Shown piece by piece: positions 1 through 64,000 of a DNA stretch of 64,000 nt. How positions within the stretch are numbered: position 1 is the stretch's first letter; each line of letters opens with the position of its first letter. This DNA comes from Phascolarctobacterium faecium DSM 14760 (GTDB lineage Bacteria; Bacillota; Negativicutes; Acidaminococcales; Acidaminococcaceae). The notes beneath the pieces were generated by a model, which saw only the letters and a program-made list of their open reading frames with translations, had not been told where the DNA came from and ran no database searches. The translations under genes and the position numbers were made by a program. Location: positions 558,001 to 622,000 of the forward strand of contig NZ_QLTS01000001.1 of the NCBI RefSeq assembly GCF_003269275.1, given 5' to 3'.

Positions 1-36
1 CACATTTTTCAAACAAAGCCATCTATGTTATAAAAT

Positions 37-77
37 CACAAAGCGGCAACACAATAAATGTGTTGCCGCTTTTGCAG
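37..77 (-). terminator. Hairpin terminator after speE
   Basis: Perfect 11-bp inverted repeat (arms GCGGCAACACA / TGTGTTGCCGC) with a 5-nt loop at about 43-69, just beyond the speE stop. On the minus strand it is followed by a weak T-rich stretch; on the plus strand by CTTTTG, so it may work both ways. Confidence 0.75.
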
Positions 78-105
78 ACAAACCTGAATACCTTGTTACG
101 AATCA

Positions 106-966
106 TTAATCTTCTTTTTGAAGTTCTTCCTGTACATAATTAGGCAGAGCAAAAGCACCGAGATGTACCCCGGGATTATAATAACGATTTTGCAGCCCAA
201 ATTCAGACCAGCGTTTAAAGTCAGCATCTTTCACTGGATCAAGACCTTTCGAAGCAAACCCGAACAACCAGTGTCCAGAAGAATAGGTAGGCATATAAAA
301 TTGATAAACTGTTGCTATGGAAAATACCGAAGCAAGTTTTTTATGCGCCCGGCGCATTTCATACGCATATTCTTTATAGTAAGGTGATTCGTGCTGATTG
401 ATCAAGATACCCTTATCATTCAGCGCCCGGTAGCAATTGCGGTAAAACTCGGTCGTAAAAAGACCTTCGCCAGGTCCAAGCGGATCTGTAGAATCGACGA
501 GTATCAAATCATATGCACCCTCAGGCGCGTCTTGTACGAATTTTAACCCGTCGCCAAAAATCAGATTGATCCGCGGATCATTATCCAGCGCACAAGCAGT
601 CTGTGGAAAATATTTCTGGCACAGACGTACGACACGTTCATCGATTTCGACCATATCTACCTGCTCTACTGTTTTAAAGCGGCAGACCTCACGTGCAGTA
701 CCACCGTCACCGCCGCCAATGATCAAGACCTTTTTGATGTCCGGATTAACTGCCATCGGCACATTACTGATCATTTCATGATAAATAAATTCGTCCTTTT
801 CGGTAATCATAATCAGCCCGTCTAAAGTGAAAAATTTACCAAAGGTTTCCGAATCAAAAAAGTCTATTTTCTGAAAGGGAGTCTGCTCGCTATATAATTG
901 CTCTTTGACCAAAATCGAAAGTTTGGCGTCGGGAGCGTGAAATTCAGAAAACCATAAATCCAGCAT
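106..966 (-). CDS. speE: Spermidine synthase (polyamine aminopropyltransferase)
   Basis: Transfers the aminopropyl group of decarboxylated S-adenosylmethionine to putrescine, giving spermidine in the cytoplasm. The 286-residue length is normal. A short N-terminal beta domain is followed by a Rossmann methyltransferase-like fold with the glycine-rich GGGDGG loop at residues 84-89, the acidic VEID strand near 107-110, and the DSTDP segment at 158-162 that carries the catalytic aspartate; YHEM at 62-65 is also typical. An ATG start follows an AAGGAGGAG ribosome site. It lies 12 bases behind speD, which makes its co-substrate, so the two form one operon ending in the hairpin at 37-77. Confidence 0.95.
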   Translation of the reverse strand: MLDLWFSEFHAPDAKLSILVKEQLYSEQTPFQKIDFFDSETFGKFFTLDGLIMITEKDEFIYHEMISNVPMAVNPDIKKVLIIGGGDGGTAREVCRFKTVEQVDMVEIDERVVRLCQKYFPQTACALDNDPRINLIFGDGLKFVQDAPEGAYDLILVDSTDPLGPGEGLFTTEFYRNCYRALNDKGILINQHESPYYKEYAYEMRRAHKKLASVFSIATVYQFYMPTYSSGHWLFGFASKGLDPVKDADFKRWSEFGLQNRYYNPGVHLGAFALPNYVQEELQKED

Positions 967-978
967 ACTTACTCCTCC

Positions 979-1794
979 TTAAAGATTGATGCGGTCCATA
1001 TTTTTACCGTAGAAGATCTCGTCCATTTCATGACGCAGCTTGGCCTCAATCCGTTTTACTTCGCCTGGATGCAGCTGTTCTTTGCTAAGCCCGAACAGAT
1101 AGTTATCAAGGTCGAAATCTTTGAGCTTACACTTGGTATGGAAAATATTTTCCTGATACACGTTCACGTCTATCATCTGGTAATGTTCCTTTACCAGCTC
1201 AGGGATATAATCTTGAATTGAAGTGATATTGTGATCTATAAACAGTTTATGTCCTGTAATATCACGCGTAAAACCACGCACACGGTAATCGATAGTCATA
1301 ATGTCGGTATCGAAACTGTGGATCAGATAATTAAGCGCTTTCAGCGGTGAGATCTCACCGCAGGTAGATACGTCGATATCGGCCCGAAAGGTACTGATAC
1401 CACCGATAGGGTTATATTCGGGATAGGTATGCACCGTGATATGGCTTTTATCTAGATGGGCTAAAACTGTTTCCGGTAAAGGGCCCGGAGCGGAACTGTT
1501 ATCTTCAGCACCAACGCTGTGCAGACAGCCTTCGGCAATGAGGATAGTGACACTGGCGCCCTGCGGCTCATAATCCTGCTTGGCGATGTTCAGAATGTTT
1601 GCTCCGATAATGTTGGAAACATTTGTTAAAATTTCCGTAAGACGGTCGGCATTATACTGCTCGTCGATATACTGCAGGTAAGCCTCCCTGTCTGCTACCG
1701 TCTTAGTGTAGCAAATGTCGTACATATTAAAGCTCAGGCTTTTCGTCAGATTATTGAAACCATGTAGCTTTAATCTCTTTACCTCTTTCTCCAA
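979..1794 (-). CDS. speD: S-adenosylmethionine decarboxylase proenzyme
   Basis: Pyruvoyl-dependent decarboxylase that supplies the aminopropyl donor for SpeE. At 271 residues it is the long, Escherichia coli-like form, not the short Bacillus/Thermotoga form. The self-cleavage site is visible as LDKSH, with cleavage expected between Lys116 and Ser117, Ser117 becoming the pyruvoyl group. The STCG segment near 143-146 holds the conserved acid/base cysteine. No ATG or GTG is available before the conserved KLHGFNN motif, so the start is taken as TTG, with AAGGAG about 13 bases upstream, which is longer than usual and may limit translation. It is first in the speD-speE operon. Confidence 0.94.
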
Positions 1795-1854
1795 TTCAAC
1801 AAATCAGCTCCTTGTCACCAAATTTATTGCAAGTTTGCAATATGGATTATATTT

Positions 1855-1883
1855 ATTATATAGGCAAACTCTGGCAAAAACAA
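1855..1883 (-). promoter_or_regulatory. Promoter of speD-speE
   Basis: Minus-strand -35 TTGTTT (1878-1883) and -10 TATAAT (1855-1860) separated by 17 bases, about 60 bases upstream of the speD start. Confidence 0.6.
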
Positions 1884-1922
1884 TAAAATAAAAAAATACT
1901 TCCTACGTTACGTAGGAAGTAT
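1884..1922 (-). terminator. Intrinsic terminator after yajQ
   Basis: Stem ATACTTCCTACG / CGTAGGAAGTAT with a 3-nt loop (1896-1922), followed on the minus strand by a run of seven T. It separates yajQ from the speD promoter. Confidence 0.9.
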
Positions 1923-1933
1923 CAAAATCCAGT

Positions 1934-2425
1934 TTAGCGCATATTGATGAATTGTAAATCTACGCCGAAGTCGCCTGCTTTCAGCATTTGGATAACAGCC
2001 TGCAGATCGTCTTTTTTAGCTCCGCTGACGCGTACCTGATCGTCCTGCATCTGAGCATTGACTTTCAATTTAGTCGCTTTGATCGCGGCTACGATCGCTT
2101 TGGCTTTTTCCTTCGGTATACCCTGCAGGATAGTAAGTGTCTGGCGAACTGTGCCTTTGGATGCCGGCTCTACCTTACCCAGCTCCAGGCAGCGCAGCGG
2201 GATATCGCGTTTAGCCATACGGGCACGCAGCATATCGATGATAGCGTTCAGCTTATATTCGTCTTCAGCTGCCAATTTGATACATTTTTCTTCTAATTCG
2301 ATGCTGGCATCACTGCCGCGGAAATCATAACGCTGGGCGATCTCCTTTTTCGTTTGATTGACCGCATTGTCCATTTCCTGCATATCGACCTGCGATACAA
2401 CGTCAAAAGAACTGTCTTTAGCCAT
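1934..2425 (-). CDS. yajQ: YajQ family nucleotide-binding protein
   Basis: Small cytoplasmic protein of 163 residues, the usual family length, built from two ferredoxin-like repeats. Members bind nucleotides and some have been reported to bind cyclic di-GMP; the function in this lineage is not established. Recognisable features are the start region with [11 protein letters not shown], the central KYDFRG-like stretch (here RYDFRG) and the C-terminal [15 protein letters not shown] start with GGAGTG upstream. It is a single-gene unit: a TATAAT-type promoter at its 5' side and a strong terminator at its 3' side. Confidence 0.9.
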
Positions 2426-2445
2426 GATGTCACTCCATTCATTGA

Positions 2446-2490
2446 TTTGTTAATAATAACATTATATCAAAAAATCGGGAGCTTGTCATT
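2446..2490 (-). promoter_or_regulatory. Promoter of yajQ
   Basis: Minus-strand TATAAT in a TTTGATATAATG context near 2461-2466 with ATGACA 17 bases upstream, which overlaps the 3' end of the upstream phosphoesterase gene. Confidence 0.5.
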
Positions 2491-3727
2491 TCGTCAGCGT
2501 CACCGTATCGATCAGCTTACCGTCCTGCTTCAGGCTGGTCACTGTCAGCTTACCGTCATTAACAGTCAGCTTCATATAATTAGGCTGGTCAAGCACGCCG
2601 TCAAAAGCGACCTCCTGCGGCTTGGAACGCGAACCGGCCCAGGTTTTATCACCACTGCGGCCCGAAGAAATATAGATCGTTCCCTGTGATGCCACATTAC
2701 CGTTTTTAAACGGAGCAGAACGGCCGTAGGTATGATTATGAGCAGAAAAAACTACATCGACATTGCCACGGTCAATAACTGGTAAAAGTGCCGCACCCAA
2801 TTCATTGGGTCTGCCGTCCTGATAGCGGAACAGATTACGGTGCACCAACACGATTTTCCATTTCTTATCACTGGCGGCCAGATCGCGCTCCAGCCAGCTC
2901 ACCTGACTTGCGATCAGTTCAGGCTGCCACTCGTTTAATTCCTCCTGCTGCGTATCGATTACAGAAAAATGTACATCGCCGTAATCATAGCTGTAAGCCT
3001 GCTTCTGCAAACCCTCCGGCCCATTCAGGGGCAGATCGAACAAATTAAGATATAAATCGCCGCGGTAAGGTTTCCATTGCAGCGAATAATTTTCATGGTT
3101 GCCACTGATAGGAGCAACCGGAATCTGCGGCAACAGCCCGGACACTCCACGGAACCAACTGCGCCACTGGCTGTATTGCTCGCCGTTATCTACAAGATCG
3201 CCCATATTGATGAAAAAGGCGGCTTCCGGATCGTGACTGTAAGCATAAACGGCAGTCTTACGCCAGACATTATAATCAAGGCTTTGCGAATCGCCGAAGA
3301 TCAAAGCCGTAAAAGCGCCTCCGGTATCTGTTTTCAACGTTTGCCAGGCAGAAAATTCTTTGCCGCCGCCAGCCCTGTATTCATAAACAGTTCCCGGCTC
3401 CAAAGCTGTCAGCGTCACACTTTGCTGATAAACCGTCCCTGAATCTGTTGCAAATTCTTTGCCCTGCGCCCGCACCCTGTGAAGCTCATTTTCGCCCTGC
3501 AGCTTATATTCCACCCAGGCATCGCTTTCCGGCGCATGCGTCTGCCACATAATAGTCCGCGAGGTTTTACTGTCGGCAGTAATCACCTGCCGCAGCTGCT
3601 GCGGCTCGTAACGCGCAGGCTGTTCGGCGCCGCAATATTGACGTTCATAAAAAAAGATACCGATCCCGACCACGGCAAGCATCAATGCCAGCAGGCCAGT
3701 TTTTGAAAAAGCTTTACTCCATCTCAT
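2486..3727 (-). CDS. Membrane-anchored metallophosphoesterase, purple acid phosphatase-like
   Basis: Predicted extracytoplasmic phosphoesterase of 413 residues. Residues 11-27 form one hydrophobic segment after a basic N terminus, so it is a signal anchor or uncleaved signal. Residues about 45-135 look like the fibronectin-III-type N-terminal domain of purple acid phosphatases, and 140-370 carry the calcineurin-like metal motifs in order: GDS (about 145), GDLVDNG (176-182), GNHE (209-212), VLVHRN (about 295) and SAHNHTYGR (about 330). The substrate is unknown. Its own promoter lies near 3886-3916. ATG start after a GGGGA-type ribosome site. Confidence 0.85.
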   Translation of the reverse strand: MRWSKAFSKTGLLALMLAVVGIGIFFYERQYCGAEQPARYEPQQLRQVITADSKTSRTIMWQTHAPESDAWVEYKLQGENELHRVRAQGKEFATDSGTVYQQSVTLTALEPGTVYEYRAGGGKEFSAWQTLKTDTGGAFTALIFGDSQSLDYNVWRKTAVYAYSHDPEAAFFINMGDLVDNGEQYSQWRSWFRGVSGLLPQIPVAPISGNHENYSLQWKPYRGDLYLNLFDLPLNGPEGLQKQAYSYDYGDVHFSVIDTQQEELNEWQPELIASQVSWLERDLAASDKKWKIVLVHRNLFRYQDGRPNELGAALLPVIDRGNVDVVFSAHNHTYGRSAPFKNGNVASQGTIYISSGRSGDKTWAGSRSKPQEVAFDGVLDQPNYMKLTVNDGKLTVTSLKQDGKLIDTVTLTK

Positions 3728-3885
3728 TTTTTCCCCTCTCTCCCGCTACCATACTGTTTTATGCCAAGCTATACCGCTCCCAAAAGACCGTAATTACCTG
3801 CCGCATAAAAAGCAGTTCCGTAAAAAATGTTGATATCATTGCGGAAAAGGACGACAACAGCGCCCTCTTCTTTTTCCTTGTTTAA

Positions 3886-3916
3886 ATTATATAGGTCTGG
3901 TCTGCGCTCCAGTCAA
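3886..3916 (-). promoter_or_regulatory. Promoter of the phosphoesterase gene
   Basis: Minus-strand TTGACT (3911-3916) with TATATA/TATAAT at 3886-3893, spacer 17-19 bases depending on which -10 hexamer is used; about 160 bases upstream of the start codon. Nothing else is seen in the 3728-3885 leader. Confidence 0.5.
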
Positions 3917-3933
3917 GAAAACATTTTGTGAAA

Positions 3934-3971
3934 AATAATAGGACCCGCCGATAATATTTTCCGGCGGATCC
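3934..3971 (-). terminator. Terminator after the glutamine synthetase gene
   Basis: Stem GGATCCGCCG / CGGCGGGTCC (one G-U pair) spanning 3941-3971, followed on the minus strand by TATTATTTTTC. Confidence 0.75.
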
Positions 3972-3988
3972 AAAACGTATATGCTTTA

Positions 3989-5914
3989 TCAGTCGATGAT
4001 ATTTTGCTTGTAATCGTGATAACAGCTTCTCAGCTTCTCCATTGTTTTTACCATTTCCAGCTTTAACTTGGAGGCGGCATCAAAATCGCCGCGGCTAAAA
4101 GCATCGCGGATCATAGTAAAGATACACGGAGCCTCGACAGAATCTTTAGCCAACATAACACGCAGCGCTGCGATCTTCTCCCACAGCTCATCGTCACATT
4201 TATTATAGAAGCCAGTGTCATGCAGACATTTCATTGCCACGATCTCAGCATGGAATTCGGGGATGATCCTGTTTAAGAGCTCGGTCTGCCAGCGAACCAA
4301 GGCACCTTTGGCAAAAGAATCGATAAATTCTGCGCGCAGGATATTGCCGCTGGTAAGAGCAGCTTTCTTTTCAGGATATTTATTAAAGCCGCACATATTT
4401 TCCCACACAGTTGCAGGCGGTTTACCAAACAGACGGCTGCGTTCTTCCTCGCTGAAGTCTTCAAAAACATCATCTTCGCTGCGGTATTCGCGGTCTTTTT
4501 CCAGATAGAAGCCTTCAACGCCGGCCTTTTTGGACAATTCGGCTTCCAGTTCCTTCAATTTTTTGCCTGATTCCACACAAGCCTTGATTCCATCCCACAT
4601 TGCCAGATAGAAAGCAGCGATAGCAATATAGGTATTAGTATAAGGATTAGGCGAACGCATTTCTATACGGGTCGCCATCGGACTGTCGATATCGCGGATC
4701 AAACCTGCCAGAATCGTACGGTTACGGGAAGGGACCTGCGGACTGATACCCAAAGAGGTAACGATACAGACAGGGGCCTCAAAACCTGGCTTCAAGCGGT
4801 TCAATGAATCGATCGTAGCTGAAATAAAAGGATTGATGACCTCATAGTTCTTCAAAAGGCCCATCATTGAACCGTAACCGATAGCAGACAGAAAATCCGC
4901 TTTCATATCGCCGGGCGCAAACAGATTGACCATTTTACCATTTTTGAGTTTTGCGGCAATACCGACATGGGTATGTTCTCCGCTTCCTGCAACGCCGGGG
5001 ATCGGTTTAGCCTGGAAGGAAACTTCCAGACCGTTCATCCGAAAAACCTCTTTAACGATAATGCGGGCCAGCAGTTCGTTATCAGCAGTTTGCAGCCCGA
5101 CGTTAAATTTCCAGTCTACTTCCAGCTGTTCCATAACATGCGTCATATGACCTGCGCCGTCGATCTGTCCACGTACGCCGCCGCATTCTTTATGGCCCAT
5201 TTCCGGTTCCAGACCATAAGCTTCCATCATTTCTATAGTCTGTTCTAAAGCGGTACGCACGTTACCGCGGGTACGCTGCCAGTATTGCTCCTGCATCATC
5301 TGCGAAGAAGAAAGGGCTTCGATCGGTGCGTCTTCACGCGGAGATTTGACCCAGAATTCCAGCTCGGTAGCACAGGTAAAGACCAGTTTTTCGATCTGAG
5401 ACAGGTCAACATGCTCAAGACCTGCGATCTGCGGATGTTTTTTAAACATTTCCAGCATTTGTGCTTCCACATAATCCAGACTGTTTTGCAGGATCGAACG
5501 GGAATCAACAAAGATTTCGTTGTGGATCAGGAAACAGGGTATGCGCAGGGTTCCGACCATTTTACCTGTCTGAGCATCAAAATGCTCGTAATTATAATCA
5601 ATATACCAGTTGACACTTTTGTCGACCTTCATATCGACGCGGGCGTTATTTAAAGTAGCAATGCCCGGCAAAACAACGGAAGAACCATCAGTCTGAGCAG
5701 CCATACCTTCCAGGAAGCTGTTGATATCTTCGATAAATAAATTGATGGGCACTTTTTCGTCGGTATCGTTACCGGCAAAGTCCACACCCATAAAAGAAAC
5801 AAATTTGATTTCCGGGTGCATTTCCAGCAAAGCCTTCAGTTCCTCCGGGGTTTGCTGTTCAGGGTTAATGTAATACAACATTTCTTTGTTCATCATAGCA
5901 ATCACTTGCGGCAC
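3989..5914 (-). CDS. Glutamine synthetase family protein, long form
   Basis: Ligates ammonia to glutamate with ATP, if it is a true glutamine synthetase. The N-terminal third has the beta-grasp-like SFMGVDFAGND segment; the catalytic part has GSGEHTHVG (about residues 310-320 of the chosen protein), which matches the GSGxHxH motif that binds ATP and metal, and the arginine-rich PSRNRTILAG and MRSPNPYTNTY strands near the C-terminal side. At 641 residues it exceeds classical type I (about 450-470) and is shorter than type III (about 700-730); its C-terminal helical tail after residue 440 resembles type III. The open frame extends to a TTG at 5935, but that overlaps the AAAGGAG ribosome site; GTG at 5914, nine bases after it, is the better start. 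Exact subtype is uncertain. Confidence 0.85.
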   Translation of the reverse strand: MPQVIAMMNKEMLYYINPEQQTPEELKALLEMHPEIKFVSFMGVDFAGNDTDEKVPINLFIEDINSFLEGMAAQTDGSSVVLPGIATLNNARVDMKVDKSVNWYIDYNYEHFDAQTGKMVGTLRIPCFLIHNEIFVDSRSILQNSLDYVEAQMLEMFKKHPQIAGLEHVDLSQIEKLVFTCATELEFWVKSPREDAPIEALSSSQMMQEQYWQRTRGNVRTALEQTIEMMEAYGLEPEMGHKECGGVRGQIDGAGHMTHVMEQLEVDWKFNVGLQTADNELLARIIVKEVFRMNGLEVSFQAKPIPGVAGSGEHTHVGIAAKLKNGKMVNLFAPGDMKADFLSAIGYGSMMGLLKNYEVINPFISATIDSLNRLKPGFEAPVCIVTSLGISPQVPSRNRTILAGLIRDIDSPMATRIEMRSPNPYTNTYIAIAAFYLAMWDGIKACVESGKKLKELEAELSKKAGVEGFYLEKDREYRSEDDVFEDFSEEERSRLFGKPPATVWENMCGFNKYPEKKAALTSGNILRAEFIDSFAKGALVRWQTELLNRIIPEFHAEIVAMKCLHDTGFYNKCDDELWEKIAALRVMLAKDSVEAPCIFTMIRDAFSRGDFDAASKLKLEMVKTMEKLRSCYHDYKQNIID

Positions 5915-5951
5915 TGTGCCGCGCTCCTTTCCCAATGCTGAAGCTGAAATA

Positions 5952-6001
5952 CAAATATAAAAAGGACCTTCCTATTTTTAAGCAATAAAATAGAAAGATC
6001 C
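5952..6001 (-). promoter_or_regulatory. Leader terminator/attenuator upstream of glutamine synthetase
   Basis: On the minus strand a 15-bp hairpin (arms 5987-6001 and 5964-5978, two G-U wobble pairs, 8-nt loop) is followed immediately by TTTTTATATTTG. It lies between a promoter (6021-6050) and the synthetase start, beginning about 13 bases after the expected transcription start. A terminator in that position would have to be bypassed for the gene to be expressed, so it is a candidate attenuator. Confidence 0.65.
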
Positions 6002-6020
6002 CCATTGATCTATCGCCATC

Positions 6021-6050
6021 ATTATAACAAACAACAGTCAGGCTTGTCCA
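6021..6050 (-). promoter_or_regulatory. Promoter of glutamine synthetase
   Basis: Minus-strand -35 TGGACA (6045-6050) and -10 TATAAT (6021-6026), spacer 18 bases. Confidence 0.65.
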
Positions 6051-6074
6051 GTGTTTAAAACAAACTTTAAACAC
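6051..6074. promoter_or_regulatory. Palindrome adjoining the glutamine synthetase promoter
   Basis: Perfect 9-bp inverted repeat GTGTTTAAA / TTTAAACAC with a 6-base spacer, touching the -35 hexamer on its upstream side. No T-run follows it on the minus strand, so it looks more like an operator than a terminator for holA. Confidence 0.55.
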
Positions 6075-6097
6075 TTTTTTTAACCAAACACCAAATA

Positions 6098-7132
6098 TCA
6101 CTTGCTCAAAAGCCGGATCAATATTTCTTCCAGCTTTTCAAACTGCCGGCCGCCATAGCGGATTTCGATATTGAGCTGTGATAGTTCCAAAAGTGCCCGT
6201 TCCAGTTCACCCAAGCCAAAGCGGCGGCTCTGCTCCGCCATTTTTTTTACAGCAAAAGGCGCGGCTTTTAACTCTGAAGCGATCTCGGCCTGCGAGGCCC
6301 TTCCTTCCAGAAGTTCTTTGACACGTCCAAGACGTCGCAATTGGAACGAAACCAGGCCGCATAGCGCCAGCACAGTATTACCGTGCTTACGTTCTTCACC
6401 CAAAAGCTCCAAAGTCTGCCCCAGCTTCTTTTCGGCAATGGCGTTCAGCAGCGCAAAGCGCGAAACTTCAGGCAACGCAGCGAAAGTCTGCTCGATATCA
6501 TCTTTGGTCCAAATCTTACGTTCACCGGCGTAAACCGATAGTTTTTCGATTTCCTGTTCCAGCAGCAGCAGCGGCGCATTGTCAGTTACCGACAGATATT
6601 CCATGATCGTTTGTGACGCTTCATAATCAAAACGGCAGCCGCGCAGCGCAGCCTGTTCGTCCAGCCAGGGCTTCAGCTGATAGGATTTGAGAGACTTGCA
6701 TTCCACCATCGCAGCAGTTTTAAGCAGGCTTTTATAAAGTTTACCGCGTTTATCGATTTTTTCGCCTAACAGCAGTACCTGACAATGTTCAGGTACATCA
6801 GCCAGCAGTTCTGCCAGCTCTTCCTGCTGCTGTTTGCGTTTTTCGCCGCCATCCTTACCTCCCCACAGCTTTTCATCTTTAATGATAACCAGACTGCGTC
6901 CTGAGAAAAAAGGGTAGGTATTGACAGCAGCAGATATTTCCTTTATATCCGTATCACGCTCAAAAACAGTTATTTCCCTGTCTTCCGGCGCGGCGTCGCC
7001 AAAAACAGCCCGCGGTAAAGCGGCGGCTATTTTATCTTTATAATAGCCTTCTTCGCCGAACACTGCGATTACACCAGCTACCTGTGTACCGGCACTTAAT
7101 TGCTGCATAATTTTTTCTGCCGTGATTTCCAT
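6098..7132 (-). CDS. holA: DNA polymerase III subunit delta
   Basis: Clamp-loader subunit that opens the beta sliding clamp. At 344 residues it has the normal length. The sequence shows the family pattern: an N-terminal AAA+-like domain without a functional Walker A motif, the segment TYPFFSGRSLVIIKDE near 72-87, and the helical C-terminal collar domain ending EKLEEILIRLLSK. ATG start. It lies 20 bases behind comEC, an association (comEA-comEC-holA) common in Firmicutes, so it is probably transcribed with the DNA-uptake genes. Confidence 0.93.
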   Translation of the reverse strand: MEITAEKIMQQLSAGTQVAGVIAVFGEEGYYKDKIAAALPRAVFGDAAPEDREITVFERDTDIKEISAAVNTYPFFSGRSLVIIKDEKLWGGKDGGEKRKQQQEELAELLADVPEHCQVLLLGEKIDKRGKLYKSLLKTAAMVECKSLKSYQLKPWLDEQAALRGCRFDYEASQTIMEYLSVTDNAPLLLLEQEIEKLSVYAGERKIWTKDDIEQTFAALPEVSRFALLNAIAEKKLGQTLELLGEERKHGNTVLALCGLVSFQLRRLGRVKELLEGRASQAEIASELKAAPFAVKKMAEQSRRFGLGELERALLELSQLNIEIRYGGRQFEKLEEILIRLLSK

Positions 7133-7152
7133 GTTTGTACTCCTTCAAGCCA

Positions 7153-9513
7153 CTAAAAAAATTCCTTCTGATACCGATAACTATAACATTTTACCTGGCT
7201 GCCGTCAAAAGTGATTTTAAGCGCTCCGTCCTGATCTGTACGCCGCACCTGAACCCCGCAGGCTGCCAGACGCTGCAGCGTTTCACTGCCAGGATGGCCG
7301 TAGCTGTTGGCCGCACCGACTGAGATAACCGCCAGCTGCGGACTGACTGCCGCTAAAAACGGCATTGAAGAAGAAGCATTACTGCCATGGTGACTGACCT
7401 TCAATACCTGACCGGGCTGAATCTGCCCCGCTGCCAGCAGTTCCTCCGTTTCTGTTGCATCACCTGTAAAAACAATGCTGCCGTCAGCAGATACAACCCT
7501 CACGATCAGCGAGCTTTCATTTGCATCGCTGTCAGCGCTGCCGACAGGCGCGCTGATGATCTGTATTGCAGTATTGCCCAGGGAATAATTTGTGCCGCTC
7601 TCGGCATATATAAGCTGCGCTTTGGTATTCTTCAGCAGTGCCTGTATATCTGCTGAAGGCTGTTCCTGAGGCATAATGAGCCTGCGTATAGGTATATTTT
7701 TAGCTACTGCGGCCGCTCCTCCTGCATGGTCGTGGTGTCCGTGGCTTAAAAGCAGCATATCCAGACTGCGAATCCCCAGGTAACGCAGATAGGGCAGAAC
7801 GATACGGCTGCCCGTATCATAGTCACCACGCAGACCACCGGTATCAATCAGCAGCGTCTGACGCTGCGGTGTTACGACCAGTGCCGCATCCCCCTGTCCC
7901 ACGTCGATAAAATGTACGGTCAGAGGCTGCGGCCTGAATTTATCATAAAGCCCGATCCCCACCAGCATACAGCAGCATAAACCGATCAGCAACCGTCTTT
8001 CGCAAGCAGTGAAATCATCCCAGTCGCTGCTGCCGAAAAGCAGCAACAACAGTAAATAATAGACAGCGCCGCATAAAAGAGGCCAGCTGCCAACAGTGAC
8101 AGTTGCCCAGCCGCCGGATGCCAGCCAGTGAATGATATTCAGCAAGGGGTGCAGTAAAAGCCCTGCCAGTAAAAACAGCAGCTTTCCCAACCCAAATACC
8201 GGCAGGAGGGCATATCCCGCCAGTGTCAGCAGTAGTGCCAGTTCCAGCAGCGGTACTAGAAGCAGATTAGCTGCCAGCCCACTCAGTGAAAGCTGATGAA
8301 AATAATGGATCAAAAACGGCAAAGCCGCCAGCTGTGCTGTTAAAGATACTGCCAGGATCTCGGCAATCCCCACAGGTAAGTAACGGGTACACAGGCCGCT
8401 CAGTACCGGGTAGAAATACAGCAGCCCTGCTGTTGTGGTAAATGATAACTGAAAACCTGCGTCCCAAAGCCAGCGCGGTTCATAGCAGAGCAACAGTATG
8501 ACCACAGCACAGAAAATATTACTGCGCTGCGGCAGCCTGCCGCTAACGCCGGCTCCAAATAGTGCCAGCGACATAAGCAAAGCCCTCAGTACAGGCGGTT
8601 TGAACCCGCACAAAGCCGCATAAAAAAATAAAATCCCTGCCAGCAGCGCCATAGTACAGTGGTTACGGCGCCGCAGCAGTACAAGCAGAAAGCCTGTCAC
8701 CACTGCTATATGCGTACCAGATACAGCCAGCAGATGCGCCAATCCCACAGCAGCAAAATCTTCCCGCGTCTGCGCACTGATACCGTCGTACCCCCCTAAA
8801 GTCATACCGGCTAAAACAGCTCCGGCCTGTCCCGGTACAGTATGCTGCAGATTTGAACGCAGCCCTGCAGCCAGTCCGCCGATATACTGCCTGATACTTT
8901 GTCCGTCCCCGGACAAATACAGCTCACTGCCTTTTATAGACATTCGCCCCTGTAAATCCTGCAATTCGTTCCACAGCCCGCTATCCCAACCACCCGGATT
9001 GGCGAAATCAGTCATTGGTTTAAGCGTTCCCTGTACAATAACGCCACCGGTTATTTTCTCGCTAAGATCCTGCCCTTGGACGAACACACGTACTTTACCA
9101 GATACTGCGATTGCTGTATCGGGTAAAGAGCTGCCAAGTTCCGCACTATTTGTCTGCACCGCTTGACAGGCAAGCACCAGACTGGTTCCCTGCGGCGTTA
9201 CTTTGACACTGCCAGCTTCCACTCTGCCGAAAATACGTACTTCCTGACCGGTAAAAGTCTGCAAAGGCAGCTGCGGCTGACGCATGGCCCCGCTGCCGCT
9301 GGCAGCGCCACAACAAAAACACAAACCAATACCTGCCGCGGCCAACAACTTTACTCCAGCCTTTTGGCGGCAGCACCAGGCAAGCAGCAGCAGAAAAAGT
9401 GCCGCCAGTATCAATGCTGGTATCAACGGCAACAGCTTACTGAGCCCTGCGTGGCAGCCAAGCAGAAATGCCAGTGTGGCGGCGACAATGATCTGTTCCA
9501 GCTGACGCTGCAT
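7153..9513 (-). CDS. comEC: DNA internalization protein ComEC/Rec2 family
   Basis: Inner-membrane channel for single-stranded DNA entry in natural transformation. About 786 residues in the usual order: N-terminal membrane segments and an OB-fold-like domain (about 70-210), the multi-helix competence domain (about 225-500) with LLAVSGTHIAV, and a C-terminal metallo-beta-lactamase-like domain from about 535, beginning FIDVGQGDA and carrying LSHGHHDHAGG and VLKVSHHGS. ATG at 9513 forms a TGATG overlap with the comEA stop; a GTG one codon earlier is also possible. All three domains look intact, so uptake could be functional, although no pilus genes lie in the window. Confidence 0.94.
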   Translation of the reverse strand: MQRQLEQIIVAATLAFLLGCHAGLSKLLPLIPALILAALFLLLLAWCCRQKAGVKLLAAAGIGLCFCCGAASGSGAMRQPQLPLQTFTGQEVRIFGRVEAGSVKVTPQGTSLVLACQAVQTNSAELGSSLPDTAIAVSGKVRVFVQGQDLSEKITGGVIVQGTLKPMTDFANPGGWDSGLWNELQDLQGRMSIKGSELYLSGDGQSIRQYIGGLAAGLRSNLQHTVPGQAGAVLAGMTLGGYDGISAQTREDFAAVGLAHLLAVSGTHIAVVTGFLLVLLRRRNHCTMALLAGILFFYAALCGFKPPVLRALLMSLALFGAGVSGRLPQRSNIFCAVVILLLCYEPRWLWDAGFQLSFTTTAGLLYFYPVLSGLCTRYLPVGIAEILAVSLTAQLAALPFLIHYFHQLSLSGLAANLLLVPLLELALLLTLAGYALLPVFGLGKLLFLLAGLLLHPLLNIIHWLASGGWATVTVGSWPLLCGAVYYLLLLLLFGSSDWDDFTACERRLLIGLCCCMLVGIGLYDKFRPQPLTVHFIDVGQGDAALVVTPQRQTLLIDTGGLRGDYDTGSRIVLPYLRYLGIRSLDMLLLSHGHHDHAGGAAAVAKNIPIRRLIMPQEQPSADIQALLKNTKAQLIYAESGTNYSLGNTAIQIISAPVGSADSDANESSLIVRVVSADGSIVFTGDATETEELLAAGQIQPGQVLKVSHHGSNASSSMPFLAAVSPQLAVISVGAANSYGHPGSETLQRLAACGVQVRRTDQDGALKITFDGSQVKCYSYRYQKEFF

Positions 9514-10160
9514 CACAGCTCCAGATAAGGCTGCATTTTGCTAAACTTGGCCTTACCGATCCCTTTGACCTTCATAACATCCTCGATACTGGCAAACCCA
9601 TGCGCCGCCCGATACTCAAGTATACGCTGCGCGGTAATATCACCGACCCCAGGCAACGCTGTCAGTTCGGCAGCCGTAGCCGTATTCAAATGTACCTTGC
9701 CGCCGGCTTTTGCTGTGCCCCTGCCACTCTCAGCAGCAGTCTTTACCGAGACCAAAGTATTTGCGCCTGCTGCCTCAGCAGCTGCACCTGCATTTACCGG
9801 CGCAGTCTGCTCACGCAATTGCCTGGCACTTAACCGCGGCACATTTACCTGCATACCATCTTTCAGCAGCTTTGCCAAATTAACTTTATCGGGATTAGCT
9901 TCCAGTGTCATTCCTCCGGCAGCGGCGATAGCCGCAGTAGCTCTGCTCCCTGCGGGGATTTCATATAAACCCGGCTTTGCTACCGCACCGCTTACATATA
10001 CCTTAACTCCCCGAGTCTGTACCGCACTGATACCAGCTGCCGGTACAGGCACAACAGCAGCAGTATCCTGCGGGCTGCTTCCCAGCAGACTGCCGCCGGC
10101 ACATAAAACTACGGCAGCCCCCAAAGCTGCTACTTTTCCTCTCAGCCCTCGTTCCATCAT
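9513..10160 (-). CDS. comEA: Competence protein ComEA, helix-hairpin-helix DNA receptor
   Basis: Envelope DNA-binding protein that hands DNA to ComEC. The 215 residues comprise an N-terminal hydrophobic anchor (about 8-28), an SLBB-type domain (about 48-112, VKVYVSGAVAKPGLYEIP then NLAKLLKDGMQVNVP), an alanine-rich linker, and two helix-hairpin-helix units (about 153-215) with LNTATAAELTALPGVGD and VKGIGKAKF. The stop overlaps the comEC start. It follows leuS after a terminator; no separate strong promoter was recognised, so readthrough or a weak promoter may drive it. Confidence 0.93.
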   Translation of the reverse strand: MMERGLRGKVAALGAAVVLCAGGSLLGSSPQDTAAVVPVPAAGISAVQTRGVKVYVSGAVAKPGLYEIPAGSRATAAIAAAGGMTLEANPDKVNLAKLLKDGMQVNVPRLSARQLREQTAPVNAGAAAEAAGANTLVSVKTAAESGRGTAKAGGKVHLNTATAAELTALPGVGDITAQRILEYRAAHGFASIEDVMKVKGIGKAKFSKMQPYLEL

Positions 10161-10183
10161 CGCTATCCAGCCCCTTTAAAACG

Positions 10184-10241
10184 CAAAAAAGCAGAGTTCC
10201 TGAGGTCAACAATAAATTCGTTATACCTTAGGAACTCTGCC
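10184..10241 (-). terminator. Terminator after leuS
   Basis: Minus-strand hairpin with arms GCAGAGTTCC and GGAACTCTGC (10191-10240) extended by a few further pairs, followed by a run of six T. Confidence 0.85.
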
Positions 10242-10297
10242 ATAGCGTCTTTATGATTTGATCTTACTGATACAGCTATTTAATTTTTTTCTGCGAT

Positions 10298-12790
10298 TTA
10301 AGGTCTGGCAACAATATTGACCAAACGTCCGGGTACGCAGACGATCTTCACGATCTTGCCGACATCGACCATAGCAGCGATATGTTCATCCGCCAAAGCC
10401 AGTTTTTCCAGTTCTTCCCTGCCGGCTTCCGCAGGTACAACCAAACGGCCTTTGACCTTACCGTTGACTTGCAGCACGATCTCGACATTATCGACCTTCA
10501 TGGCCTCTGCCTCGGCTTTAGGCCAGCTTTGTGCATGCACGCTGCTGTCAGCGTCGATGACGCCATGCCACAATTCTTCGGTTACGTGCGGTACGAAAGG
10601 AGCAAGCAACCGCAGCAAAGCGGAAACGGTTTCATAAACCAGACCGGCATTGTAATTTTTCTGAGCTTCCTTATAAACATATAAAGCATTGACCAACTCC
10701 ATCATCGCACTGATTGCAGTATTGAAATTAAACCGCTGCTCGATATCGTCGGTAACTTTTTTGATCGTATTATGCAGCACGCGGCGCAGCTCTTTATCAG
10801 CTTCATCCAGTTTTGAAGTATCATAGCCGGTGACCTTTTGGGCCAGCTCACCCTGGAAGTGGCTGACGACACGCCAGACACGGTTGATAAAACGGAAGGA
10901 ACCCTCCACGCCCTGATCGCTCCATTCCAACTCTCTTTCAGGCGGAGCAGCAAACATAATAAACAGACGAGCAGTATCGGCACCGTATTTGGAAATGATC
11001 TCTTCCGGAGAAACGACATTACCTAAAGATTTACTCATTTTCGCACCGTCTTTAATGACCATGCCCTGAGTCAGCAGGTTGGTAAATGGTTCGTCGTATT
11101 TTACAAGGCCTGCGTCACGCAATACCTTCATAAAGAAACGTGAATACAGCAAATGCAGGATCGCATGCTCGATACCCCCGATGTACTGATCGACCGGAGC
11201 CCAGTAATCAACAGCTTCTTTACTGAATGGAGCAATATCGTTTTTCGGATCGGTATACCGCAGATAATACCAGGAAGAACACAGGAAAGTGTCCATAGTA
11301 TCGGTCTCGCGGCGGGCCGGCTTACCGCATTTGGGGCAGGTGCAGTTAACAAAGCTTTCACTGGTTGCCAGCGGTGAAACGCTGCCCGCATCAAACTTGA
11401 CGTCTTCCGGTAAACGTACCGGCAGCTCTGCTTCCGGCACAAGAACTTCGCCGCAGTCAGGACAGTAAATAATCGGGATCGGAGCCCCCCAATAACGCTG
11501 ACGGCTGATGAGCCAGTCGCGCAGACGGTAGTTGACATGGCGGGAACCAAAGCCCTGTTCTTCCGCATAATCCATAATAGCTTTGATTGCAGCATGCATC
11601 TCCATGCCGCTGAACTTGCCTGAATTTACCAGCACGCCTTCTTTTTCTTCATAGGCGGCAGTCATATCTTCAACTTTTAATTCCTGGTCTTTAGGAGTAA
11701 CGACAACGATCTTATCCAGACCGTATTTATCGGCAAACATCCAGTCGCGCTGATCACCTGTAGGTACACCCATAACAGCTCCGGTGCCATAATCGTACAG
11801 GACATAGTTGGTGACCCAGATCTCTACCTGGCGGCCATTGAAAGGATTGACAGCATATTTCCCGGTAAAGATACCTTCTTTTTCCGACTCGCTGGAAGTA
11901 CGTTCAATATCGGACTGGTTGCGCACACGGGCGCAGAAAGCCCTGATCTCGTCTGCCTTCGGATTATCCCGGCACAACTGCTCTACCATTGGATGCTCGG
12001 CAGCCAGGACCACGAAGGTAACGCCAAATGCCGTATCCGGACGGGTAGTGTAAACAGGTAGCTTAGCATTGATGCAGGGCACGTCAAAGCTGAATTCCAG
12101 ACCTTCACTGCGCCCGATCCAGTTTTTCTGCATCGTCTTAACGCGTTCCGGCCAGCCGTTCAAAAGTTTCAAATCATCCAAAAGTTCTTCCGCATAATCG
12201 GTAATTTTGAAGAACCATTGTTCCAGATCTTTTTTGACGACCTCATGGTCACAGCGCCAGCAGCGTCCGTCGATAACCTGCTCATTAGCCAAAACAGTGT
12301 TGCATTCACCACACCAGTTGACAGCAGATTTTTTCTTGACGGCCAAACCGCGCTTATAAAACAGCTCAAAGAACCACTGGGTCCATTTATAGTAATCTTC
12401 CTTACAGGTGGCAACTTCGCGGTCCCAATCATAGGACAGTCCCAGTTCCTTCTGCTGACGGGTCATGTTGGCGATATTTTCCATCGTCCATTTAGCAGGG
12501 TGGATACCATGTTTGATCGCGGCATTCTCAGCCGGCATACCAAAAGAATCCCAGCCCATCGGATGCAGCACGTTAAAACCGTTCATACTGCGGAAGCGGG
12601 CAACTACGTCGCCGATGGAATAATTGCGTACGTGCCCCATATGCAGGTTGCCCGAAGGATACGGGAACATTTCCAGCACATAAGACTTGGGTTTGCCTGC
12701 ATCAATATCAGTTTTAAATGCCTTGTTATCTTCCCAATATTTCTGCCATTTGCTTTCTATGGCATGGGGAGTATACTTTTCTTCGATCAT
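10298..12790 (-). CDS. leuS: Leucyl-tRNA synthetase
   Basis: Charges tRNA-Leu with leucine. About 830 residues, normal for bacterial LeuRS. Visible signatures are the HIGH-type motif as NLHMGHVRN (about 50-58), the zinc-like CxxC pairs, the CP1 editing domain in the middle, and KMSKS as AKMSKSLGN (about 590). The first ATG of the frame is only two bases after AGGAGG; the ATG three codons later (12790), which gives the family-typical MIEEKYTPH, is the likelier start. Expression is under a leucine T-box leader at 12833-13079. Confidence 0.97.
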
Positions 12791-12832
12791 TCTTCTCATA
12801 ACCTCCTAAAATTTTCTTACCACCGCAGCGCG

Positions 12833-13079
12833 GCAAATAAAAAAGTCCCCGGCTGTTAGGCCAGGGACGAAATAGCTTTCGCGGTACCACCCTGATTGCC
12901 GAAAAAAATCTCGGCCACTCGAAACTGTAACGCCAGTTATGCGTCCGCGCTTTTGACGCGGCTCCTCCGCGGCGAGTTCACCTTGCTCCCGTATTGACTC
13001 GCAGCTGCCGTCAACTTTCTGCAACAGGGATCTGTGGTTACTACTCCGCTTCACCGAATTTGTTCATTCTGCAAATACT
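12833..13079 (-). promoter_or_regulatory. Leucine T-box leader of leuS
   Basis: Minus-strand leader with the conserved T-box sequence GGTGGTACCGCG (12880-12891), which pairs with the acceptor end of uncharged tRNA, and a terminator hairpin GTCCCTGG / CCGGGGAC (12845-12868) followed by six T. A GAACTC segment about 104 bases into the transcript places a CUC leucine codon at 12974-12976, the expected position of the specifier. The terminator forms when tRNA-Leu is charged. The specifier is inferred from position, not from a folded model. Confidence 0.9.
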
Positions 13080-13085
13080 TTAACC

Positions 13086-13113
13086 ATTATATCACAAATC
13101 CGCGGAGTTTCAA
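13086..13113 (-). promoter_or_regulatory. Promoter of the leuS T-box transcript
   Basis: Minus-strand -35 TTGAAA (13108-13113) and -10 TATAAT (13086-13091), spacer 16 bases. Confidence 0.75.
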
Positions 13114-13185
13114 GTCTTTTCTTCCCCATCTGCCTAGTACGCACTGCAGGCGGCTTTTAATGCTCTGCGCTCATCTGGAGCCTGC

Positions 13186-14367
13186 TTACTCTCCCTCAAG
13201 CTTAATAGTATGACGCTGCTGCACCAACAGCCAAAATGCCAGTGTGATCACCAGTACGATGATACCTGACAATGCAAACATATTGGCATAGCCCAATATC
13301 TCGGTAATAAACCCCAGACCCATAGCGCCGACGACGATGCCGACTTCAATAAAAGCAGTAAAAAAACCCAGTGCCGGTCCACGTTCTTCCGGCCGGGTAA
13401 CATCAACGACCAGTGCAGTAAGCGCCGGCACTAAAGCTCCATATCCCAGTCCGAATAATATTGCGATCAGCCCAAGCGTCCAAACGTTATCCATAATAAA
13501 GAAACACATAGCCGCCAGTGCAACCAAAAGTGAAAACGGCAAAATCACCAGACGCCTGTCGACATGATCGGACAGCTTACCGGCAAAGACCCTGCTGCCC
13601 ATCGTCGCCAAAGCATAGACTACGAAAAAAATACCATAATCACTTATATGCCGCTGCTGCGCATAAATCGGTAAAAAAGTAAGAATCGCTCCATAGACCA
13701 GTGATGCACCCAAAAGGCACAGCGAAGACATAAAAATTACCCGCCGCCTGAAAATCGGCAGCAGATCCAGTTTTTGTTCCTGATCATAAACAGGATTCGT
13801 TTCCTTGAGCGGCAGTAACACGAAAAAGCATACTAATGCCGTAACAAAAGTCACGTTGAACAAAAAAGGATAACTTTGTGTATGCTGAAGGATCCAAATG
13901 CCTGCTGCTGGAAAAACAGCCATAGAAACCACACTGCAGGTCTGATAAATCCCCAGCACCTCGCCGCGCCTGTCTACCGGCGCATAATCGGCTATATAGG
14001 CAGCCGATGCCGCCAGATACATCGCCAGACAAACACCATGCGCAAGCCTGAGTACGACCAGCGGCACCACGCCGGTAACTCTGCCGAACAGCAGAAACAA
14101 CAGTGCAAAAGAAATCGTACCCAGAAGCATCATACGCTTACGACCCCATTCGTTGGCCAGTTTACCCAAATACGGCCGTATAATAAAGGACGACAGGCCG
14201 AAAGCGCCACCAACCAGCCCGATATCGGCAGGTGTACCGCCCAACATCTCCACATACTGCGGCAATACCGGAATATACAAATAAAAAGCTCCATAATACA
14301 AAAAATTAGCCAGGCAAAACAAAATAAAATTCACTGACCACATACTGAAATCCTGCTGCTTTGTCAT
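13186..14367 (-). CDS. MFS transporter, drug/sugar efflux type
   Basis: Inner-membrane major facilitator of 393 residues with about 12 hydrophobic segments. The loop between segments 2 and 3 has the MFS signature as GKLANEWGRKRMM (about 70-82), and a matching GKLSDHVDRR occurs in the second half, the usual internal duplication. The substrate cannot be told from sequence. The frame is open to an ATG at 14400, but GGGGAGGGG directly before the internal ATG at 14367 marks the real start. It stands alone between the leuS promoter and the divergent phosphoesterase gene; no clear terminator was seen after it. Confidence 0.85.
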   Translation of the reverse strand: MTKQQDFSMWSVNFILFCLANFLYYGAFYLYIPVLPQYVEMLGGTPADIGLVGGAFGLSSFIIRPYLGKLANEWGRKRMMLLGTISFALLFLLFGRVTGVVPLVVLRLAHGVCLAMYLAASAAYIADYAPVDRRGEVLGIYQTCSVVSMAVFPAAGIWILQHTQSYPFLFNVTFVTALVCFFVLLPLKETNPVYDQEQKLDLLPIFRRRVIFMSSLCLLGASLVYGAILTFLPIYAQQRHISDYGIFFVVYALATMGSRVFAGKLSDHVDRRLVILPFSLLVALAAMCFFIMDNVWTLGLIAILFGLGYGALVPALTALVVDVTRPEERGPALGFFTAFIEVGIVVGAMGLGFITEILGYANMFALSGIIVLVITLAFWLLVQQRHTIKLEGE

Positions 14368-14563
14368 AGTTGCCCCTCCCCTGCGTTTTGATACTTTCAT
14401 TGTATAAAAATGCTGAAAGCGGCAACAGCAACCAGAGATAGAAAGGAAAAAGATTCTAGCATCCTAATTCAGCCTTCATATCTATATTAAACGGATTAAT
14501 CAAACTTTGGTAGTAAACACAGGCATTTATTCTCGCGCCGAGGTCAACCCTGTCAGCAATTCC

Positions 14564-14592
14564 TTGCATTCCTTCTTAAAATAAGCTAACAT
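14564..14592 (+). promoter_or_regulatory. Promoter of the 14630 phosphoesterase/EamA run
   Basis: TTGCAT (14564-14569) and TAACAT (14587-14592) with 17-base spacing. The -10 lies in a direct repeat TAACATTAAG that occurs twice between 14587 and 14608. The rest of 14401-14563 shows nothing recognisable. Confidence 0.45.
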
Positions 14593-14629
14593 TAAGTTAA
14601 CATTAAGCAGCAAAAATGGAGCATAATTC

Positions 14630-15322
14630 ATGAAAATTTACGCTATCGGCGACCTGCACCTTTCCGGAAAGCCTCCGTCCAAGCCTATGGAAATCTTCGG
14701 CGAACACTGGGCAGACCACGCCGCCAAGGTTGCAGCCAACTGGCATCAACTTATCCGCAGCGACGATACCGTCATCATCTGCGGCGACACCTCATGGGCC
14801 ATGGACCTGCAAGACGCGCTGACCGACCTGAACTGGATCGCCGCCCTGCCCGGGCGCAAAATCATTCTGCGCGGCAACCATGACTACTGGTGGTCATCTT
14901 TAAAAAAGATGCAGACTGCGACAGAAAATAATTTCAGCTTTCTGCAAAACAACTTTTTTACCTGCGGCACGACTGCCATCTGCGGCAGTCGTGGCTGGCT
15001 CCTGCCTTCATCTGACAATTTTAACGCGGACGATGCCGCTATCTACCGCCGTGAAGGACTGCGCCTAGAGGCTTCACTGGAAGCTGCCAGACAAGCCGGC
15101 TACAGCGATATCATAGCCGCACTGCATTATCCGCCTCTTTATGACGCTGCAAATGAATCTGTTTTTGCCGAACTGCTGGAGCGTTACGGCGTCAGGCACT
15201 GCGTTTTCGGCCATATCCACGGCAGCGATGCAAGCATGGTTTTTGAAGGTATCCGCAACGGCATCACCTATAAGCTTGTCAGCTGTGACACGCAGGGTTT
15301 TACACCGCAGCTGGTAAAATAA
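14630..15322 (+). CDS. Cytoplasmic metallophosphoesterase
   Basis: Calcineurin-like phosphoesterase of 230 residues without signal peptide or membrane segment. Metal-binding motifs appear in order: DLHLSG (8-13), CGDTSWAMD (about 51-59), RGNHDYWWSS (about 84-93), ALHYPP (about 165) and FGHIHG (about 196). The closest general type is the family of small Firmicutes phosphoesterases whose substrates are unknown. ATG start with GGAG upstream. Two EamA transporter genes follow on the same strand after 20 bases and may be co-transcribed. Confidence 0.85.
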   Translation: MKIYAIGDLHLSGKPPSKPMEIFGEHWADHAAKVAANWHQLIRSDDTVIICGDTSWAMDLQDALTDLNWIAALPGRKIILRGNHDYWWSSLKKMQTATENNFSFLQNNFFTCGTTAICGSRGWLLPSSDNFNADDAAIYRREGLRLEASLEAARQAGYSDIIAALHYPPLYDAANESVFAELLERYGVRHCVFGHIHGSDASMVFEGIRNGITYKLVSCDTQGFTPQLVK

Positions 15323-15342
15323 ACAGCGAAGAAGGCGTTCCT

Positions 15343-16293
15343 ATGCCCAAAAATATTTCCGCAGCAACACTGATGGTTTTATTCGCCTGCATCATTTGGG
15401 GCGCACAGCCGATGTTCGTCACTTTTGTCGTCCGCGAGTTCGACCCGATCCCTCTGGTCAGTATCCGTTATTTTACAGTAGGCGTAGTGCTGCTGGCAGC
15501 GCTGGCTTACAGCGGCGAAAAACTGCTGCCACCACGCAAGGCCTGGCTGCCGCTGTTTTTGATGGGCGTCCTCAGCGTTGGCGGCAACAATGTTGCGCAA
15601 TTTACAGGCCTGCAATACTCGACCGTAGCCAACCTTACTATTATTGCCTCGCTGACGCCTGCCGTGACCGCACTCTTAAGTCTGGTGCTGCTGCATGAAC
15701 GGCTGCATAAGCTGCAATGGCTCGGTATCGCCGCCAGTATCATCGGCGCCGTTTACCTGATCAGCAAAGGTTCGCTTTCAACGATTATCAACCTGAACTT
15801 TAATTTCGGTGATATCCTGTTCTGCGTCAGTATGGTCGCCTGGGCTTTTTATACCATTCTTGTCGCGCAGGTCAGTAAATATGTATCTGCCTACAGCGCT
15901 GTAGCCTGGGCCGGGCTGCTTGGCTCGCTGACTACGGCTGCTTACAGTATCCTGACCGGGCAGTTTGCACTGCCCTATGACCTTTCCGCTTTAGCCTGGG
16001 GGTCCTATTTTTACGTTATTTTTATCGGCAGCCTGGTCGGTATGCTGTTCTGGAACAAAGGCATCCGCGTTATCGGCCCCAGTCAGGCCGCCGTGTTTAT
16101 GAATCTGATGCCGTTAGTAGGCATCATCTGCGGCATCGCCTTTCTCGACGAAAGCTTCTATACTTCTGAAGCAGTTGGCGGCGCTCTTATCATCGCCGGT
16201 GTGTATCTGACTACGCAGTACCGCCTGCTGGCCTATAAACTGGCCAGATATCTGGTCAAACGCCGGCGGCAGAAATCATTGAACGACTGTTAA
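15343..16293 (+). CDS. EamA/DMT family transporter (first of a tandem pair)
   Basis: Inner-membrane drug/metabolite transporter of 316 residues with ten predicted helices in two EamA repeats (about 8-140 and 155-295). Typical features are CIIWGAQPMF in helix 1, the ERLHKLQWLGI junction at the end of repeat one and the basic C-terminal tail. The substrate is unknown; relatives export amino acids or other metabolites. ATG with GAAGAAGG upstream. The following gene is a close paralogue, so the pair arose by tandem duplication or works as a heteromer. Confidence 0.9.
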   Translation: MPKNISAATLMVLFACIIWGAQPMFVTFVVREFDPIPLVSIRYFTVGVVLLAALAYSGEKLLPPRKAWLPLFLMGVLSVGGNNVAQFTGLQYSTVANLTIIASLTPAVTALLSLVLLHERLHKLQWLGIAASIIGAVYLISKGSLSTIINLNFNFGDILFCVSMVAWAFYTILVAQVSKYVSAYSAVAWAGLLGSLTTAAYSILTGQFALPYDLSALAWGSYFYVIFIGSLVGMLFWNKGIRVIGPSQAAVFMNLMPLVGIICGIAFLDESFYTSEAVGGALIIAGVYLTTQYRLLAYKLARYLVKRRRQKSLNDC

Positions 16294-16360
16294 GCTTTTA
16301 AGTTACGGGCAGATGCCCGGCACTTTATAAATCATCATCGAAAGGTCTGTCAGCACTGCA

Positions 16361-17308
16361 ATGCAAACGAACAAGCTTACCGCCTCGGCACTTTTGATCT
16401 GCACTTGTATCATCTGGGGCATTCAACCGATGTTCGCCAAATTCGTCGTCAGGGAAATGTCACCCATACCTATGGTCAGCATTCGCTACACTATTGTAGC
16501 CCTGACGCTGTTTGCTATGCTTGCCTGGCGCGGCGAAAAGCTGCTGCCGCCACGCAGGACCTGGCCGGCCTTATTTACCATGGGCATCCTCGGCGTCTGC
16601 ATCAATAACGTTACCCAATTTACCGGGCTGCAATATTCGACAGTCACCAACTTTACCATTATCGCCACACTCACGCCCATCGTGACGGCTCTGCTCAGCT
16701 TTGTGCTGATCCATGAACGTCTGCACCGCCTGCAATGGCTCGGCATCTGCAGCAGCCTGTGCGGCGCGCTGTACCTGCTCAGCAACGGTTCGCTTGCGGC
16801 CATATTGACGCTGAGCTTTAATATCGGCGACGTACTCTTTTTTACCAGTCAGGTCGCCTGGGCACTGTATTCTATCATCGTCGTGCGCATCATCGACGAT
16901 GTTTCCCCCTTTGCCATCGTCGCCTGGTCGGGTCTGTTAGGTTCGCTTACCACGGCAGCCGGCGCTGCTTATTTTGGTCATTTCGAACTTCCCTCGCTGC
17001 TTTCACCGCTGGCTCTTGGTTCATATCTGTTCGTCATTTTTGCCGGCGGGCTGATTGCCATGATCTTCTGGAACAAAGGTACCGGCATCGTCGGTCCCAG
17101 TCAGGCAGCCGTATTTATGAATATCATGCCGCTGGTCGGCATCATCTGCGGGGTGCTGTTTCTTGACGAACAACTGCTCATCTCCCAGGCTATTGGCGGC
17201 GCACTTATCCTCGGCGGCGTCTATCTGACCACACAATACCGTACCGTCGCCTATCGACTGGCAAAATATTTTACGCGTCGCCAGCGTAAACGACAGCCAC
17301 TGCACTGA
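16361..17308 (+). CDS. EamA/DMT family transporter (second of a tandem pair)
   Basis: Paralogue of the preceding gene, 315 residues, ten predicted helices. It shares long blocks with it, for example CIIWGIQPMF, EKLLPPR, QFTGLQYSTV, IHERLHRLQWLGI and the FWNKGTGIVGPSQAAVFMN region, with differences mainly in loops. The ribosome site is weak (AAAGG about 15 bases before ATG), so translation may depend on coupling to the first gene. A plus-strand terminator follows at 17374-17406. Confidence 0.9.
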   Translation: MQTNKLTASALLICTCIIWGIQPMFAKFVVREMSPIPMVSIRYTIVALTLFAMLAWRGEKLLPPRRTWPALFTMGILGVCINNVTQFTGLQYSTVTNFTIIATLTPIVTALLSFVLIHERLHRLQWLGICSSLCGALYLLSNGSLAAILTLSFNIGDVLFFTSQVAWALYSIIVVRIIDDVSPFAIVAWSGLLGSLTTAAGAAYFGHFELPSLLSPLALGSYLFVIFAGGLIAMIFWNKGTGIVGPSQAAVFMNIMPLVGIICGVLFLDEQLLISQAIGGALILGGVYLTTQYRTVAYRLAKYFTRRQRKRQPLH

Positions 17309-17373
17309 CATATCGATGACCGGCGACCTAAGCACAAACAGATCAAAATATCTCTCACAGTCAAGCTTCTTCT

Positions 17374-17406
17374 GCTCGCGTCGGCAACGGCGGCGAGCCT
17401 TTTTAT
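17374..17406 (+). terminator. Terminator after the EamA pair
   Basis: Stem GCTCGC / GCGAGC with additional inner pairs around a GCAA loop, followed by CTTTTTATTTT on the plus strand. Confidence 0.8.
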
Positions 17407-17437
17407 TTTAACAGGTACTATGTCATCCCCGACTTTA

Positions 17438-17466
17438 TTGACACAGGCTGCGAACAGTGCTATGCT
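17438..17466 (+). promoter_or_regulatory. Promoter of the NifX-like gene
   Basis: TTGACA (17438-17443) and TATGCT (17461-17466), spacer 17 bases, about 60 bases before the start codon. Confidence 0.65.
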
Positions 17467-17527
17467 AAAAATGTTTACGGCATATGTCGCAAACTCATAA
17501 CAATCACAGTAAAGGAGCGGTATAACA

Positions 17528-17905
17528 ATGAAAATCGCAGTTACTTATCAGGACGGCGACATCTTTCAACACTTCGGACACACCGAATTCTTTAAAATTT
17601 ACGACATCGAAAACACTGACATAGTCAAAACAGAAATCGTCAGCACCAACGGCAGCGGCCATGGCGCGCTGGCACAATTTCTGCACGAACACAGCGTCGA
17701 TACTCTGATCTGCGGCGGTATCGGCGGCGGCGCCCAAATGGCATTGTCACAAGCAGGTATCAAGCTTTATGGCGGTGTTACCGGCAAAGCCGATGATGCA
17801 GTAAATGCTTTGCTCAATAATAAACTAAACTATGACCCGGCAGTAAAATGCGACCACCACGAACAGGAACACGGCTGCGGTAGCCATAGTCACCACGGAC
17901 ATTAA
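17528..17905 (+). CDS. NifX/NifB-type dinitrogenase cofactor-binding family protein
   Basis: Small soluble protein of 125 residues with the dinitrogenase iron-molybdenum cofactor-binding fold (about 1-100): KIAVTYQDGDIFQHFGHTEFF at the N terminus and the CGGIGGGAQMAL loop in the middle. The last 20 residues are rich in histidine and cysteine (CDHHEQEH, then GCGSHSHHGH), a likely metal-binding tail. Family members in non-nitrogen-fixers are thought to bind iron-sulfur or other metal clusters, with function mostly unknown. It has its own promoter and terminator, and no nitrogenase or cluster-assembly gene is nearby. ATG after AAAGGAG. Confidence 0.88.
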   Translation: MKIAVTYQDGDIFQHFGHTEFFKIYDIENTDIVKTEIVSTNGSGHGALAQFLHEHSVDTLICGGIGGGAQMALSQAGIKLYGGVTGKADDAVNALLNNKLNYDPAVKCDHHEQEHGCGSHSHHGH

Positions 17906-17956
17906 GCACCTTGCCCTGCATGATTTACCTGAACAGCAAAATTCAGTACACTACTT

Positions 17957-17990
17957 ACTCACTGCATAAGCAGTGAGTTTTTCTTTTTCC
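17957..17990 (+). terminator. Terminator after the NifX-like gene
   Basis: Perfect 9-bp stem ACTCACTGC / GCAGTGAGT with a 4-nt loop (17957-17978), followed by TTTTCTTTTT on the plus strand. Confidence 0.88.
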
Positions 17991-18063
17991 GGACAGACTA
18001 AAAAGGAAAGCCATCTGCACCACTTATTAAAACGCTGTTTTGTAATCACTTCCCTGCTTCGTG

Positions 18064-18102
18064 GCAAAAGAAAACTGCCCCTGTTATATCAAGGGCAGTT
18101 TC
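18064..18102 (-). terminator. Terminator facing the restriction-modification operon
   Basis: Arms AAACTGCCC (18072-18080) and GGGCAGTTT (18093-18101). On the minus strand the hairpin is followed by TCTTTTG, so it would stop transcripts leaving the restriction-modification genes. Between 18103 and 18447 the DNA is AT-rich; two imperfect copies of a GTACGTTAG motif (18141 and 18243 regions) are seen but no gene is supported. Confidence 0.6.
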
Positions 18103-18447
18103 AAAATATTTTAAAATTTTGCTTCGTGTACTACTGCTTACGTACGTTAGCAAGTAATACCTGTCTTTATATTCTGCCTACTGTGTTAGTATTGAGATAA
18201 ATAGTATATTAAAACTCTAAACTGAATTTACTTTGTAGATAGTACGTTAGTAGAATATACCACGATGCTGTAACGTAAATACAAAACGTTTATTTTTTAT
18301 CTTGTATCTTTTCTTGTTTATTTCCTTATTCTTTTATGAACAGGCGAAACAGCGGCGATTTTAGCGGCGATGTAGGGAAATATACTAAAATGATAGTCCA
18401 CACAAAATCATAGATAATAATGTCAAAAAAATTTATAAAATTTCCCA

Positions 18448-18603
18448 TTATCTAATTAAAGTTTTTGCTTCATAAAATCTGTCAACCATTTCACTATTTA
18501 GTACTTCATTTACTATTTTTCTAACCTTATTTTTCTTGATTATAACATTATTCTTGCCTATTTGTATGTTTTTTATATTTAGGCATAATTTGAGGCTTTG
18601 CAT
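18448..18603 (-). CDS. Possible small protein overlapping the endonuclease 3' end
   Basis: An open frame of 51 codons begins at ATG 18603, inside the 3' end of the endonuclease gene in another frame, and runs 100 bases past its stop. The product would be a basic peptide with IKKNKVRKIVNEVLNSEM in the middle and YEAKTLIR at the end. Residue composition looks coding-like, but there is no clear ribosome site and AT-rich DNA easily gives such frames. It could also be the remnant of an alternative, longer endonuclease C terminus. Confidence 0.25.
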   Translation of the reverse strand: MQSLKLCLNIKNIQIGKNNVIIKKNKVRKIVNEVLNSEMVDRFYEAKTLIR

Positions 18604-20338
18604 AGTCTCTAATAACTTTATAATCTCTAATAGACACTACATTCTGTGAATAGTCAACAAAATCTACTATGTCCCATGGAAAAATCTCGACATTATTTGT
18701 TTGTCTAATAAGCGCTACCTGATCTCCAACATCTCTTGAAATATTTGATGCTATAAACAGACAAAACCATTCATTGTATCCATTTTTATCTTTAAAGTCT
18801 TTATTCGCTGTAGTTAAAACATGGTTTCTAATTGATGGCAATTCATGCTCAACTTGAAAACTACGAGTTTTTGAAATAGTCGGTTCCATAATTGCATGAA
18901 TAGTATCTTCAAAGACATCAATATCAGCACCAATTTGATTATTTTTCCCTCCTGAAGCAGTGTTAAATGGAATCCCTTGATCATCGGCTTTATAATTAGC
19001 TATTACCTTTAATTTTGGAAGAGCTTTCTTGATAACTATAGCAGATAGAAATTCTAGCCTTACAGTTTCTTTCACATATTTCAAAATAAAATGTGATGAC
19101 GGTCGATTCTCAACGCTATTTATCATTTCATTTTTTAAAAATTCCCAGTCATTTTCTACCGCCCATTTTTCAATCGCTCTTTCCTTTGCATCTTTAGCAT
19201 CTTGAGTTTCAACAGCTACTTGACTAAAAAAAAGCACTTTATCCATAGCTCCCATAAATTCAAAATACTTATCGACATTATCGCAAAAATTAACGTTTGA
19301 ACTATAATTTGTAAGAACATGATTAATCTTTTCTTGCTCGTTTTTATTTATATCAATAAACCGCCCAGCTCCTCGAAGGGAAATAAGCATTGTAAGCCGT
19401 AATTTACGTATAATTTCATCTGGTGTCTCACCCATAACCTTGTCAAATTTATAATCATTTTTCTTTGATAAGATAAAGGATTTGCTAGCAGGAACTAAAC
19501 TATTGTTAGAAGTAGAAGAATCCATTAAATTCATGGCATATTCATATACTAATTCATTTGAAGTATTGTATCCAAATTTTTGACGGAAAACATAAATATA
19601 CTCAGCTAATGTTTCATAATCATTATCACCCCACATAATTATGAATGGTAAATCCTGTTTCGCTATTCCAGGTCTATTATATTTCTCATCTAAGTATTTT
19701 ATTACATTTAGTACAAGTGGAAAAAAATTTACTTTAATAGTGTTTTTTCGATAAGGATTATTGATTTGATATTTCGCAAATGCGTTTAAAAATGCAGACT
19801 GTTCAAACCTTTCATCAAAAGACTCTCCTTTGGGGTATCCATTAACATAATCAGTAATCATTAGCTTACCATTAGAAGAAATTTTCACCTTTTCTCCCTT
19901 CACTACTCTAACAAGGCCTAACTCATTTAAAAAGTTAAATTGTGTATGAATCCTAGATTCCCATCCTCCATTCCAACCTTTATCTTTATGAGCCGTAATC
20001 GTATTTTTCAACAAATAAACTATCTTATCTAGCTCAATTTCTCCAGGCTCACCATCTACCCATTCTTTATAATATTTATCAACTTTTTTGCTAGCATCAG
20101 ACGATTGATCAGCAGCTAAAAAAGAAAATTTATCATTGTAATATTTCACGTAATTGCCTAATGTATTTTTAGTTGGGATAAAAATTTTCTGCCGAATTAT
20201 CTCACCTTCTAATTCTAAGGCTACTTGATCATCAATTGTTTTTCCTTCAAATTTACTCAATACAGAAATAAACTGTGGAATCCTACTTGGATTACGCAGA
20301 GTCGTATCAAAAGAAATAGGTTTTCTCCTTTTTGCCAT
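18548..20338 (-). CDS. AlwI-like type II restriction endonuclease
   Basis: Protein of 596 residues that I assign to the AlwI family of type IIS endonucleases. A helical N-terminal half (about 1-330) is probably the target-recognition region. The C-terminal part holds a PD-(D/E)XK-like arrangement: ADIDVFED (about 480), then MEPTISKTRSFQVEHELPSI with candidate catalytic or structural acids, then a hydrophobic strand before the end. AlwI itself recognises the asymmetric site GGATC and cuts beside it; whether this enzyme shares that site is not known. ATG at 20338 follows GAGGTG at good spacing. It directly follows two adenine methyltransferase genes on the same strand. GC content is clearly below the flanks. 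Confidence 0.75.
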   Translation of the reverse strand: MAKRRKPISFDTTLRNPSRIPQFISVLSKFEGKTIDDQVALELEGEIIRQKIFIPTKNTLGNYVKYYNDKFSFLAADQSSDASKKVDKYYKEWVDGEPGEIELDKIVYLLKNTITAHKDKGWNGGWESRIHTQFNFLNELGLVRVVKGEKVKISSNGKLMITDYVNGYPKGESFDERFEQSAFLNAFAKYQINNPYRKNTIKVNFFPLVLNVIKYLDEKYNRPGIAKQDLPFIIMWGDNDYETLAEYIYVFRQKFGYNTSNELVYEYAMNLMDSSTSNNSLVPASKSFILSKKNDYKFDKVMGETPDEIIRKLRLTMLISLRGAGRFIDINKNEQEKINHVLTNYSSNVNFCDNVDKYFEFMGAMDKVLFFSQVAVETQDAKDAKERAIEKWAVENDWEFLKNEMINSVENRPSSHFILKYVKETVRLEFLSAIVIKKALPKLKVIANYKADDQGIPFNTASGGKNNQIGADIDVFEDTIHAIMEPTISKTRSFQVEHELPSIRNHVLTTANKDFKDKNGYNEWFCLFIASNISRDVGDQVALIRQTNNVEIFPWDIVDFVDYSQNVVSIRDYKVIRDYAKPQIMPKYKKHTNRQE

Positions 20339-20347
20339 ATTCACACC

Positions 20348-21319
20348 TCAATTATAATAATTGGTTACATATATTTCTTTACTGTCTTTTTTTATAGTAT
20401 TATCAAATCTTGAGATATAATTACTTTCAATTTTGTATTCTCTATAATTTTTTGACCATTCAAATAAAATATCATTCTGTTTTCCCTTGTGAGATAACAT
20501 ATTAGACAGTCCCCACTTTATTCCTTTCCGGTCTAGTCTATCTAACACGCTATATAGACGTCGTTCATCTTTTTCACTCCAAAGCTTATTATAGTCGCTG
20601 AAAGTAATAAGATATGGTGGATCAAAATATAGAAAATCATTTGAAGTTAATTCAATAGATTCAACAAATTTTTCAAAGTCCATTCCTGATGATAAAGTTA
20701 CCTCATTGTTGTTATACCATGACGAATAATTTTTCAGTGCCGCAGTAACATTTTTATTCCAATCAACATTACCAACTGGCAAATTAAACTTTCCTTGCCT
20801 ATTGAATCGAATCATATGATTAAAACCATAAACCAGCAGCAAATATAGAAAATCAATATTTGACTGATCTTTGTTATAATCATTTCTAAGTCTCAAATAT
20901 GCATCTTTATTATAATTTGAAAAATATGTTTTAATATATATTTTTTTTAGTTCTTCTATTTCAGTAGTCGTACCTTTTTCAGAAAGACTTAGTCCATATT
21001 TTTTAATCAAGTTATACATTTTTTCAATAAAGTAATCAATATCTTTTGAAGCGATTTGAAGATGCTCATGCAACTCAATTATTTTCTCATCCACATCATT
21101 CATCACAATTTTTTTTGCATTAACATTAATTGACGCGCTCCCTCCACCACAAAAAACATCATAATACGTATCAATGTCGTTAGGAAATAGCTTTTTTAGT
21201 TGAGGCATTAGCTTGTATTTATCACCAACATAAAACAAAGGAGATCGTATTGATTTCTTTTTTTTCTTTTGTGACTCAACATCATATACCTCAGCAACAA
21301 ATAATACAGGTTGCATCAT
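20348..21319 (-). CDS. DNA adenine methyltransferase, D12/Dam class
   Basis: N6-adenine methyltransferase of 323 residues that would protect one strand of the target site. Motif I is DVFCGGGSASIN (about 57-68), preceded by the YVGDKYKLMPQL segment that binds the methyl donor, and motif IV is YFDPPYLI (about 233-240, DPPY form). The order and spacing fit the Dam-like alpha class. The ATG overlaps the stop of the upstream methyltransferase (ATGA), so the two are translationally coupled. The endonuclease begins about 10 bases after its stop. Confidence 0.9.
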   Translation of the reverse strand: MMQPVLFVAEVYDVESQKKKKKSIRSPLFYVGDKYKLMPQLKKLFPNDIDTYYDVFCGGGSASINVNAKKIVMNDVDEKIIELHEHLQIASKDIDYFIEKMYNLIKKYGLSLSEKGTTTEIEELKKIYIKTYFSNYNKDAYLRLRNDYNKDQSNIDFLYLLLVYGFNHMIRFNRQGKFNLPVGNVDWNKNVTAALKNYSSWYNNNEVTLSSGMDFEKFVESIELTSNDFLYFDPPYLITFSDYNKLWSEKDERRLYSVLDRLDRKGIKWGLSNMLSHKGKQNDILFEWSKNYREYKIESNYISRFDNTIKKDSKEIYVTNYYN

Positions 21320-22566
21320 TTTCCTACCTCTGTAATAAAAACGAATTCTTTGTGATCTTTGAGATTAGTTTTTCCAGCATTAAAAAACTGAAATGAGCGT
21401 TCAAAACTTTGAGTACTTCCTACATTATTTAGTGACTTAATAATTTCCTCATGTGTAATTTTGTTTTTTGAACTGCTACTCTTTGGTTTGTATGTATTAT
21501 TATAAGTAACAACTATGTATCTTACATTCAAGTTCTTAATCAAATCGTCAAATATCATTGGAGCATTAGTTTTTGAATACTCACTCATATTTTCAACTGG
21601 TGGTTTCATAGCAACACCCTCTAATTTAGGTTTATCCCACTTTACAATTCCTTCTAAAACATGATAAAAACGCGAATACTGTCTAGAGTTGTATGGTGGA
21701 TCAACAAAAGCTACATCTGCTGATACTTTACGTACAAGTACATTTGCGTCGTCTCTAAATATCTTAATATCTTTTCCAGACACAACTAACGGATTAATAA
21801 GTTCAAAAATAAATCTATCACTAATATCCACTTTTTTTCTATAAGCATCATAATGTCCAACTGTGTTTGCAATTTTATCGGACGAATATATAAGCGAAGC
21901 AATCAAAATTGACCGCTCACGTTCATTTAAGTCATCTGAATTCTCAATTCGAGTTCTAATCTCACCAATAATTCTTGCATCATATTCGCTGAAAAACTTA
22001 CCACCGAAATTTTCAACAAAATAATCATCATCCATTGAATTTGTACATATTTTTTGGAAATTTCGTTGATAGTTTAATACTTTATCTTCATCATATTTTT
22101 GCATTCCAAAAAAAGCTTTAAAAATTATGTTGTTTGAATATAGAAAGTCATTTATAATAAACTTTCTATACTTTGGCAACATCGCTTTAGAAACTACACC
22201 AGTTCCTGCAAATACATCAAAAAATGAATCGCCCTGGGTATATTCGTCCATCAAACCAGAAATCCAGTTCATCAATTTGCTTTTATTACCAATATAACGG
22301 CGGTTTTCGAGATTATATCGCCCACAAAGATTAGAAAAAACAACATTATATTTATCTTTCAATCTAGTTTCCAAATCTTCGAGTTCTTTCATTACTGCGA
22401 ATCTACTTTTTCCTACAGACTTTGCAATAGCATCAAAATATTCAATATTCCACTTATCTATATCACGTTTATTCATCCTTCTAACTGTCGTTTCAGGAAT
22501 ACCTGAAATCAAATGAACTTTCCTAATATTAGTATTATTTTGCTTCAAGTACGTTTCTAATATCAT
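21316..22566 (-). CDS. DNA adenine methyltransferase with N-terminal DNA-binding-like extension
   Basis: Second adenine methyltransferase, 416 residues, first gene of the restriction-modification operon. Residues 1-70 read like a small helix-turn-helix unit (SGIPETTVRRMN), absent from the neighbour. The catalytic part starts at RYIGNKSKLMNWI (about 90), with motif I DVFAGTGVVSKAM and motif IV VDPPYNSRQYSRFYH. Two methyltransferases for one endonuclease fit a non-palindromic target in which each strand needs its own enzyme. The start is placed at ATG 22566, behind GAGGTG, rather than three codons upstream at GTG. A TATAAT hexamer lies about 20 bases before the ribosome site. Confidence 0.88.
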   Translation of the reverse strand: MILETYLKQNNTNIRKVHLISGIPETTVRRMNKRDIDKWNIEYFDAIAKSVGKSRFAVMKELEDLETRLKDKYNVVFSNLCGRYNLENRRYIGNKSKLMNWISGLMDEYTQGDSFFDVFAGTGVVSKAMLPKYRKFIINDFLYSNNIIFKAFFGMQKYDEDKVLNYQRNFQKICTNSMDDDYFVENFGGKFFSEYDARIIGEIRTRIENSDDLNERERSILIASLIYSSDKIANTVGHYDAYRKKVDISDRFIFELINPLVVSGKDIKIFRDDANVLVRKVSADVAFVDPPYNSRQYSRFYHVLEGIVKWDKPKLEGVAMKPPVENMSEYSKTNAPMIFDDLIKNLNVRYIVVTYNNTYKPKSSSSKNKITHEEIIKSLNNVGSTQSFERSFQFFNAGKTNLKDHKEFVFITEVGK

Positions 22567-23131
22567 CTCTTTCACCTCGTATTTTAATATTATAACATAT
22601 ATTTACCATCTTAATTAATAAAAATCGGCGTATTTGATGGATGATTTTAAACTCACTATGATGATGCAACCATTTATACATCTTTATCAATCATCTAATT
22701 CGAATCTATTTTTGTATGATATATGATCGTTATTATGTAGTATCTATATTAACATATCGTCTTAGCAACTAACTTTATAATACATTTTAAGCTGGGAATA
22801 TCTTTTCCTAAATCCTTTATTCATTTGATTTCATTCACCTGCATATTTCTATACTGTTTCAATTATATATAATCTCCAATCTCACTGACACCCTATACTA
22901 ACATACTTCTCTGTATTTTCCTATATTATTGTTATATCTCGTAAATACTATACAAATGCTTCTGTATTATAATTTCTTTCAACCATATTTTTCAACTTAT
23001 TATATTAATTTTCTCTACTATAAACAAGATCCTATCTCATGATAAGCAACACTACTTTTCCAACGTCTGAGCTTTTTTATTATCTTGTTAAGTTTTAAAA
23101 CAAAATTTATTTATATTGTTGACTAAAAAAG
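22567..23131. other. AT-rich gap right of the restriction-modification genes
   Basis: About 560 bases without a supported gene. Between 22801 and 23040 the plus strand has about 50 C and only about 10 G, so the minus strand is purine-loaded as in the neighbouring minus-strand genes. One minus-strand frame reads fairly well but contains five stops, so a decayed gene is possible. The promoter of the methyltransferase operon lies at the left end. Confidence 0.5.
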
Positions 23132-23159
23132 TTGCATCCTTTCAAAGTCGTAGTATAAT
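23132..23159 (+). promoter_or_regulatory. Promoter of the DUF2939 gene
   Basis: TTGCAT (23132-23137) and TATAAT (23154-23159) with a 16-base spacer, about 40 bases before the start codon. Confidence 0.6.
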
Positions 23160-23200
23160 AGGCATTATAATAAATTTAAAGTTTTTGAGGGGATGCACTT

Positions 23201-24256
23201 ATGCAAACAAAAAAATTAAAATACCTGCTGCTGTTTGCCGTTATCGCAATAGCCGCCGCAGTGGCATGGTACTTTGCCTACTGGGTCAAAACGCCGCAGT
23301 ATTCGCTGGGCCTTATTGGCAGCGCAGTACAAAAGCACGATTTTGCGGCTTTTGAAAAGCACGTCGATATGGAAACACTTTACAGCAGTGCTTATGACGA
23401 TGTCGTTGTTGCCTCTTTTGGTAACGAACGCCTGTCAAGCCCGATTCTGGCTGCGTTAGTACAGAATATCAAAGGTGTTGCCGTCCCGATCCTGATCGAC
23501 CAGACCAGACAATACGTCAACGGCGGTACTATGGAAGAAGCAGATCCAAGTGATGCTGACTCGCCGATGCTGCAAAACAACGGCACTGATATTGTCAATA
23601 ATCTGAAAAACAAGACAGGCGTCAATTCTATGCAGTATCAGGGTGTGGAAAAGATTCAGAAAAATGGCAGTGTCGCTGTCGTAACCATCAAAGTTTTCGA
23701 CAGCGAATTAGACAAACATTTTTTAGTAGAACTTGCTATGCAGCAGCTTACTGACGATACCTGGCAGATAACCAAGATCAACAATCTGAAAACTTTGATC
23801 AATGAACGTGATCAGGCCTTACAAAACAAACTGGCTGAACTTAACGCTCCTGTACAAAAGCAGATCGGCGACGCTGTTGCCGTTTCTCCGCAAAAAATCT
23901 TTATAACTTCGGCTCCTTATTCCGGCGTTATACGCCTGTTAGAAGCAGATATTCAGCTGACTAACAACGCGATGAGGGAGTTGCAGTATTTTACCGGTGT
24001 TCTGGAGCTTTACAACGCTGATAATGAATTATTTTACAGTGGTAATTTTGCCAGCAGCAAAGACCTTGCCGCCAAACAGACCGCAGTTTATAAATTCAAC
24101 TGGGAGCTGAACCCTTTTCTGACTGATGATGCCAAGGTTATGAACAGCGATTTCAGCAAAGTGACTTGGAAGGCTTCTCTAAGCAGTCTGTCCTTTGCCG
24201 ACGGCTCTACAATCGAACTTTTAACGCAGCTGCCTGTTAAAGCAGCAACTAAATAA
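23201..24256 (+). CDS. DUF2939-type membrane-anchored protein
   Basis: Protein of 351 residues with one N-terminal membrane segment (about 7-27) and an extracytoplasmic remainder. Residues about 33-200 fit DUF2939, with the characteristic pattern YSLGLIGSAVQKHDFAAFEKHVD that pairs a short helix with a conserved VD. The C-terminal part (about 230-350) looks like a beta-rich domain that may interact with other envelope components. Function unknown. ATG after GAGGGG. It has its own promoter and a strong terminator, so it is a single-gene unit with normal GC beside the AT-rich island. Confidence 0.75.
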   Translation: MQTKKLKYLLLFAVIAIAAAVAWYFAYWVKTPQYSLGLIGSAVQKHDFAAFEKHVDMETLYSSAYDDVVVASFGNERLSSPILAALVQNIKGVAVPILIDQTRQYVNGGTMEEADPSDADSPMLQNNGTDIVNNLKNKTGVNSMQYQGVEKIQKNGSVAVVTIKVFDSELDKHFLVELAMQQLTDDTWQITKINNLKTLINERDQALQNKLAELNAPVQKQIGDAVAVSPQKIFITSAPYSGVIRLLEADIQLTNNAMRELQYFTGVLELYNADNELFYSGNFASSKDLAAKQTAVYKFNWELNPFLTDDAKVMNSDFSKVTWKASLSSLSFADGSTIELLTQLPVKAATK

Positions 24257-24263
24257 AAACCTG

Positions 24264-24301
24264 AAAGCCGTAACGCCGATCCAACAGCGTTACGGCTTTT
24301 T
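24264..24301. terminator. Bidirectional terminator between DUF2939 and amidase genes
   Basis: Perfect 13-bp stem AAAGCCGTAACGC / GCGTTACGGCTTT with an 11-base loop; T-run on the plus strand and a weaker one on the minus strand, serving both convergent genes. Confidence 0.9.
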
Positions 24302-24303
24302 TA

Positions 24304-24828
24304 TTACCACTGACAGCAGGCTTTCGCTTTGCTGCGGATCAAAGCACCGCCATCTTGCAAAGTTCCGTCGGCAGATGCCAGCTTCCACAGATCCCATCTT
24401 TCAAAAGTCGTTGCCGGCCCATAATCATCAAGGTCAGCCGCTTCTGCATGAGTCATAACATAATTATCGTCGATCGGCAAATCCAGTCCCCGGCACAAAA
24501 CCGCTACTACCCGCGCCAAGGTTTCTAACTGTTGCCGTGTAGGCGGCACGCTGCCAAAGTCCACACCGCCATCGGCATAAGCCACCGCGTCGGCGCAGCA
24601 GCAGATGCTTACCGCAACTGCGCCGCTGTTACGATGCCAGGTATGCTCTTTATATTCTGTCAGTTTCCCGCAGCTGCTCCACACTGTACCATCACCTGTG
24701 ATATTCAAGTGATAGTCGTCATAAGTATTGTTATAATGCCCCGCCGTCCAGTGCAAATAAATCCTTCTGATCTCACCCTTTGCGTTTTCAGCCAGCGCCG
24801 CCAATTCCTGCAATGTTATTTCACGCAT
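24304..24828 (-). CDS. N-acetylmuramoyl-L-alanine amidase-like (PGRP fold) protein
   Basis: Protein of 174 residues related to amidase_2/peptidoglycan recognition domains, which cleave the bond between muramic acid and the stem peptide using zinc. The metal ligands are visible as LHWTAG (about 25-30), HTWHRN (about 62-67) and VMTHAEA (about 124-130), with the strand HLNITGDGTVW between. There is no signal peptide, so it acts in the cytoplasm or needs a helper to leave the cell, as phage endolysins do. It is the last gene of the minus-strand run that starts near 29.0 kb. ATG after GGAGGG. Confidence 0.8.
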   Translation of the reverse strand: MREITLQELAALAENAKGEIRRIYLHWTAGHYNNTYDDYHLNITGDGTVWSSCGKLTEYKEHTWHRNSGAVAVSICCCADAVAYADGGVDFGSVPPTRQQLETLARVVAVLCRGLDLPIDDNYVMTHAEAADLDDYGPATTFERWDLWKLASADGTLQDGGALIRSKAKACCQW

Positions 24829-24844
24829 TTTCTATCCCTCCGTC

Positions 24845-25843
24845 TCAGGCTGCCTGCGCCTGCTGCTCATCATAAAACTTCTCAACAGTTATATCACAGG
24901 TTTTGCCATTGCTTTTTATAATAATATCGCCGCATAAAGCCGTATTGAAAACATCGGCCTGTAAATTGTACAGTCTTTGTACCACTTCCGGGCTGGGATG
25001 CTTATATTTATTACCTTCGCCGCTGCTGATGACCGCTATTTTCGGTTTGACAGCAGCTAAAAATTCATTGATCGATGATGTTTTACTGCCGTGATGCGCC
25101 ACTTTTAAAACCTGCGCCTGCAGTGCCTCAGGGTCAGTTTGCAGCAGATCACGTTCTACTTCGGCCTGAATATCCCCGGTCAGCAGCATTGCAAAATCTT
25201 TATACTCCAACCGCAGCACCAGACTGTTGTTATTGGTGTCAGAAGGAGTCCCCTTATACAGCGTCTGCGGACTCAGGACCTTCAGCTTCACCATTTCATT
25301 GACCGGAACTTCCTGACCGCCGCGCAGTACTTCAAAAGGAATCTGTTCCTTTTCTATCTGCAAACGAAAGTCGTTATACATTTTAGTTTTATAATTCTGA
25401 CCGCTGTCATAAACATGTTTTACCGGAAACCTGTTCAGCACCGCTTTCATACCGCCGATATGGTCGGCATGCGGATGTGTAGCGATCAGCATATCGATCT
25501 GCTCGACATGATTTTCTTCCAGCTTGGTCAGCAGCCTGGCAGCTTCGCTGCGGTCGCCGCTGTCGATCAGGATATTTTTCCCCTGCATTTGTACCAGGAT
25601 ACTGTCTCCCTGTCCAATATCCAAAGCTGTAACGGCAAGGATATCGTCAGCAGTTTTCACAGCTTCCTGTGTTTTTGCCTCCGCTTTTGGCGGCATTTCT
25701 TCGGGTACTGCAGTATCCATCGTCTGTAACTGCTCCAGCAAAACCGGCACATAACTTTTTATCAGCTCGCTGTCTTTAGTAACAACGCCGGCTGCAAGCA
25801 CCAGCGCAGCCAAAAGTATCGCTAAAAATGAAGTCTTCTTCAT
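24845..25843 (-). CDS. ComEC-like metallo-beta-lactamase-fold hydrolase
   Basis: Protein of 332 residues with an N-terminal signal peptide or anchor (about 4-20), a low-complexity linker, and a metallo-beta-lactamase domain from about residue 68 that resembles the C-terminal domain of ComEC: ALDIGQGDSILVQ, then ATHPHADHIGG (metal ligands), LLTGDIQ and VLKVAHHGSKTS. It has no ComEC channel domain. Substrate unknown; related stand-alone proteins may be nucleases or phosphodiesterases outside the membrane. ATG after AAGGAG. It lies 12 bases behind the patatin gene and 16 bases before the amidase gene. Confidence 0.85.
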   Translation of the reverse strand: MKKTSFLAILLAALVLAAGVVTKDSELIKSYVPVLLEQLQTMDTAVPEEMPPKAEAKTQEAVKTADDILAVTALDIGQGDSILVQMQGKNILIDSGDRSEAARLLTKLEENHVEQIDMLIATHPHADHIGGMKAVLNRFPVKHVYDSGQNYKTKMYNDFRLQIEKEQIPFEVLRGGQEVPVNEMVKLKVLSPQTLYKGTPSDTNNNSLVLRLEYKDFAMLLTGDIQAEVERDLLQTDPEALQAQVLKVAHHGSKTSSINEFLAAVKPKIAVISSGEGNKYKHPSPEVVQRLYNLQADVFNTALCGDIIIKSNGKTCDITVEKFYDEQQAQAA

Positions 25844-25855
25844 ATGTTCCGCTCC

Positions 25856-27094
25856 TTAATTTAAATGCAGATCGTGATGCAGCGGCTTAAAAATACTCAT
25901 TTTACCACCGCGCTCCAGCACTGCTGTTGCAAAACCTGCGTCATAATCTGGCAGCTCCGGCATTTTGCTTTGCTGCAGCTGTTCATTGCCGGGCAGCAGC
26001 AATCTTAAAGCATAATCTATTTTTACCGCTCCCAGCCACATCAGATACTCTATCTCGACATCGTGGAAGCCGTCCATATCGGTCCTCAGTGCAGCACACA
26101 GCTGTTCCACCTGCAATAGCTGTTCCATATTCATTCCCCTGGTTCCACGCTCGCGCCAATATTCTATAATCTTTCCTAGCCCACGACCTAAAATAAGCTG
26201 CTGATGCTGTTTCACCTCAAAAAGCAGCCGGCGGCGCAGATACACGACCTGATCCAGCCCTACTGCCAAAGTACGGTTGGCAAGCTCCAACTTGCTCATG
26301 TGTGAATTATCCCACAAAGGTTGGCTTGCACCGGATGCATCCAGCATCAGTAATGGAACAGGCGATTTCAGCATACTTTCACTGCCCAGATTATCATAAA
26401 CGCCGCCATCAGTCAGATAGAGCTTGGCCGGATTTTCCGGTTTCTGCGTTCCCGTACCGTAAAGATCCCTGAATTCTCTTGCCTCTACATCCAGTTCCAA
26501 AGGTGCGAAGCCTACCGGATAAGCAGCCGAAGCCGCAACGGCAAAAGCAATGGGGATATCGTCGATATCACTGCTGCGCCCCAGCAGATAACCGTAAATA
26601 TCACTACTTTTAAACCTGAATCTTTTTAAGGTATTGATACAGGTAGCATTGCAGCTCCATTCTGTCGCTGCCTCTGCCTGCTTCATTTTTCTGCCTTCAA
26701 ACAGTTCTTCGTCTAACACCTGTGGAAAAGCTTTACTCATCTTCGGCCTTAAAGCAGCCGCCAGAGCCAACTGCTGCAGCTTGGGCAGATATGGCAGCAG
26801 ATAAGCGAGCCAGGATGCTTTTGTCATGATACGCCTGCGGAAATTGCACTGCCCCAGATTGATCAGTTTCGTTGTCACCCGCCTGTCAAAATCAAGCAAA
26901 CTGCTGAAATCACCTTCTGCCAAAGCGCTGATGACAGCACCTGCAGCAATACTGCCGCCGGACACAGAGGTTATTTCGCTGACATGTTTTTCAAGTCCCA
27001 GCTCTACTAATCTGCGGTAAGCCCCAAGACAGTAAAACGTAGCTCTGAAACCGCCGCCGCTGAAACCCAGATTGATCTTATTATCTATTTCCAC
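25856..27094 (-). CDS. Patatin-like phospholipase
   Basis: Predicted lipid acyl hydrolase of 412 residues. The oxyanion loop is GFSGGGFRA (about 9-17), the nucleophile elbow is SVSGGSIAAG (about 44-53, serine in the GxSxG-like position with the first glycine replaced by serine), and the catalytic aspartate lies in TDGGVYDNLGS (about 270). No signal peptide or transmembrane segment is seen, so it is cytoplasmic or membrane-peripheral. The frame is open to 27157, but that stretch contains the terminator of the preceding gene; GTG at 27094, nine bases after AGGAGG, is the likely start. Its neighbours are DUF2589-type genes and a hydrolase gene. Confidence 0.85.
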   Translation of the reverse strand: MEIDNKINLGFSGGGFRATFYCLGAYRRLVELGLEKHVSEITSVSGGSIAAGAVISALAEGDFSSLLDFDRRVTTKLINLGQCNFRRRIMTKASWLAYLLPYLPKLQQLALAAALRPKMSKAFPQVLDEELFEGRKMKQAEAATEWSCNATCINTLKRFRFKSSDIYGYLLGRSSDIDDIPIAFAVAASAAYPVGFAPLELDVEAREFRDLYGTGTQKPENPAKLYLTDGGVYDNLGSESMLKSPVPLLMLDASGASQPLWDNSHMSKLELANRTLAVGLDQVVYLRRRLLFEVKQHQQLILGRGLGKIIEYWRERGTRGMNMEQLLQVEQLCAALRTDMDGFHDVEIEYLMWLGAVKIDYALRLLLPGNEQLQQSKMPELPDYDAGFATAVLERGGKMSIFKPLHHDLHLN

Positions 27095-27109
27095 TTCATT
27101 TTCCCTCCT

Positions 27110-27140
27110 TTGAAAAAAGCCGCCCATAACAGGCGGCTTT
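27110..27140 (-). terminator. Terminator between the 89-residue gene and the patatin gene
   Basis: Stem AAAGCCGCC / GGCGGCTTT plus a T-run on the minus strand, two bases after the stop of the upstream gene and just before the patatin ribosome site. It would give partial separation of the two transcription units. Confidence 0.85.
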
Positions 27141-27141
27141 C

Positions 27142-27411
27142 TTAATCTTCCAGCCATACCGGCCTTCTGGCAAAACCAACATGGTAAACTATGTACTGCA
27201 TCACCACCTGATGCTCACCGATATTCAGCAAATAGAAATTCTTCTCCTGTCCGATGATCCGTCCGCGCGGAGAATCTGACAGACAGCGGTTTAGCAGCTG
27301 ACGCTGCTTTTCAATGTCTTCCTCATTTACTGTTTTTTCTGGATCGGTATTGCCGATAACAACACGTTTTACATAGCCCACCGCACTTACATCAAATGGT
27401 TTCGTCATCAT
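27142..27411 (-). CDS. Small protein of unknown function in the DUF2589 cluster
   Basis: An 89-residue protein that I do not recognise. It is soluble, mixed alpha/beta, with a central DIEKQRQLLNRCLSDSPRGRIIGQEK helix-turn stretch and a C-terminal strand-rich part (NFYLLNIGEHQVVMQYIVYHVGF). ATG start after GGCAGG. It lies 22 bases behind the larger DUF2589 gene and is followed at once by a terminator, so it is the last gene of that transcription unit. Confidence 0.7.
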   Translation of the reverse strand: MMTKPFDVSAVGYVKRVVIGNTDPEKTVNEEDIEKQRQLLNRCLSDSPRGRIIGQEKNFYLLNIGEHQVVMQYIVYHVGFARRPVWLED

Positions 27412-27433
27412 AGTTACCTGCCTTTACACCTCA

Positions 27434-28072
27434 TCAGGCAACGTCATTATCAGCTGTATAATGTTCTTGCCCCTGTGCTCCTGCTGCCGCAGTTTTCTGG
27501 ATACTTGTTGGGTTGATCGCCGTATTGAGGATATCCAAAACACGGGACAGACCTTCCGGCATCTCGCCCTGAGTAGCGCGGACCTGCACATGATATTTTG
27601 CGGAATTATCACTCTTACGGGTATTTTCCTTATGGCTGGAGATAGATCCCTTAACTTTGGCTTTCATACTGAAAGGACCGATCTGCAAACCCATCTCTGC
27701 TTCCAGCTCGCCTTTTTTATCGTCGATTTCCGACTGAGTTTCCGAAGATTTTACTTCCATATCGAAGGTAATATCTACCAGATCGATCGACAGAGACGGA
27801 ACTTTGACCATCGCCAAAAGCGGGATATTCATTTCCACTTTTTCAGAAGCGGGACCATTGCCGTCATCGCCGTTAGCGCTGCGTGTAAAGCTGAACCCTA
27901 CGGTACGTACGACCTGTTTATCGCCTTCCTTAACCAGGCCGACCTCTTCAATAAAGCGAGCCGTTGCGCCGGCCAGCATCGTCTGTGCGTCACAGGCAGC
28001 CTGCAGCGGACCGCCGATCAAAGACTCCATTGGCAAACCGCCGAATTCTTCCGCCATTTTTACTAATGCCAT
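27434..28072 (-). CDS. DUF2589 domain-containing protein
   Basis: Protein of 212 residues that matches my memory of DUF2589 closely: MAEEFGGLPMESLIGGPL at the start, a central DLVDITFDMEVKSS strand, a lysine/aspartate-rich loop, then SSHKENTRKSDNSAKYHVQVRATQ and EGLSRVLDILNTAI near the end. It is soluble and beta-rich with no signal peptide or catalytic motif that I can see. The family has no established function. The shorter gene just upstream (28104-28547) seems to be a relative, and the two probably act together. ATG after AAAGGATG. Confidence 0.88.
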   Translation of the reverse strand: MALVKMAEEFGGLPMESLIGGPLQAACDAQTMLAGATARFIEEVGLVKEGDKQVVRTVGFSFTRSANGDDGNGPASEKVEMNIPLLAMVKVPSLSIDLVDITFDMEVKSSETQSEIDDKKGELEAEMGLQIGPFSMKAKVKGSISSHKENTRKSDNSAKYHVQVRATQGEMPEGLSRVLDILNTAINPTSIQKTAAAGAQGQEHYTADNDVA

Positions 28073-28103
28073 AATTAACTACATCCTTTCTGTTTGTACT
28101 TTA

Positions 28104-28547
28104 TCAGGGCAGTATTTTCACCATCTGATCATTGATTTTCATAACTGCTTCAGGAGGATCGTTAGACTCAAACAGCAATTCTACATCGACAAAATTATCG
28201 GTATCCGTTTTGTTGGAAGACAAAATATTTGCCAGCAGACCGCTGTCATTGCTTTTACCATCATCCCAGCTGCTCAGCTTTACCTTAAACTTCAGCTTCA
28301 TCTCCTTCAGCTTCAGAGAATTCATCGGTACCAGCGCAATTTTCGGCACCTGCACCAGTACATATTCCAGTTCGCCTGTGTCAGGATTGATACGAGGATA
28401 TTGGATATCAAAAGTCAGCGGTTTCTGCGACTCGTCAAAATAACGTTTCATAACATTCAAGTGCTGATTTTCGATCATACTGTGCGCTTTTAAAATTGAT
28501 TCCTGCATCGCTCCCAACAAATTCTCAAAGTATTGCTTTTTCGCCAT
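28104..28547 (-). CDS. DUF2589-related protein, short form
   Basis: Protein of 147 residues. The N-terminal part (LGAMQESILKAHSMIENQHL) is helical; the centre (PKIALVPMNSLKLKEMKLKFKVKLSS) reads like the strand pair of DUF2589, with the same pattern of an IPL/VPM-type turn before a long beta strand ending in K-rich residues. The C terminus is FESNDPPEAVMKINDQMVKILP. Family membership is inferred from this pattern and from its position beside a clear DUF2589 gene. ATG at 28547 follows GAGGAGGAG; a GTG one codon earlier is possible. Confidence 0.65.
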   Translation of the reverse strand: MAKKQYFENLLGAMQESILKAHSMIENQHLNVMKRYFDESQKPLTFDIQYPRINPDTGELEYVLVQVPKIALVPMNSLKLKEMKLKFKVKLSSWDDGKSNDSGLLANILSSNKTDTDNFVDVELLFESNDPPEAVMKINDQMVKILP

Positions 28548-28565
28548 CACGGCTCCTCCTCATAA

Positions 28566-28760
28566 TCAAAATTTACGGCTGTAAAGATCGGTCACCTTAA
28601 CCTGCAGCGCTCTTGCCAAAGCGTCAAGAACCGGAACAGTCGGATGCCGTTCGCCTAATTCGATCGCACTGATCATACTTGTACTGATACCTGATAATTT
28701 AGATAAATGCTTTTGCGTCATACGTTTCTCAGTGCGGACCTGGAAACAGATAATAACAAA
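28566..28760 (-). pseudogene. XRE-family HTH regulator, possibly frameshifted at its start
   Basis: A minus-strand frame encodes a complete XRE helix-turn-helix: RTEKRMTQKHLSKLSGIS, then STSMISAIELGERHPTVP and LARALQVKVTDLY. An ATG exists only inside this domain (28721, giving 51 residues). The frame stays open upstream to about 28760 and encodes a good continuation of helix 1 (FQVRTEKR), but no start codon lies there, while an ATG at about 28770 behind a GGGGGG ribosome site is in a different frame. So either a one-base shift has broken the start, or a non-standard start is used. It is too short for usual gene finders. As a regulator it would control the DUF2589 genes. Confidence 0.6.
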
Positions 28761-28780
28761 TCATAAGCCAGCCCCCCTTT

Positions 28781-29020
28781 CTAGGTGCCTTTTTCTTTAG
28801 CTCCTCCCCGCAGCTTCAAAAAGTTTTCCATACCGACTTTGGCAAAATAACCGCTGATGATAACAGAAAACGGACCGTCAACATAATCTATCAGCCTGTC
28901 CGGTATTTCTCTGTATATTAACCAAGTGCCGGCCGAAAACATTATGATGCCGACAAATAACCAGGTCACCGTTCCGACAACCTTTTTGGAGAAGCTCAGT
29001 TTTTCATCATCAAGTTCCAT
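28781..29020 (-). CDS. Small membrane protein, holin-like in size and layout
   Basis: Protein of 79 residues. One clear membrane helix (about 15-35, TVTWLFVGIIMFSAGTWLI) follows a charged N terminus; a second, weaker hydrophobic stretch (FSVIISGYFAKVGMENFL, about 50-67) precedes a lysine-rich tail. I do not recognise the family; size and layout recall phage holins, and an amidase-like gene lies at the other end of this run. The start is placed at ATG 29020, eight bases after GGGAGG, and not at the GTG three codons upstream. Confidence 0.65.
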   Translation of the reverse strand: MELDDEKLSFSKKVVGTVTWLFVGIIMFSAGTWLIYREIPDRLIDYVDGPFSVIISGYFAKVGMENFLKLRGGAKEKGT

Positions 29021-29059
29021 AGCTTTCACCTCCCTGGCTTTACATTACTATTATCTTTA

Positions 29060-29081
29060 TCCACAATGGTGGAATATTATA
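29060..29081 (-). promoter_or_regulatory. Promoter and possible operator of the DUF2589 cluster
   Basis: Minus-strand -10 TATAAT at 29076-29081; the -35 is poor (ATTAAA-like). At 29060-29073 a perfect inverted repeat TCCAC / GTGGA with a 4-base spacer covers the expected transcription start, a typical place for a repressor site. Confidence 0.5.
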
Positions 29082-29197
29082 AGAAATACTTTATTATTTT
29101 AATGTTTTACGAATTTTTAAATTGTGAAACATTTTTATTTTTGCTTTTTATCCTTTCATAAGTCCTCGCAGCTGTATCCTAGTACTTAGAAAGGACA

Positions 29198-29239
29198 AAT
29201 AAAAAAGCCCCGCTTACAAAAATGTAAACGGGGCTTTCG
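29198..29239 (-). terminator. Terminator after copA
   Basis: Stem AAAGCCCCG / CGGGGCTTT extended by GTTTAC / GTAAG-type inner pairs, followed by TTTTTATT on the minus strand. The 29082-29197 stretch between this and the DUF2589 promoter is AT-rich without a recognised gene. Confidence 0.88.
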
Positions 29240-29320
29240 CCTTTTTCTATATTTTTACAGGCCGCAGCATGCAAAAATACATGTATCAATATTCACTTTA
29301 TTACTTCAAATTTATTTAGA

Positions 29321-31549
29321 TTACTTAAAGCGTTTTAAACGCAGGGCATTGCTTACTACCGAAACCGAGCTCAGCGACATTGCAGCCGCAGCGATCATCG
29401 GGTCAAGCAGAGGTCCGCCGAAAATGTGCAGCACGCCTGCGGCTACAGGTATACCAATAATATTGTAGCCAAAAGCCCAGAACAGATTTTCTTTAACGTT
29501 GCGGATCGTAGCCTTACTTAAACGCAGGGTAGTACTGATATTACGAATATCTCCGTTGACCAGCACGACCTGCGCCGATTCTATCGCCACATCAGTCCCG
29601 CCGCCAACGGCAATGCCCAGATCAGCCTGCGCCAAAGCCGGTGCGTCGTTGATACCGTCGCCAACCATGGCGACGATCTCCCCACCCTGCTGGAAGCTTT
29701 TGATCAGCTCGGCCTTATGACCAGGCATCAGCTCAGCAACTACTTCGTCCACGCCTGCCTGCTGTGCAATATAAGCAGCAGCACGTTTATTATCGCCGGT
29801 CAGGATAACGGTACGGATATTCAGCTCGTGCAGCTTCTGCATTGCTTCCTGGGTTTCTTCCTTCAGCGTATCAGCGATAGCAAAAATACCGCATAAATTA
29901 CGGCCGATCGTCAGATAAACGATCGTTTTACCAACTGACGCTAATTTTTCGCCAAGTTCTATGGCATTCGGAGGAATCATTGCCACAGGCTGTACAAAGG
30001 ACAAATTTCCCAACCGTACGTTGGTATTTTCACAACGGGCAGCGATACCGCCGCCTACCGTAGTTCTAAAATCTGTACAGGTCGGCAGTTCCATCCCTGC
30101 GGCCCGTTCTTTGACAGCTACTGCCAGCGGATGAGCTGAACCTTGTTCAATTGCCGCCGCCAGCCTTGTTATCGCTTCTTCTTTGGCTCCGTTCCAGCCG
30201 ATAACGTCTGTTACTATCGGTTTGCCCTTCGTAATCGTACCGGTTTTATCAAAAACCGCCATTGTTACATTATGGGCTGTTTCTAAAGCTTCTGCATTTT
30301 TGAACAGCACGCCTTTTTCAGCACCCTTACCTACAGCGACCATGATTGCCGCCGGTGTCGCCAGTCCCAAAGCGCATGGGCATGCAATAACAAGTACGGC
30401 AACAAAGACCTGCATGGCAAACTTACTGCCAGAGCCGGCAAACCACCAGCTCAAGCCGGCGACTAAAGCTATCACCAGCACTACCGGCACAAAAACCGCC
30501 GCAATTTTATCAGCCGTTTTGGCAATCGGCGCTTTCGATCCCTGAGCCGCTTCTACCATCTGCATGATCTGCGACAGCATCGTATCCTTACCGACTTTTT
30601 CAGCTTTAAAACGCAGATACCCGTCGGTAACTACTGTAGCCGCAAAAACATTTTCGCCGACACTTTTACCTACAGGCATACTTTCACCGGTCAGCATCGA
30701 TTCGTCAACACTGGCATGTCCGTCTGTGATCACCCCGTCGACCGGTACCTGATTGCCTGGGTGGACGATAACTATATCACCAGTCAGTATCGCTTCACGC
30801 GGAATCTCTACTTCTCCGCCGTCCTTCCAGATAAAGCCTGTCTTCGGCGCCAGGTTAAGCAGGCTGCTGATAGCGTGTCCAGCTTCACCTTTCGCACGCA
30901 GTTCTAAAAACTTACCACATAAAACAAAGGTCAAAATAGCACCGGCAGACTCAAAATAAAGACTATGGACAGCATGCGGATTTATTCTTGCCAGAACTTC
31001 GTATGTTGAATAGCTGCTGTAAATAAACGCAGCCCCCGTACCTAAAGCAACCAGTGTATCCATCGACGGAACACCATTTTTCAAGCTGATGATACCATTT
31101 TTGAAAAACGGACCGCCGGCATACAATATCGGCAGCGTTAACAACAACTGTACAAAAGCATAGACATCACTCATCTGATCCGGATCTATCGGTACAGGCA
31201 AAAATTTACCCGGCACCATCGGCGCCATCGCCAAATATAACAGCGGCACAAAAAAGAAAGCCGCCACTTTCAAACGTTTCTTTAAATCAAGGGCATCCTG
31301 TTCCGCCCTCTGTTCAGCTGTCGATTCTTCGCCCGGCGCATCATGGACGACACCAAAGCTCATTCTGGTCACAGCTGCTTCCAGCTGCTCTATCGTCGCC
31401 TGATTTTCATCATAACGCACCAACGCCGACTGAGTCGCCAGATTGACTTCCGCTCTGTCGACACCTGGAACCTTCTTTAAAGAACGTTCCACGCCATTAG
31501 AACAGGCAGCACAATGCATTCCTGAAATTTTAATAGTTACTGTTTTCAT
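29321..31549 (-). CDS. copA: Copper-exporting P1B-type ATPase
   Basis: Inner-membrane pump of 742 residues that exports monovalent copper at the cost of ATP. Order: one N-terminal heavy-metal domain with GMHCAACS (Cys13, Cys16), paired membrane helices, the actuator TGES, the metal-transport CPC motif in [10 protein letters not shown], the phosphorylation loop DKTGTITKG, the P1B histidine motif written SAHPLA where most members have SEHPL, and GDGINDAPA. Ends with two further helices. ATG five bases after the copZ stop without a strong ribosome site, so translation is probably coupled to copZ. Confidence 0.95.
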
Positions 31550-31554
31550 AAGCT

Positions 31555-31761
31555 TTATTTTTCAACAGTGAAACCAGCTTCTTTTACTGCCATTTCCAAC
31601 TGCTCCACTGTAGCCGGGGCTTCATATTCTACAACTGCCATGCACTGCTCCAGGTCTACTGCTGCGTGTTTTACGCCCGGTACATCCTCCAATGCCATTT
31701 TTACACTGGCAACACAACCTGCGCACGACATACCAAAAATATACATACTCGATTTTTCCAT
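31555..31761 (-). CDS. copZ: Copper chaperone/heavy-metal-associated domain protein
   Basis: Single HMA domain of 68 residues with the GMSCAGC metal-binding loop (Cys13, Cys16), preceded by a short strand and followed by the usual ferredoxin-like beta-alpha-beta-beta-alpha-beta pattern. It would deliver copper to the HMA domain of CopA, encoded just downstream. ATG after GGAGGC. The pair is transcribed from a strong promoter at 31864-31892 that contains a palindrome. Confidence 0.9.
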
Positions 31762-31863
31762 AATTTATGCCTCCATTTCGGAATTTGATCCAGTGCTGCC
31801 AGTAAAATCGACAGCTTAAATTTTAAGGTTAGCAAAAACTGCCCCTCTACATCTTATAACTCA

Positions 31864-31892
31864 ATCTTAACAACCTGTACAGGCTTTGTCAA
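31864..31892 (-). promoter_or_regulatory. Promoter of copZ-copA with palindrome in the spacer
   Basis: Minus-strand -35 TTGACA (31887-31892) and -10 TAAGAT (31864-31869), spacer 17 bases. The spacer contains the perfect 10-base palindrome CCTGTACAGG (31874-31883), a likely repressor or activator site. A second TATAAT lies about 100 bases further upstream (31960s). Confidence 0.75.
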
Positions 31893-32093
31893 ATAATAAC
31901 TCTACCTTACAGAAGCTTGAAATTATACGCAGCAGGCAGCAATTCATTCCTTAAATCTATTATAACATATGAGTCGTTATTCATATATATTTTTCTGCAA
32001 AACCTTTGTGAATTATTTTTCTGACTGCCGCATTATTACCACATTTACCTGCTTTTTCTAACTGTCCTGCTTTATTTTTCAACTTCTGTCTAT

Positions 32094-32121
32094 TTTACAC
32101 AAACCAGTTTTGTTTTATACT
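32094..32121 (+). promoter_or_regulatory. Promoter of the ECF S-component gene
   Basis: TTTACA (32094-32099) and TATACT (32116-32121), spacer 16 bases. The rest of the 31893-32093 divergent region is AT-rich and shows nothing more. Confidence 0.5.
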
Positions 32122-32156
32122 ATATTTTGTAGATTTAACTGAAGAGGGTGTTTTTT

Positions 32157-32729
32157 ATGCGTAATGACAATATTACAAGGCTGACACTGGCAGGTATGTT
32201 TGCAGCTTTGGCTTTCGTTTGTTTTACTTATCTGCGGATCGAGATCCCCATGGGTGGCGGTATGACCGGCAAAATTTATATCGGTCATGCTTTTATCCTC
32301 CTGTCTGCTCTGATTCTGGGGGCAAAATACGGAGCGCTTACAGGTGCAATAGGTCTGTCACTGGCAGACATTTTAGCCGGTTATACCACATCAGCACCGC
32401 CGACTTTTTTAGCCAAATTTCTATTGGGACTGGCGGTAGCCTTTATTGCTCATAAAGTTTTTAATCTGGCTGCGGCAGATGACAAAAAAGCGACTAAGAT
32501 CGTAACTATAGCGGCTGTTTTCGGCTGCCTGGTCAATGTTATTACCGAACCGCTGATTCGCTATGGCTTTAAAGTCTTCGTTTTAGGACTTCCGCACCAG
32601 ATAGCCTATCTATCTGCAATTAACTGTGCTGTTTCCATGGCGGTAAGCGCTGTGCCCTCTGTTATTTTAGCAGTTTTCCTGTATAAAGCAGTGCAGCATA
32701 GTATCCTGAAAAGCTATAAATTTGTTTAA
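32157..32729 (+). CDS. ECF transporter substrate-specific (S) component
   Basis: Integral membrane protein of 190 residues with about six helices. The pattern GKIYIGHAFILLSALILGAKYGALTG followed by LADILAGY is typical of the ECF S-component group related to riboflavin/vitamin-precursor binders. The substrate cannot be fixed. It has no adjacent ATPase genes, so it should share the EcfA1-EcfA2-EcfT module encoded at 37.6-40.1 kb. GTG at 32148 is open, but it overlaps the GAAGAGGG ribosome site; ATG at 32157 is the start. Confidence 0.85.
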   Translation: MRNDNITRLTLAGMFAALAFVCFTYLRIEIPMGGGMTGKIYIGHAFILLSALILGAKYGALTGAIGLSLADILAGYTTSAPPTFLAKFLLGLAVAFIAHKVFNLAAADDKKATKIVTIAAVFGCLVNVITEPLIRYGFKVFVLGLPHQIAYLSAINCAVSMAVSAVPSVILAVFLYKAVQHSILKSYKFV

Positions 32730-32749
32730 CCTTACATTCACAATACCCC

Positions 32750-32800
32750 TAAAAAAATGAAGGCCGCTGCTTGTTAAAAGCAGCGGCCTTCATTTTTAAT
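32750..32800. terminator. Bidirectional terminator
   Basis: Perfect 16-bp stem (arms 32757-32772 and 32778-32793, core GAAGGCCGCTGCTT) with a 5-base loop and T-runs on both sides; it serves the convergent genes at 32729 and 32828. Confidence 0.93.
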
Positions 32801-32827
32801 AATCATTGTTTTATTTTAATCTATCAT

Positions 32828-33310
32828 TTACAGCAATAACAGCAGTCCTGCAAGGGAAACTAACGAAATACAGCCTGCGACAACTTTTTTCATGCAGGAA
32901 ATCTTCTTCTCCCTGCTCTGAGCAGGCTCACATAAAGCTGCTTTTTCTTTAGCTGAAGCATCAATAAACGCTTTAGCATAATATCCATCCAACTCAAGCA
33001 AACTGTATTCCCCATTCTCAAATTGAACGGCCAGCTGATACACAGATGCTTTAGGAGGTTTTAACACTGCCCCCATGAGCTCCTGACCATATTCTTCTGT
33101 CATCCCTTCAAGTGCACAATCAGACTTTCCTGCAAAAGCATCTTTGATAGCTTCATCAGTTACAAATTCCCACGTATGAATTGTTTCTTTGCTGATGATA
33201 ATTCCTTCATCAGGTTCTTTAAAATGCATCTTCGTTACGATCATACAAACTGGATTTAAGAAAACAGCACTGCCAGACAGATGCCCCAGGATCACTTTAT
33301 TTTTAGCCAT
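32828..33310 (-). CDS. Tail-anchored protein of unknown function
   Basis: Protein of 160 residues that I do not recognise. A cytoplasmic domain (about 1-130, mixed alpha/beta; GHLSGSAVFLNPVCMIVTKM at the start, VYQLAVQFENGEYSLLELDGYY in the second half) is followed by a basic stretch (SREKKISCMKK) and a single C-terminal hydrophobic helix (about 143-160), so it is probably anchored in the inner membrane by its tail. ATG after GAAGGATG. It stands alone between two terminators. Confidence 0.65.
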   Translation of the reverse strand: MAKNKVILGHLSGSAVFLNPVCMIVTKMHFKEPDEGIIISKETIHTWEFVTDEAIKDAFAGKSDCALEGMTEEYGQELMGAVLKPPKASVYQLAVQFENGEYSLLELDGYYAKAFIDASAKEKAALCEPAQSREKKISCMKKVVAGCISLVSLAGLLLLL

Positions 33311-33486
33311 AAAATTTTCATCCTTCTTTACGACAGATTTTTACTATCATTACAGACTTGGCAATTTACACTTTCTCCCCTTCTTCCTGTTATTGATCCG
33401 TAATTTTCTCTGCTATTGCTGCTGTTTATTTCTAGCTTTGCGGCAAAGCTCCTGCCTGCCTCCTTTCACTTTTACACGAAATTTAC

Positions 33487-33523
33487 GACAAAAGGCACAG
33501 TACTTTATCAGTACTGTGCCTTT
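33487..33523 (-). terminator. Terminator after leuA
   Basis: Perfect 14-bp stem AAAGGCACAGTACT / AGTACTGTGCCTTT (33491-33523) with a 5-base loop, then TTTTG on the minus strand. The stretch 33311-33486 has no recognised feature. Confidence 0.85.
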
Positions 33524-33587
33524 ATCTGCAAGATAACCAAACTACGCCTGTCTTAATATTTTTTATCTGATTTTTACACCGCTCTGA

Positions 33588-35270
33588 TTATTTCTCAGCT
33601 CTGTTAATAGCGCATAGGATACCCAAAAGCGCAGCTACGTTGATATTACTGTCGATACCAACACCAAAGATATGTCCATTACCGGGAATCTTCAGTTCTA
33701 TGTAACAAATACCCTTCGCGTCAGAACCGCGGGAAATAGCATGTTCGTGATAATTAACAAATTCATAGCCCTCTACGCCGATTCCTGCCAGCGCCTGGAA
33801 GAATGAATCTATCGGGCCGTTGCCGACACCGGCAACTTCTTTCATATCACCACAAACATCGATTTTACCTTCAAAACGAGTATGTGTAGTGCCATCCAAC
33901 TCCCGTTGTTCCAGGAAGCTGTGGGAAGCCAGTTTGTATTTACCATCAAACTCTACATATTCACGGTTAAACAAGTCAACGATCTGTTCTTCCTTCAATT
34001 CATCACCAAAAGCATCGGAAGCAGCCTTCACAATATTGCCAAATTCAGGATGCATTTCCTTCGGCAGCCTGTAACCGACAGCATGCTGCAGCACAAAAGC
34101 TGCGCCGCCTTTACCGGATTGGCTGTTGATACGGATAACAGGTTCGTATTCACGGCTCAGATCAGCAGGATTGATCGGAAGATACGGTACTTCCCAATAA
34201 GGAGTATCGCTTTCCGCCATATATTCGTAACCCTTACGTATAGCATCCTGATGCGAACCGGAGAACGCGGTAAACGCCAATTCACCCGCATAAGGCTGAC
34301 GCTCGGGCACCTTCATCTTGGTACAGGCCTCATAAATTTTTTTGACCGCCAGAATATTGGAAAAATCAAGCTCCGGATCAACGCCCTGAGTATACATATT
34401 CAAAGCAACTGTCACAATATCAAGATTGCCAGTGCGCTCGCCGTTGCCAAACAATGTTCCTTCGATGCGGTCTGCTCCGCCCAGCAGGGCAAGTTCAGCC
34501 GCAGCAACACCTGTCCCGCGGTCATTATGCGGATGAATGCTGATAATAGCAGCTTCCCTGTTTTTCATCTTAGTACAGAAATATTCGATCTGATCCGCAT
34601 ATGTGTTCGGCGTTGACATTTCCACTGTTGAAGGCAGATTCAGAATGATCGGGTTCTCATTCGTTGCCCCCAGGGTTTCCATTACCGCCTCGCATATTTC
34701 AATAGCAAAATCGATCTCAGTACCGGTAAAGCTTTCAGGAGAATATTCATACCGAATATTCATACCGCTGCTGGCAATTTCTTCCTCCGTCAGCTGACGG
34801 ATAAGTTTTGCACCCTCCACTGCGATCTTGATAATGCCTGGCATATCTTCTTTAAATACGACCTTCCTCTGTAAGGTAGAGGTAGAATTATAAAAATGTA
34901 CGATAACGTTTTTAGCGCCTTTAACTGCTTCAAAAGTTTTTTTGATCAGTTCCGGACGCGCCTGTACCAGTACCTGAATCGTTACATCATCGGGAATATG
35001 ATGCCCTTCGATCAAAGTGCGCAGGATCTCATATTCGGTTTCAGATGCAGACGGAAAACCAACTTCTATTTCTTTAAAGCCAATATCTACCAGAGTCTTC
35101 AACATCAGCAGCTTTTCTTCCAGCTGCATCGGCGTAACCAAAGCCTGATTCCCGTCGCGCAGGTCAACACTGCACCAAATCGGCGCCTTGGTAATAGTTT
35201 TATTCGGCCATTGGCGATTCGGCCACTGGAGCGGCTGAAAAGGAATATACTGTTTACTTGCTTGTTTCAT
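33588..35270 (-). CDS. leuA: 2-isopropylmalate synthase (long, LeuA2-type)
   Basis: First committed step of leucine synthesis: condenses acetyl-CoA with 2-oxoisovalerate. The 560-residue length and N terminus (YIPFQPLQWPNRQWPN) mark the longer second class of the enzyme. The TIM-barrel has the metal-binding CSVDLRDGNQAL near 33-44 and HPHNDRGTG near 246-254; the C-terminal 130 residues form the leucine-binding regulatory domain, ending with FGVGIDSNINVAALLGILCAINRA. Expression is under a leucine T-box. No other leucine gene is adjacent. Confidence 0.95.
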   Translation of the reverse strand: MKQASKQYIPFQPLQWPNRQWPNKTITKAPIWCSVDLRDGNQALVTPMQLEEKLLMLKTLVDIGFKEIEVGFPSASETEYEILRTLIEGHHIPDDVTIQVLVQARPELIKKTFEAVKGAKNVIVHFYNSTSTLQRKVVFKEDMPGIIKIAVEGAKLIRQLTEEEIASSGMNIRYEYSPESFTGTEIDFAIEICEAVMETLGATNENPIILNLPSTVEMSTPNTYADQIEYFCTKMKNREAAIISIHPHNDRGTGVAAAELALLGGADRIEGTLFGNGERTGNLDIVTVALNMYTQGVDPELDFSNILAVKKIYEACTKMKVPERQPYAGELAFTAFSGSHQDAIRKGYEYMAESDTPYWEVPYLPINPADLSREYEPVIRINSQSGKGGAAFVLQHAVGYRLPKEMHPEFGNIVKAASDAFGDELKEEQIVDLFNREYVEFDGKYKLASHSFLEQRELDGTTHTRFEGKIDVCGDMKEVAGVGNGPIDSFFQALAGIGVEGYEFVNYHEHAISRGSDAKGICYIELKIPGNGHIFGVGIDSNINVAALLGILCAINRAEK

Positions 35271-35328
35271 AAATATTTGCCTCCAATCTGTTTATGCCGG
35301 CGCAGCGGCCCAACTTCGGAAGCGGAAA

Positions 35329-35610
35329 TAAAAAATCCCCGCTCCCTACGATAAATGCATAGGGGCGAGGAACTGTTCTCCACGCGGTACCACCCTAATT
35401 CAGCTGCCAAGCAGCCCTCTCAGCCTCAAACAAGGCCCAGGCGTTTAACGTTGCCACACGTTCTGCTCTACATATCAAGCAGACAACTCCGGGATGAGCT
35501 ATACATAAAACTTTTGCCATCGACTTGCACCAACCGTCGACTCTCTTAGGCCTGCCAGTTTTATCTTGTTCCCTTCACAGTCTTTGAGGTGAAAATTTTT
35601 GAATTGTTAA
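35329..35610 (-). promoter_or_regulatory. Leucine T-box leader of leuA
   Basis: Minus-strand leader with T-box sequence GGTGGTACCGCG (35383-35394), and a terminator hairpin (arms around 35337-35350 and 35358-35371) followed by six T. A CUC codon at 35496-35498, about 112 bases into the transcript in a TATAGCTCATC context, fits the specifier position for leucine. Uncharged tRNA-Leu would favour the antiterminator and leuA expression. Confidence 0.9.
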
Positions 35611-35615
35611 AAATT

Positions 35616-35644
35616 ATTATACCTACTTGCCTGATACTTGTCAA
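35616..35644 (-). promoter_or_regulatory. Promoter of the leuA T-box transcript
   Basis: Consensus minus-strand TTGACA (35639-35644) and TATAAT (35616-35621) with a 17-base spacer. The stretch 35645-35790 upstream is AT-rich with no recognised feature. Confidence 0.85.
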
Positions 35645-35788
35645 GAGAAAAAATACGACTCTAAAACGTCATCTTTATTAAAATGATTACATAAACTAAA
35701 TAAAAAGCATACTTTTACTGCATATTATAACAACAGTATTTATTTTTTTAATCCTGTTTAGTTAATTCAAAGGAGTCTTTTCATATTG

Positions 35789-35823
35789 ACAAAAAGAAAA
35801 CCCGCACAAATTGTGCGGGTTTT
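35789..35823 (-). terminator. Terminator after rpsI
   Basis: Perfect 13-bp stem AAAACCCGCACAA / TTGTGCGGGTTTT (35797-35823), followed by CTTTTTG on the minus strand. Confidence 0.9.
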
Positions 35824-35842
35824 GAACTTCTGTTCCCAATGA

Positions 35843-36235
35843 TTAACGTTTCGAGAACTGGCTTGCTTTACGCGCTTTTTTAAGACCGTATTTACGACGT
35901 TCTTTTTCGCGCGGATCGCGAGTCAGGAAGCCAGCTTTTTTCAAAGCCGGACGATATTCAGCGTCAACGTCGAGCAAAGCACGAGCGATACCATGACGGA
36001 TCGCACCTGCCTGACCGGAAATACCGCCGCCAATAACATTTACGAGTACGTCGTATTTGCCTTTGGTTTCAGTAATTTCAAGCGGTTGGTTAACGATGAG
36101 TTCCAATGTTTTCAGACCAAAATAATTGGTCAGCTCACGGCCGTTAATAACGATTTTACCTTCACCCGGAACCAGGCGAACGCGAGCAACTGAAGATTTG
36201 CGACGACCAGTCGCACTATAAGTAACTACTGCCAT
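35843..36235 (-). CDS. rpsI: 30S ribosomal protein S9
   Basis: 130 residues, normal length. The N-terminal [16 protein letters not shown] and the basic C-terminal tail ending FSKR, whose last residues contact P-site tRNA, are typical. It lies 19 bases behind rplM in the usual L13-S9 pair and ends at the terminator at 35797-35823. Confidence 0.98.
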
Positions 36236-36254
36236 TTACGTTTCCTCCTCCGGA

Positions 36255-36692
36255 TTATCTTACGTTGATTTCTAAAGTTTCAGGTTTTTGAGCTGCATGC
36301 GGGTGTTCAGGACCAGCATATACATGCAGTTTAGTGTAGATCTGGCTGCCAAGGCGATTTTTAGGAATCATACCTTTAACTGCGAGTTCTACCATTTTTA
36401 CCGGGTTCTTAGCGAGCATATCGCCAGCTTTTGTGTAGCTGTCGCCGCCAAGGTAACCGGAATGACGGAAGTAAACTTTTTGAACCAGTTTTTTACCGGT
36501 CAAAACTACTTTGTCAGCATTGATTACGATTACATGATCTCCGGTATCCATATGCGGAGTAAAAGTCGGTTTGTGTTTGCCACGAAGGATTTTTGCAACT
36601 TCGGCTGCCATGCGGCCAAGAGTTTTATCAGCTGCGTCAACAACGAACCATTTACGTTCGATATTGGACGGATTAGCCATAAAAGATTTCAT
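36255..36692 (-). CDS. rplM: 50S ribosomal protein L13
   Basis: 145 residues, normal length, with the family start [18 protein letters not shown], the central [18 protein letters not shown] and the C-terminal [16 protein letters not shown] after AGGGAGGG. It is first in the rplM-rpsI operon, with its own promoter inside a palindrome and an approximately 90-base leader that may carry autoregulation, as known for L13 leaders in other Firmicutes. Confidence 0.98.
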
Positions 36693-36785
36693 CCTTATGT
36701 CCCTCCCTAAAGTATTTCCTGTTCGATGTAATTTTATCGTTTCTCTCCGGGGCTAGTGGAGATAGGCGTAAAATCACGTATGTAT

Positions 36786-36815
36786 ATTGTAACCATCTTG
36801 ACATTTTTTGTCAAG
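36786..36815 (-). promoter_or_regulatory. Promoter of rplM-rpsI, with -35 inside a palindrome
   Basis: Minus-strand TTGACA (36809-36814) and TACAAT (36786-36791), spacer 17 bases. The -35 hexamer is one arm of a perfect repeat CTTGACA / TGTCAAG with a 5-base A-rich spacer (36797-36815). No T-run follows, so it is not a good terminator for truA. Confidence 0.8.
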
Positions 36816-36826
36816 TAAAATCAGGA

Positions 36827-37603
36827 TTATTTTCTGATTTTTTCAATATCTGCCAGAAAATGCGGTATATAACCAACATAATCTAAATAAAGTCCCTGAG
36901 GAGGCGCCGGGGCAACCTTAAAATGACGCTTGCCTGCTGCAAATTCACTTTTAAATGCAGCAATACTTTTAGTGCCTTTGCCGACTTCTACCAGATGCCA
37001 GACGATATTACGCACCATATGATATAAAAATCCATTACCTTCAATGCAGAATTCCAGTTCTCCCTGCTCTTTTGGCAGCCATTCAGCGCGGTAAATCGTT
37101 TTAACAGGCGAACTTTGCACACTGCCGGCCGAACGGAAAAACGAAAAATCATGTGTTCCCAAAAGCAGCTGTGCTGCCTCCTGCATCGCTTCAAGCCGCA
37201 GATATTCCCGCATTTGCCAGACATAGTTACGCAGGAAAGGGTCCGCATGTTTATTCTGCACTATGCGATAACAATAACGTTTCCAACAAGCGCTGTATCT
37301 GGCATGAAAGCCTTCGTCAGCTTCCTCAGCCTGCCAAAGCACGATATCCTTCGGCAGGATTCCTGCACAGGCCTTTAAAAGATTCTCCAATGGAATACTA
37401 CCGCTGGTTGTCAGCGACACTACCTGCCCCCGTGCATGCACACCCGTATCAGTACGTCCAGAACCGGCTGTAACGATTTTTTCGCCGCAGAGCAAGGATA
37501 GTTTCTCTTCAAGCACCTGCTGCACTGTAAGAGCATTAGTCTGCTTCTGAAAACCATGGTAATTAGTGCCGTCATAAGCCACTGTTAATTTCAGAGTACG
37601 CAT
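36827..37603 (-). CDS. truA: tRNA pseudouridine(38-40) synthase
   Basis: Modifies the anticodon stem-loop of many tRNAs. 258 residues, normal. The catalytic aspartate is Asp52 in GSGRTDTGVHA; AYDGTNYHGFQ at 9-19 and FLYHMVRNIVWHLVEVGKG in the C-terminal half are also typical. The start overlaps the 3' end of ecfT by 13 bases, so the two are coupled in one operon, the common ecfA1-ecfA2-ecfT-truA order. Confidence 0.96.
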   Translation of the reverse strand: MRTLKLTVAYDGTNYHGFQKQTNALTVQQVLEEKLSLLCGEKIVTAGSGRTDTGVHARGQVVSLTTSGSIPLENLLKACAGILPKDIVLWQAEEADEGFHARYSACWKRYCYRIVQNKHADPFLRNYVWQMREYLRLEAMQEAAQLLLGTHDFSFFRSAGSVQSSPVKTIYRAEWLPKEQGELEFCIEGNGFLYHMVRNIVWHLVEVGKGTKSIAAFKSEFAAGKRHFKVAPAPPQGLYLDYVGYIPHFLADIEKIRK

Positions 37604-38409
37604 AACGCGTTCCCCCAGCGAATAAACGCCATCAGACCAATCAAAACAAACACTGTCGCTAATGCCGCATAGTCACGTCCATAATAAACGAGCTCGTGCA
37701 TACGGCTGCGTCCTTCTCCACCGCGATAACAACGTGCTTCCATTGCTACCGCCAGATCATCGGCACGTCTGAACGCACTGATAAAAAGAGGTATCAAAAG
37801 CGGCAGCATATTTTTGGCTCTCTGCATCAGATTGCCGCTGGAAAAATCAGCCCCGCGCGCGGTCTGTGCCTTCATAATCCTGTCTGTTTCCTCAAGCAGC
37901 GTAGGTATAAACCGTAAGGCGATCGTCATCATCATTGCCAGCTCATGCGCTGGTACGCCAAAACGTTTAAATGGGCGCAGCAGAGCCTCTATCCCGTCAG
38001 TCAAAACTATTGGTGAAGTCGTAAATGTCAGTATCGAAGAAATCAGCAGCAGCAGAATCAGACGCATCGACATTTTCAGGCCCATTTCCAGACCTTCCTG
38101 CGTTACTTTAAAAAATTTCCAGGAAAAAATTACATTTTCACCCTGCCCTGTAAACATATGTATTACCATTGTCAGAACAATGATGATCCACAGCGGCTTT
38201 ATTGATTTTAGAACCAGCATCAGCGGCAGACGTGATAAAAGAATAATCAAAAATACGAAACCCCAAAGTATTCCATAAGATACGGCTCCTGAGGCCAGAA
38301 AAATAGCGACAATGAAAAATAATGTTATCAGTATCTTCGTCCGCGGGTCCAACTTATGAATCAGAGAATTTCCCGGGTAATATTGTCCAAGCGCAATGTC
38401 AGTCAGCAT
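37591..38409 (-). CDS. ecfT: Energy-coupling factor transporter transmembrane protein EcfT
   Basis: Membrane scaffold of 272 residues that links the two ATPases to exchangeable S components for vitamin uptake. It has about five to six hydrophobic segments, the N-terminal GQYYPGNSLIHKLDPRTK signature and the coupling-helix motifs TARGADF (about 185) and MEARCYRGGEGR (about 233), whose A-R-G/R-G pattern is diagnostic. It follows ecfA2 without a gap and overlaps truA. Confidence 0.96.
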   Translation of the reverse strand: MLTDIALGQYYPGNSLIHKLDPRTKILITLFFIVAIFLASGAVSYGILWGFVFLIILLSRLPLMLVLKSIKPLWIIIVLTMVIHMFTGQGENVIFSWKFFKVTQEGLEMGLKMSMRLILLLLISSILTFTTSPIVLTDGIEALLRPFKRFGVPAHELAMMMTIALRFIPTLLEETDRIMKAQTARGADFSSGNLMQRAKNMLPLLIPLFISAFRRADDLAVAMEARCYRGGEGRSRMHELVYYGRDYAALATVFVLIGLMAFIRWGNALCVL

Positions 38410-39267
38410 TTATTTCAACCCCTTTGCTGTTTTGATCTGCGCTTCCAGTGCTTCCGCAGTCATGGTATCCGCCTGGATTTCCATCCCGCGTGCACGCAGT
38501 TCATCACTGAGTTTAAAAAGCTGCGGTACGTCCATGCTTACCGCCAAAAGTTCATTTTTATGATTTTGATAAATTTCAGCAGGACTTCCGTCTAAAATGA
38601 CGCGTCCACCGGAAATAACCAGCAGCCGGTTACTGTAACGGGCTGCTTCTTCCATACTGTGCGTAACTAAAATCACAGCCATCCGGCGTTTTTTATACAA
38701 AGCCATGATTTCTGCAAAAACAGCATCACGTGAACGCGGATCAAGTCCGGCAGAAGGTTCGTCTAAAATCAGATAATCAGGATCCATTGCTATTACCCCG
38801 GCAATCGCCACGCGGCGCATTTGTCCTCCGGAAAGCTGAAACGGAGACCGGCTGGCAAAGGTTTCAAAATCCAAACCCACAAATCTCATCGCGTCTTGGA
38901 CCTGCTGCTTAACCTCATTCTCCTGCATCCCCTTATTCCGCGGTCCAAATGCAATATCCTCAAAAACAGTTTCAGCAAAAATCTGATGTTCAGGATATTG
39001 GAAAACCATACCAACCTGGTGTCTTGCTTTTTTTACGGCTTCACCTTTGCCGCTGATATCCAGTCCATCAATCGTTACTTTACCTGCCGACGGTTTTAAA
39101 AGACCATTCAGATGCTGCACTAAAGTCGATTTTCCGCTGCCGGTATGCCCGATCACAGCCACAAACTCTCCTTTGTCCACAGTCAGCGAAACACCTTGCA
39201 GCGCTTTGCGTTCGTAGGGTGTTTTAGCCATATATGTAAATTCTACGTTTTCTAATGTTATCGGCAT
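38410..39267 (-). CDS. ecfA2: Energy-coupling factor transporter ATP-binding protein EcfA2
   Basis: ATPase subunit of 285 residues. Walker A GHTGSGKST (about 39-47), the Q-loop FQYPEHQIF, the ABC signature QLSGGQMRR (about 143-151), Walker B YLILDEPSAGLDP and the switch histidine in VTHSMEE are all intact. Its C-terminal extension (about 225-285) is typical of ECF ATPases. The start overlaps the ecfA1 stop by about 10 bases. Confidence 0.95.
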   Translation of the reverse strand: MPITLENVEFTYMAKTPYERKALQGVSLTVDKGEFVAVIGHTGSGKSTLVQHLNGLLKPSAGKVTIDGLDISGKGEAVKKARHQVGMVFQYPEHQIFAETVFEDIAFGPRNKGMQENEVKQQVQDAMRFVGLDFETFASRSPFQLSGGQMRRVAIAGVIAMDPDYLILDEPSAGLDPRSRDAVFAEIMALYKKRRMAVILVTHSMEEAARYSNRLLVISGGRVILDGSPAEIYQNHKNELLAVSMDVPQLFKLSDELRARGMEIQADTMTAEALEAQIKTAKGLK

Positions 39268-40091
39268 ATGCTTTCAGCCAACTCCTCATTTGTAATAATT
39301 CCCTGCTGTAAATTCAGACCGCTTTGCCGCAAATCATCGGCAATTTTAGCAGCTAAAGGCGCTTCTAATCCTAAAGCATATAACTCTCGTACATGACTGA
39401 ACACCTCTTTCGGCGTCCCCTGCATTTTGAGCTTGCCCTCTCCCATAACAATGATTCGGTCAGCCTGCAGCGCCTCTTCCATATAATGAGTTATATAAAC
39501 CACGGTAATGCCTTTTTCCCGGTTCAATTTTTTGACAGTGGTTACTATTTCTTTGCGTCCCTGTGGATCGAGCATAGCCGTCGGTTCATCTAAAACAATA
39601 CACTTGGGTTCCAATGCTAAAACACCTGCGATCGCCACGCGCTGTTTTTGACCGCCGGAAAGCAGATGCGGAGCATGCTTGGCATAATCACTCATACCTA
39701 CTGCCGCCAGCGCAGCATCCACTCTTGTTCTTATTTCTGCCGTCGGCACCCCTATATTTTCCGGTCCAAAGGCAACGTCTTCCTCGACAATTGCTGCCAC
39801 GATCTGATTATCAGGATTTTGAAACACCATCCCCACATGCTGGCGAATATCCCAAAGATTTTCTTCTACCGTAGTATCCATACCCTCGATCAGGCACACA
39901 CCTTCACTTGGCCTCTGCAAAGCGTTAAAATGACGCGCTAAAGTACTTTTACCACTGCCATTGGCACCAATAACAGCAACAAATTCACCTTGTCTTATTT
40001 CTAAATTGATCCCATCCAAAGCCTTTATTTCTTTATTTTCACTGTCTGTATAAACATGTGTTAAATTTTTTACTTCAATTATAGTTTGCAT
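39258..40091 (-). CDS. ecfA1: Energy-coupling factor transporter ATP-binding protein EcfA1
   Basis: ATPase subunit of 277 residues, first gene of ecfA1-ecfA2-ecfT-truA. Walker A GANGSGKST (about 42-50), FQNPDNQIV Q-loop, LLSGGQKQRV signature, Walker B CIVLDEPTAMLDP and the ITHYMEEA histidine loop are present. With no S component in the operon it forms the shared module for several vitamin carriers, such as the one at 32157. ATG after GGAGG. Confidence 0.95.
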   Translation of the reverse strand: MQTIIEVKNLTHVYTDSENKEIKALDGINLEIRQGEFVAVIGANGSGKSTLARHFNALQRPSEGVCLIEGMDTTVEENLWDIRQHVGMVFQNPDNQIVAAIVEEDVAFGPENIGVPTAEIRTRVDAALAAVGMSDYAKHAPHLLSGGQKQRVAIAGVLALEPKCIVLDEPTAMLDPQGRKEIVTTVKKLNREKGITVVYITHYMEEALQADRIIVMGEGKLKMQGTPKEVFSHVRELYALGLEAPLAAKIADDLRQSGLNLQQGIITNEELAESICR

Positions 40092-40179
40092 GGCAAACCT
40101 CCGCTTAATTCAGTACCTTTATATTATATTATTCCAGCCCAGGTACGTCAACCGCTTCCAGCATACTTGGTTAACTTTA

Positions 40180-40216
40180 CAAAAATAAGACCCGGAACAG
40201 TCCGGATCTTATTTTC
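40180..40216. terminator. Hairpin between the VOC gene and the ecf operon
   Basis: Stem AAGACCCGGA / TCCGGATCTT (one G-U pair, 40187-40210) with a 4-base loop and T-rich flanks on both sides. It ends minus-strand transcripts of the VOC/MATE genes; the rest of 40092-40346 is AT-rich without a recognised gene. Confidence 0.75.
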
Positions 40217-40346
40217 AAACTTTCTTATTCTCTAATTTGCAGCTGCAACATTTGAAACAAGGCTATTTTTACTTTACCGCAGCTTCCATAAATTAATACT
40301 GATATCCATATGTATAAAAAGAATTTCTCAGAAGTATCTTTCAATT

Positions 40347-40772
40347 CTATAGTAAAGCAAATTTTTCGCTTTCAAAAATTGCTTTCATACGGCACAGACA
40401 AAAAGGATGCCCAGCAGGATCAAACATCACACGCCATTCTTTAGAAAACTGTTCAGCTGCCATTGTTGCTCCGCAGTTAATCGCATGCTGAACCGCTTCT
40501 TCCAAATCATTGACTGCAAAGTCCAAATGCGCCATCTGCTGCTGTACTCCCGGTTCTTCCGGCCACACAGGCGGACAGTACTCTGGATTTCGCTGAAAAA
40601 GTATTCCCGGATAAGCTCCCTGGGACATTCCAGGTGCTCCTATACAGGCCCAGTTCTCATCATAAAAAGGGATTTCCCAATTTAGCAGCTCTGCATAGAA
40701 TTTAGCCAACGCATAAGGGTTTATGCAATCCAGTGTGAAAGAATACATTTTGATTTTCAATTCTTTCTCCAT
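40347..40772 (-). CDS. VOC (glyoxalase/bleomycin resistance) family protein
   Basis: Cytoplasmic metal-dependent or ligand-binding protein of 141 residues with two beta-alpha-beta-beta-beta modules: FTLDCINPYALAKFYAELLNWEI in the first and LDFAVNDLEEAVQHAINCGA in the second, ending in the DPAGHPFCLC strand with a conserved D-P-x-G-x-P-F motif. Substrate unknown. ATG at 40772 behind GGAAGG is preferred over an upstream TTG in the same frame. It follows the MATE gene after about 33 bases. Confidence 0.85.
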   Translation of the reverse strand: MEKELKIKMYSFTLDCINPYALAKFYAELLNWEIPFYDENWACIGAPGMSQGAYPGILFQRNPEYCPPVWPEEPGVQQQMAHLDFAVNDLEEAVQHAINCGATMAAEQFSKEWRVMFDPAGHPFCLCRMKAIFESEKFALL

Positions 40773-40805
40773 TTTTAATCCTTCCAATAAAAGATGATTT
40801 TCTTA

Positions 40806-42182
40806 TTATTTATCAGCTTTCATCCAGCTGCGCATCAGCTGTACTTCACGCCAGCCTAAATATGCGGCCAGGACAGCAGCCGCAAAATCCGCTGTCATAC
40901 CTGCATACATAACGCCGTTAATACCATAAAACAAAGGTAGTATGACAATCAGAGGCAGTAAAAAAATAATCTGCCTGGTCAGGGAAAGAATGATACCTTT
41001 AGTTGCTTTACCAATGGACGTAAAAAAATTGGAAGAAATCGGCTGGATACAATCTAAAAAGGTGAAGAACAAATAAATTCTGAAATATTCCTCCGCAAAT
41101 TGATAATAAGCTTCTGATCCTTCACCGAAGAAACCAATGATCTGCCGCGGGAAAAGCTGAAAACAGGCAAAAGCAATAATGGATACTACCGTTCCTATCA
41201 GCAGCGTTAAGCGGTAAGTTTCTATAACACGTCCGTATTTTTTTGCGCCGTAATTAAAACTGACTATTGGCTGCAGCCCCTGTGACAACCCAATAATGAT
41301 TGAAAAATAAATCATATTTACTTTCGTAATGATCCCTGAACAGGCCAGAGGTATCTCACTGCCGTATATTGAATCTGCGCCATAATGAGTCAAAGTATTG
41401 TTTAATGTTATTTGCACTACCATAATCGCAAATTGATTAAAACAGCTGGCAGCGCCAAGTGCCGAGATCAAACGGGAACGTTCCCAGTTCGGCAGCAAAT
41501 CGTTTTTAGACAACGGCAAAGTCTTGAACTTTCTTAAATATCCAGCGACCATAAGCCCCGACACAACTTGCCCGATAACAGTTGCAGATGCTGAGCCGGC
41601 AATACCCCAATCCATTACAAAAACAAACAGCGGATTGAGAATCAGATTGATAAAAGCGCCGGTCAGCATACAAATCATTGAATACTTAGGACTGCCGTCA
41701 GCGCGCACTAAAGTGCTTCCCCCCGTCCCCAAAATCAAAAACGGGAAACCCAGACAATTGATTCCCGCAAAAATAAGCGCATACTTTAAAACAATATCTG
41801 TTGCGCCAAAAGCGATCATCAAAGGTTTTAAAAATACCAGTACAAATACCGCCAGCACCACACCACTGCCAACAAGCAGCGTTATGGCATTACCAATATA
41901 TTTAGCCGCTTCCTCGCGTTTACCTGCCCCAAGTTTCAAATTGAAATTAGACGCACCGCCAACGCCAAAAAGCAGCCCTAACGCAGTACATACCGTAGTT
42001 AACGGCAAAGCGACATTAGTAGCCGCATTACCGTACATCCCAACGCTGCGCCCGATAAAAAACTGATCAACAATATTATATAAGGCTCCTACCAGCATAG
42101 CTATAATACTTGGTAAAGCAAAATCATGTAAAAGTCTGCTTATTTTTTCACTTCCAAGTGGATTTTCTTCATTTACCTTCAT
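40806..42182 (-). CDS. MATE family efflux transporter
   Basis: Inner-membrane cation-coupled multidrug exporter of 458 residues with twelve hydrophobic segments in two halves. Typical are the start LLHDFALPSIIAMLVGALYNIVDQFFIGR, the inter-half GATDIVLKYALIFAGINCLGFPF segment and QGLQPIVSFNYGAKKYGR at the beginning of the second half. The substrate is unknown. ATG after GAGGAA. Together with the VOC gene it sits between rplQ and ecfA1, which are neighbours in many Firmicutes, so this pair looks like an insertion. Confidence 0.92.
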   Translation of the reverse strand: MKVNEENPLGSEKISRLLHDFALPSIIAMLVGALYNIVDQFFIGRSVGMYGNAATNVALPLTTVCTALGLLFGVGGASNFNLKLGAGKREEAAKYIGNAITLLVGSGVVLAVFVLVFLKPLMIAFGATDIVLKYALIFAGINCLGFPFLILGTGGSTLVRADGSPKYSMICMLTGAFINLILNPLFVFVMDWGIAGSASATVIGQVVSGLMVAGYLRKFKTLPLSKNDLLPNWERSRLISALGAASCFNQFAIMVVQITLNNTLTHYGADSIYGSEIPLACSGIITKVNMIYFSIIIGLSQGLQPIVSFNYGAKKYGRVIETYRLTLLIGTVVSIIAFACFQLFPRQIIGFFGEGSEAYYQFAEEYFRIYLFFTFLDCIQPISSNFFTSIGKATKGIILSLTRQIIFLLPLIVILPLFYGINGVMYAGMTADFAAAVLAAYLGWREVQLMRSWMKADK

Positions 42183-42302
42183 AAATTATTCCTCACATAT
42201 TTCTAACTTTTTCTCATATAATTATTATACATCTTTTTTATCCTGTATTGCTAATGCCACTTGTGAATTAACTGTGTCCCTTTGGGAATTTCCCACTAAC
42301 AA

Positions 42303-42336
42303 TAATAAAAAAACCAGGAACAAAAGTTCCTGGTTT
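42303..42336 (-). terminator. Terminator of the alpha operon after rplQ
   Basis: Perfect 10-bp stem AACCAGGAAC / GTTCCTGGTT (42312-42335), 4-base loop, followed by TTTTTATTATTG on the minus strand. Confidence 0.92.
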
Positions 42337-42348
42337 TCATGCTTATTC

Positions 42349-42687
42349 TTAAACAAGCTCGATAATTGCCATTTCAGCAGCGTCACCGCGACGAGGACCT
42401 ACTCTGTAAATACGAGTAAAGCCGCCTTGTCTTTCTGCATATTTCGGAGCGATTTCATCAAAAAGCTTTCTGGTAGCTTCTTCATCGACGAGAACTGCAA
42501 GAACTTGACGACGGGCATGCAAGTCGCCTTGTTTTGCCAAAGTAATCAATTTGGCTACATGGCTGCTAACTTCCTTAGCTTTAGTCACAGTAGTTTCAAT
42601 TCTCTCGTGTTTGATGAAGGAGCTCAAAATGCTGCGAAACAAAGCTTTACGGTTGCTGGAATTACGGCCCAGTTTTCTGTATGCCAT
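42349..42687 (-). CDS. rplQ: 50S ribosomal protein L17
   Basis: 112 residues with [19 protein letters not shown] near the start and [24 protein letters not shown] at the end, the complete short bacterial form. Last gene of the alpha operon, 18 bases after rpoA, followed by a strong terminator. Confidence 0.98.
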
Positions 42688-42705
42688 TCGTTTCCGACCC
42701 CCTTC

Positions 42706-43674
42706 TTATTCTTCGTCACTATTGCGTAAAGCCAGTCCCAAATCGGCTAATTTTTTCTTAACCTCAACGAGGGATTTACGACCTAAGTTACGTACTTTCA
42801 TCATGTCTTCTTCGGTCTTTTGAACCAGTTCATCAACAGTATTGATGCCTGCACGTCTCAAGCAGTTGTTGGAACGTACGGACAAATCAAGATCGTCGAT
42901 GGAAACGGAACCAGGACCTGCTTGGACAGGCTCCTCGACCGGAGCGGTCTCAGAACTGCCAACTACGGTGACCATACTGCTGGAAGCAGCGGTACCGGTT
43001 TGGAACAACTTCAGGTAATCAATCATGATACTGGATGCCATGCTGATTGCTTCGTCCGGCTCAACGCTTCCGTCTGTCCAAACTTCCAAAGTCAGCTTGT
43101 CATAATTGGTAACGTTACCAACACGAGTATCGGTAACGCCAAATTTTACTCTCGTAATCGGAGAATAAATGGAATCCACAGGAATCATACCAATCGGTTG
43201 ATCAGGGCGTTTGTTCTTATCAGCAGGAACATAGCCCAGCCCCTTGTCGATGGCAATCTCCATATTGAGTTTCGCATCTTTGTCCAAGGTAGCAATATGC
43301 AGCTCAGGATTCAAAATCTCTACGTCGGCATCAACAAGGATGTCTGCTGCAGTAACTTCTTGCTCACCGCTGCATTCGATACGTAAAGTTTTTGGTTCTT
43401 CACTGCTCACTTTAAGGCAAAGAGCCTTGATGTTGAGGATAATATCCGCAACATCTTCTCTTACGCCTGGAATTGTAGAGAATTCGTGCAGCACGCCGTC
43501 AATTTTAACAGCTGTAACCGCAGCACCGGGTAAAGAAGAAAGCAATACTCTGCGAAGGCTGTTGCCCAGCGTGATACCGTATCCTCTTTCCAACGGTTCC
43601 CATACAAATTTGCCATAACGGCCGTCATCGCTGATCTCAGCGGTGACCATTTTAGGTTTTTCTATTTCGATCAT
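42706..43674 (-). CDS. rpoA: DNA-directed RNA polymerase subunit alpha
   Basis: 322 residues. The N-terminal dimerisation domain (about 1-230) begins MIEIEKPKM and has [19 protein letters not shown]; an acidic, proline/valine-rich linker (about 232-255) leads to the C-terminal domain (about 258-318) with the DNA/UP-element and activator-contact helices [16 protein letters not shown] and [15 protein letters not shown]. Located in the usual place between rpsD and rplQ. ATG after GAAGGAGG. Confidence 0.98.
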
Positions 43675-43742
43675 GCGGAAAGCCTCCTTCTCGTGCGTAT
43701 TACCACAATACGCCTAATGTTGGGTGGCAGATGTTCAACTAA

Positions 43743-44369
43743 TTATTTAGAGTACAACTCAACGATGAGATGTTCTTCGATAGGAACATCGATTTCCTCA
43801 CGGGTCGGGAAACGATCAACTTTACCGCTCAAGCTTTGAGCATCGAGAACGAGCCAAGCAGGAGTAGTTTTGGAAGCCAGGGTTTCAGCCATACCTTTGA
43901 AGTATTCTTTACCACGGCTGTTTTCCATAACGCTGATAACGTCGCCGGCTTTTACCAAAGCGGAAGCGATATCAAGACGTTTGCCGTTAACAGCGATATG
44001 ACCATGAGTTACCAATTGACGAGCTTGGCTGCGGCTATCGGCCAGGCCAAGACGGTAAACTACATTGTCCATTCTTCTTTCCAGAAGAACGAGCAGGTTT
44101 TCACCTGTAATACCTTTTTGTTTTTCGGCTTTAACGAAGGTATTATGGAATTGACGTTCTAACATACCGTAAATACGGCGTGCTTTTTGTTTTTCACGTA
44201 ACTGAATACCGTACTCAGATACTTTTTTGCGTGCTTGACCATGCTGACCAGGAGCATAGGAGCGAACAGCAAAAGCGCATTTGTCGCTGTAGCATCTGTC
44301 ACCTTTAAGAAACAGTTTTGCGCCTTCACGACGGCATTGACGGCATACAGCCTCAGTATATCTTGCCAT
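43743..44369 (-). CDS. rpsD: 30S ribosomal protein S4
   Basis: 208 residues. The N-terminal zinc module is present (Cys9, Cys12 and the later CYSDKC pair), so this is the zinc-binding form. The S4 RNA-binding domain carries [29 protein letters not shown]4 often represses its own operon in bacteria; no such site could be identified here. Lies in the alpha operon between rpsK and rpoA. Confidence 0.98.
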
Positions 44370-44392
44370 TTAGCGGGTACACCTCCAATAAA

Positions 44393-44785
44393 TTAAACTC
44401 TTCTACGTTTCGGCGGACGGCAGCCGTTGTGAGGAATCGGAGTAACGTCTTTAATGGAGTTAACTTCGAGACCTGCAGCCTGAAGAGCACGAATAGCTGC
44501 TTCACGACCAGCGCCGGGGCCTTTAACGAATACTTCAACTTGTTTCAAGCCATGTTCCATTGCAGCTTTAGTTGCTTCTTCAGCAGCCATCTGAGCAGCA
44601 AACGGAGTGCTTTTACGGGAACCGCGGAAGCCTAAGCCGCCGGCAGATGCCCAGCTGAGTACATTACCGTTCATATCGGCAATAGTAACGATAGTATTAT
44701 TGAAAGTGGAACGAATATGAGCTACGCCACTTTCGATATTTTTACTTACTTTCTTTTTGTTGCGAACAACTTTTTTACCAGCCAC
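44393..44785 (-). CDS. rpsK: 30S ribosomal protein S11
   Basis: 130 residues, with [14 protein letters not shown] in the first half and the C-terminal [16 protein letters not shown] that reaches the mRNA exit region. It follows rpsM after 22 bases and precedes rpsD. Confidence 0.98.
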
Positions 44786-44807
44786 TCGTTTATCCCTCCC
44801 TCACTGA

Positions 44808-45176
44808 TTATTTCTTCTTACCTGCAATAGTACGTTTCGGACCTTTGCGAGTACGAGCATTGTTTTTGGTATTTTGACCACGAACGGGCAAGCCCATACG
44901 ATGTCTGCGGCCGCGATAGCTACCAATTTCAATCAGGCGTTTTATATTGAGGGATTCCTCACGGCGGAGGTCACCTTCTACTTTATAATCACCATCGATA
45001 GTTTCACGAAGTTTTGCAACTTCTTCCTCTGTCAGATCGCGAACGCGGGTATCAGGGTTGATACCGGTTTTGCTCAGGATCTCACGAGACAGGGTAAGAC
45101 CGATGCCATAAATGTACGGCAGTGCGTATTCAATACGTTTGTCTCTAGGTAAATCGACACCAGCAATACGTGCCAT
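44808..45176 (-). CDS. rpsM: 30S ribosomal protein S13
   Basis: 122 residues, starting [14 protein letters not shown], with the helix-two-turns-helix region [12 protein letters not shown] and the basic [14 protein letters not shown] plus a lysine tail that touches P-site tRNA. First gene after rpmJ. Confidence 0.98.
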
Positions 45177-45194
45177 TAACGCTGCACCTCCTTC

Positions 45195-45311
<117 letters not shown>

Positions 45312-45337
45312 TTAAACCTCCTCTTGCCTGTCTTTGG

Positions 45338-45556
45338 TTATTTGAACCGATAAGTAATTCTTCCACGACTTAAATCGTACGGAGTAAGCTCGACAGTAAC
45401 CCTATCGCCAGGCAAAATTTTGATGAAGTTCATACGTATCTTACCGGATATGTGTGCCAGAATCACATGACCGTTTTCCAATTTAACTTGGAACATGGCG
45501 TTCGGTAGGGATTCTAAGATTGTGCCTTCAACTTCAATTACGTCTTGTTTGGACAC
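45338..45556 (-). CDS. infA: Translation initiation factor IF-1
   Basis: 72-residue OB-fold protein that blocks the ribosomal A site during initiation. Family sequence is clear: [22 protein letters not shown], then [30 protein letters not shown] start after GGAGG. It directly follows adk; the methionine aminopeptidase gene often found between them is absent. Confidence 0.98.
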
Positions 45557-45570
45557 AGCGTTTTACCTCC

Positions 45571-46221
45571 TTACTTCAGCGCCCCGAGACTAGCTTTAAC
45601 ATCAGCGTAAACTTTGCCGATTTCCTGCAGGCCATCGATTTCATGATATACGCCTTGTTTTTTGTAGTACTCGATCAACGGTTCCGTTTGCGAATGATAT
45701 GCATGCAAACGATTTTTTACAGTTTCTTCTTTATCGTCGTCACGTTGATACAACGCGCCGCCGCATTTATCGCACATACCTTCCACCTTACTGGGATTGT
45801 ATTCTACATGATATGTAGCGCCGCAGGCCTTGCAGATACGTCTGCCGGTGACCCTGCCTACAAGCTCAGCGTCAGGAACTACGATATTAACCACACCGGT
45901 CAATTTAATGCCCAGATCAGTTAAAATGCCGTCGAGGGCAACAGCCTGCTCTTCGGTTCTTGGAAATCCATCCAAGATAAAGCCATTGGCACATTCAGGT
46001 TTGGCTAAGCCTTCCCGAACAATACCGATGGTAACGACGTCGGGCACGAGGCCGCCGGCGTCCATGTATCTTTTTGCCTCTTTACCTAATTCTGTGCCTT
46101 GCTTAACAGCTGCACGGAACATATCACCAGTAGAGATATGCGGAATTTTGTATTCAGCAATGAGTTTTTCTGCTTGAGTGCCTTTACCGGCACCCGGAGG
46201 TCCCATCAAAAGAATATACAT
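45571..46221 (-). CDS. adk: Adenylate kinase
   Basis: Interconverts ATP plus AMP and two ADP. 216 residues, the long form. P-loop [10 protein letters not shown] at 7-16, [10 protein letters not shown] near 84-93, and a zinc lid with CKACGATYH and CDKCGG (four cysteines about 130-153), as in Gram-positive enzymes. Between secY and infA. Confidence 0.97.
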
Positions 46222-46234
46222 TCTAATCTTCCTC

Positions 46235-47491
46235 CTATTTCATAAAGCCCTGGTAATGACGCATCAAAACCAAAGACTCTACTTGTTTCATTGTATCCAA
46301 TGCAACACCGACTACGATCAAAAGGGCCGTACCACCGAAATAGATACCCTCTATACCGGTGATCCAACCAACAACATTCGGCATCAGAGCAATCAATGCG
46401 AGAAAGATTGCGCCGGCCAGAGTGATTCTGGACATGATTTTATCCAAGTAATCAGTTGTCGGTTTGCCAGGACGCAGTCCGGGAATAAAACCGCCATATT
46501 TTTTGATATTATCCGACATTTCAGCTATATTCACGCTTACTGCGGTATAGAAGTAAGTGAAGAATAAAATCATCAATACATACAAAGTAGTTTGAAGAGG
46601 AGTACCCCATGCAAACCAGCCTGCAACAGTTTTTACCCAAGGAATGTCTACAAACTGGCCAATCGTAACCGGAAACATCAGCACGGAGGATGCAAAGATG
46701 ATCGGAATTACGCCTGCCTGGTTGACCTTTAAAGGAATGTAGCTGGTGTGACCACCGTACATTTTACGGCCAACAACACGTTTTGCATATTGAACCGGGA
46801 TTTTGCGAATACCTTGAGAGATCGCTACAACAAAGACAATCATCGCCAAAGCTATCACCGCGAACAAAATCACGTTCAGAATGTTAACCGTGCCGGCTTG
46901 CAGATATTGGAAAATAACATGCATTCCATCAGGAAGTCTGGAAACGATACCAGCAAAGATGATCAGTGAGATACCGTTACCAATACCTTTAGACGTAATC
47001 TGTTCACCGATCCACATCAAAAATACCGTACCAGCAGTTAAACTGATCGCAATCAACAGAATCGACATGATTCCGGGGTTATTGATTGCTGATCTCAGAC
47101 CATAAGCCATACCTAAAGCCTGGATAAAACCAAGCAGAACTGTACCGCCGCGAGTCAGCTGAGTAACCTTTTTCTGACCTTCCACACCTTCTTTGGACCA
47201 TTGTTCTAATGTAGGAACAACGACCTTTAATAATTGAAGGATAATGGACGCATTGATATATGGAGTAATACTCATAGCAAAAATTGAGAATTTGCTCAAG
47301 GCGCCGCCGGAGAACATATCAAGCAGGCCAAACAAATTACCGCTTTGGAAAAGCTGCTCGATCATGGCTACGTTAACGCCAGGAACAGGGATATGTGTTC
47401 CAGCCCGAAAAACGATGAACATGGCGAGAGTAAATACAACTTTTTGCCTGAGTTCCGTAATTCTGAAAATATTAGCGAGGGCTGCGAACAC
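46235..47491 (-). CDS. secY: Protein translocase subunit SecY
   Basis: Core of the inner-membrane Sec channel, 418 residues with ten hydrophobic segments. Signatures are GTHIPVPGV in helix 1, the plug-region [24 protein letters not shown] and FAGIVSRLP. The cytoplasmic loop before the C terminus has [17 protein letters not shown] start directly after the rplO stop, so translation is coupled. Confidence 0.97.
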
Positions 47492-47932
47492 TTAGATCAC
47501 CTCTACTTTTCCGCCGGCAGCAATAATTTTTTCTTCAGCAGATTTGCTGAAACCCATAGCTTGAACCGTGAGCTTTTTAGTAAGCTCGCCGTTGCCGAGG
47601 ATACGAACACCATCACGAATGTTTTTGATCATTCCGTGTTCGATCAGCATTACAGGTTCAACTACTGTGCCGTCTTCAAAGCAATTGAGACTACCAACAT
47701 TGATTTCGACATAATTCATGCCAAATCTATTATAGAATCCACGTTTAGGCAAACGCAGATACAAAGGTTTTTGACCACCTTCAAAACCAGGACGTTTTAC
47801 GCCGCCGGAGCGGGATTTTTGTCCTTTTTGACCTTTGCCAGATGTTTTACCAAGTCCGGAACCGAGACCACGGCCAACGCGAACGGAGGCTCTTTTAGAT
47901 CCCGGAGCGGGAGATAATTCATGCAAATTCAT
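47492..47932 (-). CDS. rplO: 50S ribosomal protein L15
   Basis: 146 residues. The glycine- and lysine-rich N-terminal arm has [18 protein letters not shown], and the C-terminal globular part ends [19 protein letters not shown] at 47932, ten bases after AGGAGG, is preferred over an in-frame GTG three codons earlier. Confidence 0.97.
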
Positions 47933-47952
47933 CTGTAGCACACCTCCTTGTT

Positions 47953-48138
47953 TTAAGCTTCAACTTTTTCAACTTTCACAAGATGTTCAACTTTGTGAAT
48001 CATACCGCGAATAGTCGGGGTGTCGTTTTTAACAACAGTAGAATTGATTTTTCCTAAGCCCAGAGCCTTTACGGTTGCGCGTTGATCCTGCGGGTAACCG
48101 ATCAAGCTACGGGTCAGCGTGATTTTAACTTGTTCCAT
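47953..48138 (-). CDS. rpmD: 50S ribosomal protein L30
   Basis: 61 residues, the short bacterial form: [24 protein letters not shown] followed by the [10 protein letters not shown] strand. The second of two adjacent ATG codons is better spaced from AGGAGG. Confidence 0.97.
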
Positions 48139-48150
48139 CATGCTACCTCC

Positions 48151-48651
48151 TTAGCCAAGTAATTCTTGTACGGTTTTTCCGCGCAGAGCTGCAACAGCTT
48201 CAGCACTTTTCAGGGATTTTAAACCTTCCAAAGTTGCACGAACAACATTGTTAGGGTTATTAGAACCTTGACATTTGGTCAAGATATCACGTACGCCTGC
48301 CAATTCAAGTACGGCACGAACAGGGCCGCCGGCAATAACGCCGGTACCTTCTGCAGCCGGTTTCAAGAACACACGGCCTGCGCCGAACACACCAATGATT
48401 TCATGAGGAATGGAAGTGCCAACCATAGGAACAGTAATCAGGTTCTTTTTAGCATCTTCAACGCCTTTGCGGATAGCTTCCGGAACTTCGGCAGCTTTAC
48501 CAAGGCCCATACCAACATGACCGTTTTCGTCACCAACTACAACGAGTGCGGAGAAGGAGAAACGACGTCCGCCTTTAACAACCTTTGCAACGCGGTTGAT
48601 GAATACGACTTTCTCTTTTAAGTCGCTTTCTTGTTTTTCGAAATTCGCCAC
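48151..48651 (-). CDS. rpsE: 30S ribosomal protein S5
   Basis: 166 residues. The double-stranded-RNA-binding-like domain shows [20 protein letters not shown], followed by the [20 protein letters not shown] loop at the decoding side. GTG start after AAGGAGG. Part of the spc cluster. Confidence 0.97.
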
Positions 48652-48668
48652 TTTTATTCCTCCTTCTA

Positions 48669-49031
48669 TTAGAATTGCAGTCCAGCTTCACGAGCCGCGT
48701 CTGCCAGTGCAGCAACACGACCGGTGTACAGGTAACCGCCACGATCAAATACAACTTCTTTAATTCCTTTAGCCAAAGCTTTTTCAGCAATAGCCTTGCC
48801 AACTGCTTTAGCAGCTTCAGTATTGCCGCCGTAGTTAGCTTTCAAGTCTTTCTCAACAGTGCTGGCAGCAACAATCGTTTCGCCTGTTACATCGTTAATC
48901 ACTTGTGCATAAATATTGGACAAGGAACGATATACATTCAAACGAGGTTTTTCTGCCGTACCGATAATATATTGACGAGAACGGAGATGACGTTTTTGAC
49001 GTTTCTCATTTTTATCAACTCTGTTAAGCAA
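48669..49031 (-). CDS. rplR: 50S ribosomal protein L18
   Basis: 120 residues; binds 5S r[22 protein letters not shown] and [24 protein letters not shown] are the family marks. The start is taken as TTG at 49031, eight bases after GGGAG, giving [10 protein letters not shown] as in relatives; the longer GTG form adds residues overlapping the ribosome site. Confidence 0.95.
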
Positions 49032-49056
49032 GAGTTTCACTCCCTTCTTTTAGAAA

Positions 49057-49605
49057 TTACTTCTTGCCTTTAGCGCCAGCTTTACCCATCTTACGACGAA
49101 CGTATTCGCCTTCATAACGAATACCTTTGCCTTTATAGGGTTCAGGCGGACGCAGAGTGCGGATTTCAGCTGCAACTGCGCCGACTTTTTCTTTGTCTGC
49201 GCCGCTGACAACGATTTTGTTAGGAGCCGGAACTTCAAAAGTAATACCTGCAGGCGGCTCTTTTACTACCGGATGAGAGAACCCGAGAGTAAAGTTGATG
49301 TTATTGCCTTGTTTAGCGGCACGATAGCCGACACCGGCAATTTCTAAAGATTTGCTGAAACCGGTGGTTACACCGACAACCATGTTGTTGATCAGAGTAC
49401 GGGAAAGACCGTGCATGGAACGATGAGTTTTTTCATCACTCGGACGTTCAACAGTCAGTACGCCGTTTTCCAGAGTCAATTTCATATCTTTATTGATTTG
49501 GCGAGATAATTCGCCTTTGGGACCTTTAACGGTAACCAAATTATTTTCAATAGTAACTGTAACGTTAGCGGGTACAGTAATTGGTTGTTTACCAATTCTA
49601 GACAC
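49057..49605 (-). CDS. rplF: 50S ribosomal protein L6
   Basis: 182 residues with the start [11 protein letters not shown], two similar domains, and the [22 protein letters not shown] terminus that meets the sarcin-ricin loop region. GTG start after GGAGG. Confidence 0.98.
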
Positions 49606-49632
49606 TTATGAGCACCTCCTATCTTTCAAGTA

Positions 49633-50031
49633 TTACCAGACGTATGCCAGCACTTCTCCACCGAGACCAGCCTTACGGGCAGCTTTATCGGTCATCAGGC
49701 CTTGAGAAGTGGAGATCACTGCGATACCGAGACCACCGAGGACTCTGGGCAGCTGATCTTTTTGAGAGTATACTCTCAAGCCGGGCTTAGAAATACGTTT
49801 GATACCGGAAATAACTTTTTCCTTATTAGCACCGTATTTCAGGCTGACGCGGATAACATTTTGTTTGCTATCGGCAATTACTTCAAAATCTTTAATGAAA
49901 CCTTCAGCTTTCAAAATCTCAGCAATAGCTACTTTGATTTTGGAGCCGGGGATTTCAACTTTATCGTGATGAACCGAGTTTGCGTTACGAATACGGGTAA
50001 GCATATCGGCAATCGGGTCAGTCATTACCAT
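49633..50031 (-). CDS. rpsH: 30S ribosomal protein S8
   Basis: 132 residues, starting [18 protein letters not shown] and ending with the RNA-binding [34 protein letters not shown]8 represses the spc operon in Escherichia coli; no equivalent target could be identified here. Confidence 0.98.
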
Positions 50032-50062
50032 ACTTAAATACCCTCCTTCCTAATTTGCTGTT

Positions 50063-50248
50063 TTACCAGCTAGCTTTGGTTACTCCCGGAATAGCGCCTT
50101 GGTAGCTGTATTCACGGAAGCAGATACGGCAGAGACCGAATTTACGCATATAGCCATGTGGTCTGCCGCAAACCTTGCAGCGATTATAACGGCGAACTTC
50201 AAATTTCGGCTCATTTTTCCATTTTTCAATCAGGGCTTTTTTAGCCAA
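50063..50248 (-). CDS. rpsN: 30S ribosomal protein S14, zinc-binding type
   Basis: 61 residues, the short zinc form with Cys24, Cys27, Cys40 and Cys43 in [20 protein letters not shown]. This is the form common in Firmicutes, not the long zinc-free one. Confidence 0.98.
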
Positions 50249-50264
50249 GGTATTCCCTCCTCAC

Positions 50265-50810
50265 TTATGCGCTGAACGGCATTCCGAGGAGTCTGAGTAA
50301 TTCTCTGGCTTCCTCGTCAGTCTTAGCGGTAGTAACAATGATGATATCCATTCCACGGACTTTATCGATCTTATCATATTCAATTTCCGGGAAAATCAAT
50401 TGTTCTTTCATGCCCAATGCGTAGTTGCCACGGCCGTCAAAAGCGGTGGGATTTACGCCGCGAAAATCGCGTACACGCGGAAGAGCAATGTTCATCAACT
50501 TATCAAGGAAGTAATACATGCGGTCACCGCGCAGGGTAACTTTGGTACCGATCGGCATCCCTTGACGCAATTTAAAAGCTGCAATGGATTTTTTAGCTTT
50601 AGTGATGACTGGTCTTTGACCAGCGATCAAAGTCAGATCTGCAACAGCAGAATCTAATGCCTTGCTGTTAGCTACAGCTTCACCGATACCCATATTGATG
50701 ACAACTTTTTCGATTTTAGGGATTTCCATAACATTTTTATAGTTGAATTTATCCATCATGCCTTTAACAGCTTCGGACAAATACTTTTCTTGCAATCTTG
50801 TTTTTGCCAT
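50265..50810 (-). CDS. rplE: 50S ribosomal protein L5
   Basis: 181 residues; 5S rRNA-binding. Marks are [18 protein letters not shown], then [21 protein letters not shown] and [20 protein letters not shown] after AAGGAGG. Confidence 0.98.
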
Positions 50811-50836
50811 TCAAAATTTCCTCCTTTCCCGGAATC

Positions 50837-51166
50837 TTATTTATCAATTACTTCGCCGCATTTTTTGCAGGTTCTTACGAAGCTGCCGGAAACTGCGGTC
50901 TTTTTAATACGAGTAGCTTTTTTACAAGCCGGGCATACTAACATTACTTTGGAAGAAGCAATAGCAGCTTCTTTAGTAATGATGCCGCCTTGGGGATTAG
51001 CCTGAGACGGTTTTGTATGGCGTTTTACTTTATTTACGCCTTCAACGACTACTTTAGCTTTTTTAGGCAGAGCTTCAATGATCTTTCCTTCTTTGCCTTT
51101 ATCTTTGCCGGACAAAACCAAAACGGTATCGCCTTTTTTTACATGCATTTTGATTGCTGCAGTCAT
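50837..51166 (-). CDS. rplX: 50S ribosomal protein L24 with CxxC pairs
   Basis: 109 residues. The KOW-type N-terminal part has [21 protein letters not shown]. The C-terminal segment carries two CxxC pairs (CPAC, CKKC) that could bind zinc; Bacillus subtilis L24 lacks these cysteines while many clostridial relatives have them. ATG ten bases after AGGAGG; MHVKKGD a few codons in is an alternative start. Confidence 0.96.
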
Positions 51167-51202
51167 TTCAGGAACACCTCCTTATGTGCATTATCAGATT
51201 TC

Positions 51203-51571
51203 TTACAGCACTTCCGGTGCCAGAGAAATGATTTTCATGAAATCTTTATCGCGAAGTTCACGAGCAACAGGCCCGAAAATACGGGTGCCGCGCGGGCTCT
51301 TATCATCTTTAATTACAACTGCTGCGTTTTCGTCGAAGCGGATATAAGAACCGTCCGGACGACGAACGCCCTTTGCAGAACGAACAACAACTGCTTTTAC
51401 TACGTCACCTTTTTTTACAACGCCACCGGGTGATGCATCTTTAACAGCGCATACGATAACGTCACCAATGTTAGCATATTTACGGTAAGAACCGCCCAAT
51501 ACGCGAATGCACATAACTTTCTTAGCGCCAGTATTGTCACCAACATTAAGAATGGTTTGTTGTTGTATCAT
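51203..51571 (-). CDS. rplN: 50S ribosomal protein L14
   Basis: 122 residues, starting [19 protein letters not shown], with the basic loop [19 protein letters not shown] and the ending [16 protein letters not shown]-type C terminus (here RDKDFMKI). Complete. Confidence 0.98.
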
Positions 51572-51611
51572 GGTTTTCCCTCCCTTGCCAATTTATCCGA
51601 TCGGCAATATC

Positions 51612-51872
51612 TTATTTTGCACGCTCTAAAATTTCAATAACACGCCAGCATTTATCTTTGGAAAGCGGACGAGTTTGCATAATTTGAACTACGTCGCCAA
51701 TATGCGCTTCGTTATTTTCATCATGAGCTTTGAATTTGATAGTATGTTTTACACCTTTTTTGTAAAGCGGATGTTGAACAAAACGCTCAATAGCAACTAC
51801 AACAGTTTTCTGCATTTTGTCGCTTACTACTTTACCGATACGGGTAACACGTGCGTTTCTTTCTTCGGTCAC
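51612..51872 (-). CDS. rpsQ: 30S ribosomal protein S17
   Basis: 86 residues with [21 protein letters not shown] and [18 protein letters not shown]. An upstream ATG at 51893 is in frame, but AAGGAGG lies inside that extension, eight bases before GTG at 51872, which is the likelier start and matches the family N terminus (MTEERN). Confidence 0.95.
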
Positions 51873-51906
51873 GACTGTTTCCTCCTTCTTCATACTTCAA
51901 ACACAC

Positions 51907-52101
51907 TCAGGCATTTAACTCGCGTTGACGCTGAATGGTCTTGATGCGGGCAATAGACTTTTTGACTTCGCGAATTTTCATCGGATTCTCACATTGTCCG
52001 GTTGCCATTTGAAAACGCAGGTTGAAGAGTTCTTCTTTCAAACCAGCCAATTTGCTGTCTAACTCGGAAGCAGACATTTCACGAATTTCTGTTGTTTTCA
52101 T
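51907..52101 (-). CDS. rpmC: 50S ribosomal protein L29
   Basis: 64 residues, two helices with [24 protein letters not shown] and [13 protein letters not shown]. Its ATG overlaps the last base of the rplP stop (TAATG), so translation is coupled. Confidence 0.98.
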
Positions 52102-52553
52102 TAAGCTTCACCACCCTTTTCTTGTGCGGCAGCTTCGGCTTCTTGCTGTGCGCGGGTCACAAATTTACATTTAATAGGCAATTTGTGGCTAGCAAGACGC
52201 ATAGCTTCTTTAGCGATCTCTTCGCTAACTCCGTTCATTTCGAACATAACACGACCGGGTTTAACTACTGCTACCCAATATTCAGGTGAACCTTTACCAC
52301 TACCCATACGAGTTTCAGCCGGTTTTGCAGTGATCGGTTTGTCCGGGAAAATTTGAATCCATACTTGACCGCCACGTTTAATATAACGTGTCATTGCGAT
52401 ACGAGCTGCTTCGATTTGACGATTGGTGATCCATGCGGGTTCCAATGCTACCAAGCCATACTCGCCATGAGCGATTTTGTTACCGCGCATTGCACGACCA
52501 GTCATACGGCCTCTATGTTGTTTACGATGTTTAACTCTCTTCGGTAATAACAT
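52101..52553 (-). CDS. rplP: 50S ribosomal protein L16
   Basis: 150 residues, beginning [19 protein letters not shown] and including [33 protein letters not shown] near the peptidyl-transferase centre. Five bases after rpsC. Confidence 0.98.
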
Positions 52554-52557
52554 TAGT

Positions 52558-53226
52558 TTATGCCTCCTTCACCGGAGCAGCTTGCGCTACTTCTTTGCTT
52601 TCAGGAAGGACTTCACCTTTGTAAATCCATACCTTTACGCCGATACGGCCATAAGTGGTATGAGCTTCTGCTGTGCCATAATCAATATCAGCACGCAGAG
52701 TATGCAGAGGAATGCTGCCTTCACGATAGCTTTTGCTGCGAGCGATTTCAGCACCGCCCAGACGACCGCCAACCTGAACTTTAATACCTTTAGCGCCCAT
52801 GCGCATGGTACGGCCAACACATTGTTTCATTGCACGGCGGAAAGCGATACGGCGTTCCAATTGAGATGCAATGTTCTCTGCAACCAAAGTTGCGTCCATA
52901 TCCGGGGTTTTTACCTCAACGATGTTGATATCAATTACGCTGTCGGTCATTTTTTTCAAGTCGTTTTTCAGCAATTCAATGTTGCTGCCCTGACGACCGA
53001 TTACCATACCAGGTTTAGCAGTATGGATAGAGATGCGGGCTCTATTCGAAGCGCGTTCGATTTCTACTTTAGAGATACCGGACAAGAACAGTTTTTCTTT
53101 AATGAATTCACGAATTTTAATATCTTCTAATAAGAATTTCTCATAGTCTTTGTCAGCATACCATTTGGAATCCCAATCTTTGATAATACCTACGCGGAGA
53201 CCATGCGGATTAACTTTTTGACCCAC
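52558..53226 (-). CDS. rpsC: 30S ribosomal protein S3
   Basis: 222 residues. KH domain with [18 protein letters not shown] (about 60-95), and the C-terminal [13 protein letters not shown] and [17 protein letters not shown] start after AAGGAGGG. Confidence 0.98.
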
Positions 53227-53253
53227 TATCTTTTCCCTCCTTTTTCCGGGATA

Positions 53254-53586
53254 TTATTTTTCTTTAACAGCAACTGTTACGTGGCTAGAACGTTTTAAGA
53301 TTTTGAACGCTTGCCCACGGGAACGCGGATGGATTCTTTTCATGGTCGGACCTTGATCTATAAAGCAGGAAGATACGATCAGATTATCCACATTCATATC
53401 ATAGTTATGTTCAGCGTTTGCAACTGCACTGCGCAGTACTTTTTCGATAACCTCAGAACCAACCTTAGGGGTATGTTTGAGGATCGCGAATGCTTCACCC
53501 ACAGCTTTGCCGCGGATAAGATCAATCACGATACGCAACTTGCGCGGCGCGATGCGAACATATCTTGCAATAGCTTTTGCTTCCAT
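53254..53586 (-). CDS. rplV: 50S ribosomal protein L22
   Basis: 110 residues with [19 protein letters not shown] at the start and the long hairpin [23 protein letters not shown] that lines the exit tunnel, the site of macrolide-resistance changes in other bacteria. Confidence 0.98.
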
Positions 53587-53607
53587 GTTATTTTGCCCCC
53601 TTTCCCC

Positions 53608-53883
53608 TTATTTTAAAGATGTACTCTTATCGGCATGGCCTTTATAAGTACGCGTAGGAGCAAATTCTCCTAGTTTGTGGCCTACCATATCTTCAGTGAT
53701 AAATACAGGCACATGTTTACGTCCATCATGAACAGCAATAGTATGGCCCAAGAAATCCGGAAGAATAGTGGAGCTGCGAGACCATGTTTTTACGACTTTT
53801 TTATCGTTAGAAGCGTTCAACGCTTCAATCTTCTTTTGAAGACTTGCATGGACATACGGTCCTTTTTTGATTGATCTGGACAC
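53608..53883 (-). CDS. rpsS: 30S ribosomal protein S19
   Basis: 91 residues, starting [20 protein letters not shown], with [29 protein letters not shown] and [16 protein letters not shown] start after GGAGG. Confidence 0.98.
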
Positions 53884-53913
53884 TAGGTTAGCCTCCTTTC
53901 TCTATCCTTATAA

Positions 53914-54744
53914 TTATTTCGTTCTACGTTTTACGATTAATTTGCTAGAAGCTTTTTTCTCTTTGCGGGTACGAGTACCAAATGCACATTTACCCCAAGG
54001 AGTAACAGGACGTTTACGGCCAACAGGAGAATGACCTTCACCACCACCATGCGGATGGTCATTCGGGTTCATTACAACACCGCGGTTAGCCGGGCGAATA
54101 CCGAGCCAACGAGAACGGCCTGCTTTACCGATGCAGATATTTTCAGCGTCGATATTGCCAACTTGTCCAATAGTGGCGCGGCAGTTGATATGCACTTTAC
54201 GGATCTCACCGGAAGGGAGACGAAGCAGAGCATAATCGCCTTCTTTAGCCATCAACTGAGCAGAAGTACCAGCACCGCGGGCAATTTGACCGCCTTTGCC
54301 AATTTTAAGCTCAACATTGTGAACCATAGTACCAAGCGGCATATTTTTCAAAGGCAGGCAGTTGCCGATTTTGATATCAGCATCAGGTCCGCTTTCGATA
54401 ACATCGCCTACTTTAAGGTCTAAAGGAGCGAGGATATAACGTTTTTCGCCATCAGCATAGTTTACTAAAGCGATACGTGCATTACGGTTAGGATCGTATT
54501 CGATGGTAGCAACACGAGCCGGAACACCGTCTTTATTGCGTTTAAAATCGATGATACGATATTGTCTTTTATTACCGCCACCTTGATGACGAACAGTCAT
54601 TTTGCCGGTGTTATTACGACCTGCATGTTTTTGCAGTTTTTCAACCAGCGGACGGTAAGGCTTATCAGTTGTAATCTCTTCGAAGGTAGACACTGTAATG
54701 AAGCGCCTCGAAGGAGAATACGGATTAAAGCTTTTAATAGCCAT
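53914..54744 (-). CDS. rplB: 50S ribosomal protein L2
   Basis: 276 residues, full length. Contains [22 protein letters not shown] in the N-terminal part and the C-terminal [23 protein letters not shown] with the histidine associated with peptidyl-transferase assembly. Confidence 0.98.
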
Positions 54745-54770
54745 TTAATTTGCCTCCTTATTACGTCAAA

Positions 54771-55061
54771 TTACATTCCTTCGAAAAGGGGAATCGTATT
54801 GCCTTCAGCAAGTTTCACGATTGCTTTCTTATAATCGGAACGTTTGCCAACGTATTTACCCATTCGTTTGGTTTTGCCAAATACGCGTACAGTATTTACG
54901 TTTAACACTTTTACTTTGAAAATTTGTTCAACTGCCTGGCGGATTTCCACTTTGTTGGCAGTCAAAGGAACTTGGAAAGTGTATTTGTTGTCTTGAAGCA
55001 TTACGGAAGTTTTTTCAGTAATGATCGGACGGAGTAAAATATCGCGAGGGTTAGCAGCCAT
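54771..55061 (-). CDS. rplW: 50S ribosomal protein L23
   Basis: 96 residues with [14 protein letters not shown] at the start and [20 protein letters not shown] in the centre; docking site for nascent-chain factors at the tunnel exit. Its ATG overlaps the rplD stop by one base. Confidence 0.98.
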
Positions 55062-55690
55062 TATGCGAGCACCTCCTCAATTTTAGCTACAGCGTCTTTT
55101 GCTAAGAACACTTTATTGTTATGAAGCAGATCAAAGCAGTTCAGGCAACCGTTGGAAAGTGCAGTGACTTTCGGAATGTTGCGTGAAGACAGCTCAACAT
55201 TTTCATTAGAACCGTCAGTGATGAGTAAAGCCTTTTTATCAGCTGCATCAAAAGCAGACAGCATAGTTACAACATTTTTAGTTTTAGGAGCATCAAAGCT
55301 CAAGCCCTCAACAACGATAAGTTCACCGGCAGCAACTTTTGCAGACAATGCACAACGAATTGCCAAACGACGAGCTTTACGGGGCATTTTTTTCGCATAA
55401 CTGCGAGGTTGGGGACCAAAAGTGGTACCACCACCTACCCAAATCGGAGAACGGGTAGAACCGCTGCGAGCGCGGCCGGTGCCTTTTTGTCTCCACGGTT
55501 TACGACCGCCGCCGCGAACCATACCGCGGGTTTTGGTAGCAGAAGTGCCTTGACGTTCAGCAGCCTGTTGCATAACAATTGCTTGATGTACAACAGCTTC
55601 ATTAAATTCAACGCCAAACACGAGATCATTCAATTCTATTTCTTCACCGGTAGCTTGACCGGAGATGTTATATACTGATAACTTCGGCAT
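55061..55690 (-). CDS. rplD: 50S ribosomal protein L4
   Basis: 209 residues. The extended tunnel loop shows [20 protein letters not shown] followed by [21 protein letters not shown] at 55690, nine bases after AGGAGG, is chosen over an in-frame ATG three codons upstream. L4 represses the S10 operon in Escherichia coli; no leader target was identified here. Confidence 0.97.
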
Positions 55691-55722
55691 TAGAAGCATC
55701 CTCCTTTCTTTCGCTTACGCTC

Positions 55723-56364
55723 TTATTTATTAGGTTTTACTGTTTCTTTGATTACAACAAAAGAACCAGCGGCACCAGGAATGGAGCCTTTGACCAAAAT
55801 AAGATTACGTTCAACATCAACTTTAGCAACAGTCAAACGTTGAACAGTTACTTGTGCATTACCCATACGGCCAGGCAATTTTTTGCCTTTGATAACTCTA
55901 CCGCCAGGACCGGAATGCATAGGACCCATGGAACCAGGTTCACGATGGGATTTGGAACCGTGCTTCATAGGACCACGAGCGAAATTGTGGCGCTTAATAG
56001 TGCCTGCAAAGCCTTTACCGCGGGAAATACCGGTTGCATCAATCAGTTCTCCAGCAGCAAAAATGTCAGCAGTGATTTGTTGGCCGACTGTATATTCAGA
56101 AGGAGCAGACAACCGCAATTCTTTGACAAATTTAACCGGAGTTACGCCGGCTTTGTCAAAATGGCCTTTCATTGGTCTGGTCATATGTTTTTCTTTAACT
56201 TCACCAAAGCCAAGTTGAACAGCATTATAACCGTCTGTTTCTTCGGTTTTATTTTGAACAACAACACAAGGTCCTGCTTCTACAACAGTAACAGGGATCA
56301 ATCTGCCGTCAGCTTCAAAAATTTGGGTCATACCAATTTTCTTGCCTAAGATTCCTTTAGCCAT
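55723..56364 (-). CDS. rplC: 50S ribosomal protein L3
   Basis: 213 residues: [30 protein letters not shown] at the start and the long loop [17 protein letters not shown] with [15 protein letters not shown] that approaches the peptidyl-transferase centre. Confidence 0.98.
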
Positions 56365-56379
56365 TATTGCACCTCCTCC

Positions 56380-56691
56380 TTACAGTTTAATCTCGATATC
56401 TACGCCGGCAGGAAGGTCAAGACGCATCAACGCATCAACGGTCTTCGCAGTCGGTTCCAGAATGTCTACAAGTCTTTTGTGGGTACGCATCTCGAATTGT
56501 TCACGAGAATCCTTGTTTACATGAGGGGAACGCAGAATCGTATAGATATTTTTTTCAGTAGGAAGCGGAATAGGGCCGGAAACCTGAGCTCCGGTACGTT
56601 TCGCAGTTTCTACAATTTTTGCAGCACTTTGATCAAGCGCTTTGTGATCATACGCTTTTAAGCGTATTCTGATTTTCTGTGATTTTGACAT
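56380..56691 (-). CDS. rpsJ: 30S ribosomal protein S10
   Basis: 103 residues, starting [20 protein letters not shown]. The frame is open 29 codons further upstream, but AGGAGG lies just before the ATG at 56691 and the family starts here. First gene of the S10 cluster; also a transcription antitermination factor (NusE). No clear promoter was found in the 56692-56810 stretch. Confidence 0.97.
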
Positions 56692-56807
56692 TAAATTTTT
56701 TCCTCCTAATCGCCCAGTTTCTAAGAACGGACATACTCCGTGAAAATCTCCCTGTCTAGCAGGCAAGCAACCTCTCACATCATCGCAGGGCCATGCAAAT
56801 AAACATA

Positions 56808-56842
56808 AGTAAATGAGGGGCTTTTATTAGCCCCTCATTCGG
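56808..56842 (-). terminator. Hairpin after tuf
   Basis: Perfect 11-bp stem AATGAGGGGCT / AGCCCCTCATT (56811-56839) with a 7-base loop. On the minus strand only a short T-rich stretch follows, so termination may be partial and some transcription may continue into rpsJ. Confidence 0.7.
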
Positions 56843-56856
56843 GATCTAATTAAAGA

Positions 56857-58044
56857 TTATTCGTTGATAGCAGCAACAACGCCAGCGCCAACAGTACGGC
56901 CGCCTTCGCGAATTGCAAAACGCAGACCAGGCTCGATTGCGATCGGAGTGATCAGCTCTACGTCCATGGTTACGTTATCGCCAGGCATTACCATCTCAAT
57001 ACCTTCCGGTAATTCAGTTACGCCGGTTACGTCTGTTGTTCTGAAATAGAACTGCGGACGATAGCCGTTGAAGAACGGTGTATGACGGCCGCCTTCTTCT
57101 TTCGTCAGTACATATACTTCTGCTTTGAATTTTGTGTGCGGATGGATGCTGCCGGGTTTTGCAAGTACTTGACCGCGTTCGATATCTTTACGGTCTACAC
57201 CACGCAGCAGGCAGCCGATGTTGTCTCCTGCTACTGCTTCGTCCAGTAATTTACGGAACATTTCTACGCCCGTTACTACTGTTGCTTTTTTCTCTTCTGT
57301 CATTCCTACGATCTCAATATTGTCGCCTACTTTGATGATACCACGTTCTACACGGCCTGTTGCTACTGTGCCACGGCCGGTAATTGTGAATACGTCTTCT
57401 ACAGGCATCAGGAACGGTTTGTCAGTTGCGCGTTCCGGAATAGGAATGTATGCGTCTACTGCGTCCATCAGTTCCATGATTTTTGCTTCGTATGCTGCGT
57501 CGCCTTCAAGTGCTTTCAGTGCAGACCCTACTACTACAGGAATGTCGTCGCCGGGGAAGTCGTAGCTGGAGAGCAGTTCACGTACTTCCATTTCTACTAA
57601 TTCGATCAGTTCCGGATCGTCTACCATATCTGCTTTATTCAGGAACACTACCATTGCAGGTACGCCTACTTGACGAGCAAGAAGGATGTGCTCACGAGTT
57701 TGCGGCATCGGGCCGTCTGCTGCGGATACTACGAGGATCGCTCCGTCCATTTGTGCTGCGCCGGTGATCATGTTTTTTACATAGTCGGCATGGCCCGGGC
57801 AGTCTACGTGTGCATAGTGGCGGGTTGCTGTTTCATATTCTACGTGGGAAGTGTTGATGGTGATTCCGCGTTCTCTTTCTTCAGGTGCTTTATCGATCAT
57901 GGAGTAATCCATGAATTCTGCGCCGCCTTTAGAAGCCAATACTTTGGTGATTGCTGCGGTCAGGGTTGTTTTACCATGGTCTACGTGACCGATGGTGCCG
58001 ATATTAGCATGCGGTTTTGTTCTTTCATATTTTTGCTTTGCCAT
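56857..58044 (-). CDS. tuf: Elongation factor Tu
   Basis: Carries aminoacyl-tRNA to the ribosome. 395 residues. GTPase motifs GHVDHGKT (19-26), DCPGHADY (about 81-88) and NKADMVDD (about 136-143) are intact, and domains 2 and 3 are complete up to VAAINE. This copy lies at the end of the str cluster; no second copy is in the window. ATG after GGAGG. Confidence 0.98.
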
Positions 58045-58080
58045 TTATTTTTCCTCCCTTAAATTAGGTTTTACTTTATA

Positions 58081-60165
58081 TTAGGCTTGAGTGCCTTTGT
58101 TTTTGGCAATGATAGCCTCGGCAATGTTTCTCGGTACATCTTCGTAATGGTCAACTTCCATAGAGTAGTTGCCTCGGCCTTGAGTTTTAGAACGCAGGTC
58201 GGTAGCATAACCAAACATTTCGGAAAGCGGAACAAATGCGTTGATAACTTGAGCGCCATTGCGAGCTTCCATACCTTCGATACGACCACGGCGAGAGTTC
58301 AAATCGCCGATAACATCGCCCATGTAGTCCTCAGGAACAGTAACTTCTACTTTCATATAAGGTTCAAGGATAACCGGGTCGGCTTTAGTAGCGCCAGAAC
58401 GGAAGCCCATAGAACCTGCAATTTTGAAGGCCATTTCAGAAGAATCGACTTCATGGTAAGAACCATCATAAACGGTAACTTTGATATCAACCATTGGGTA
58501 ACCGGCAACTACGCCGTTTTCCATAGCTTCCTTAACACCGTTTTCGATCGGTCCGATGTATTCTTTCGGAATAGCACCGCCAACAACTTTGTTCTCAAAC
58601 AAGAAGCCTTCACCTGCTTCACGAGGTGAAATTTCCAACCAGCAGTGACCATATTGGCCTTTACCACCGGACTGACGTACAAATTTACCTTCGGACTTAA
58701 CAGATTTGCGGATAGTTTCACGATAAGCAACCTGCGGATTACCAACAGTACAGCCTACTTTGAATTCACGCAGCAAACGGTCAACAATAATGTCCAAATG
58801 CAACTCGCCCATGCCAGAAATGATGGTTTGTGCTGTTTCCGGATCAGTATGAACACGGAAAGTCGGATCTTCTTCTGCCAGTTTTTGAAGGGCAATGCCC
58901 ATCTTTTCCTGGTCAGCTTTAGTTTTAGGTTCAACCGCAACGGAGATTACCGGATCAGGGAATACCATGGATTCCAGAATGATCGGAGCTTTTTCGTCGC
59001 AGAGAGTATCGCCGGTAGTGGTATCTTTCAAACCTACTGCTGCTGCAATATCACCGGAATAAACCATGTCGATTTCTTCACGATGGTTGGCATGCATTTG
59101 CAGGATACGGCCAATACGCTCTCTCTTACCTTTGGTAGAGTTGTAAACGTAAGAACCGGAGCCGAGAGTACCGGAGTACACACGGAAGAAAGCAAGTTTA
59201 CCAACAAACGGGTCAGTCATAATTTTGAAAGCCAGTGCAGAGAACGGCTCGCTGTCGCACGACGGACGTTCGTCTTCTTCGCCGGTTTCAGGATTTACGC
59301 CTTTGATATGAGGAATATCAGTAGGAGCAGGCATGAACGCTACAACAGCATCCAGCAAAGGCTGTACGCCTTTGTTTTTGTAAGAAGAACCGCAGCAGAC
59401 AGGAGTCATTTTGCAAGCAATAGTTTGTTTGCGGATACCAGCCATAACTTCTTCTTCCGTCAGCTCTTCGCCTTCCAGATATTTCATCATCAGCTCGTCA
59501 TCGCTTTCAGCTACAGCTTCCATTAAAGCTTGACGGTATTCGTTGGCTTTTTCAACCATATCGGCCGGAATATCAACAAATTCTTCTTCTTTACCCAGAG
59601 CGTCGCTGTAAACGATAGCTTTCATTTTGATCAGATCGACCATACCCTGGAAGGTATCTTCGAAACCAATCGGTAATTGGATAGGTACAGCATTGGCATT
59701 CAAACGATCTTTCATCATTTGTACTACATTGTAGAAGTCAGCGCCGGTAATATCCATTTTATTTACATATGCCATACGCGGTACGCCATATTTGTCAGCC
59801 TGACGCCATACTGTTTCAGACTGAGGTTCAACGCCGCCTTTAGCGCAGAATACTGCAACAGAACCATCAAGTACACGCAGAGAACGTTCAACTTCTACAG
59901 TGAAGTCAACGTGACCTGGCGTATCAATGATGTTGATGCGGTGTCCATCCCATTGACAGGTGGTAGCAGCAGAAGTAATAGTAATACCACGTTCCTGCTC
60001 TTGAACCATCCAGTCCATGGTAGCGCCGCCATCATGGGTCTCACCGATTTTATGAACCCTACCGGTGTAGAACAGAATACGTTCAGTCGTAGTAGTTTTA
60101 CCAGCATCAATATGAGCCATGATGCCGATGTTTCTTGTTTTTTCAAGCGGAAATTGTCTGCCCAC
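58081..60165 (-). CDS. fusA: Elongation factor G
   Basis: Translocase of 694 residues. GTPase motifs AHIDAGKTT (about 18-26), DTPGHVDF (about 82-89) and NKMDITGAD (about 136-144) are present, followed by domains II-V with the domain-IV loop near the C terminus ([18 protein letters not shown]). GTG start after GAGGAGG. Between rpsG and tuf. Confidence 0.98.
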
Positions 60166-60198
60166 TTTTTTATCCTCCTCGTTATAGGGATCGGGCCA

Positions 60199-60681
<483 letters not shown>

Positions 60682-60713
60682 TTATGGATTATCAATTCGT
60701 TGTGTAGACTTGA

Positions 60714-61097
60714 TTACTTTTTAGCTGCTTTAGCACGTTTAGCACCGTATTTAGAACGGGCTTGATTGCGGTTAGCAACGCCTGCAGTGTCAAGTGCACC
60801 ACGAATGATATGGTAACGCACACCAGGAAGATCTTTAACTCTTCCGCCTCTAATCAGGACAACGCTATGTTCCTGCAGATTGTGGCCGATACCAGGGATG
60901 TAAGCAGTAACTTCGATACCGTTAGTCAAACGTACACGAGCTACTTTACGAAGAGCAGAGTTAGGCTTTTTAGGGGTTGTAGTGTAAACCCTAGTGCAAA
61001 CTCCACGTTTTTGCGGGCATTCTTTCAATGCCGGGGCAGTGGATTTTACAGTCAAAACTTCTCTGCCTTTGCGAACCAATTGATTAATTGTAGGCAT
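60714..61097 (-). CDS. rpsL: 30S ribosomal protein S12
   Basis: 127 residues. The decoding-centre loops [20 protein letters not shown] and [16 protein letters not shown] are intact, with the lysines (in PKKPNS and GRVKDLP) whose substitution gives streptomycin resistance still wild type. Confidence 0.98.
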
Positions 61098-61169
61098 ATC
61101 GGCACCTCCTTCCGAATAAATAGATTTTAATGATTATAAAAATCCTTCAGCAAAGCTTCCAGATCCCTA

Positions 61170-61421
61170 TCAACCTTTGAGTATCGCGGCTGTCGCTGCA
61201 CCGACATGGATTCCGCAGGCTTTACCAAGTTCTTGCATTGTCGCTACTTTTTCTACATTCACCCGAGCTTCAGCGCAGGCATCAAGCAGTGGCTGCACAA
61301 CCCGGACATCTGCGTCATCAGCTATATAAACCGTCTTTGCAGTGCCTTTTTGAATCGCTTTAGCGGTTTGCTTGTTCCCGACAACTCGCTTCGTTGCTTG
61401 CTTTAACAACTCTACTGTCAT
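61170..61421 (-). CDS. L7Ae/L30e/S12e/Gadd45-family RNA-binding protein
   Basis: 83 residues in the kink-turn-binding fold related to archaeal L7Ae and the Bacillus YbxF/YlxQ proteins. The pattern AIQKGTAKTVYIADDADVRVVQPLLDACAEARVNV and GKACGIHVGAATAAI is typical. The position just before rpsL is the same as that of ybxF in Bacillus. ATG at 61421, seven bases after AGGAGG. It is first in the str operon. Confidence 0.93.
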   Translation of the reverse strand: MTVELLKQATKRVVGNKQTAKAIQKGTAKTVYIADDADVRVVQPLLDACAEARVNVEKVATMQELGKACGIHVGAATAAILKG

Positions 61422-61469
61422 CACAAACCCTCCTTGTAAAAGCGCATAGCTATCCCGAGATACTTACAT

Positions 61470-61498
61470 ATTGTAACACTGCCACTTGGCTGTGTCAA
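61470..61498 (-). promoter_or_regulatory. Promoter of the str operon with palindromic spacer
   Basis: Minus-strand TTGACA (61493-61498) and TACAAT (61470-61475), spacer 17 bases. The spacer plus flanking bases (61476-61495) forms an imperfect inverted repeat ACAC-T-GCCA / TGGC-T-GTGT. The 61499-61713 stretch is AT-rich with no recognised gene. Confidence 0.85.
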
Positions 61499-61713
61499 TA
61501 CTTTTTCTTGATTTTTTTACAAGCGCAAACCCGCATTAAACCGTGTTTTTTGTATTACACGGACCCTAGCGTTTCTTTTGCGTAACTTTGTAATATGTTT
61601 TACATGTTTTCTTTTGTTTTTGTAAACTTTTATTGTAACTATTTACGCTTTCGGCGGATATTTTTCATCTAATATTTCCTGGTTTTTCTAAAATTTTATT
61701 ACCCACTACCAAA

Positions 61714-61752
61714 AGAAAACGAAAAACCTCAAATTTTTTCAAATTTGAGGTT
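61714..61752 (-). terminator. Terminator after the outer-membrane protein gene
   Basis: Perfect 12-bp stem AACCTCAAATTT / AAATTTGAGGTT (61725-61752), followed on the minus strand by TTTCGTTTTC. Confidence 0.85.
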
Positions 61753-61783
61753 AATTTAAGTATTTATTAGCGTTCTATACCAC

Positions 61784-63511
61784 TCACATATACTTCAAAT
61801 AACTTAAATACACATTAAAACCACGATAGTTATTATCACTGCTAGTACCAGTTACAGCGCCATCCTTCATTCTGAACGTTTCAATGTCCAACGACAGTTT
61901 CTCTGAGCGCTCTTTAAAATATTGATCAAAACCAATCCCGAAAGTCGTCTTTCTGCGTTGATTAGTTGAAATATTCGTCAACGGATCATAGTTTTCACCG
62001 CTGCTATTTAGCCAATCTACCAACAAACGTATCCGTCTGTTATCTGGGATATCCTTTGACCACTGCAATCCATAATTCCTGCCACGTCTAGTTTCGTTCA
62101 TTCGATCAAAAGTAGCGTAACGCAAAGGATCTTCTTGAGTATGCCAATAGTACGCAGTAAAAAACTGAGTATTATCAGGCGCATAATTGAAGGTCAACTC
62201 CGGCTTAAATTGATGGCCAGAAGTATATTCCAAAGTATTTTCTCGGGTTCTTTCATAAGAAGTATGGGAAAGCCCTGCTAAAAATTGAAATTTTTTGTTC
62301 AAGTGTTGCCAACGCATTTCCTTAACCCAAGCATTTCCCGGTTCTACCCACATACTGGGCGTGAGGTCGTATCTACCTCCTAAAGTGTAATAAGTTCCGA
62401 AAATAAAGGTGTTTTTATCGTCACGATTATAATAATACCAAATAGCCGGTGTAAAATTTAATCCTTCTCCAAAACGTGCTTTCTCAACCAGATCTTCATC
62501 CATAACAGGATCAAATTCATGCAACGCATCTTTACCTGTTGGCAGATTTACCGCTAAAGAAAAAACCATTACATCATTCTTTTTAGCTTTTTTATGAAAC
62601 GCAACATTTAATGTAGTATCAGTCAGACAATTTACCTTACCATTATCATTGCTCCTATTATCAGAGCTGATAAATCCGGTTGCTAACCCATACTCCCAAG
62701 GCCTGGCCACAATATTATAATAGAAAGGCTGATAAAATTGATGTCCTTTATTTCCTTTATCATCACGCCAAGAATAATATTTGCTTTCTGTACCAAAACT
62801 GCTGCTCTTACGATCAGCTATGTCATAACCACGCTCATACTCTTTTAATAAATTCTGCACATACTCCAAATCATGTTTCAGCACTTCTAATCGGGCCTCT
62901 TTATCAGCTTCTTCCAACGCAGGGTCTTCCGCTATATTTTCATTATTCATTTTTAATATTAAAGCGTCTATCGTCTGGTTAAGAGCCACTATCGTAGTAT
63001 CTAAATCATTAAGCTCACTACTCAGCAGTTCTTCTTTATGGACCAACCCTTCATATATACCGTCATTATAAATTATATCTTGGTAGGCAAAATAACCTTT
63101 GCGGCCTTCCCCATAAACTTCAACGATTTTATTCAACTCATAATTTTTGCTTTCGATGTCCGTTTTCCGTTGTTGTATCTCCTGTAACCTGTTCTCTTTT
63201 CTATTATGCTCAAAGTTTGCATTGGCCAACTGTTTACGCAAACTATGCAGTTGCTGCCTCAAAGTGTTATTATAAACCTCTACTTCCACGTCAGTATTTT
63301 CTAGCGCAGCTATTTCCTGCTCTATTTTTTCAACGCCTGCTTTTGTTTCTGCGGTCGCAAAGGCTTTCTTCTGCTGCTCCTGTGCCGAATACTGAAGCAT
63401 ATCTGCAACATCTCTAACATTACTTGGCAACGTTACACCAGCCCAGCAAACATTAGCCGCAATAAGTCCGCAAAAAGCAGTTGAAGTCGAAACTATTAAC
63501 TTATTTTTCAT
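61784..63511 (-). CDS. Outer-membrane protein: periplasmic coiled coil plus beta-barrel
   Basis: Protein of 575 residues. A signal peptide covers about 1-25 (LIVSTSTAFCGLIAANVCWA, cut probably after the last alanine). Residues about 35-240 are a long heptad-rich coiled coil (QEIAALENTDVEVEVYNNTLRQQLHSLRKQL and following). From about 265 to the end the sequence alternates short aromatic strands (FQPFYYNIVARPWEYGLATGFIS, TFIFGTYYTLGG, TQFFTAYYWHTQ) and ends NVYLSYLKYM, consistent with an outer-membrane beta-barrel. I do not recognise the family. ATG at 63511 overlaps the stop of the upstream gene (ATGA); the open frame starting at 63583 would lie inside that gene. Confidence 0.75.
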   Translation of the reverse strand: MKNKLIVSTSTAFCGLIAANVCWAGVTLPSNVRDVADMLQYSAQEQQKKAFATAETKAGVEKIEQEIAALENTDVEVEVYNNTLRQQLHSLRKQLANANFEHNRKENRLQEIQQRKTDIESKNYELNKIVEVYGEGRKGYFAYQDIIYNDGIYEGLVHKEELLSSELNDLDTTIVALNQTIDALILKMNNENIAEDPALEEADKEARLEVLKHDLEYVQNLLKEYERGYDIADRKSSSFGTESKYYSWRDDKGNKGHQFYQPFYYNIVARPWEYGLATGFISSDNRSNDNGKVNCLTDTTLNVAFHKKAKKNDVMVFSLAVNLPTGKDALHEFDPVMDEDLVEKARFGEGLNFTPAIWYYYNRDDKNTFIFGTYYTLGGRYDLTPSMWVEPGNAWVKEMRWQHLNKKFQFLAGLSHTSYERTRENTLEYTSGHQFKPELTFNYAPDNTQFFTAYYWHTQEDPLRYATFDRMNETRRGRNYGLQWSKDIPDNRRIRLLVDWLNSSGENYDPLTNISTNQRRKTTFGIGFDQYFKERSEKLSLDIETFRMKDGAVTGTSSDNNYRGFNVYLSYLKYM

Positions 63512-64000
63512 TTCGCATCCATCCCCATCTTCTTTTTTACTAATCTGCAAAAAACAGCTTGTTCTGAAGGTAGGTTTTTCCATGTTACACTTGGATAGCG
63601 TTCTAAAAACTTATCCCAAATAACCGACTTACCATACTCGTCTAAAACATCATAATAAATCAAAAATATCTGCGCATAAGAATCAGGATAAAAAATTCCC
63701 CAATTTGATATTCTACCATCAGCTTCATCACTCCAGCTAAAATCGCCTGTTGATGTATTCAGTAAAACATTGAAAATAGCATTTTTAATATTATCGGCAA
63801 TGTTTTGATAATATTCATAGTTTATTTTTTTGTCTGCCTTTTGCGCCAAATATAAAAAACTGTTAATCCCGCCATAAGCTTCACAATTATCCATCAAATA
63901 TTTCACCGGGTAGTCTGGCATAGCAATAGTTAGTCCATCCACTTGCTGCAAATAGGAAATTGTGTATGCCATATCTTCTATTTGTTGCCAGTATTTCTTA
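63508..64000 (-). CDS. 3' part of a gene coupled to the outer-membrane protein; helical enzyme-like
   Basis: The frame is open to the right edge, so the gene begins beyond 64000; the visible 164 codons include the stop. The sequence is largely helical with aromatic clusters (YWQQIEDMAYTISYLQQ, DYPVKYLMDNCEAYGGINSFLYLAQKA, FSWSDEADGRISNWGIFYPDSYAQIFLIYYDVL), in the style of alpha/alpha-toroid glycan-active enzymes. Family not assigned. The stop overlaps the start of the outer-membrane protein gene (ATGA), so the two are made together, perhaps for export or trimming of a surface polysaccharide. Confidence 0.55.
   Translation of the reverse strand, partial: KKYWQQIEDMAYTISYLQQVDGLTIAMPDYPVKYLMDNCEAYGGINSFLYLAQKADKKINYEYYQNIADNIKNAIFNVLLNTSTGDFSWSDEADGRISNWGIFYPDSYAQIFLIYYDVLDEYGKSVIWDKFLERYPSVTWKNLPSEQAVFCRLVKKKMGMDAK

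What the first reader, a model, noticed from the sequence alone, without database searches (positions are those of the whole stretch)
18448..22566. AlwI-like restriction-modification island with two adenine methyltransferases
Seen: three minus-strand genes, AT-rich against a GC-richer background, tightly packed with an ATGA overlap between the methyltransferases. Known: type IIS enzymes with asymmetric sites need a separate methyltransferase activity per strand. Inferred: an acquired defence island; the specificity is open, with GGATC or a related site as first guess.
Basis: partly seen in the sequence, partly recalled or inferred. Interest (0 to 1): 0.5.

Follow-up and report, generated by a model that had tools for sequence, protein, structure and literature searches.

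The report
Self-regulating AlwI-family restriction-modification operon
Three adjoining bacterial genes form a horizontally acquired DNA-cutting defence system whose first protective enzyme carries a built-in repressor-like domain of the kind found in an anti-CRISPR protein, so the system probably controls its own expression.

Summary
The finding is real. Three minus-strand genes (M1, M2, R; 18548-22566) form a complete AlwI-family Type IIS restriction-modification operon, 28-31% GC in a 44% GC window. Its nearest named relatives lie on Lactococcus and Enterococcus plasmids (M1 72%, R 76% identity). R has a C-terminal PD-(D/E)XK-like domain resembling BspD6I; M1 and M2 are D12-class adenine methyltransferases. 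(1) M1 starts with a ~70-residue helix-turn-helix that matches the N-terminal domain of the anti-CRISPR AcrIIA1 by sequence and predicted fold. (2) The 7 distinct loci found with this HTH (5 lineages) all have an inverted CATC...GATG pair at -72 to -77 from the M1 start; in 4 of 5 lineages it is CCATC-N23-25-GATGG, at the promoter. The 10 related operons without this HTH that I checked lack it. I read it as the operator of an autoregulating methyltransferase. The arms also suggest the system's own target, CCATC/GATGG. Specificity and regulation are inferred, not shown. New variant of a known kind.

The parts
18548..20338 (-). R: AlwI-family Type IIS restriction endonuclease, 596 aa; C-terminal PD-(D/E)XK-like nuclease domain about residues 398-585 (conserved GADIDV...EPT, an E-x-T variant)
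   Evidence: Pfam PF09491 E 1.3e-26; PADLOC REase_II PDLC03507 E 8.5e-98; VIA-align to R.BspD6I small subunit 2p14 Z 13.2, rmsd 3.2, 160 aligned, and to N.BspD6I 2ewf Z 14.0, rmsd 12.7, 262 aligned; low-confidence model, pLDDT 47.7
20348..21319 (-). M2: Dam-like D12-class N6-adenine methyltransferase, 323 aa; recognition loop GFNHMIRFN...LPVGNVDW
   Evidence: Pfam PF02086 E 2.8e-31; TIGR00571 dam above its cut-off; T4 Dam-like chain 1yfj E 6.9e-48; alignment
21316..22566 (-). M1: D12-class N6-adenine methyltransferase, 416 aa, with an N-terminal HTH; DPPY motif at residues 289-292
   Evidence: Pfam PF02086 E 7.6e-31; PADLOC MTase_II PDLC03373 E 1.3e-125; alignments
22357..22566 (-). [quoted passage not shown]
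   Evidence: phmmer to 5y69_A E 9.5e-4; VIA-align to 5y6a_A (titled AcrIIA1) Z 9.1, rmsd 2.0, 68 aligned, 24% identity
22606..22640 (-). Inverted repeat CCATC-N25-GATGG at -74 from the M1 start: proposed operator, and two possible copies of the system's own target site
22589..22594 (-). TATAAT, proposed -10 of the operon promoter, 11 bases downstream of GATGG; a weak -35 (TAATTA or TTAATT) lies just upstream of GATGG
   Evidence: sequence; compared with relatives by eye; not among the promoter-like sites listed by the consensus scan

Best explanation
It is a horizontally acquired AlwI-family Type IIS restriction-modification operon, M1-M2-R. R cuts unmodified DNA near a short asymmetric site; M1 and M2 each methylate adenine on one strand of it. 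Most likely target: CCATC/GATGG (M2 on CCATC, M1 on GATGG), not GGATC. M1 is bifunctional: its AcrIIA1-like HTH binds the inverted CCATC...GATGG pair over the operon promoter and represses transcription once enough methyltransferase has built up. After entry into a naive cell M1 and M2 would be made first and strongly, and the whole operon then damped. Shown by computation: the three genes, families, order, foreign origin, HTH match, and the conservation of the promoter pair together with the HTH. Inferred: repression, target sequence, strand assignment, timing.
For: Complete operon with intact genes and matching relatives. Nuclease fold. HTH matches AcrIIA1 by sequence and predicted fold; AcrIIA1's own HTH regulates its operon, and the related Aca repressors have inverted repeats in the core promoter (PMC9410906, passages). 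Promoter pair: CATC-N12..30-GATG at -72 to -77 in 7 of 7 distinct loci with this HTH and 0 of 10 related operons without it; the strict pair CCATC-N22..26-GATGG occurs 10 times in 412,983 bases scanned, all 10 in these promoters, copies included, and in none of six further AlwI-family loci, L177-L182. Best shared 5-mer inverted pair in 5 of 6 upstream regions, reached by 0 of 2000 shuffles; without the near-copy L008, 4 of 5, reached by 0 of 2000. M2 recognition loop: M and NV in all 8 aligned members of our clade, Q and KR in all 5 presumed GCATC-type relatives, M and KR in T4 Dam. A Geobacillus plasmid system with fused methyltransferase keeps the Dam-type K (ILKWAGGK) that M2 replaces by F. 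Related systems recognise CATC/GATG-containing sites: GCATC/GATGC (PMC9799307, PMC10030836; passages). CCATC/GATGG is a known paired m6A motif (PMC10164179, passage).
Against: No methylation, cleavage, binding or expression data. No sequence of a characterised CCATC enzyme, or of any enzyme of measured specificity in this nuclease family, could be compared. The HTH operons are related by descent, so the promoter counts are not independent (5 lineages). Macrococcoides promoters (L010, L184) keep CATC...GATG but with 17 rather than 23-25 bases between CCATC and GATG. Arms 23-25 bases apart are wide for one HTH dimer. Operons of the same methyltransferase clade without the HTH lack the element (0 of 5), which favours an operator and weakens the step from arms to target sequence. 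The consensus scan finds no more promoter-like sites here than shuffles do and does not list this one. Both models have low overall confidence (pLDDT 47.7 and 51.7), and Z 9.1 for a small helical domain is not decisive alone.
Confidence: 0.5

Rival explanations
1. Ordinary AlwI-type system with target GGATC/GATCC; the promoter pair is an operator that has nothing to do with the target.
For: Pfam family name RE_AlwI; M2 keeps the Dam-type F-N-x-M-x-R...P loop that goes with an ATC core (role of the loop recalled). The HTH-less relatives of the same clade lack the pair, as expected if it is only an operator.
Against: The two residues I recall as reading the first G in Dam enzymes are replaced (EcoDam K9 by F, T4 Dam R130 by V; alignments). 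Published GGATC systems have one fused methyltransferase (PMC3526280, passage). A fused AlwI-family system on a Geobacillus plasmid, specificity not known to me, has its Dam-like half first with the K kept, and a nuclease that scores best with another PADLOC model, PDLC03463. M1 has no Dam-like M-x-R loop, although both strands of GGATC hold an ATC core.
Confidence: 0.12
2. Target is GCATC/GATGC (SfaNI type), as in several AlwI-family systems with two methyltransferase activities.
For: GCATC/GATGC is the measured motif of two AlwI-family systems (PMC9799307, PMC10030836; passages) and of an SfaNI-like methyltransferase in mycoplasmas (PMC9465063, passage). M1 is 39-43% identical to the N half of the fused relatives on Enterococcus and S. 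aureus plasmids.
Against: M1 lies in a different, fully supported half of the tree (100/100) from the presumed GCATC-type enzymes. M2 carries M and NV where all 5 of those carry Q and KR. R scores best with PADLOC model PDLC03507, the presumed GCATC-type nucleases L051-L053 with PDLC03557. That those relatives recognise GCATC is itself presumed from architecture and host.
Confidence: 0.15
3. The promoter pair acts only as methylation sites: M1/M2 methylation of the promoter tunes transcription, and the HTH does something else, such as help target search or dimerisation.
For: Methylation of the recognition site in the promoter is a known control in some systems (PMC3874152, passage). Three of five presumed GCATC-type operons (L051, L053, L054) have GATGC 9-18 bases upstream of the first start codon.
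Against: The pair follows the HTH rather than the methyltransferase clade: 0 of 5 HTH-less operons of the clade have it. The recognition-helix stretch (P-x-T/S-T/S-x-R) is conserved along with it in 6 of 6 aligned M1.
Confidence: 0.15
4. A silent island: genes intact but not expressed or not active in this host.
For: Strong GC difference and a foreign plasmid-type relationship. R runs about 8 residues past the end of its closest relatives.
Against: Three full-length ORFs with SD-like sites before M1 and R, catalytic motifs kept, promoter element kept.
Confidence: 0.08

Closest known systems
AlwI-family two-methyltransferase operons on plasmids of Lactococcus lactis NZ_CP065734 and Enterococcus faecalis NZ_CP102068 (L009, L008)
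   Same: Same gene order, same HTH on M1, same promoter pair; M1 72%, R 75-76% protein identity
   Different: Plasmid-borne and near IS6 elements; I found no characterisation of them in the searches made
GCATC/GATGC (SfaNI-type) AlwI-family systems: Caldicellulosiruptor Cal02329, S. xylosus TMW 2.1324
   Same: AlwI-family nuclease with adenine methylation of both strands (PMC9799307, PMC10030836; passages)
   Different: Their sequences were not compared here. Presumed members on plasmids (L051-L055) have a different M2 recognition loop, fused methyltransferases in 3 of 5 (L051, L052, L055), and in the two scanned a different N-terminal HTH (HTH_17 in L051, weak MerR_1 in L053)
GGATC systems AlwI, EacI, GmeI
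   Same: AlwI-family nuclease; adenine methylation of both strands (PMC3526280, passage)
   Different: One fused methyltransferase; target GGATC
R.BspD6I (nickase N.BspD6I and small subunit)
   Same: Fold of the nuclease; the catalytic domain aligns with the small subunit over 160 residues
   Different: Here one nuclease gene, no separate small-subunit gene seen beside it
AcrIIA1 (anti-CRISPR)
   Same: N-terminal HTH of about 70 residues at the start of a two-domain protein encoded in an operon it may repress
   Different: Here fused to a DNA methyltransferase; nothing suggests Cas9 inhibition
Methyltransferases that repress themselves through an N-terminal HTH (for example Ecl18kI)
   Same: Modification enzyme as its own repressor at an operator over its promoter (PMC3874152, passage)
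   Different: m5C and palindromic target (recall) against m6A and probably asymmetric target here; other HTH type

Membership tests
AlwI-family Type IIS restriction endonuclease (PF09491) | Match to RE_AlwI above the curated cut-off | tested here: met
   94 bits against cut-off 23.1, E 1.3e-26
AlwI-family Type IIS restriction endonuclease (PF09491) | PD-(D/E)XK nuclease domain at the C terminus | tested here: met
   2p14 Z 13.2, rmsd 3.2, 160 aligned, residues 398-585; conserved D...ExT; low-confidence model
AlwI-family Type IIS restriction endonuclease (PF09491) | Cleavage outside an asymmetric site | not testable with these tools
   needs purified enzyme
GGATC-specific AlwI-type system | Two methyltransferase domains fused in one protein | tested here: not met
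   M1 and M2 are separate ORFs; fusion reported for the GGATC systems in PMC3526280
GGATC-specific AlwI-type system | m6A in GGATC and GATCC | tested here: inconclusive
   recognition residues of M2 argue against it; no methylation data
GCATC-specific (SfaNI-type) system | Groups with GCATC-type methyltransferases and nuclease | tested here: inconclusive
   other side of a 100/100 branch, other PADLOC nuclease model, different M2 loop; but the specificity of the reference rows is itself presumed
D12-class N6-adenine methyltransferases | PF02086 above cut-off with DPPY motif | tested here: met
AcrIIA1-type HTH | Sequence and fold match to the AcrIIA1 N-terminal domain | tested here: met
   E 9.5e-4; 5y6a Z 9.1, rmsd 2.0, 68 aligned
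HTH-methyltransferase autorepressors | Repression of its own promoter | not testable with these tools
   conserved inverted pair in the promoter found, binding untested

The most novel reading that the evidence does not exclude
The operator arms are themselves the target sites of the system. M1 is methyltransferase and autorepressor in one, its anti-CRISPR-type HTH reading the CCATC...GATGG pair, and methylation of the pair by M1/M2 changes how well the HTH binds. The promoter then senses directly whether the cell's DNA is already protected and times the switch from modification to restriction.
Probability: 0.22. Interest if true: 0.7.

Novelty: new variant of a known kind. Interest (0 to 1): 0.45.

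Why it matters
Two-methyltransferase Type IIS systems must finish protecting both strands before the nuclease appears, and how they time this is little known to me. A repressor domain of anti-CRISPR type fused to an adenine methyltransferase, with an inverted pair over the promoter that may also be the system's own target, gives a compact and testable control circuit. It also gives a specific, checkable target (CCATC/GATGG) for a clade found on plasmids of Lactococcus, Enterococcus, Staphylococcus and Macrococcoides, some beside resistance genes.

Tried and rejected
Frameshift at the 3' end of R: suspected because the finding starts at 18448; rejected, homology to the closest relatives runs to residue ~590 and R ends about 8 residues after them.

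BspD6I-like heterodimer: no small-subunit gene beside R in the ORF list (ORFs of 80 aa or more); R alone carries the catalytic domain.

Phage carriage: R has no match among 50,697 phage records; M1 has 12 distant ones. A scan of viral contigs with M1 gave 4 pattern matches and no relative.

Only the conservation upstream of M1 carries weight.

Ends of the island: no tRNA in the window; no convincing terminal repeats (a 21-base pair, 18447-18467 and 23167-23187, 81% alike in AT-rich sequence, is weak). Empty site: DUF2939-family homologues in 14 fetched loci of family genomes had none of the other six flanking genes tested within their short flanks, so no empty site could be shown.

More members: searches of 398 phylum genomes with M1 (19 matched) and with PF09491 (7 matched), of the one genome in the family of G340 and of 25 genomes in the order of G240 gave no further AcrIIA1-HTH methyltransferase operon. 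One match, L034, covers only residues 2-77 (31%, E 7.6e-4) and was not resolved. A Geobacillus plasmid hit that aligned from residue 3 of M1 lies in the middle of a fused methyltransferase and is not an N-terminal HTH match.

Promoter counts leave out AlwI-family loci whose operon head is not within the fetched stretch or was not determined (L005, L017, L018, L056, L177-L182, L190); L005, L017, L018, L056 and L177-L182 were scanned for the strict pair and had none, L190 was not scanned. In one search the upstream region of L003 was missed by a failed search; one search holds the correct one. For L012 the head used is M2, its first gene of the three. In the tree L054 is labelled as without HTH, but a small ORF just before its M1 reads like an HTH.

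Structure: both models have low confidence, probably because the alignments hold 4 rows.

Full report
What is there. On the minus strand lie M1 (21316-22566), M2 (20348-21319) and R (18548-20338), with an ATGA overlap between M1 and M2 and SD-like sites before M1 and R. The genes have 28-31% GC; the window has 44.3%. R matches Pfam RE_AlwI (E 1.3e-26); M1 and M2 match MethyltransfD12 (E 7.6e-31 and 2.8e-31). The finding's coordinates are right except that R stops at 18548, not 18448; homology to its closest relatives runs to residue ~590, about 8 residues before the stop, so truncation is unlikely.

Acquisition. R has its best named relatives on plasmids of Enterococcus faecalis and Lactococcus lactis (75-76% identity; 19 of 72,556 plasmid records match at all) and on a 5-kb contig of a MAG labelled Apibacter (77%). 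The phage collection has none. Within the host's family 2 of 59 genomes carry PF09491, the window's own and one whose nuclease scores best with another PADLOC model. M1 and M2 are the only two PF02086 matches in the own genome. Together with the GC difference this supports acquisition from elsewhere. No mobile element or empty site was shown.

Enzymes. The R model is weak (pLDDT 47.7), yet its best PDB matches are N.BspD6I and the small subunit of R.BspD6I. The latter aligns with residues 398-585 at Z 13.2, rmsd 3.2, 160 residues. Conserved GADIDV...EPT fits an E-x-T variant of PD-(D/E)XK. M2 is close to 1yfj, which I take to be T4 Dam (E 6.9e-48), and keeps its F-N/S-x-M-x-R...P loop, but has F for EcoDam K9 and V for T4 Dam R130. 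That these two residues read the first G of GATC, and the residue numbers, are my recall of the Dam structures. In the aligned loop our clade carries M and NV (8 of 8 rows), the five relatives presumed to be of GCATC type Q and KR (5 of 5). As a further comparison, a fused methyltransferase beside an AlwI-family nuclease on a Geobacillus plasmid keeps the Dam-type K; its specificity is not known to me.

The HTH on M1. Residues 1-70 match 5y69 by phmmer (E 9.5e-4; the listing does not name it) and 5y6a, titled AcrIIA1, in the predicted fold (Z 9.1, rmsd 2.0, 68 aligned, 24% identity); 5y6a is also the second phmmer hit (E 1.3e-3). The M1 model is weak overall (51.7), but blocks of its first 70 residues lie at 59-77 except one at 44. 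The tool warns that Z below about 13 can mean little for helical bundles; the sequence match to the same protein is why I accept it. Pfam gives no family above cut-off for this stretch.

The promoter pair. Upstream of M1 lies CCATC-N25-GATGG (22606-22640) followed after 11 bases by TATAAT. Among the 200 bases upstream of the operon heads, CATC-N12..30-GATG occurs in all 7 distinct loci whose M1 has this HTH (window, L002, L008, L009, L010, L011, L184) at -72 to -77, and in 0 of 10 other AlwI-family operons (L003, L004, L012, L013, L014, L051-L055). By my arithmetic an even deal would give this split once in 19,448; the loci are related, so this overstates the case. Three further records (L185-L187) are copies and were not counted as distinct. 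The strict pair is present in 5 of the 7 (4 of 5 lineages). In the 412,983 bases scanned it occurs 10 times, every time in such a promoter, copies included (loci L057-L182 were left out of that scan, of which L177-L182 were scanned later and had none). A test over all 5-mers found it as the best shared inverted pair in 5 of 6 regions; no shuffle of 2000 reached 5, one reached 4. Without the near-copy L008 it is 4 of 5, and no shuffle of 2000 reached 4. Against this: the Macrococcoides loci have 17 bases between CCATC and GATG, and the consensus promoter scan (24 sites, shuffles 31.2 on average) does not list this promoter, whose -35 is weak.

Which site. Specificities of AlwI-family systems in papers that I read in passages are GGATC with a fused methyltransferase (PMC3526280), GCATC/GATGC (PMC9799307, PMC10030836) and GASTC or GAGTC (listed in PMC9799307). 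A GCATC/GATGC motif was also linked to an SfaNI-like methyltransferase in mycoplasmas, there without a cognate nuclease (PMC9465063). That BccI cuts CCATC(4/5), with the same offset as AlwI, is recalled. Our arms are CCATC, M2 has lost the Dam G-readers, and the presumed GCATC-type systems, with a CATC/GATG core, are the nearest other group of methyltransferases in the tree. I therefore put CCATC/GATGG first, at about one half, with GCATC and GGATC behind.

How it probably works. On entry the operon is unrepressed. M1 and M2 protect both strands; R, third in the operon, follows. As M1 accumulates, its HTH occupies the inverted pair across the promoter and damps the operon. This is the logic known for modification enzymes with an N-terminal HTH (PMC3874152, passage) and for AcrIIA1 and Aca repressors, the latter with inverted repeats in the core promoter (PMC9410906, passages). 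That the pair follows the HTH and not the methyltransferase clade (0 of 5 HTH-less members) favours an operator. That its arms look like the target leaves open that methylation tunes binding, which is the novel case.

Place among known systems. M1 sequences form two fully supported halves, ours (12 rows, among them L017, a RadC fusion) and the presumed GCATC type (6 rows). In the tree the AcrIIA1-like HTH needs 2 changes; one origin is not ruled out. The other half has its own N-terminal HTH in some members (HTH_17 in L051, weak MerR_1 in L053). So N-terminal regulators were apparently joined to these methyltransferases more than once. I file the system as a new variant: the enzymes are of known kinds, and the fusion with this HTH and the conserved promoter pair were not in the titles or abstract starts of the searches made.

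Noticed in passing
   Followed up: partly
L051 3923, L053 1790, L054 3798 (positions of the start codons): Three of five presumed GCATC-type operons have GATGC 9-18 bases upstream of the first start codon, in a shared GATGCCTAAATG-like leader: possibly their own target site at the ribosome-binding site.
   Followed up: partly
L010, L184 and L011: Relatives of this operon lie on staphylococcal and Macrococcoides plasmids near drug or biocide resistance genes (mecB and bla; qacA/qacR) as annotated in the records.
   Followed up: no
L015 5001-5168 (Lactococcus garvieae pLG728-optrA): A lone fragment matching only about 56 residues near the end of R beside a recombinase gene: probably a remnant of a lost copy.
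   Followed up: no
L014 4105-4962 (Apilactobacillus kunkeei OX335156): The gene annotated as an IS1595 transposase lies in the M2 position and its protein aligns with M2: probably a mis-annotation.
   Followed up: partly
L185 (S. epidermidis NZ_CP069956): A second plasmid record of the same strain carries the same MobA/L-M1-M2 stretch as NZ_CP069955; both records are linear, so this may be an assembly duplication.
   Followed up: no
L011 (S. epidermidis NZ_CP069955): Its M1 is 60% identical to the window's and has the same HTH and promoter pair, but its R is only 32% identical: nuclease and methyltransferases have diverged at different rates or been exchanged.
   Followed up: no
window 15343-17308: Two adjacent related EamA-like transporter genes look like a tandem duplication (judged by eye from the ORF translations).
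   Followed up: no

What the first reader, a model, noticed from the sequence alone, without database searches (positions are those of the whole stretch)
24304..29081. Minus-strand cluster: DUF2589 pair, patatin-like lipase, ComEC-like hydrolase, amidase, XRE regulator, small membrane protein
Seen: eight genes in one direction with short gaps, mostly 10-35 bases, and one terminator in the middle. A DUF2589 protein and a shorter relative sit with an unrecognised 89-residue protein, a cytoplasmic patatin-like lipase, an exported metallo-beta-lactamase-fold protein, an amidase-fold protein without signal peptide and a small membrane protein, under an XRE-type regulator. Known: DUF2589 has no assigned function; patatin-like lipases serve as membrane-damaging effectors in some defence systems. 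Inferred: a regulated membrane- or wall-acting module, either a defence/stress system or a domesticated phage-lysis-like cassette.
Basis: partly seen in the sequence, partly recalled or inferred. Interest (0 to 1): 0.6.

Follow-up and report, generated by a model that had tools for sequence, protein, structure and literature searches.

The report
DUF2589 operon with a borrowed phage lysin
A bacterium carries a widely shared but unstudied trio of genes (two DUF2589 proteins and an 89-residue protein) that, across at least seven phyla, usually sits beside a wall-cutting enzyme of phage-lysin type, which suggests that its products work through, or are released by, a controlled breach of the cell wall.

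Summary
The eight genes are real. A terminator-like hairpin after the 89-residue gene splits them in two.

Upstream part: small membrane protein, short XRE regulator, DUFb, DUFa, p89. The last three form a conserved mobile core. Among 88 DUFa loci from elsewhere (at least seven phyla), 81 hold p89 and 78 a recognisable DUFb. DUF2589 is rare near home (2 of 380 genomes of the class, this one included).

Downstream part: patatin, metallo-beta-lactamase-fold protein, amidase. The first two do not recur beside DUF2589 elsewhere. The amidase fits a pattern: it is a captured phage endolysin (61% identical to one in a prophage of the same genome). Wall-acting enzymes of unrelated families stand on the same strand beside the core in 62 of 88 loci. 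GH19/GH108 enzymes lie within 2 kb in 52 loci and nowhere in 1.06 Mb of farther flank. Luteibacter operons also carry a phage-type holin.

Best reading: a regulated lysis or wall-passage cassette that works like a type 10 secretion system, whose product is probably the DUF2589/p89 complex. That the complex is cargo, and what it does, is inferred. A defence role has no support. The literature held contains one passing mention of DUF2589.

The parts
28781..29029 (-). sMP: 82-aa small membrane protein, one clear and one weak membrane segment, basic C-terminus; candidate holin (inferred)
   Evidence: Hydrophobic peak at residue 17; no Pfam, PADLOC or NCBIfam match, PHROGs only at E 0.04-0.08; a GYFxKxGxEN signature shared with a small membrane protein on two viral contigs, next to a lysis region in one
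28566..28721 (-). XRE-type (HTH_3) protein, 51 aa, first helix missing; likely regulator, possibly damaged at its 5' end
   Evidence: HTH_3 3e-12 from profile position 10
28104..28550 (-). DUFb: shorter DUF2589 protein of the core
   Evidence: PF11655 5e-21; homologue found in 78 of 88 loci
27434..28072 (-). DUFa: main DUF2589 protein of the core
   Evidence: PF11655 8e-49; 45-58% identity to relatives in at least seven phyla
27142..27411 (-). p89: 89-residue protein, third member of the core
   Evidence: Homologue in 81 of 88 loci; R16, G20, N41, G50, Y76 invariant in 55 sequences; AlphaFold2 pLDDT 90
27113..27140 (-). Terminator-like hairpin directly after p89
   Evidence: Sequence; stem also listed on the + strand
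25856..27094 (-). Patatin-like lipase (412 aa from GTG 27094), local accessory
   Evidence: PF01734 2e-16; found in no other of 63 genomes of the order nor in other DUF2589 loci
24845..25843 (-). ComEC-C-terminal-like metallo-beta-lactamase-fold protein with N-terminal signal/anchor, local accessory
   Evidence: PF00753 7e-20; ComEC_Rec2 1e-44, below that model's cut-off; similar proteins in 59 of 63 genomes of the order
24304..24828 (-). Amidase_2 endolysin without signal peptide, captured from a phage
   Evidence: PF01510 1e-9; phrog_5867 endolysin 5e-34; 61% identical over 169 aa to a prophage endolysin of the same genome
24264..24299 (-). Terminator-like hairpin after the amidase
   Evidence: 15-bp stem and T-rich tail

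Best explanation
The locus is a horizontally spread DUF2589 cassette (DUFb-DUFa-p89) to which this genome has added a phage endolysin. It works like a type 10 secretion / phage-like lysis cassette. Under a regulator (here probably the XRE protein) the cell makes the soluble, signal-less DUFb, DUFa and p89 together with a cytoplasmic wall hydrolase and a small membrane protein; the membrane protein lets the hydrolase reach the wall (holin role), the wall is breached, and the DUF2589/p89 product acts or is released. Shown here: the core, its spread, the exchange of hydrolases beside it, the phage origin of this amidase, the lack of signal peptides, and a phage-type holin in Luteibacter operons. 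Inferred: that DUF2589/p89 is the cargo rather than a lysis helper, that sMP is the holin here, that the amidase is co-regulated with the core in spite of the hairpin between them, and that the patatin helps to disrupt membrane.
For: Core conserved in 78-81 of 88 loci. GH19/GH108 enzymes on the same strand within 2 kb in 52 loci, none on the other strand, none in 1,058 kb of farther flank. Ten more loci with Amidase_2, Amidase_3, phage lysozyme, Muramidase or PG_binding_1 proteins. At least ten changes of neighbouring-enzyme class on the DUFa tree. GH19/GH108 members lack N-terminal hydrophobic segments and representatives match phage endolysin families. Holin phrog_2359 at 2e-11 and 4e-12 in Luteibacter operons. 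Small membrane proteins after the core in Pseudomonas, Xanthomonas and Luteibacter. Window amidase is an endolysin with a 61% identical copy in a prophage of the same genome. The Lachnospiraceae locus L046, one of the two nearest relatives, also has an Amidase_2 enzyme 239 bases after p89. Precedent for lysis cassettes that release large complexes: PMC10847048, PMC10101115.
Against: In the window the amidase is separated from the core by a hairpin and two genes. sMP is holin-like only in topology. No spanin was recognised in the window. 26 of 88 loci, including the other near relative L044, show no recognised same-strand signal-less wall enzyme. No experiment on any DUF2589 protein was found, so cargo status is untested.
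Confidence: 0.5

Rival explanations
1. Effector-delivery reading: DUF2589/p89 proteins are adaptors or carriers for antibacterial effectors. The neighbouring enzyme (wall hydrolase, lipase, protease) is the exchangeable effector and the nearby periplasmic Cys-containing protein is its immunity protein.
For: The exchanged enzymes are of effector-like kinds: wall hydrolases, a Tle1-like phospholipase in L114 and astacin-like proteases in L048, L054, L123, a patatin in the window. A signal-peptide protein recurs beside the hydrolase in Pseudomonas, Luteibacter, Azospirillum and Xanthomonas.
Against: No type VI sheath gene in this genome. No fusion of DUF2589 with an effector domain was seen in the loci. 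The hydrolases look like plain endolysins. A holin in Luteibacter points to lysis. Lipases are rare beside the core.
Confidence: 0.2
2. In this genome the amidase operon is merely adjacent to the DUF2589 operon: two unrelated accessory units in one variable region.
For: Terminator-like hairpin between them. Patatin and MBL protein not found beside DUF2589 elsewhere. The near relative L044 has no recognised hydrolase close by.
Against: A signal-less endolysin-type enzyme beside DUF2589 is the rule in other loci, and the near relative L046 has one of the same Pfam family.
Confidence: 0.2
3. DUF2589/p89 are controllers: cytoplasmic proteins that hold back, chaperone or activate the wall hydrolase, in a cell-wall remodelling or stress programme without cell death.
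For: They are soluble and signal-less, and the partner enzyme is always of one broad function while its family changes.
Against: A controller should co-evolve with its enzyme, but the core stays conserved while the enzyme is exchanged between unrelated folds.
Confidence: 0.12
4. Anti-phage (abortive) defence module with patatin as membrane-damaging effector.
Against: No PADLOC match for DUFa, DUFb, p89, patatin, amidase or sMP; the MBL and XRE matches are generic superfamily hits. Patatin does not recur with DUF2589.
Confidence: 0.05

Closest known systems
Type 10 secretion systems / non-phage lysis cassettes (Serratia chitinase cassette, Yersinia entomophaga YenLC, typhoid-toxin TtsA)
   Same: Endolysin without signal peptide outside a phage, a holin in some members (Luteibacter), a dedicated regulator nearby, linked soluble proteins without signal peptide
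   Different: The linked product is an unstudied DUF2589/p89 trio instead of a chitinase or toxin; holin not proven in the window, no spanin recognised, lysin family changes between hosts
Phage lysis cassettes (holin-endolysin-spanin)
   Same: The amidase is 61% identical to the endolysin of a prophage in this genome
   Different: The core is almost absent from phage collections; no phage structural genes seen around the window cluster on reading the ORF lists
Pfam DUF2589 (PF11655)
   Same: Both proteins exceed the family's gathering score
   Different: The family has no assigned function; the p89 partner and the lysin association are not part of its description (own knowledge of the Pfam entry)
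Type VI secretion / interbacterial effector modules
   Same: Exchangeable lytic enzymes and a possible periplasmic immunity-like protein
   Different: No T6SS sheath gene in this genome; no effector fusion seen

Membership tests
DUF2589 (PF11655) | Score over Pfam gathering threshold (23 bits) | tested here: met
   166 bits (DUFa) and 76 bits (DUFb)
Phage endolysin of Amidase_2 type | Amidase_2 domain over threshold and closest to phage endolysins | tested here: met
   39 bits against cut-off 26; phrog_5867 endolysin 5e-34; prophage copy 61% identical
Phage endolysin of Amidase_2 type | No signal peptide of its own (holin-dependent type) | tested here: met
   No hydrophobic N-terminal segment by hydropathy; no dedicated signal-peptide predictor was available
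Type 10 secretion system / bacterial lysis cassette | Endolysin encoded outside a prophage with linked non-phage genes | tested here: met
   ORF lists of the window; core nearly absent from phage collections
Type 10 secretion system / bacterial lysis cassette | Holin in the operon | tested here: inconclusive
   Window: sMP has only weak phage matches. Luteibacter loci: met, phrog_2359
Type 10 secretion system / bacterial lysis cassette | Spanin pair (Gram-negative hosts) | tested here: inconclusive
   None recognised among the ORFs of the window cluster; small or embedded genes could be missed
Type 10 secretion system / bacterial lysis cassette | Release of linked proteins depends on holin and endolysin | not testable with these tools
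   Needs gene removal and supernatant proteomics
Anti-phage defence system | Match of the core proteins to known defence models | tested here: not met
   No PADLOC match for DUFa, DUFb, p89, patatin, amidase, sMP
Type VI secretion effector module | T6SS sheath gene (VipA/TssB) in the genome | tested here: not met
   PF05591 absent from G000, control rings in E. coli

The most novel reading that the evidence does not exclude
DUFa, DUFb and p89 (with a fourth small protein in many Proteobacteria) assemble a previously unknown multi-protein particle or weapon, built in the cytoplasm, spread by horizontal transfer over at least seven phyla, and freed by whichever phage lysin the host has recruited.
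Probability: 0.25. Interest if true: 0.85.

Novelty: new variant of a known kind. Interest (0 to 1): 0.62.

Why it matters
DUF2589 is an orphan family with no functional study in the papers held. Repeated recruitment of unrelated phage lysins beside one conserved trio gives the family a directly testable role and would add a new product class to lysis-based secretion. Because the core spans Gram-negative phyla and Bacillota, it can be tested in harmless, tractable strains.

Tried and rejected
(1) Single-sequence scan of genome contigs with DUFa found nothing; the alignment query found 134 relatives, 80 fetched. (2) Patatin, MBL, sMP and XRE as parts of a conserved system: no homologue in 88 DUF2589 loci; patatin gave only weak plasmid hits. 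(3) Fold searches: DUFa no PDB match at E<=0.001, best Z 3.9 (flagellar rod, 65 residues); p89 best Z 4.7; sequence searches of the PDB empty or chance; nothing concluded from these. (4) Viral contigs gave no relatives of the window amidase or sMP at that tool's sensitivity. (5) Lytic transglycosylase (SLT with SBP_bac_3) near Vibrionaceae, Paraburkholderia and Helicobacter loci: mostly antisense and mostly with an N-terminal hydrophobic segment, so not counted as cassette lysin. (6) Whether the fourth small protein (gamma) is a DUF2589 relative: profile comparisons with the DUFb alignment failed in the script; only Xanthomonas against Pseudomonas gamma (E 7e-5) and Burkholderiales against Xanthomonas gamma (7e-4) were informative. 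(7) The distant DUF2589 locus of another phylum member (L036/L125) has no recognisable hydrolase by eye and probably belongs to another subgroup.
Full report
WHAT IS THERE. The eight minus-strand ORFs are as described. Reading downstream: sMP (28781-29029), a 51-aa XRE-type protein (28566-28721), DUFb (28104-28550), DUFa (27434-28072), p89 (27142-27411), a hairpin with T-run immediately after p89 (27140-27113), then patatin (best start GTG 27094), the ComEC-like metallo-hydrolase, the amidase, and a second hairpin (24299-24264). The simplest reading is two transcription units. The tools give the genome no name (2.3 Mb, 21 contigs).

RARE NEAR HOME, WIDESPREAD FAR AWAY. DUF2589 occurs in 2 of 63 genomes of the order, 2 of 380 of the class and 2 of 398 sampled from the phylum, this genome counted in each. 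Distant relatives are nonetheless close in sequence: 54-56% to Vibrio plasmid proteins and about 50% to a plasmid protein of a cockroach-gut deltaproteobacterium. The genome-contig scan found 134 relatives, of which the best 80 were fetched. They cover Pseudomonadota, Thermodesulfobacteriota, Myxococcota, Campylobacterota, Spirochaetota, Acidobacteriota and Bacillota. This patchy spread with high identity points to horizontal transfer. Phage collections hold almost none: one short unannotated metagenome scaffold and one contig of 2.9 million, whose DUFa is identical to that of a Roseateles genome.

THE CORE. Of 88 loci with DUFa, 81 have a p89 homologue and 78 a recognisable DUFb, usually in the order DUFb-DUFa-p89 on one strand. 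In Oxalobacteraceae and Burkholderiaceae the order is DUFb-p89-gamma-DUFa, and in some desulfovibrios DUFb comes last. In Helicobacter, Campylobacter and Brachyspira a gene of about 195 codons stands in DUFb's place and may be a divergent DUFb (not tested). p89 has no family in Pfam, PHROGs, PADLOC or NCBIfam, yet keeps R16, G20, N41, G50 and Y76 invariant in 55 sequences. AlphaFold2 gives it a confident small alpha/beta fold (pLDDT 90) without convincing PDB match (Z at most 4.7). DUFa is modelled with moderate confidence (pLDDT 68): long N-terminal helices, strands and a C-terminal helix, no clear PDB match. None of the three window proteins has a signal peptide or clear membrane segment by hydropathy.

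THE NEIGHBOURS. Patatin, MBL, amidase, sMP and XRE of the window have no direct homologue in these loci. Clustering of neighbours gave instead GH19 and GH108+PG_binding_3 enzymes. As a control inside the same loci, hmmsearch of all ORFs found GH19 or GH108 within 2 kb on the same strand in 52 loci (336 kb of near flank), none on the opposite strand, and none in 1,058 kb of farther flank. Ten further loci carry other wall-acting proteins: Amidase_2 (L046), Amidase_3 (L114), phage lysozyme (L061, and by homology L041), Muramidase PF11860 (L040, and by homology L096 and L043) and PG_binding_1 proteins (L118, and by homology L081 and L103). That makes 62 of 88 loci. GH19 and GH108 members lack N-terminal hydrophobic segments and their representatives match phage endolysin families best. 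On the DUFa tree the class of neighbouring enzyme changes at least ten times; this count also includes the antisense transglycosylase and the astacin-like protease classes. So the core is stable while the enzyme beside it is exchanged. Luteibacter operons contain, downstream of GH108-DUFb-DUFa-p89, a protein of holin family phrog_2359. Pseudomonas, Xanthomonas and Luteibacter operons have a small membrane protein after the core, with a signal-peptide protein bearing conserved cysteines next to it. Regulators of AraC, LuxR-type response-regulator and PhoB-output type stand nearby.

THE WINDOW FITS. Its amidase is an endolysin: phrog_5867 5e-34, 61% identical over 169 aa to an enzyme in a prophage of the same genome that follows tail-fibre, tail-fibre-assembly, Rz-like and small membrane genes, and 47% identical to a third copy. 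The nearest DUFa lineages are Eubacterium callanderi (L044) and a Lachnospiraceae bacterium (L046) (SH-aLRT 92); L046 has an Amidase_2 enzyme 239 bases after p89. By eye, the patatin keeps its GxSGG serine and DGG motifs and the MBL protein its HxHxDH motif. These two form a tight run with the amidase but appear to be local additions: patatin was found in no other of 63 genomes of the order, and similar MBL proteins in relatives stand without patatin or amidase within about 1.5 kb.

MECHANISM. A signal-less, presumably holin-dependent endolysin outside a phage, linked to soluble signal-less proteins and a regulator, is the look of the lysis cassettes called type 10 secretion systems. For these, lytic release of a large complex by a few cells has been shown (PMC10847048, PMC10101115), and non-lytic passage is also argued (PMC9527704). 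By this analogy DUFb/DUFa/p89 are most simply the product that the wall breach serves. Limits: the window amidase lies behind a hairpin, sMP is only topologically holin-like, no spanin was recognised, 26 of 88 loci show no recognised same-strand signal-less wall enzyme, and no experiment on any DUF2589 protein was found.

RIVALS. I give 0.5 to the lysis/wall-passage reading as stated. Effector delivery gets 0.2: the exchanged enzymes are effector-like and a periplasmic protein recurs, but this genome has no T6SS sheath gene. Accidental adjacency of the two operons in this genome gets 0.2; it can hold while the general association is true. A controller role gets 0.12 and anti-phage defence 0.05.

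NOVELTY. The literature held has one passing mention of DUF2589, as a cluster up-regulated in Archaeoglobus on lactate. The association with exchangeable lysins appears undescribed there; subscription papers could not be searched. Because it resembles lysis-cassette secretion with an unknown conserved product, I rate it a new variant of a known kind, with a real chance that the product itself is something new.

Noticed in passing
window 18548-22575 (minus strand): Three adjacent genes that look by eye like a restriction-modification block (two DNA methyltransferase-like proteins and a 598-aa protein), just downstream of the cluster; not searched.
   Followed up: no
G000 contig 9, L141:6370-11278: Prophage with tail-fibre, tail-fibre-assembly, Rz-like, small membrane protein and an endolysin 61% identical to the window amidase.
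   Followed up: partly
L065:11376-11909, L112:11374-11922, L078:11573-12052, L086:6909-7652: Recurrent signal-peptide protein with paired cysteines beside the hydrolase in DUF2589 operons; possible periplasmic inhibitor of the lysin. No Pfam or PHROGs match for those scanned.
   Followed up: partly
L112:12899-13318, L115:8110-8565: Proteins with AHG...D(A/I)C motifs, caspase-like by eye, near DUF2589 operons; no PADLOC match, and no Pfam match for the L115 one.
   Followed up: partly
L039:4218-5885, L047 and L063 (554-562 aa gene upstream of DUFb): A mechanosensitive-channel gene (annotated so in L039) stands close to the DUF2589 core in several Vibrio loci.
   Followed up: no
L048, L054, L123 (119-341 bases after p89): Astacin-like metalloprotease instead of a wall hydrolase in Sphingomonas/Parerythrobacter DUF2589 loci.
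   Followed up: partly
L086:7692-8690 and 12 other loci: A roughly 330-aa protein with several membrane segments recurs 0.5-3 kb from the core in 13 loci; no NCBIfam match.
   Followed up: partly
L098:267-4445: SUKH/GAD-like immunity-type genes around DUFa in Vibrio neptunius, where p89 was not found.
   Followed up: no
window 28722-28765: The HTH reading frame of the XRE gene continues upstream of its ATG for about 14 codons without ATG/GTG/TTG: damaged 5' end or rare ATT start.
   Followed up: no
window 23201-24256 (plus strand): Membrane-anchored DUF2939-like protein convergent with the amidase gene; homologues in 30 of 41 relatives and a paralogue in this genome.
   Followed up: partly
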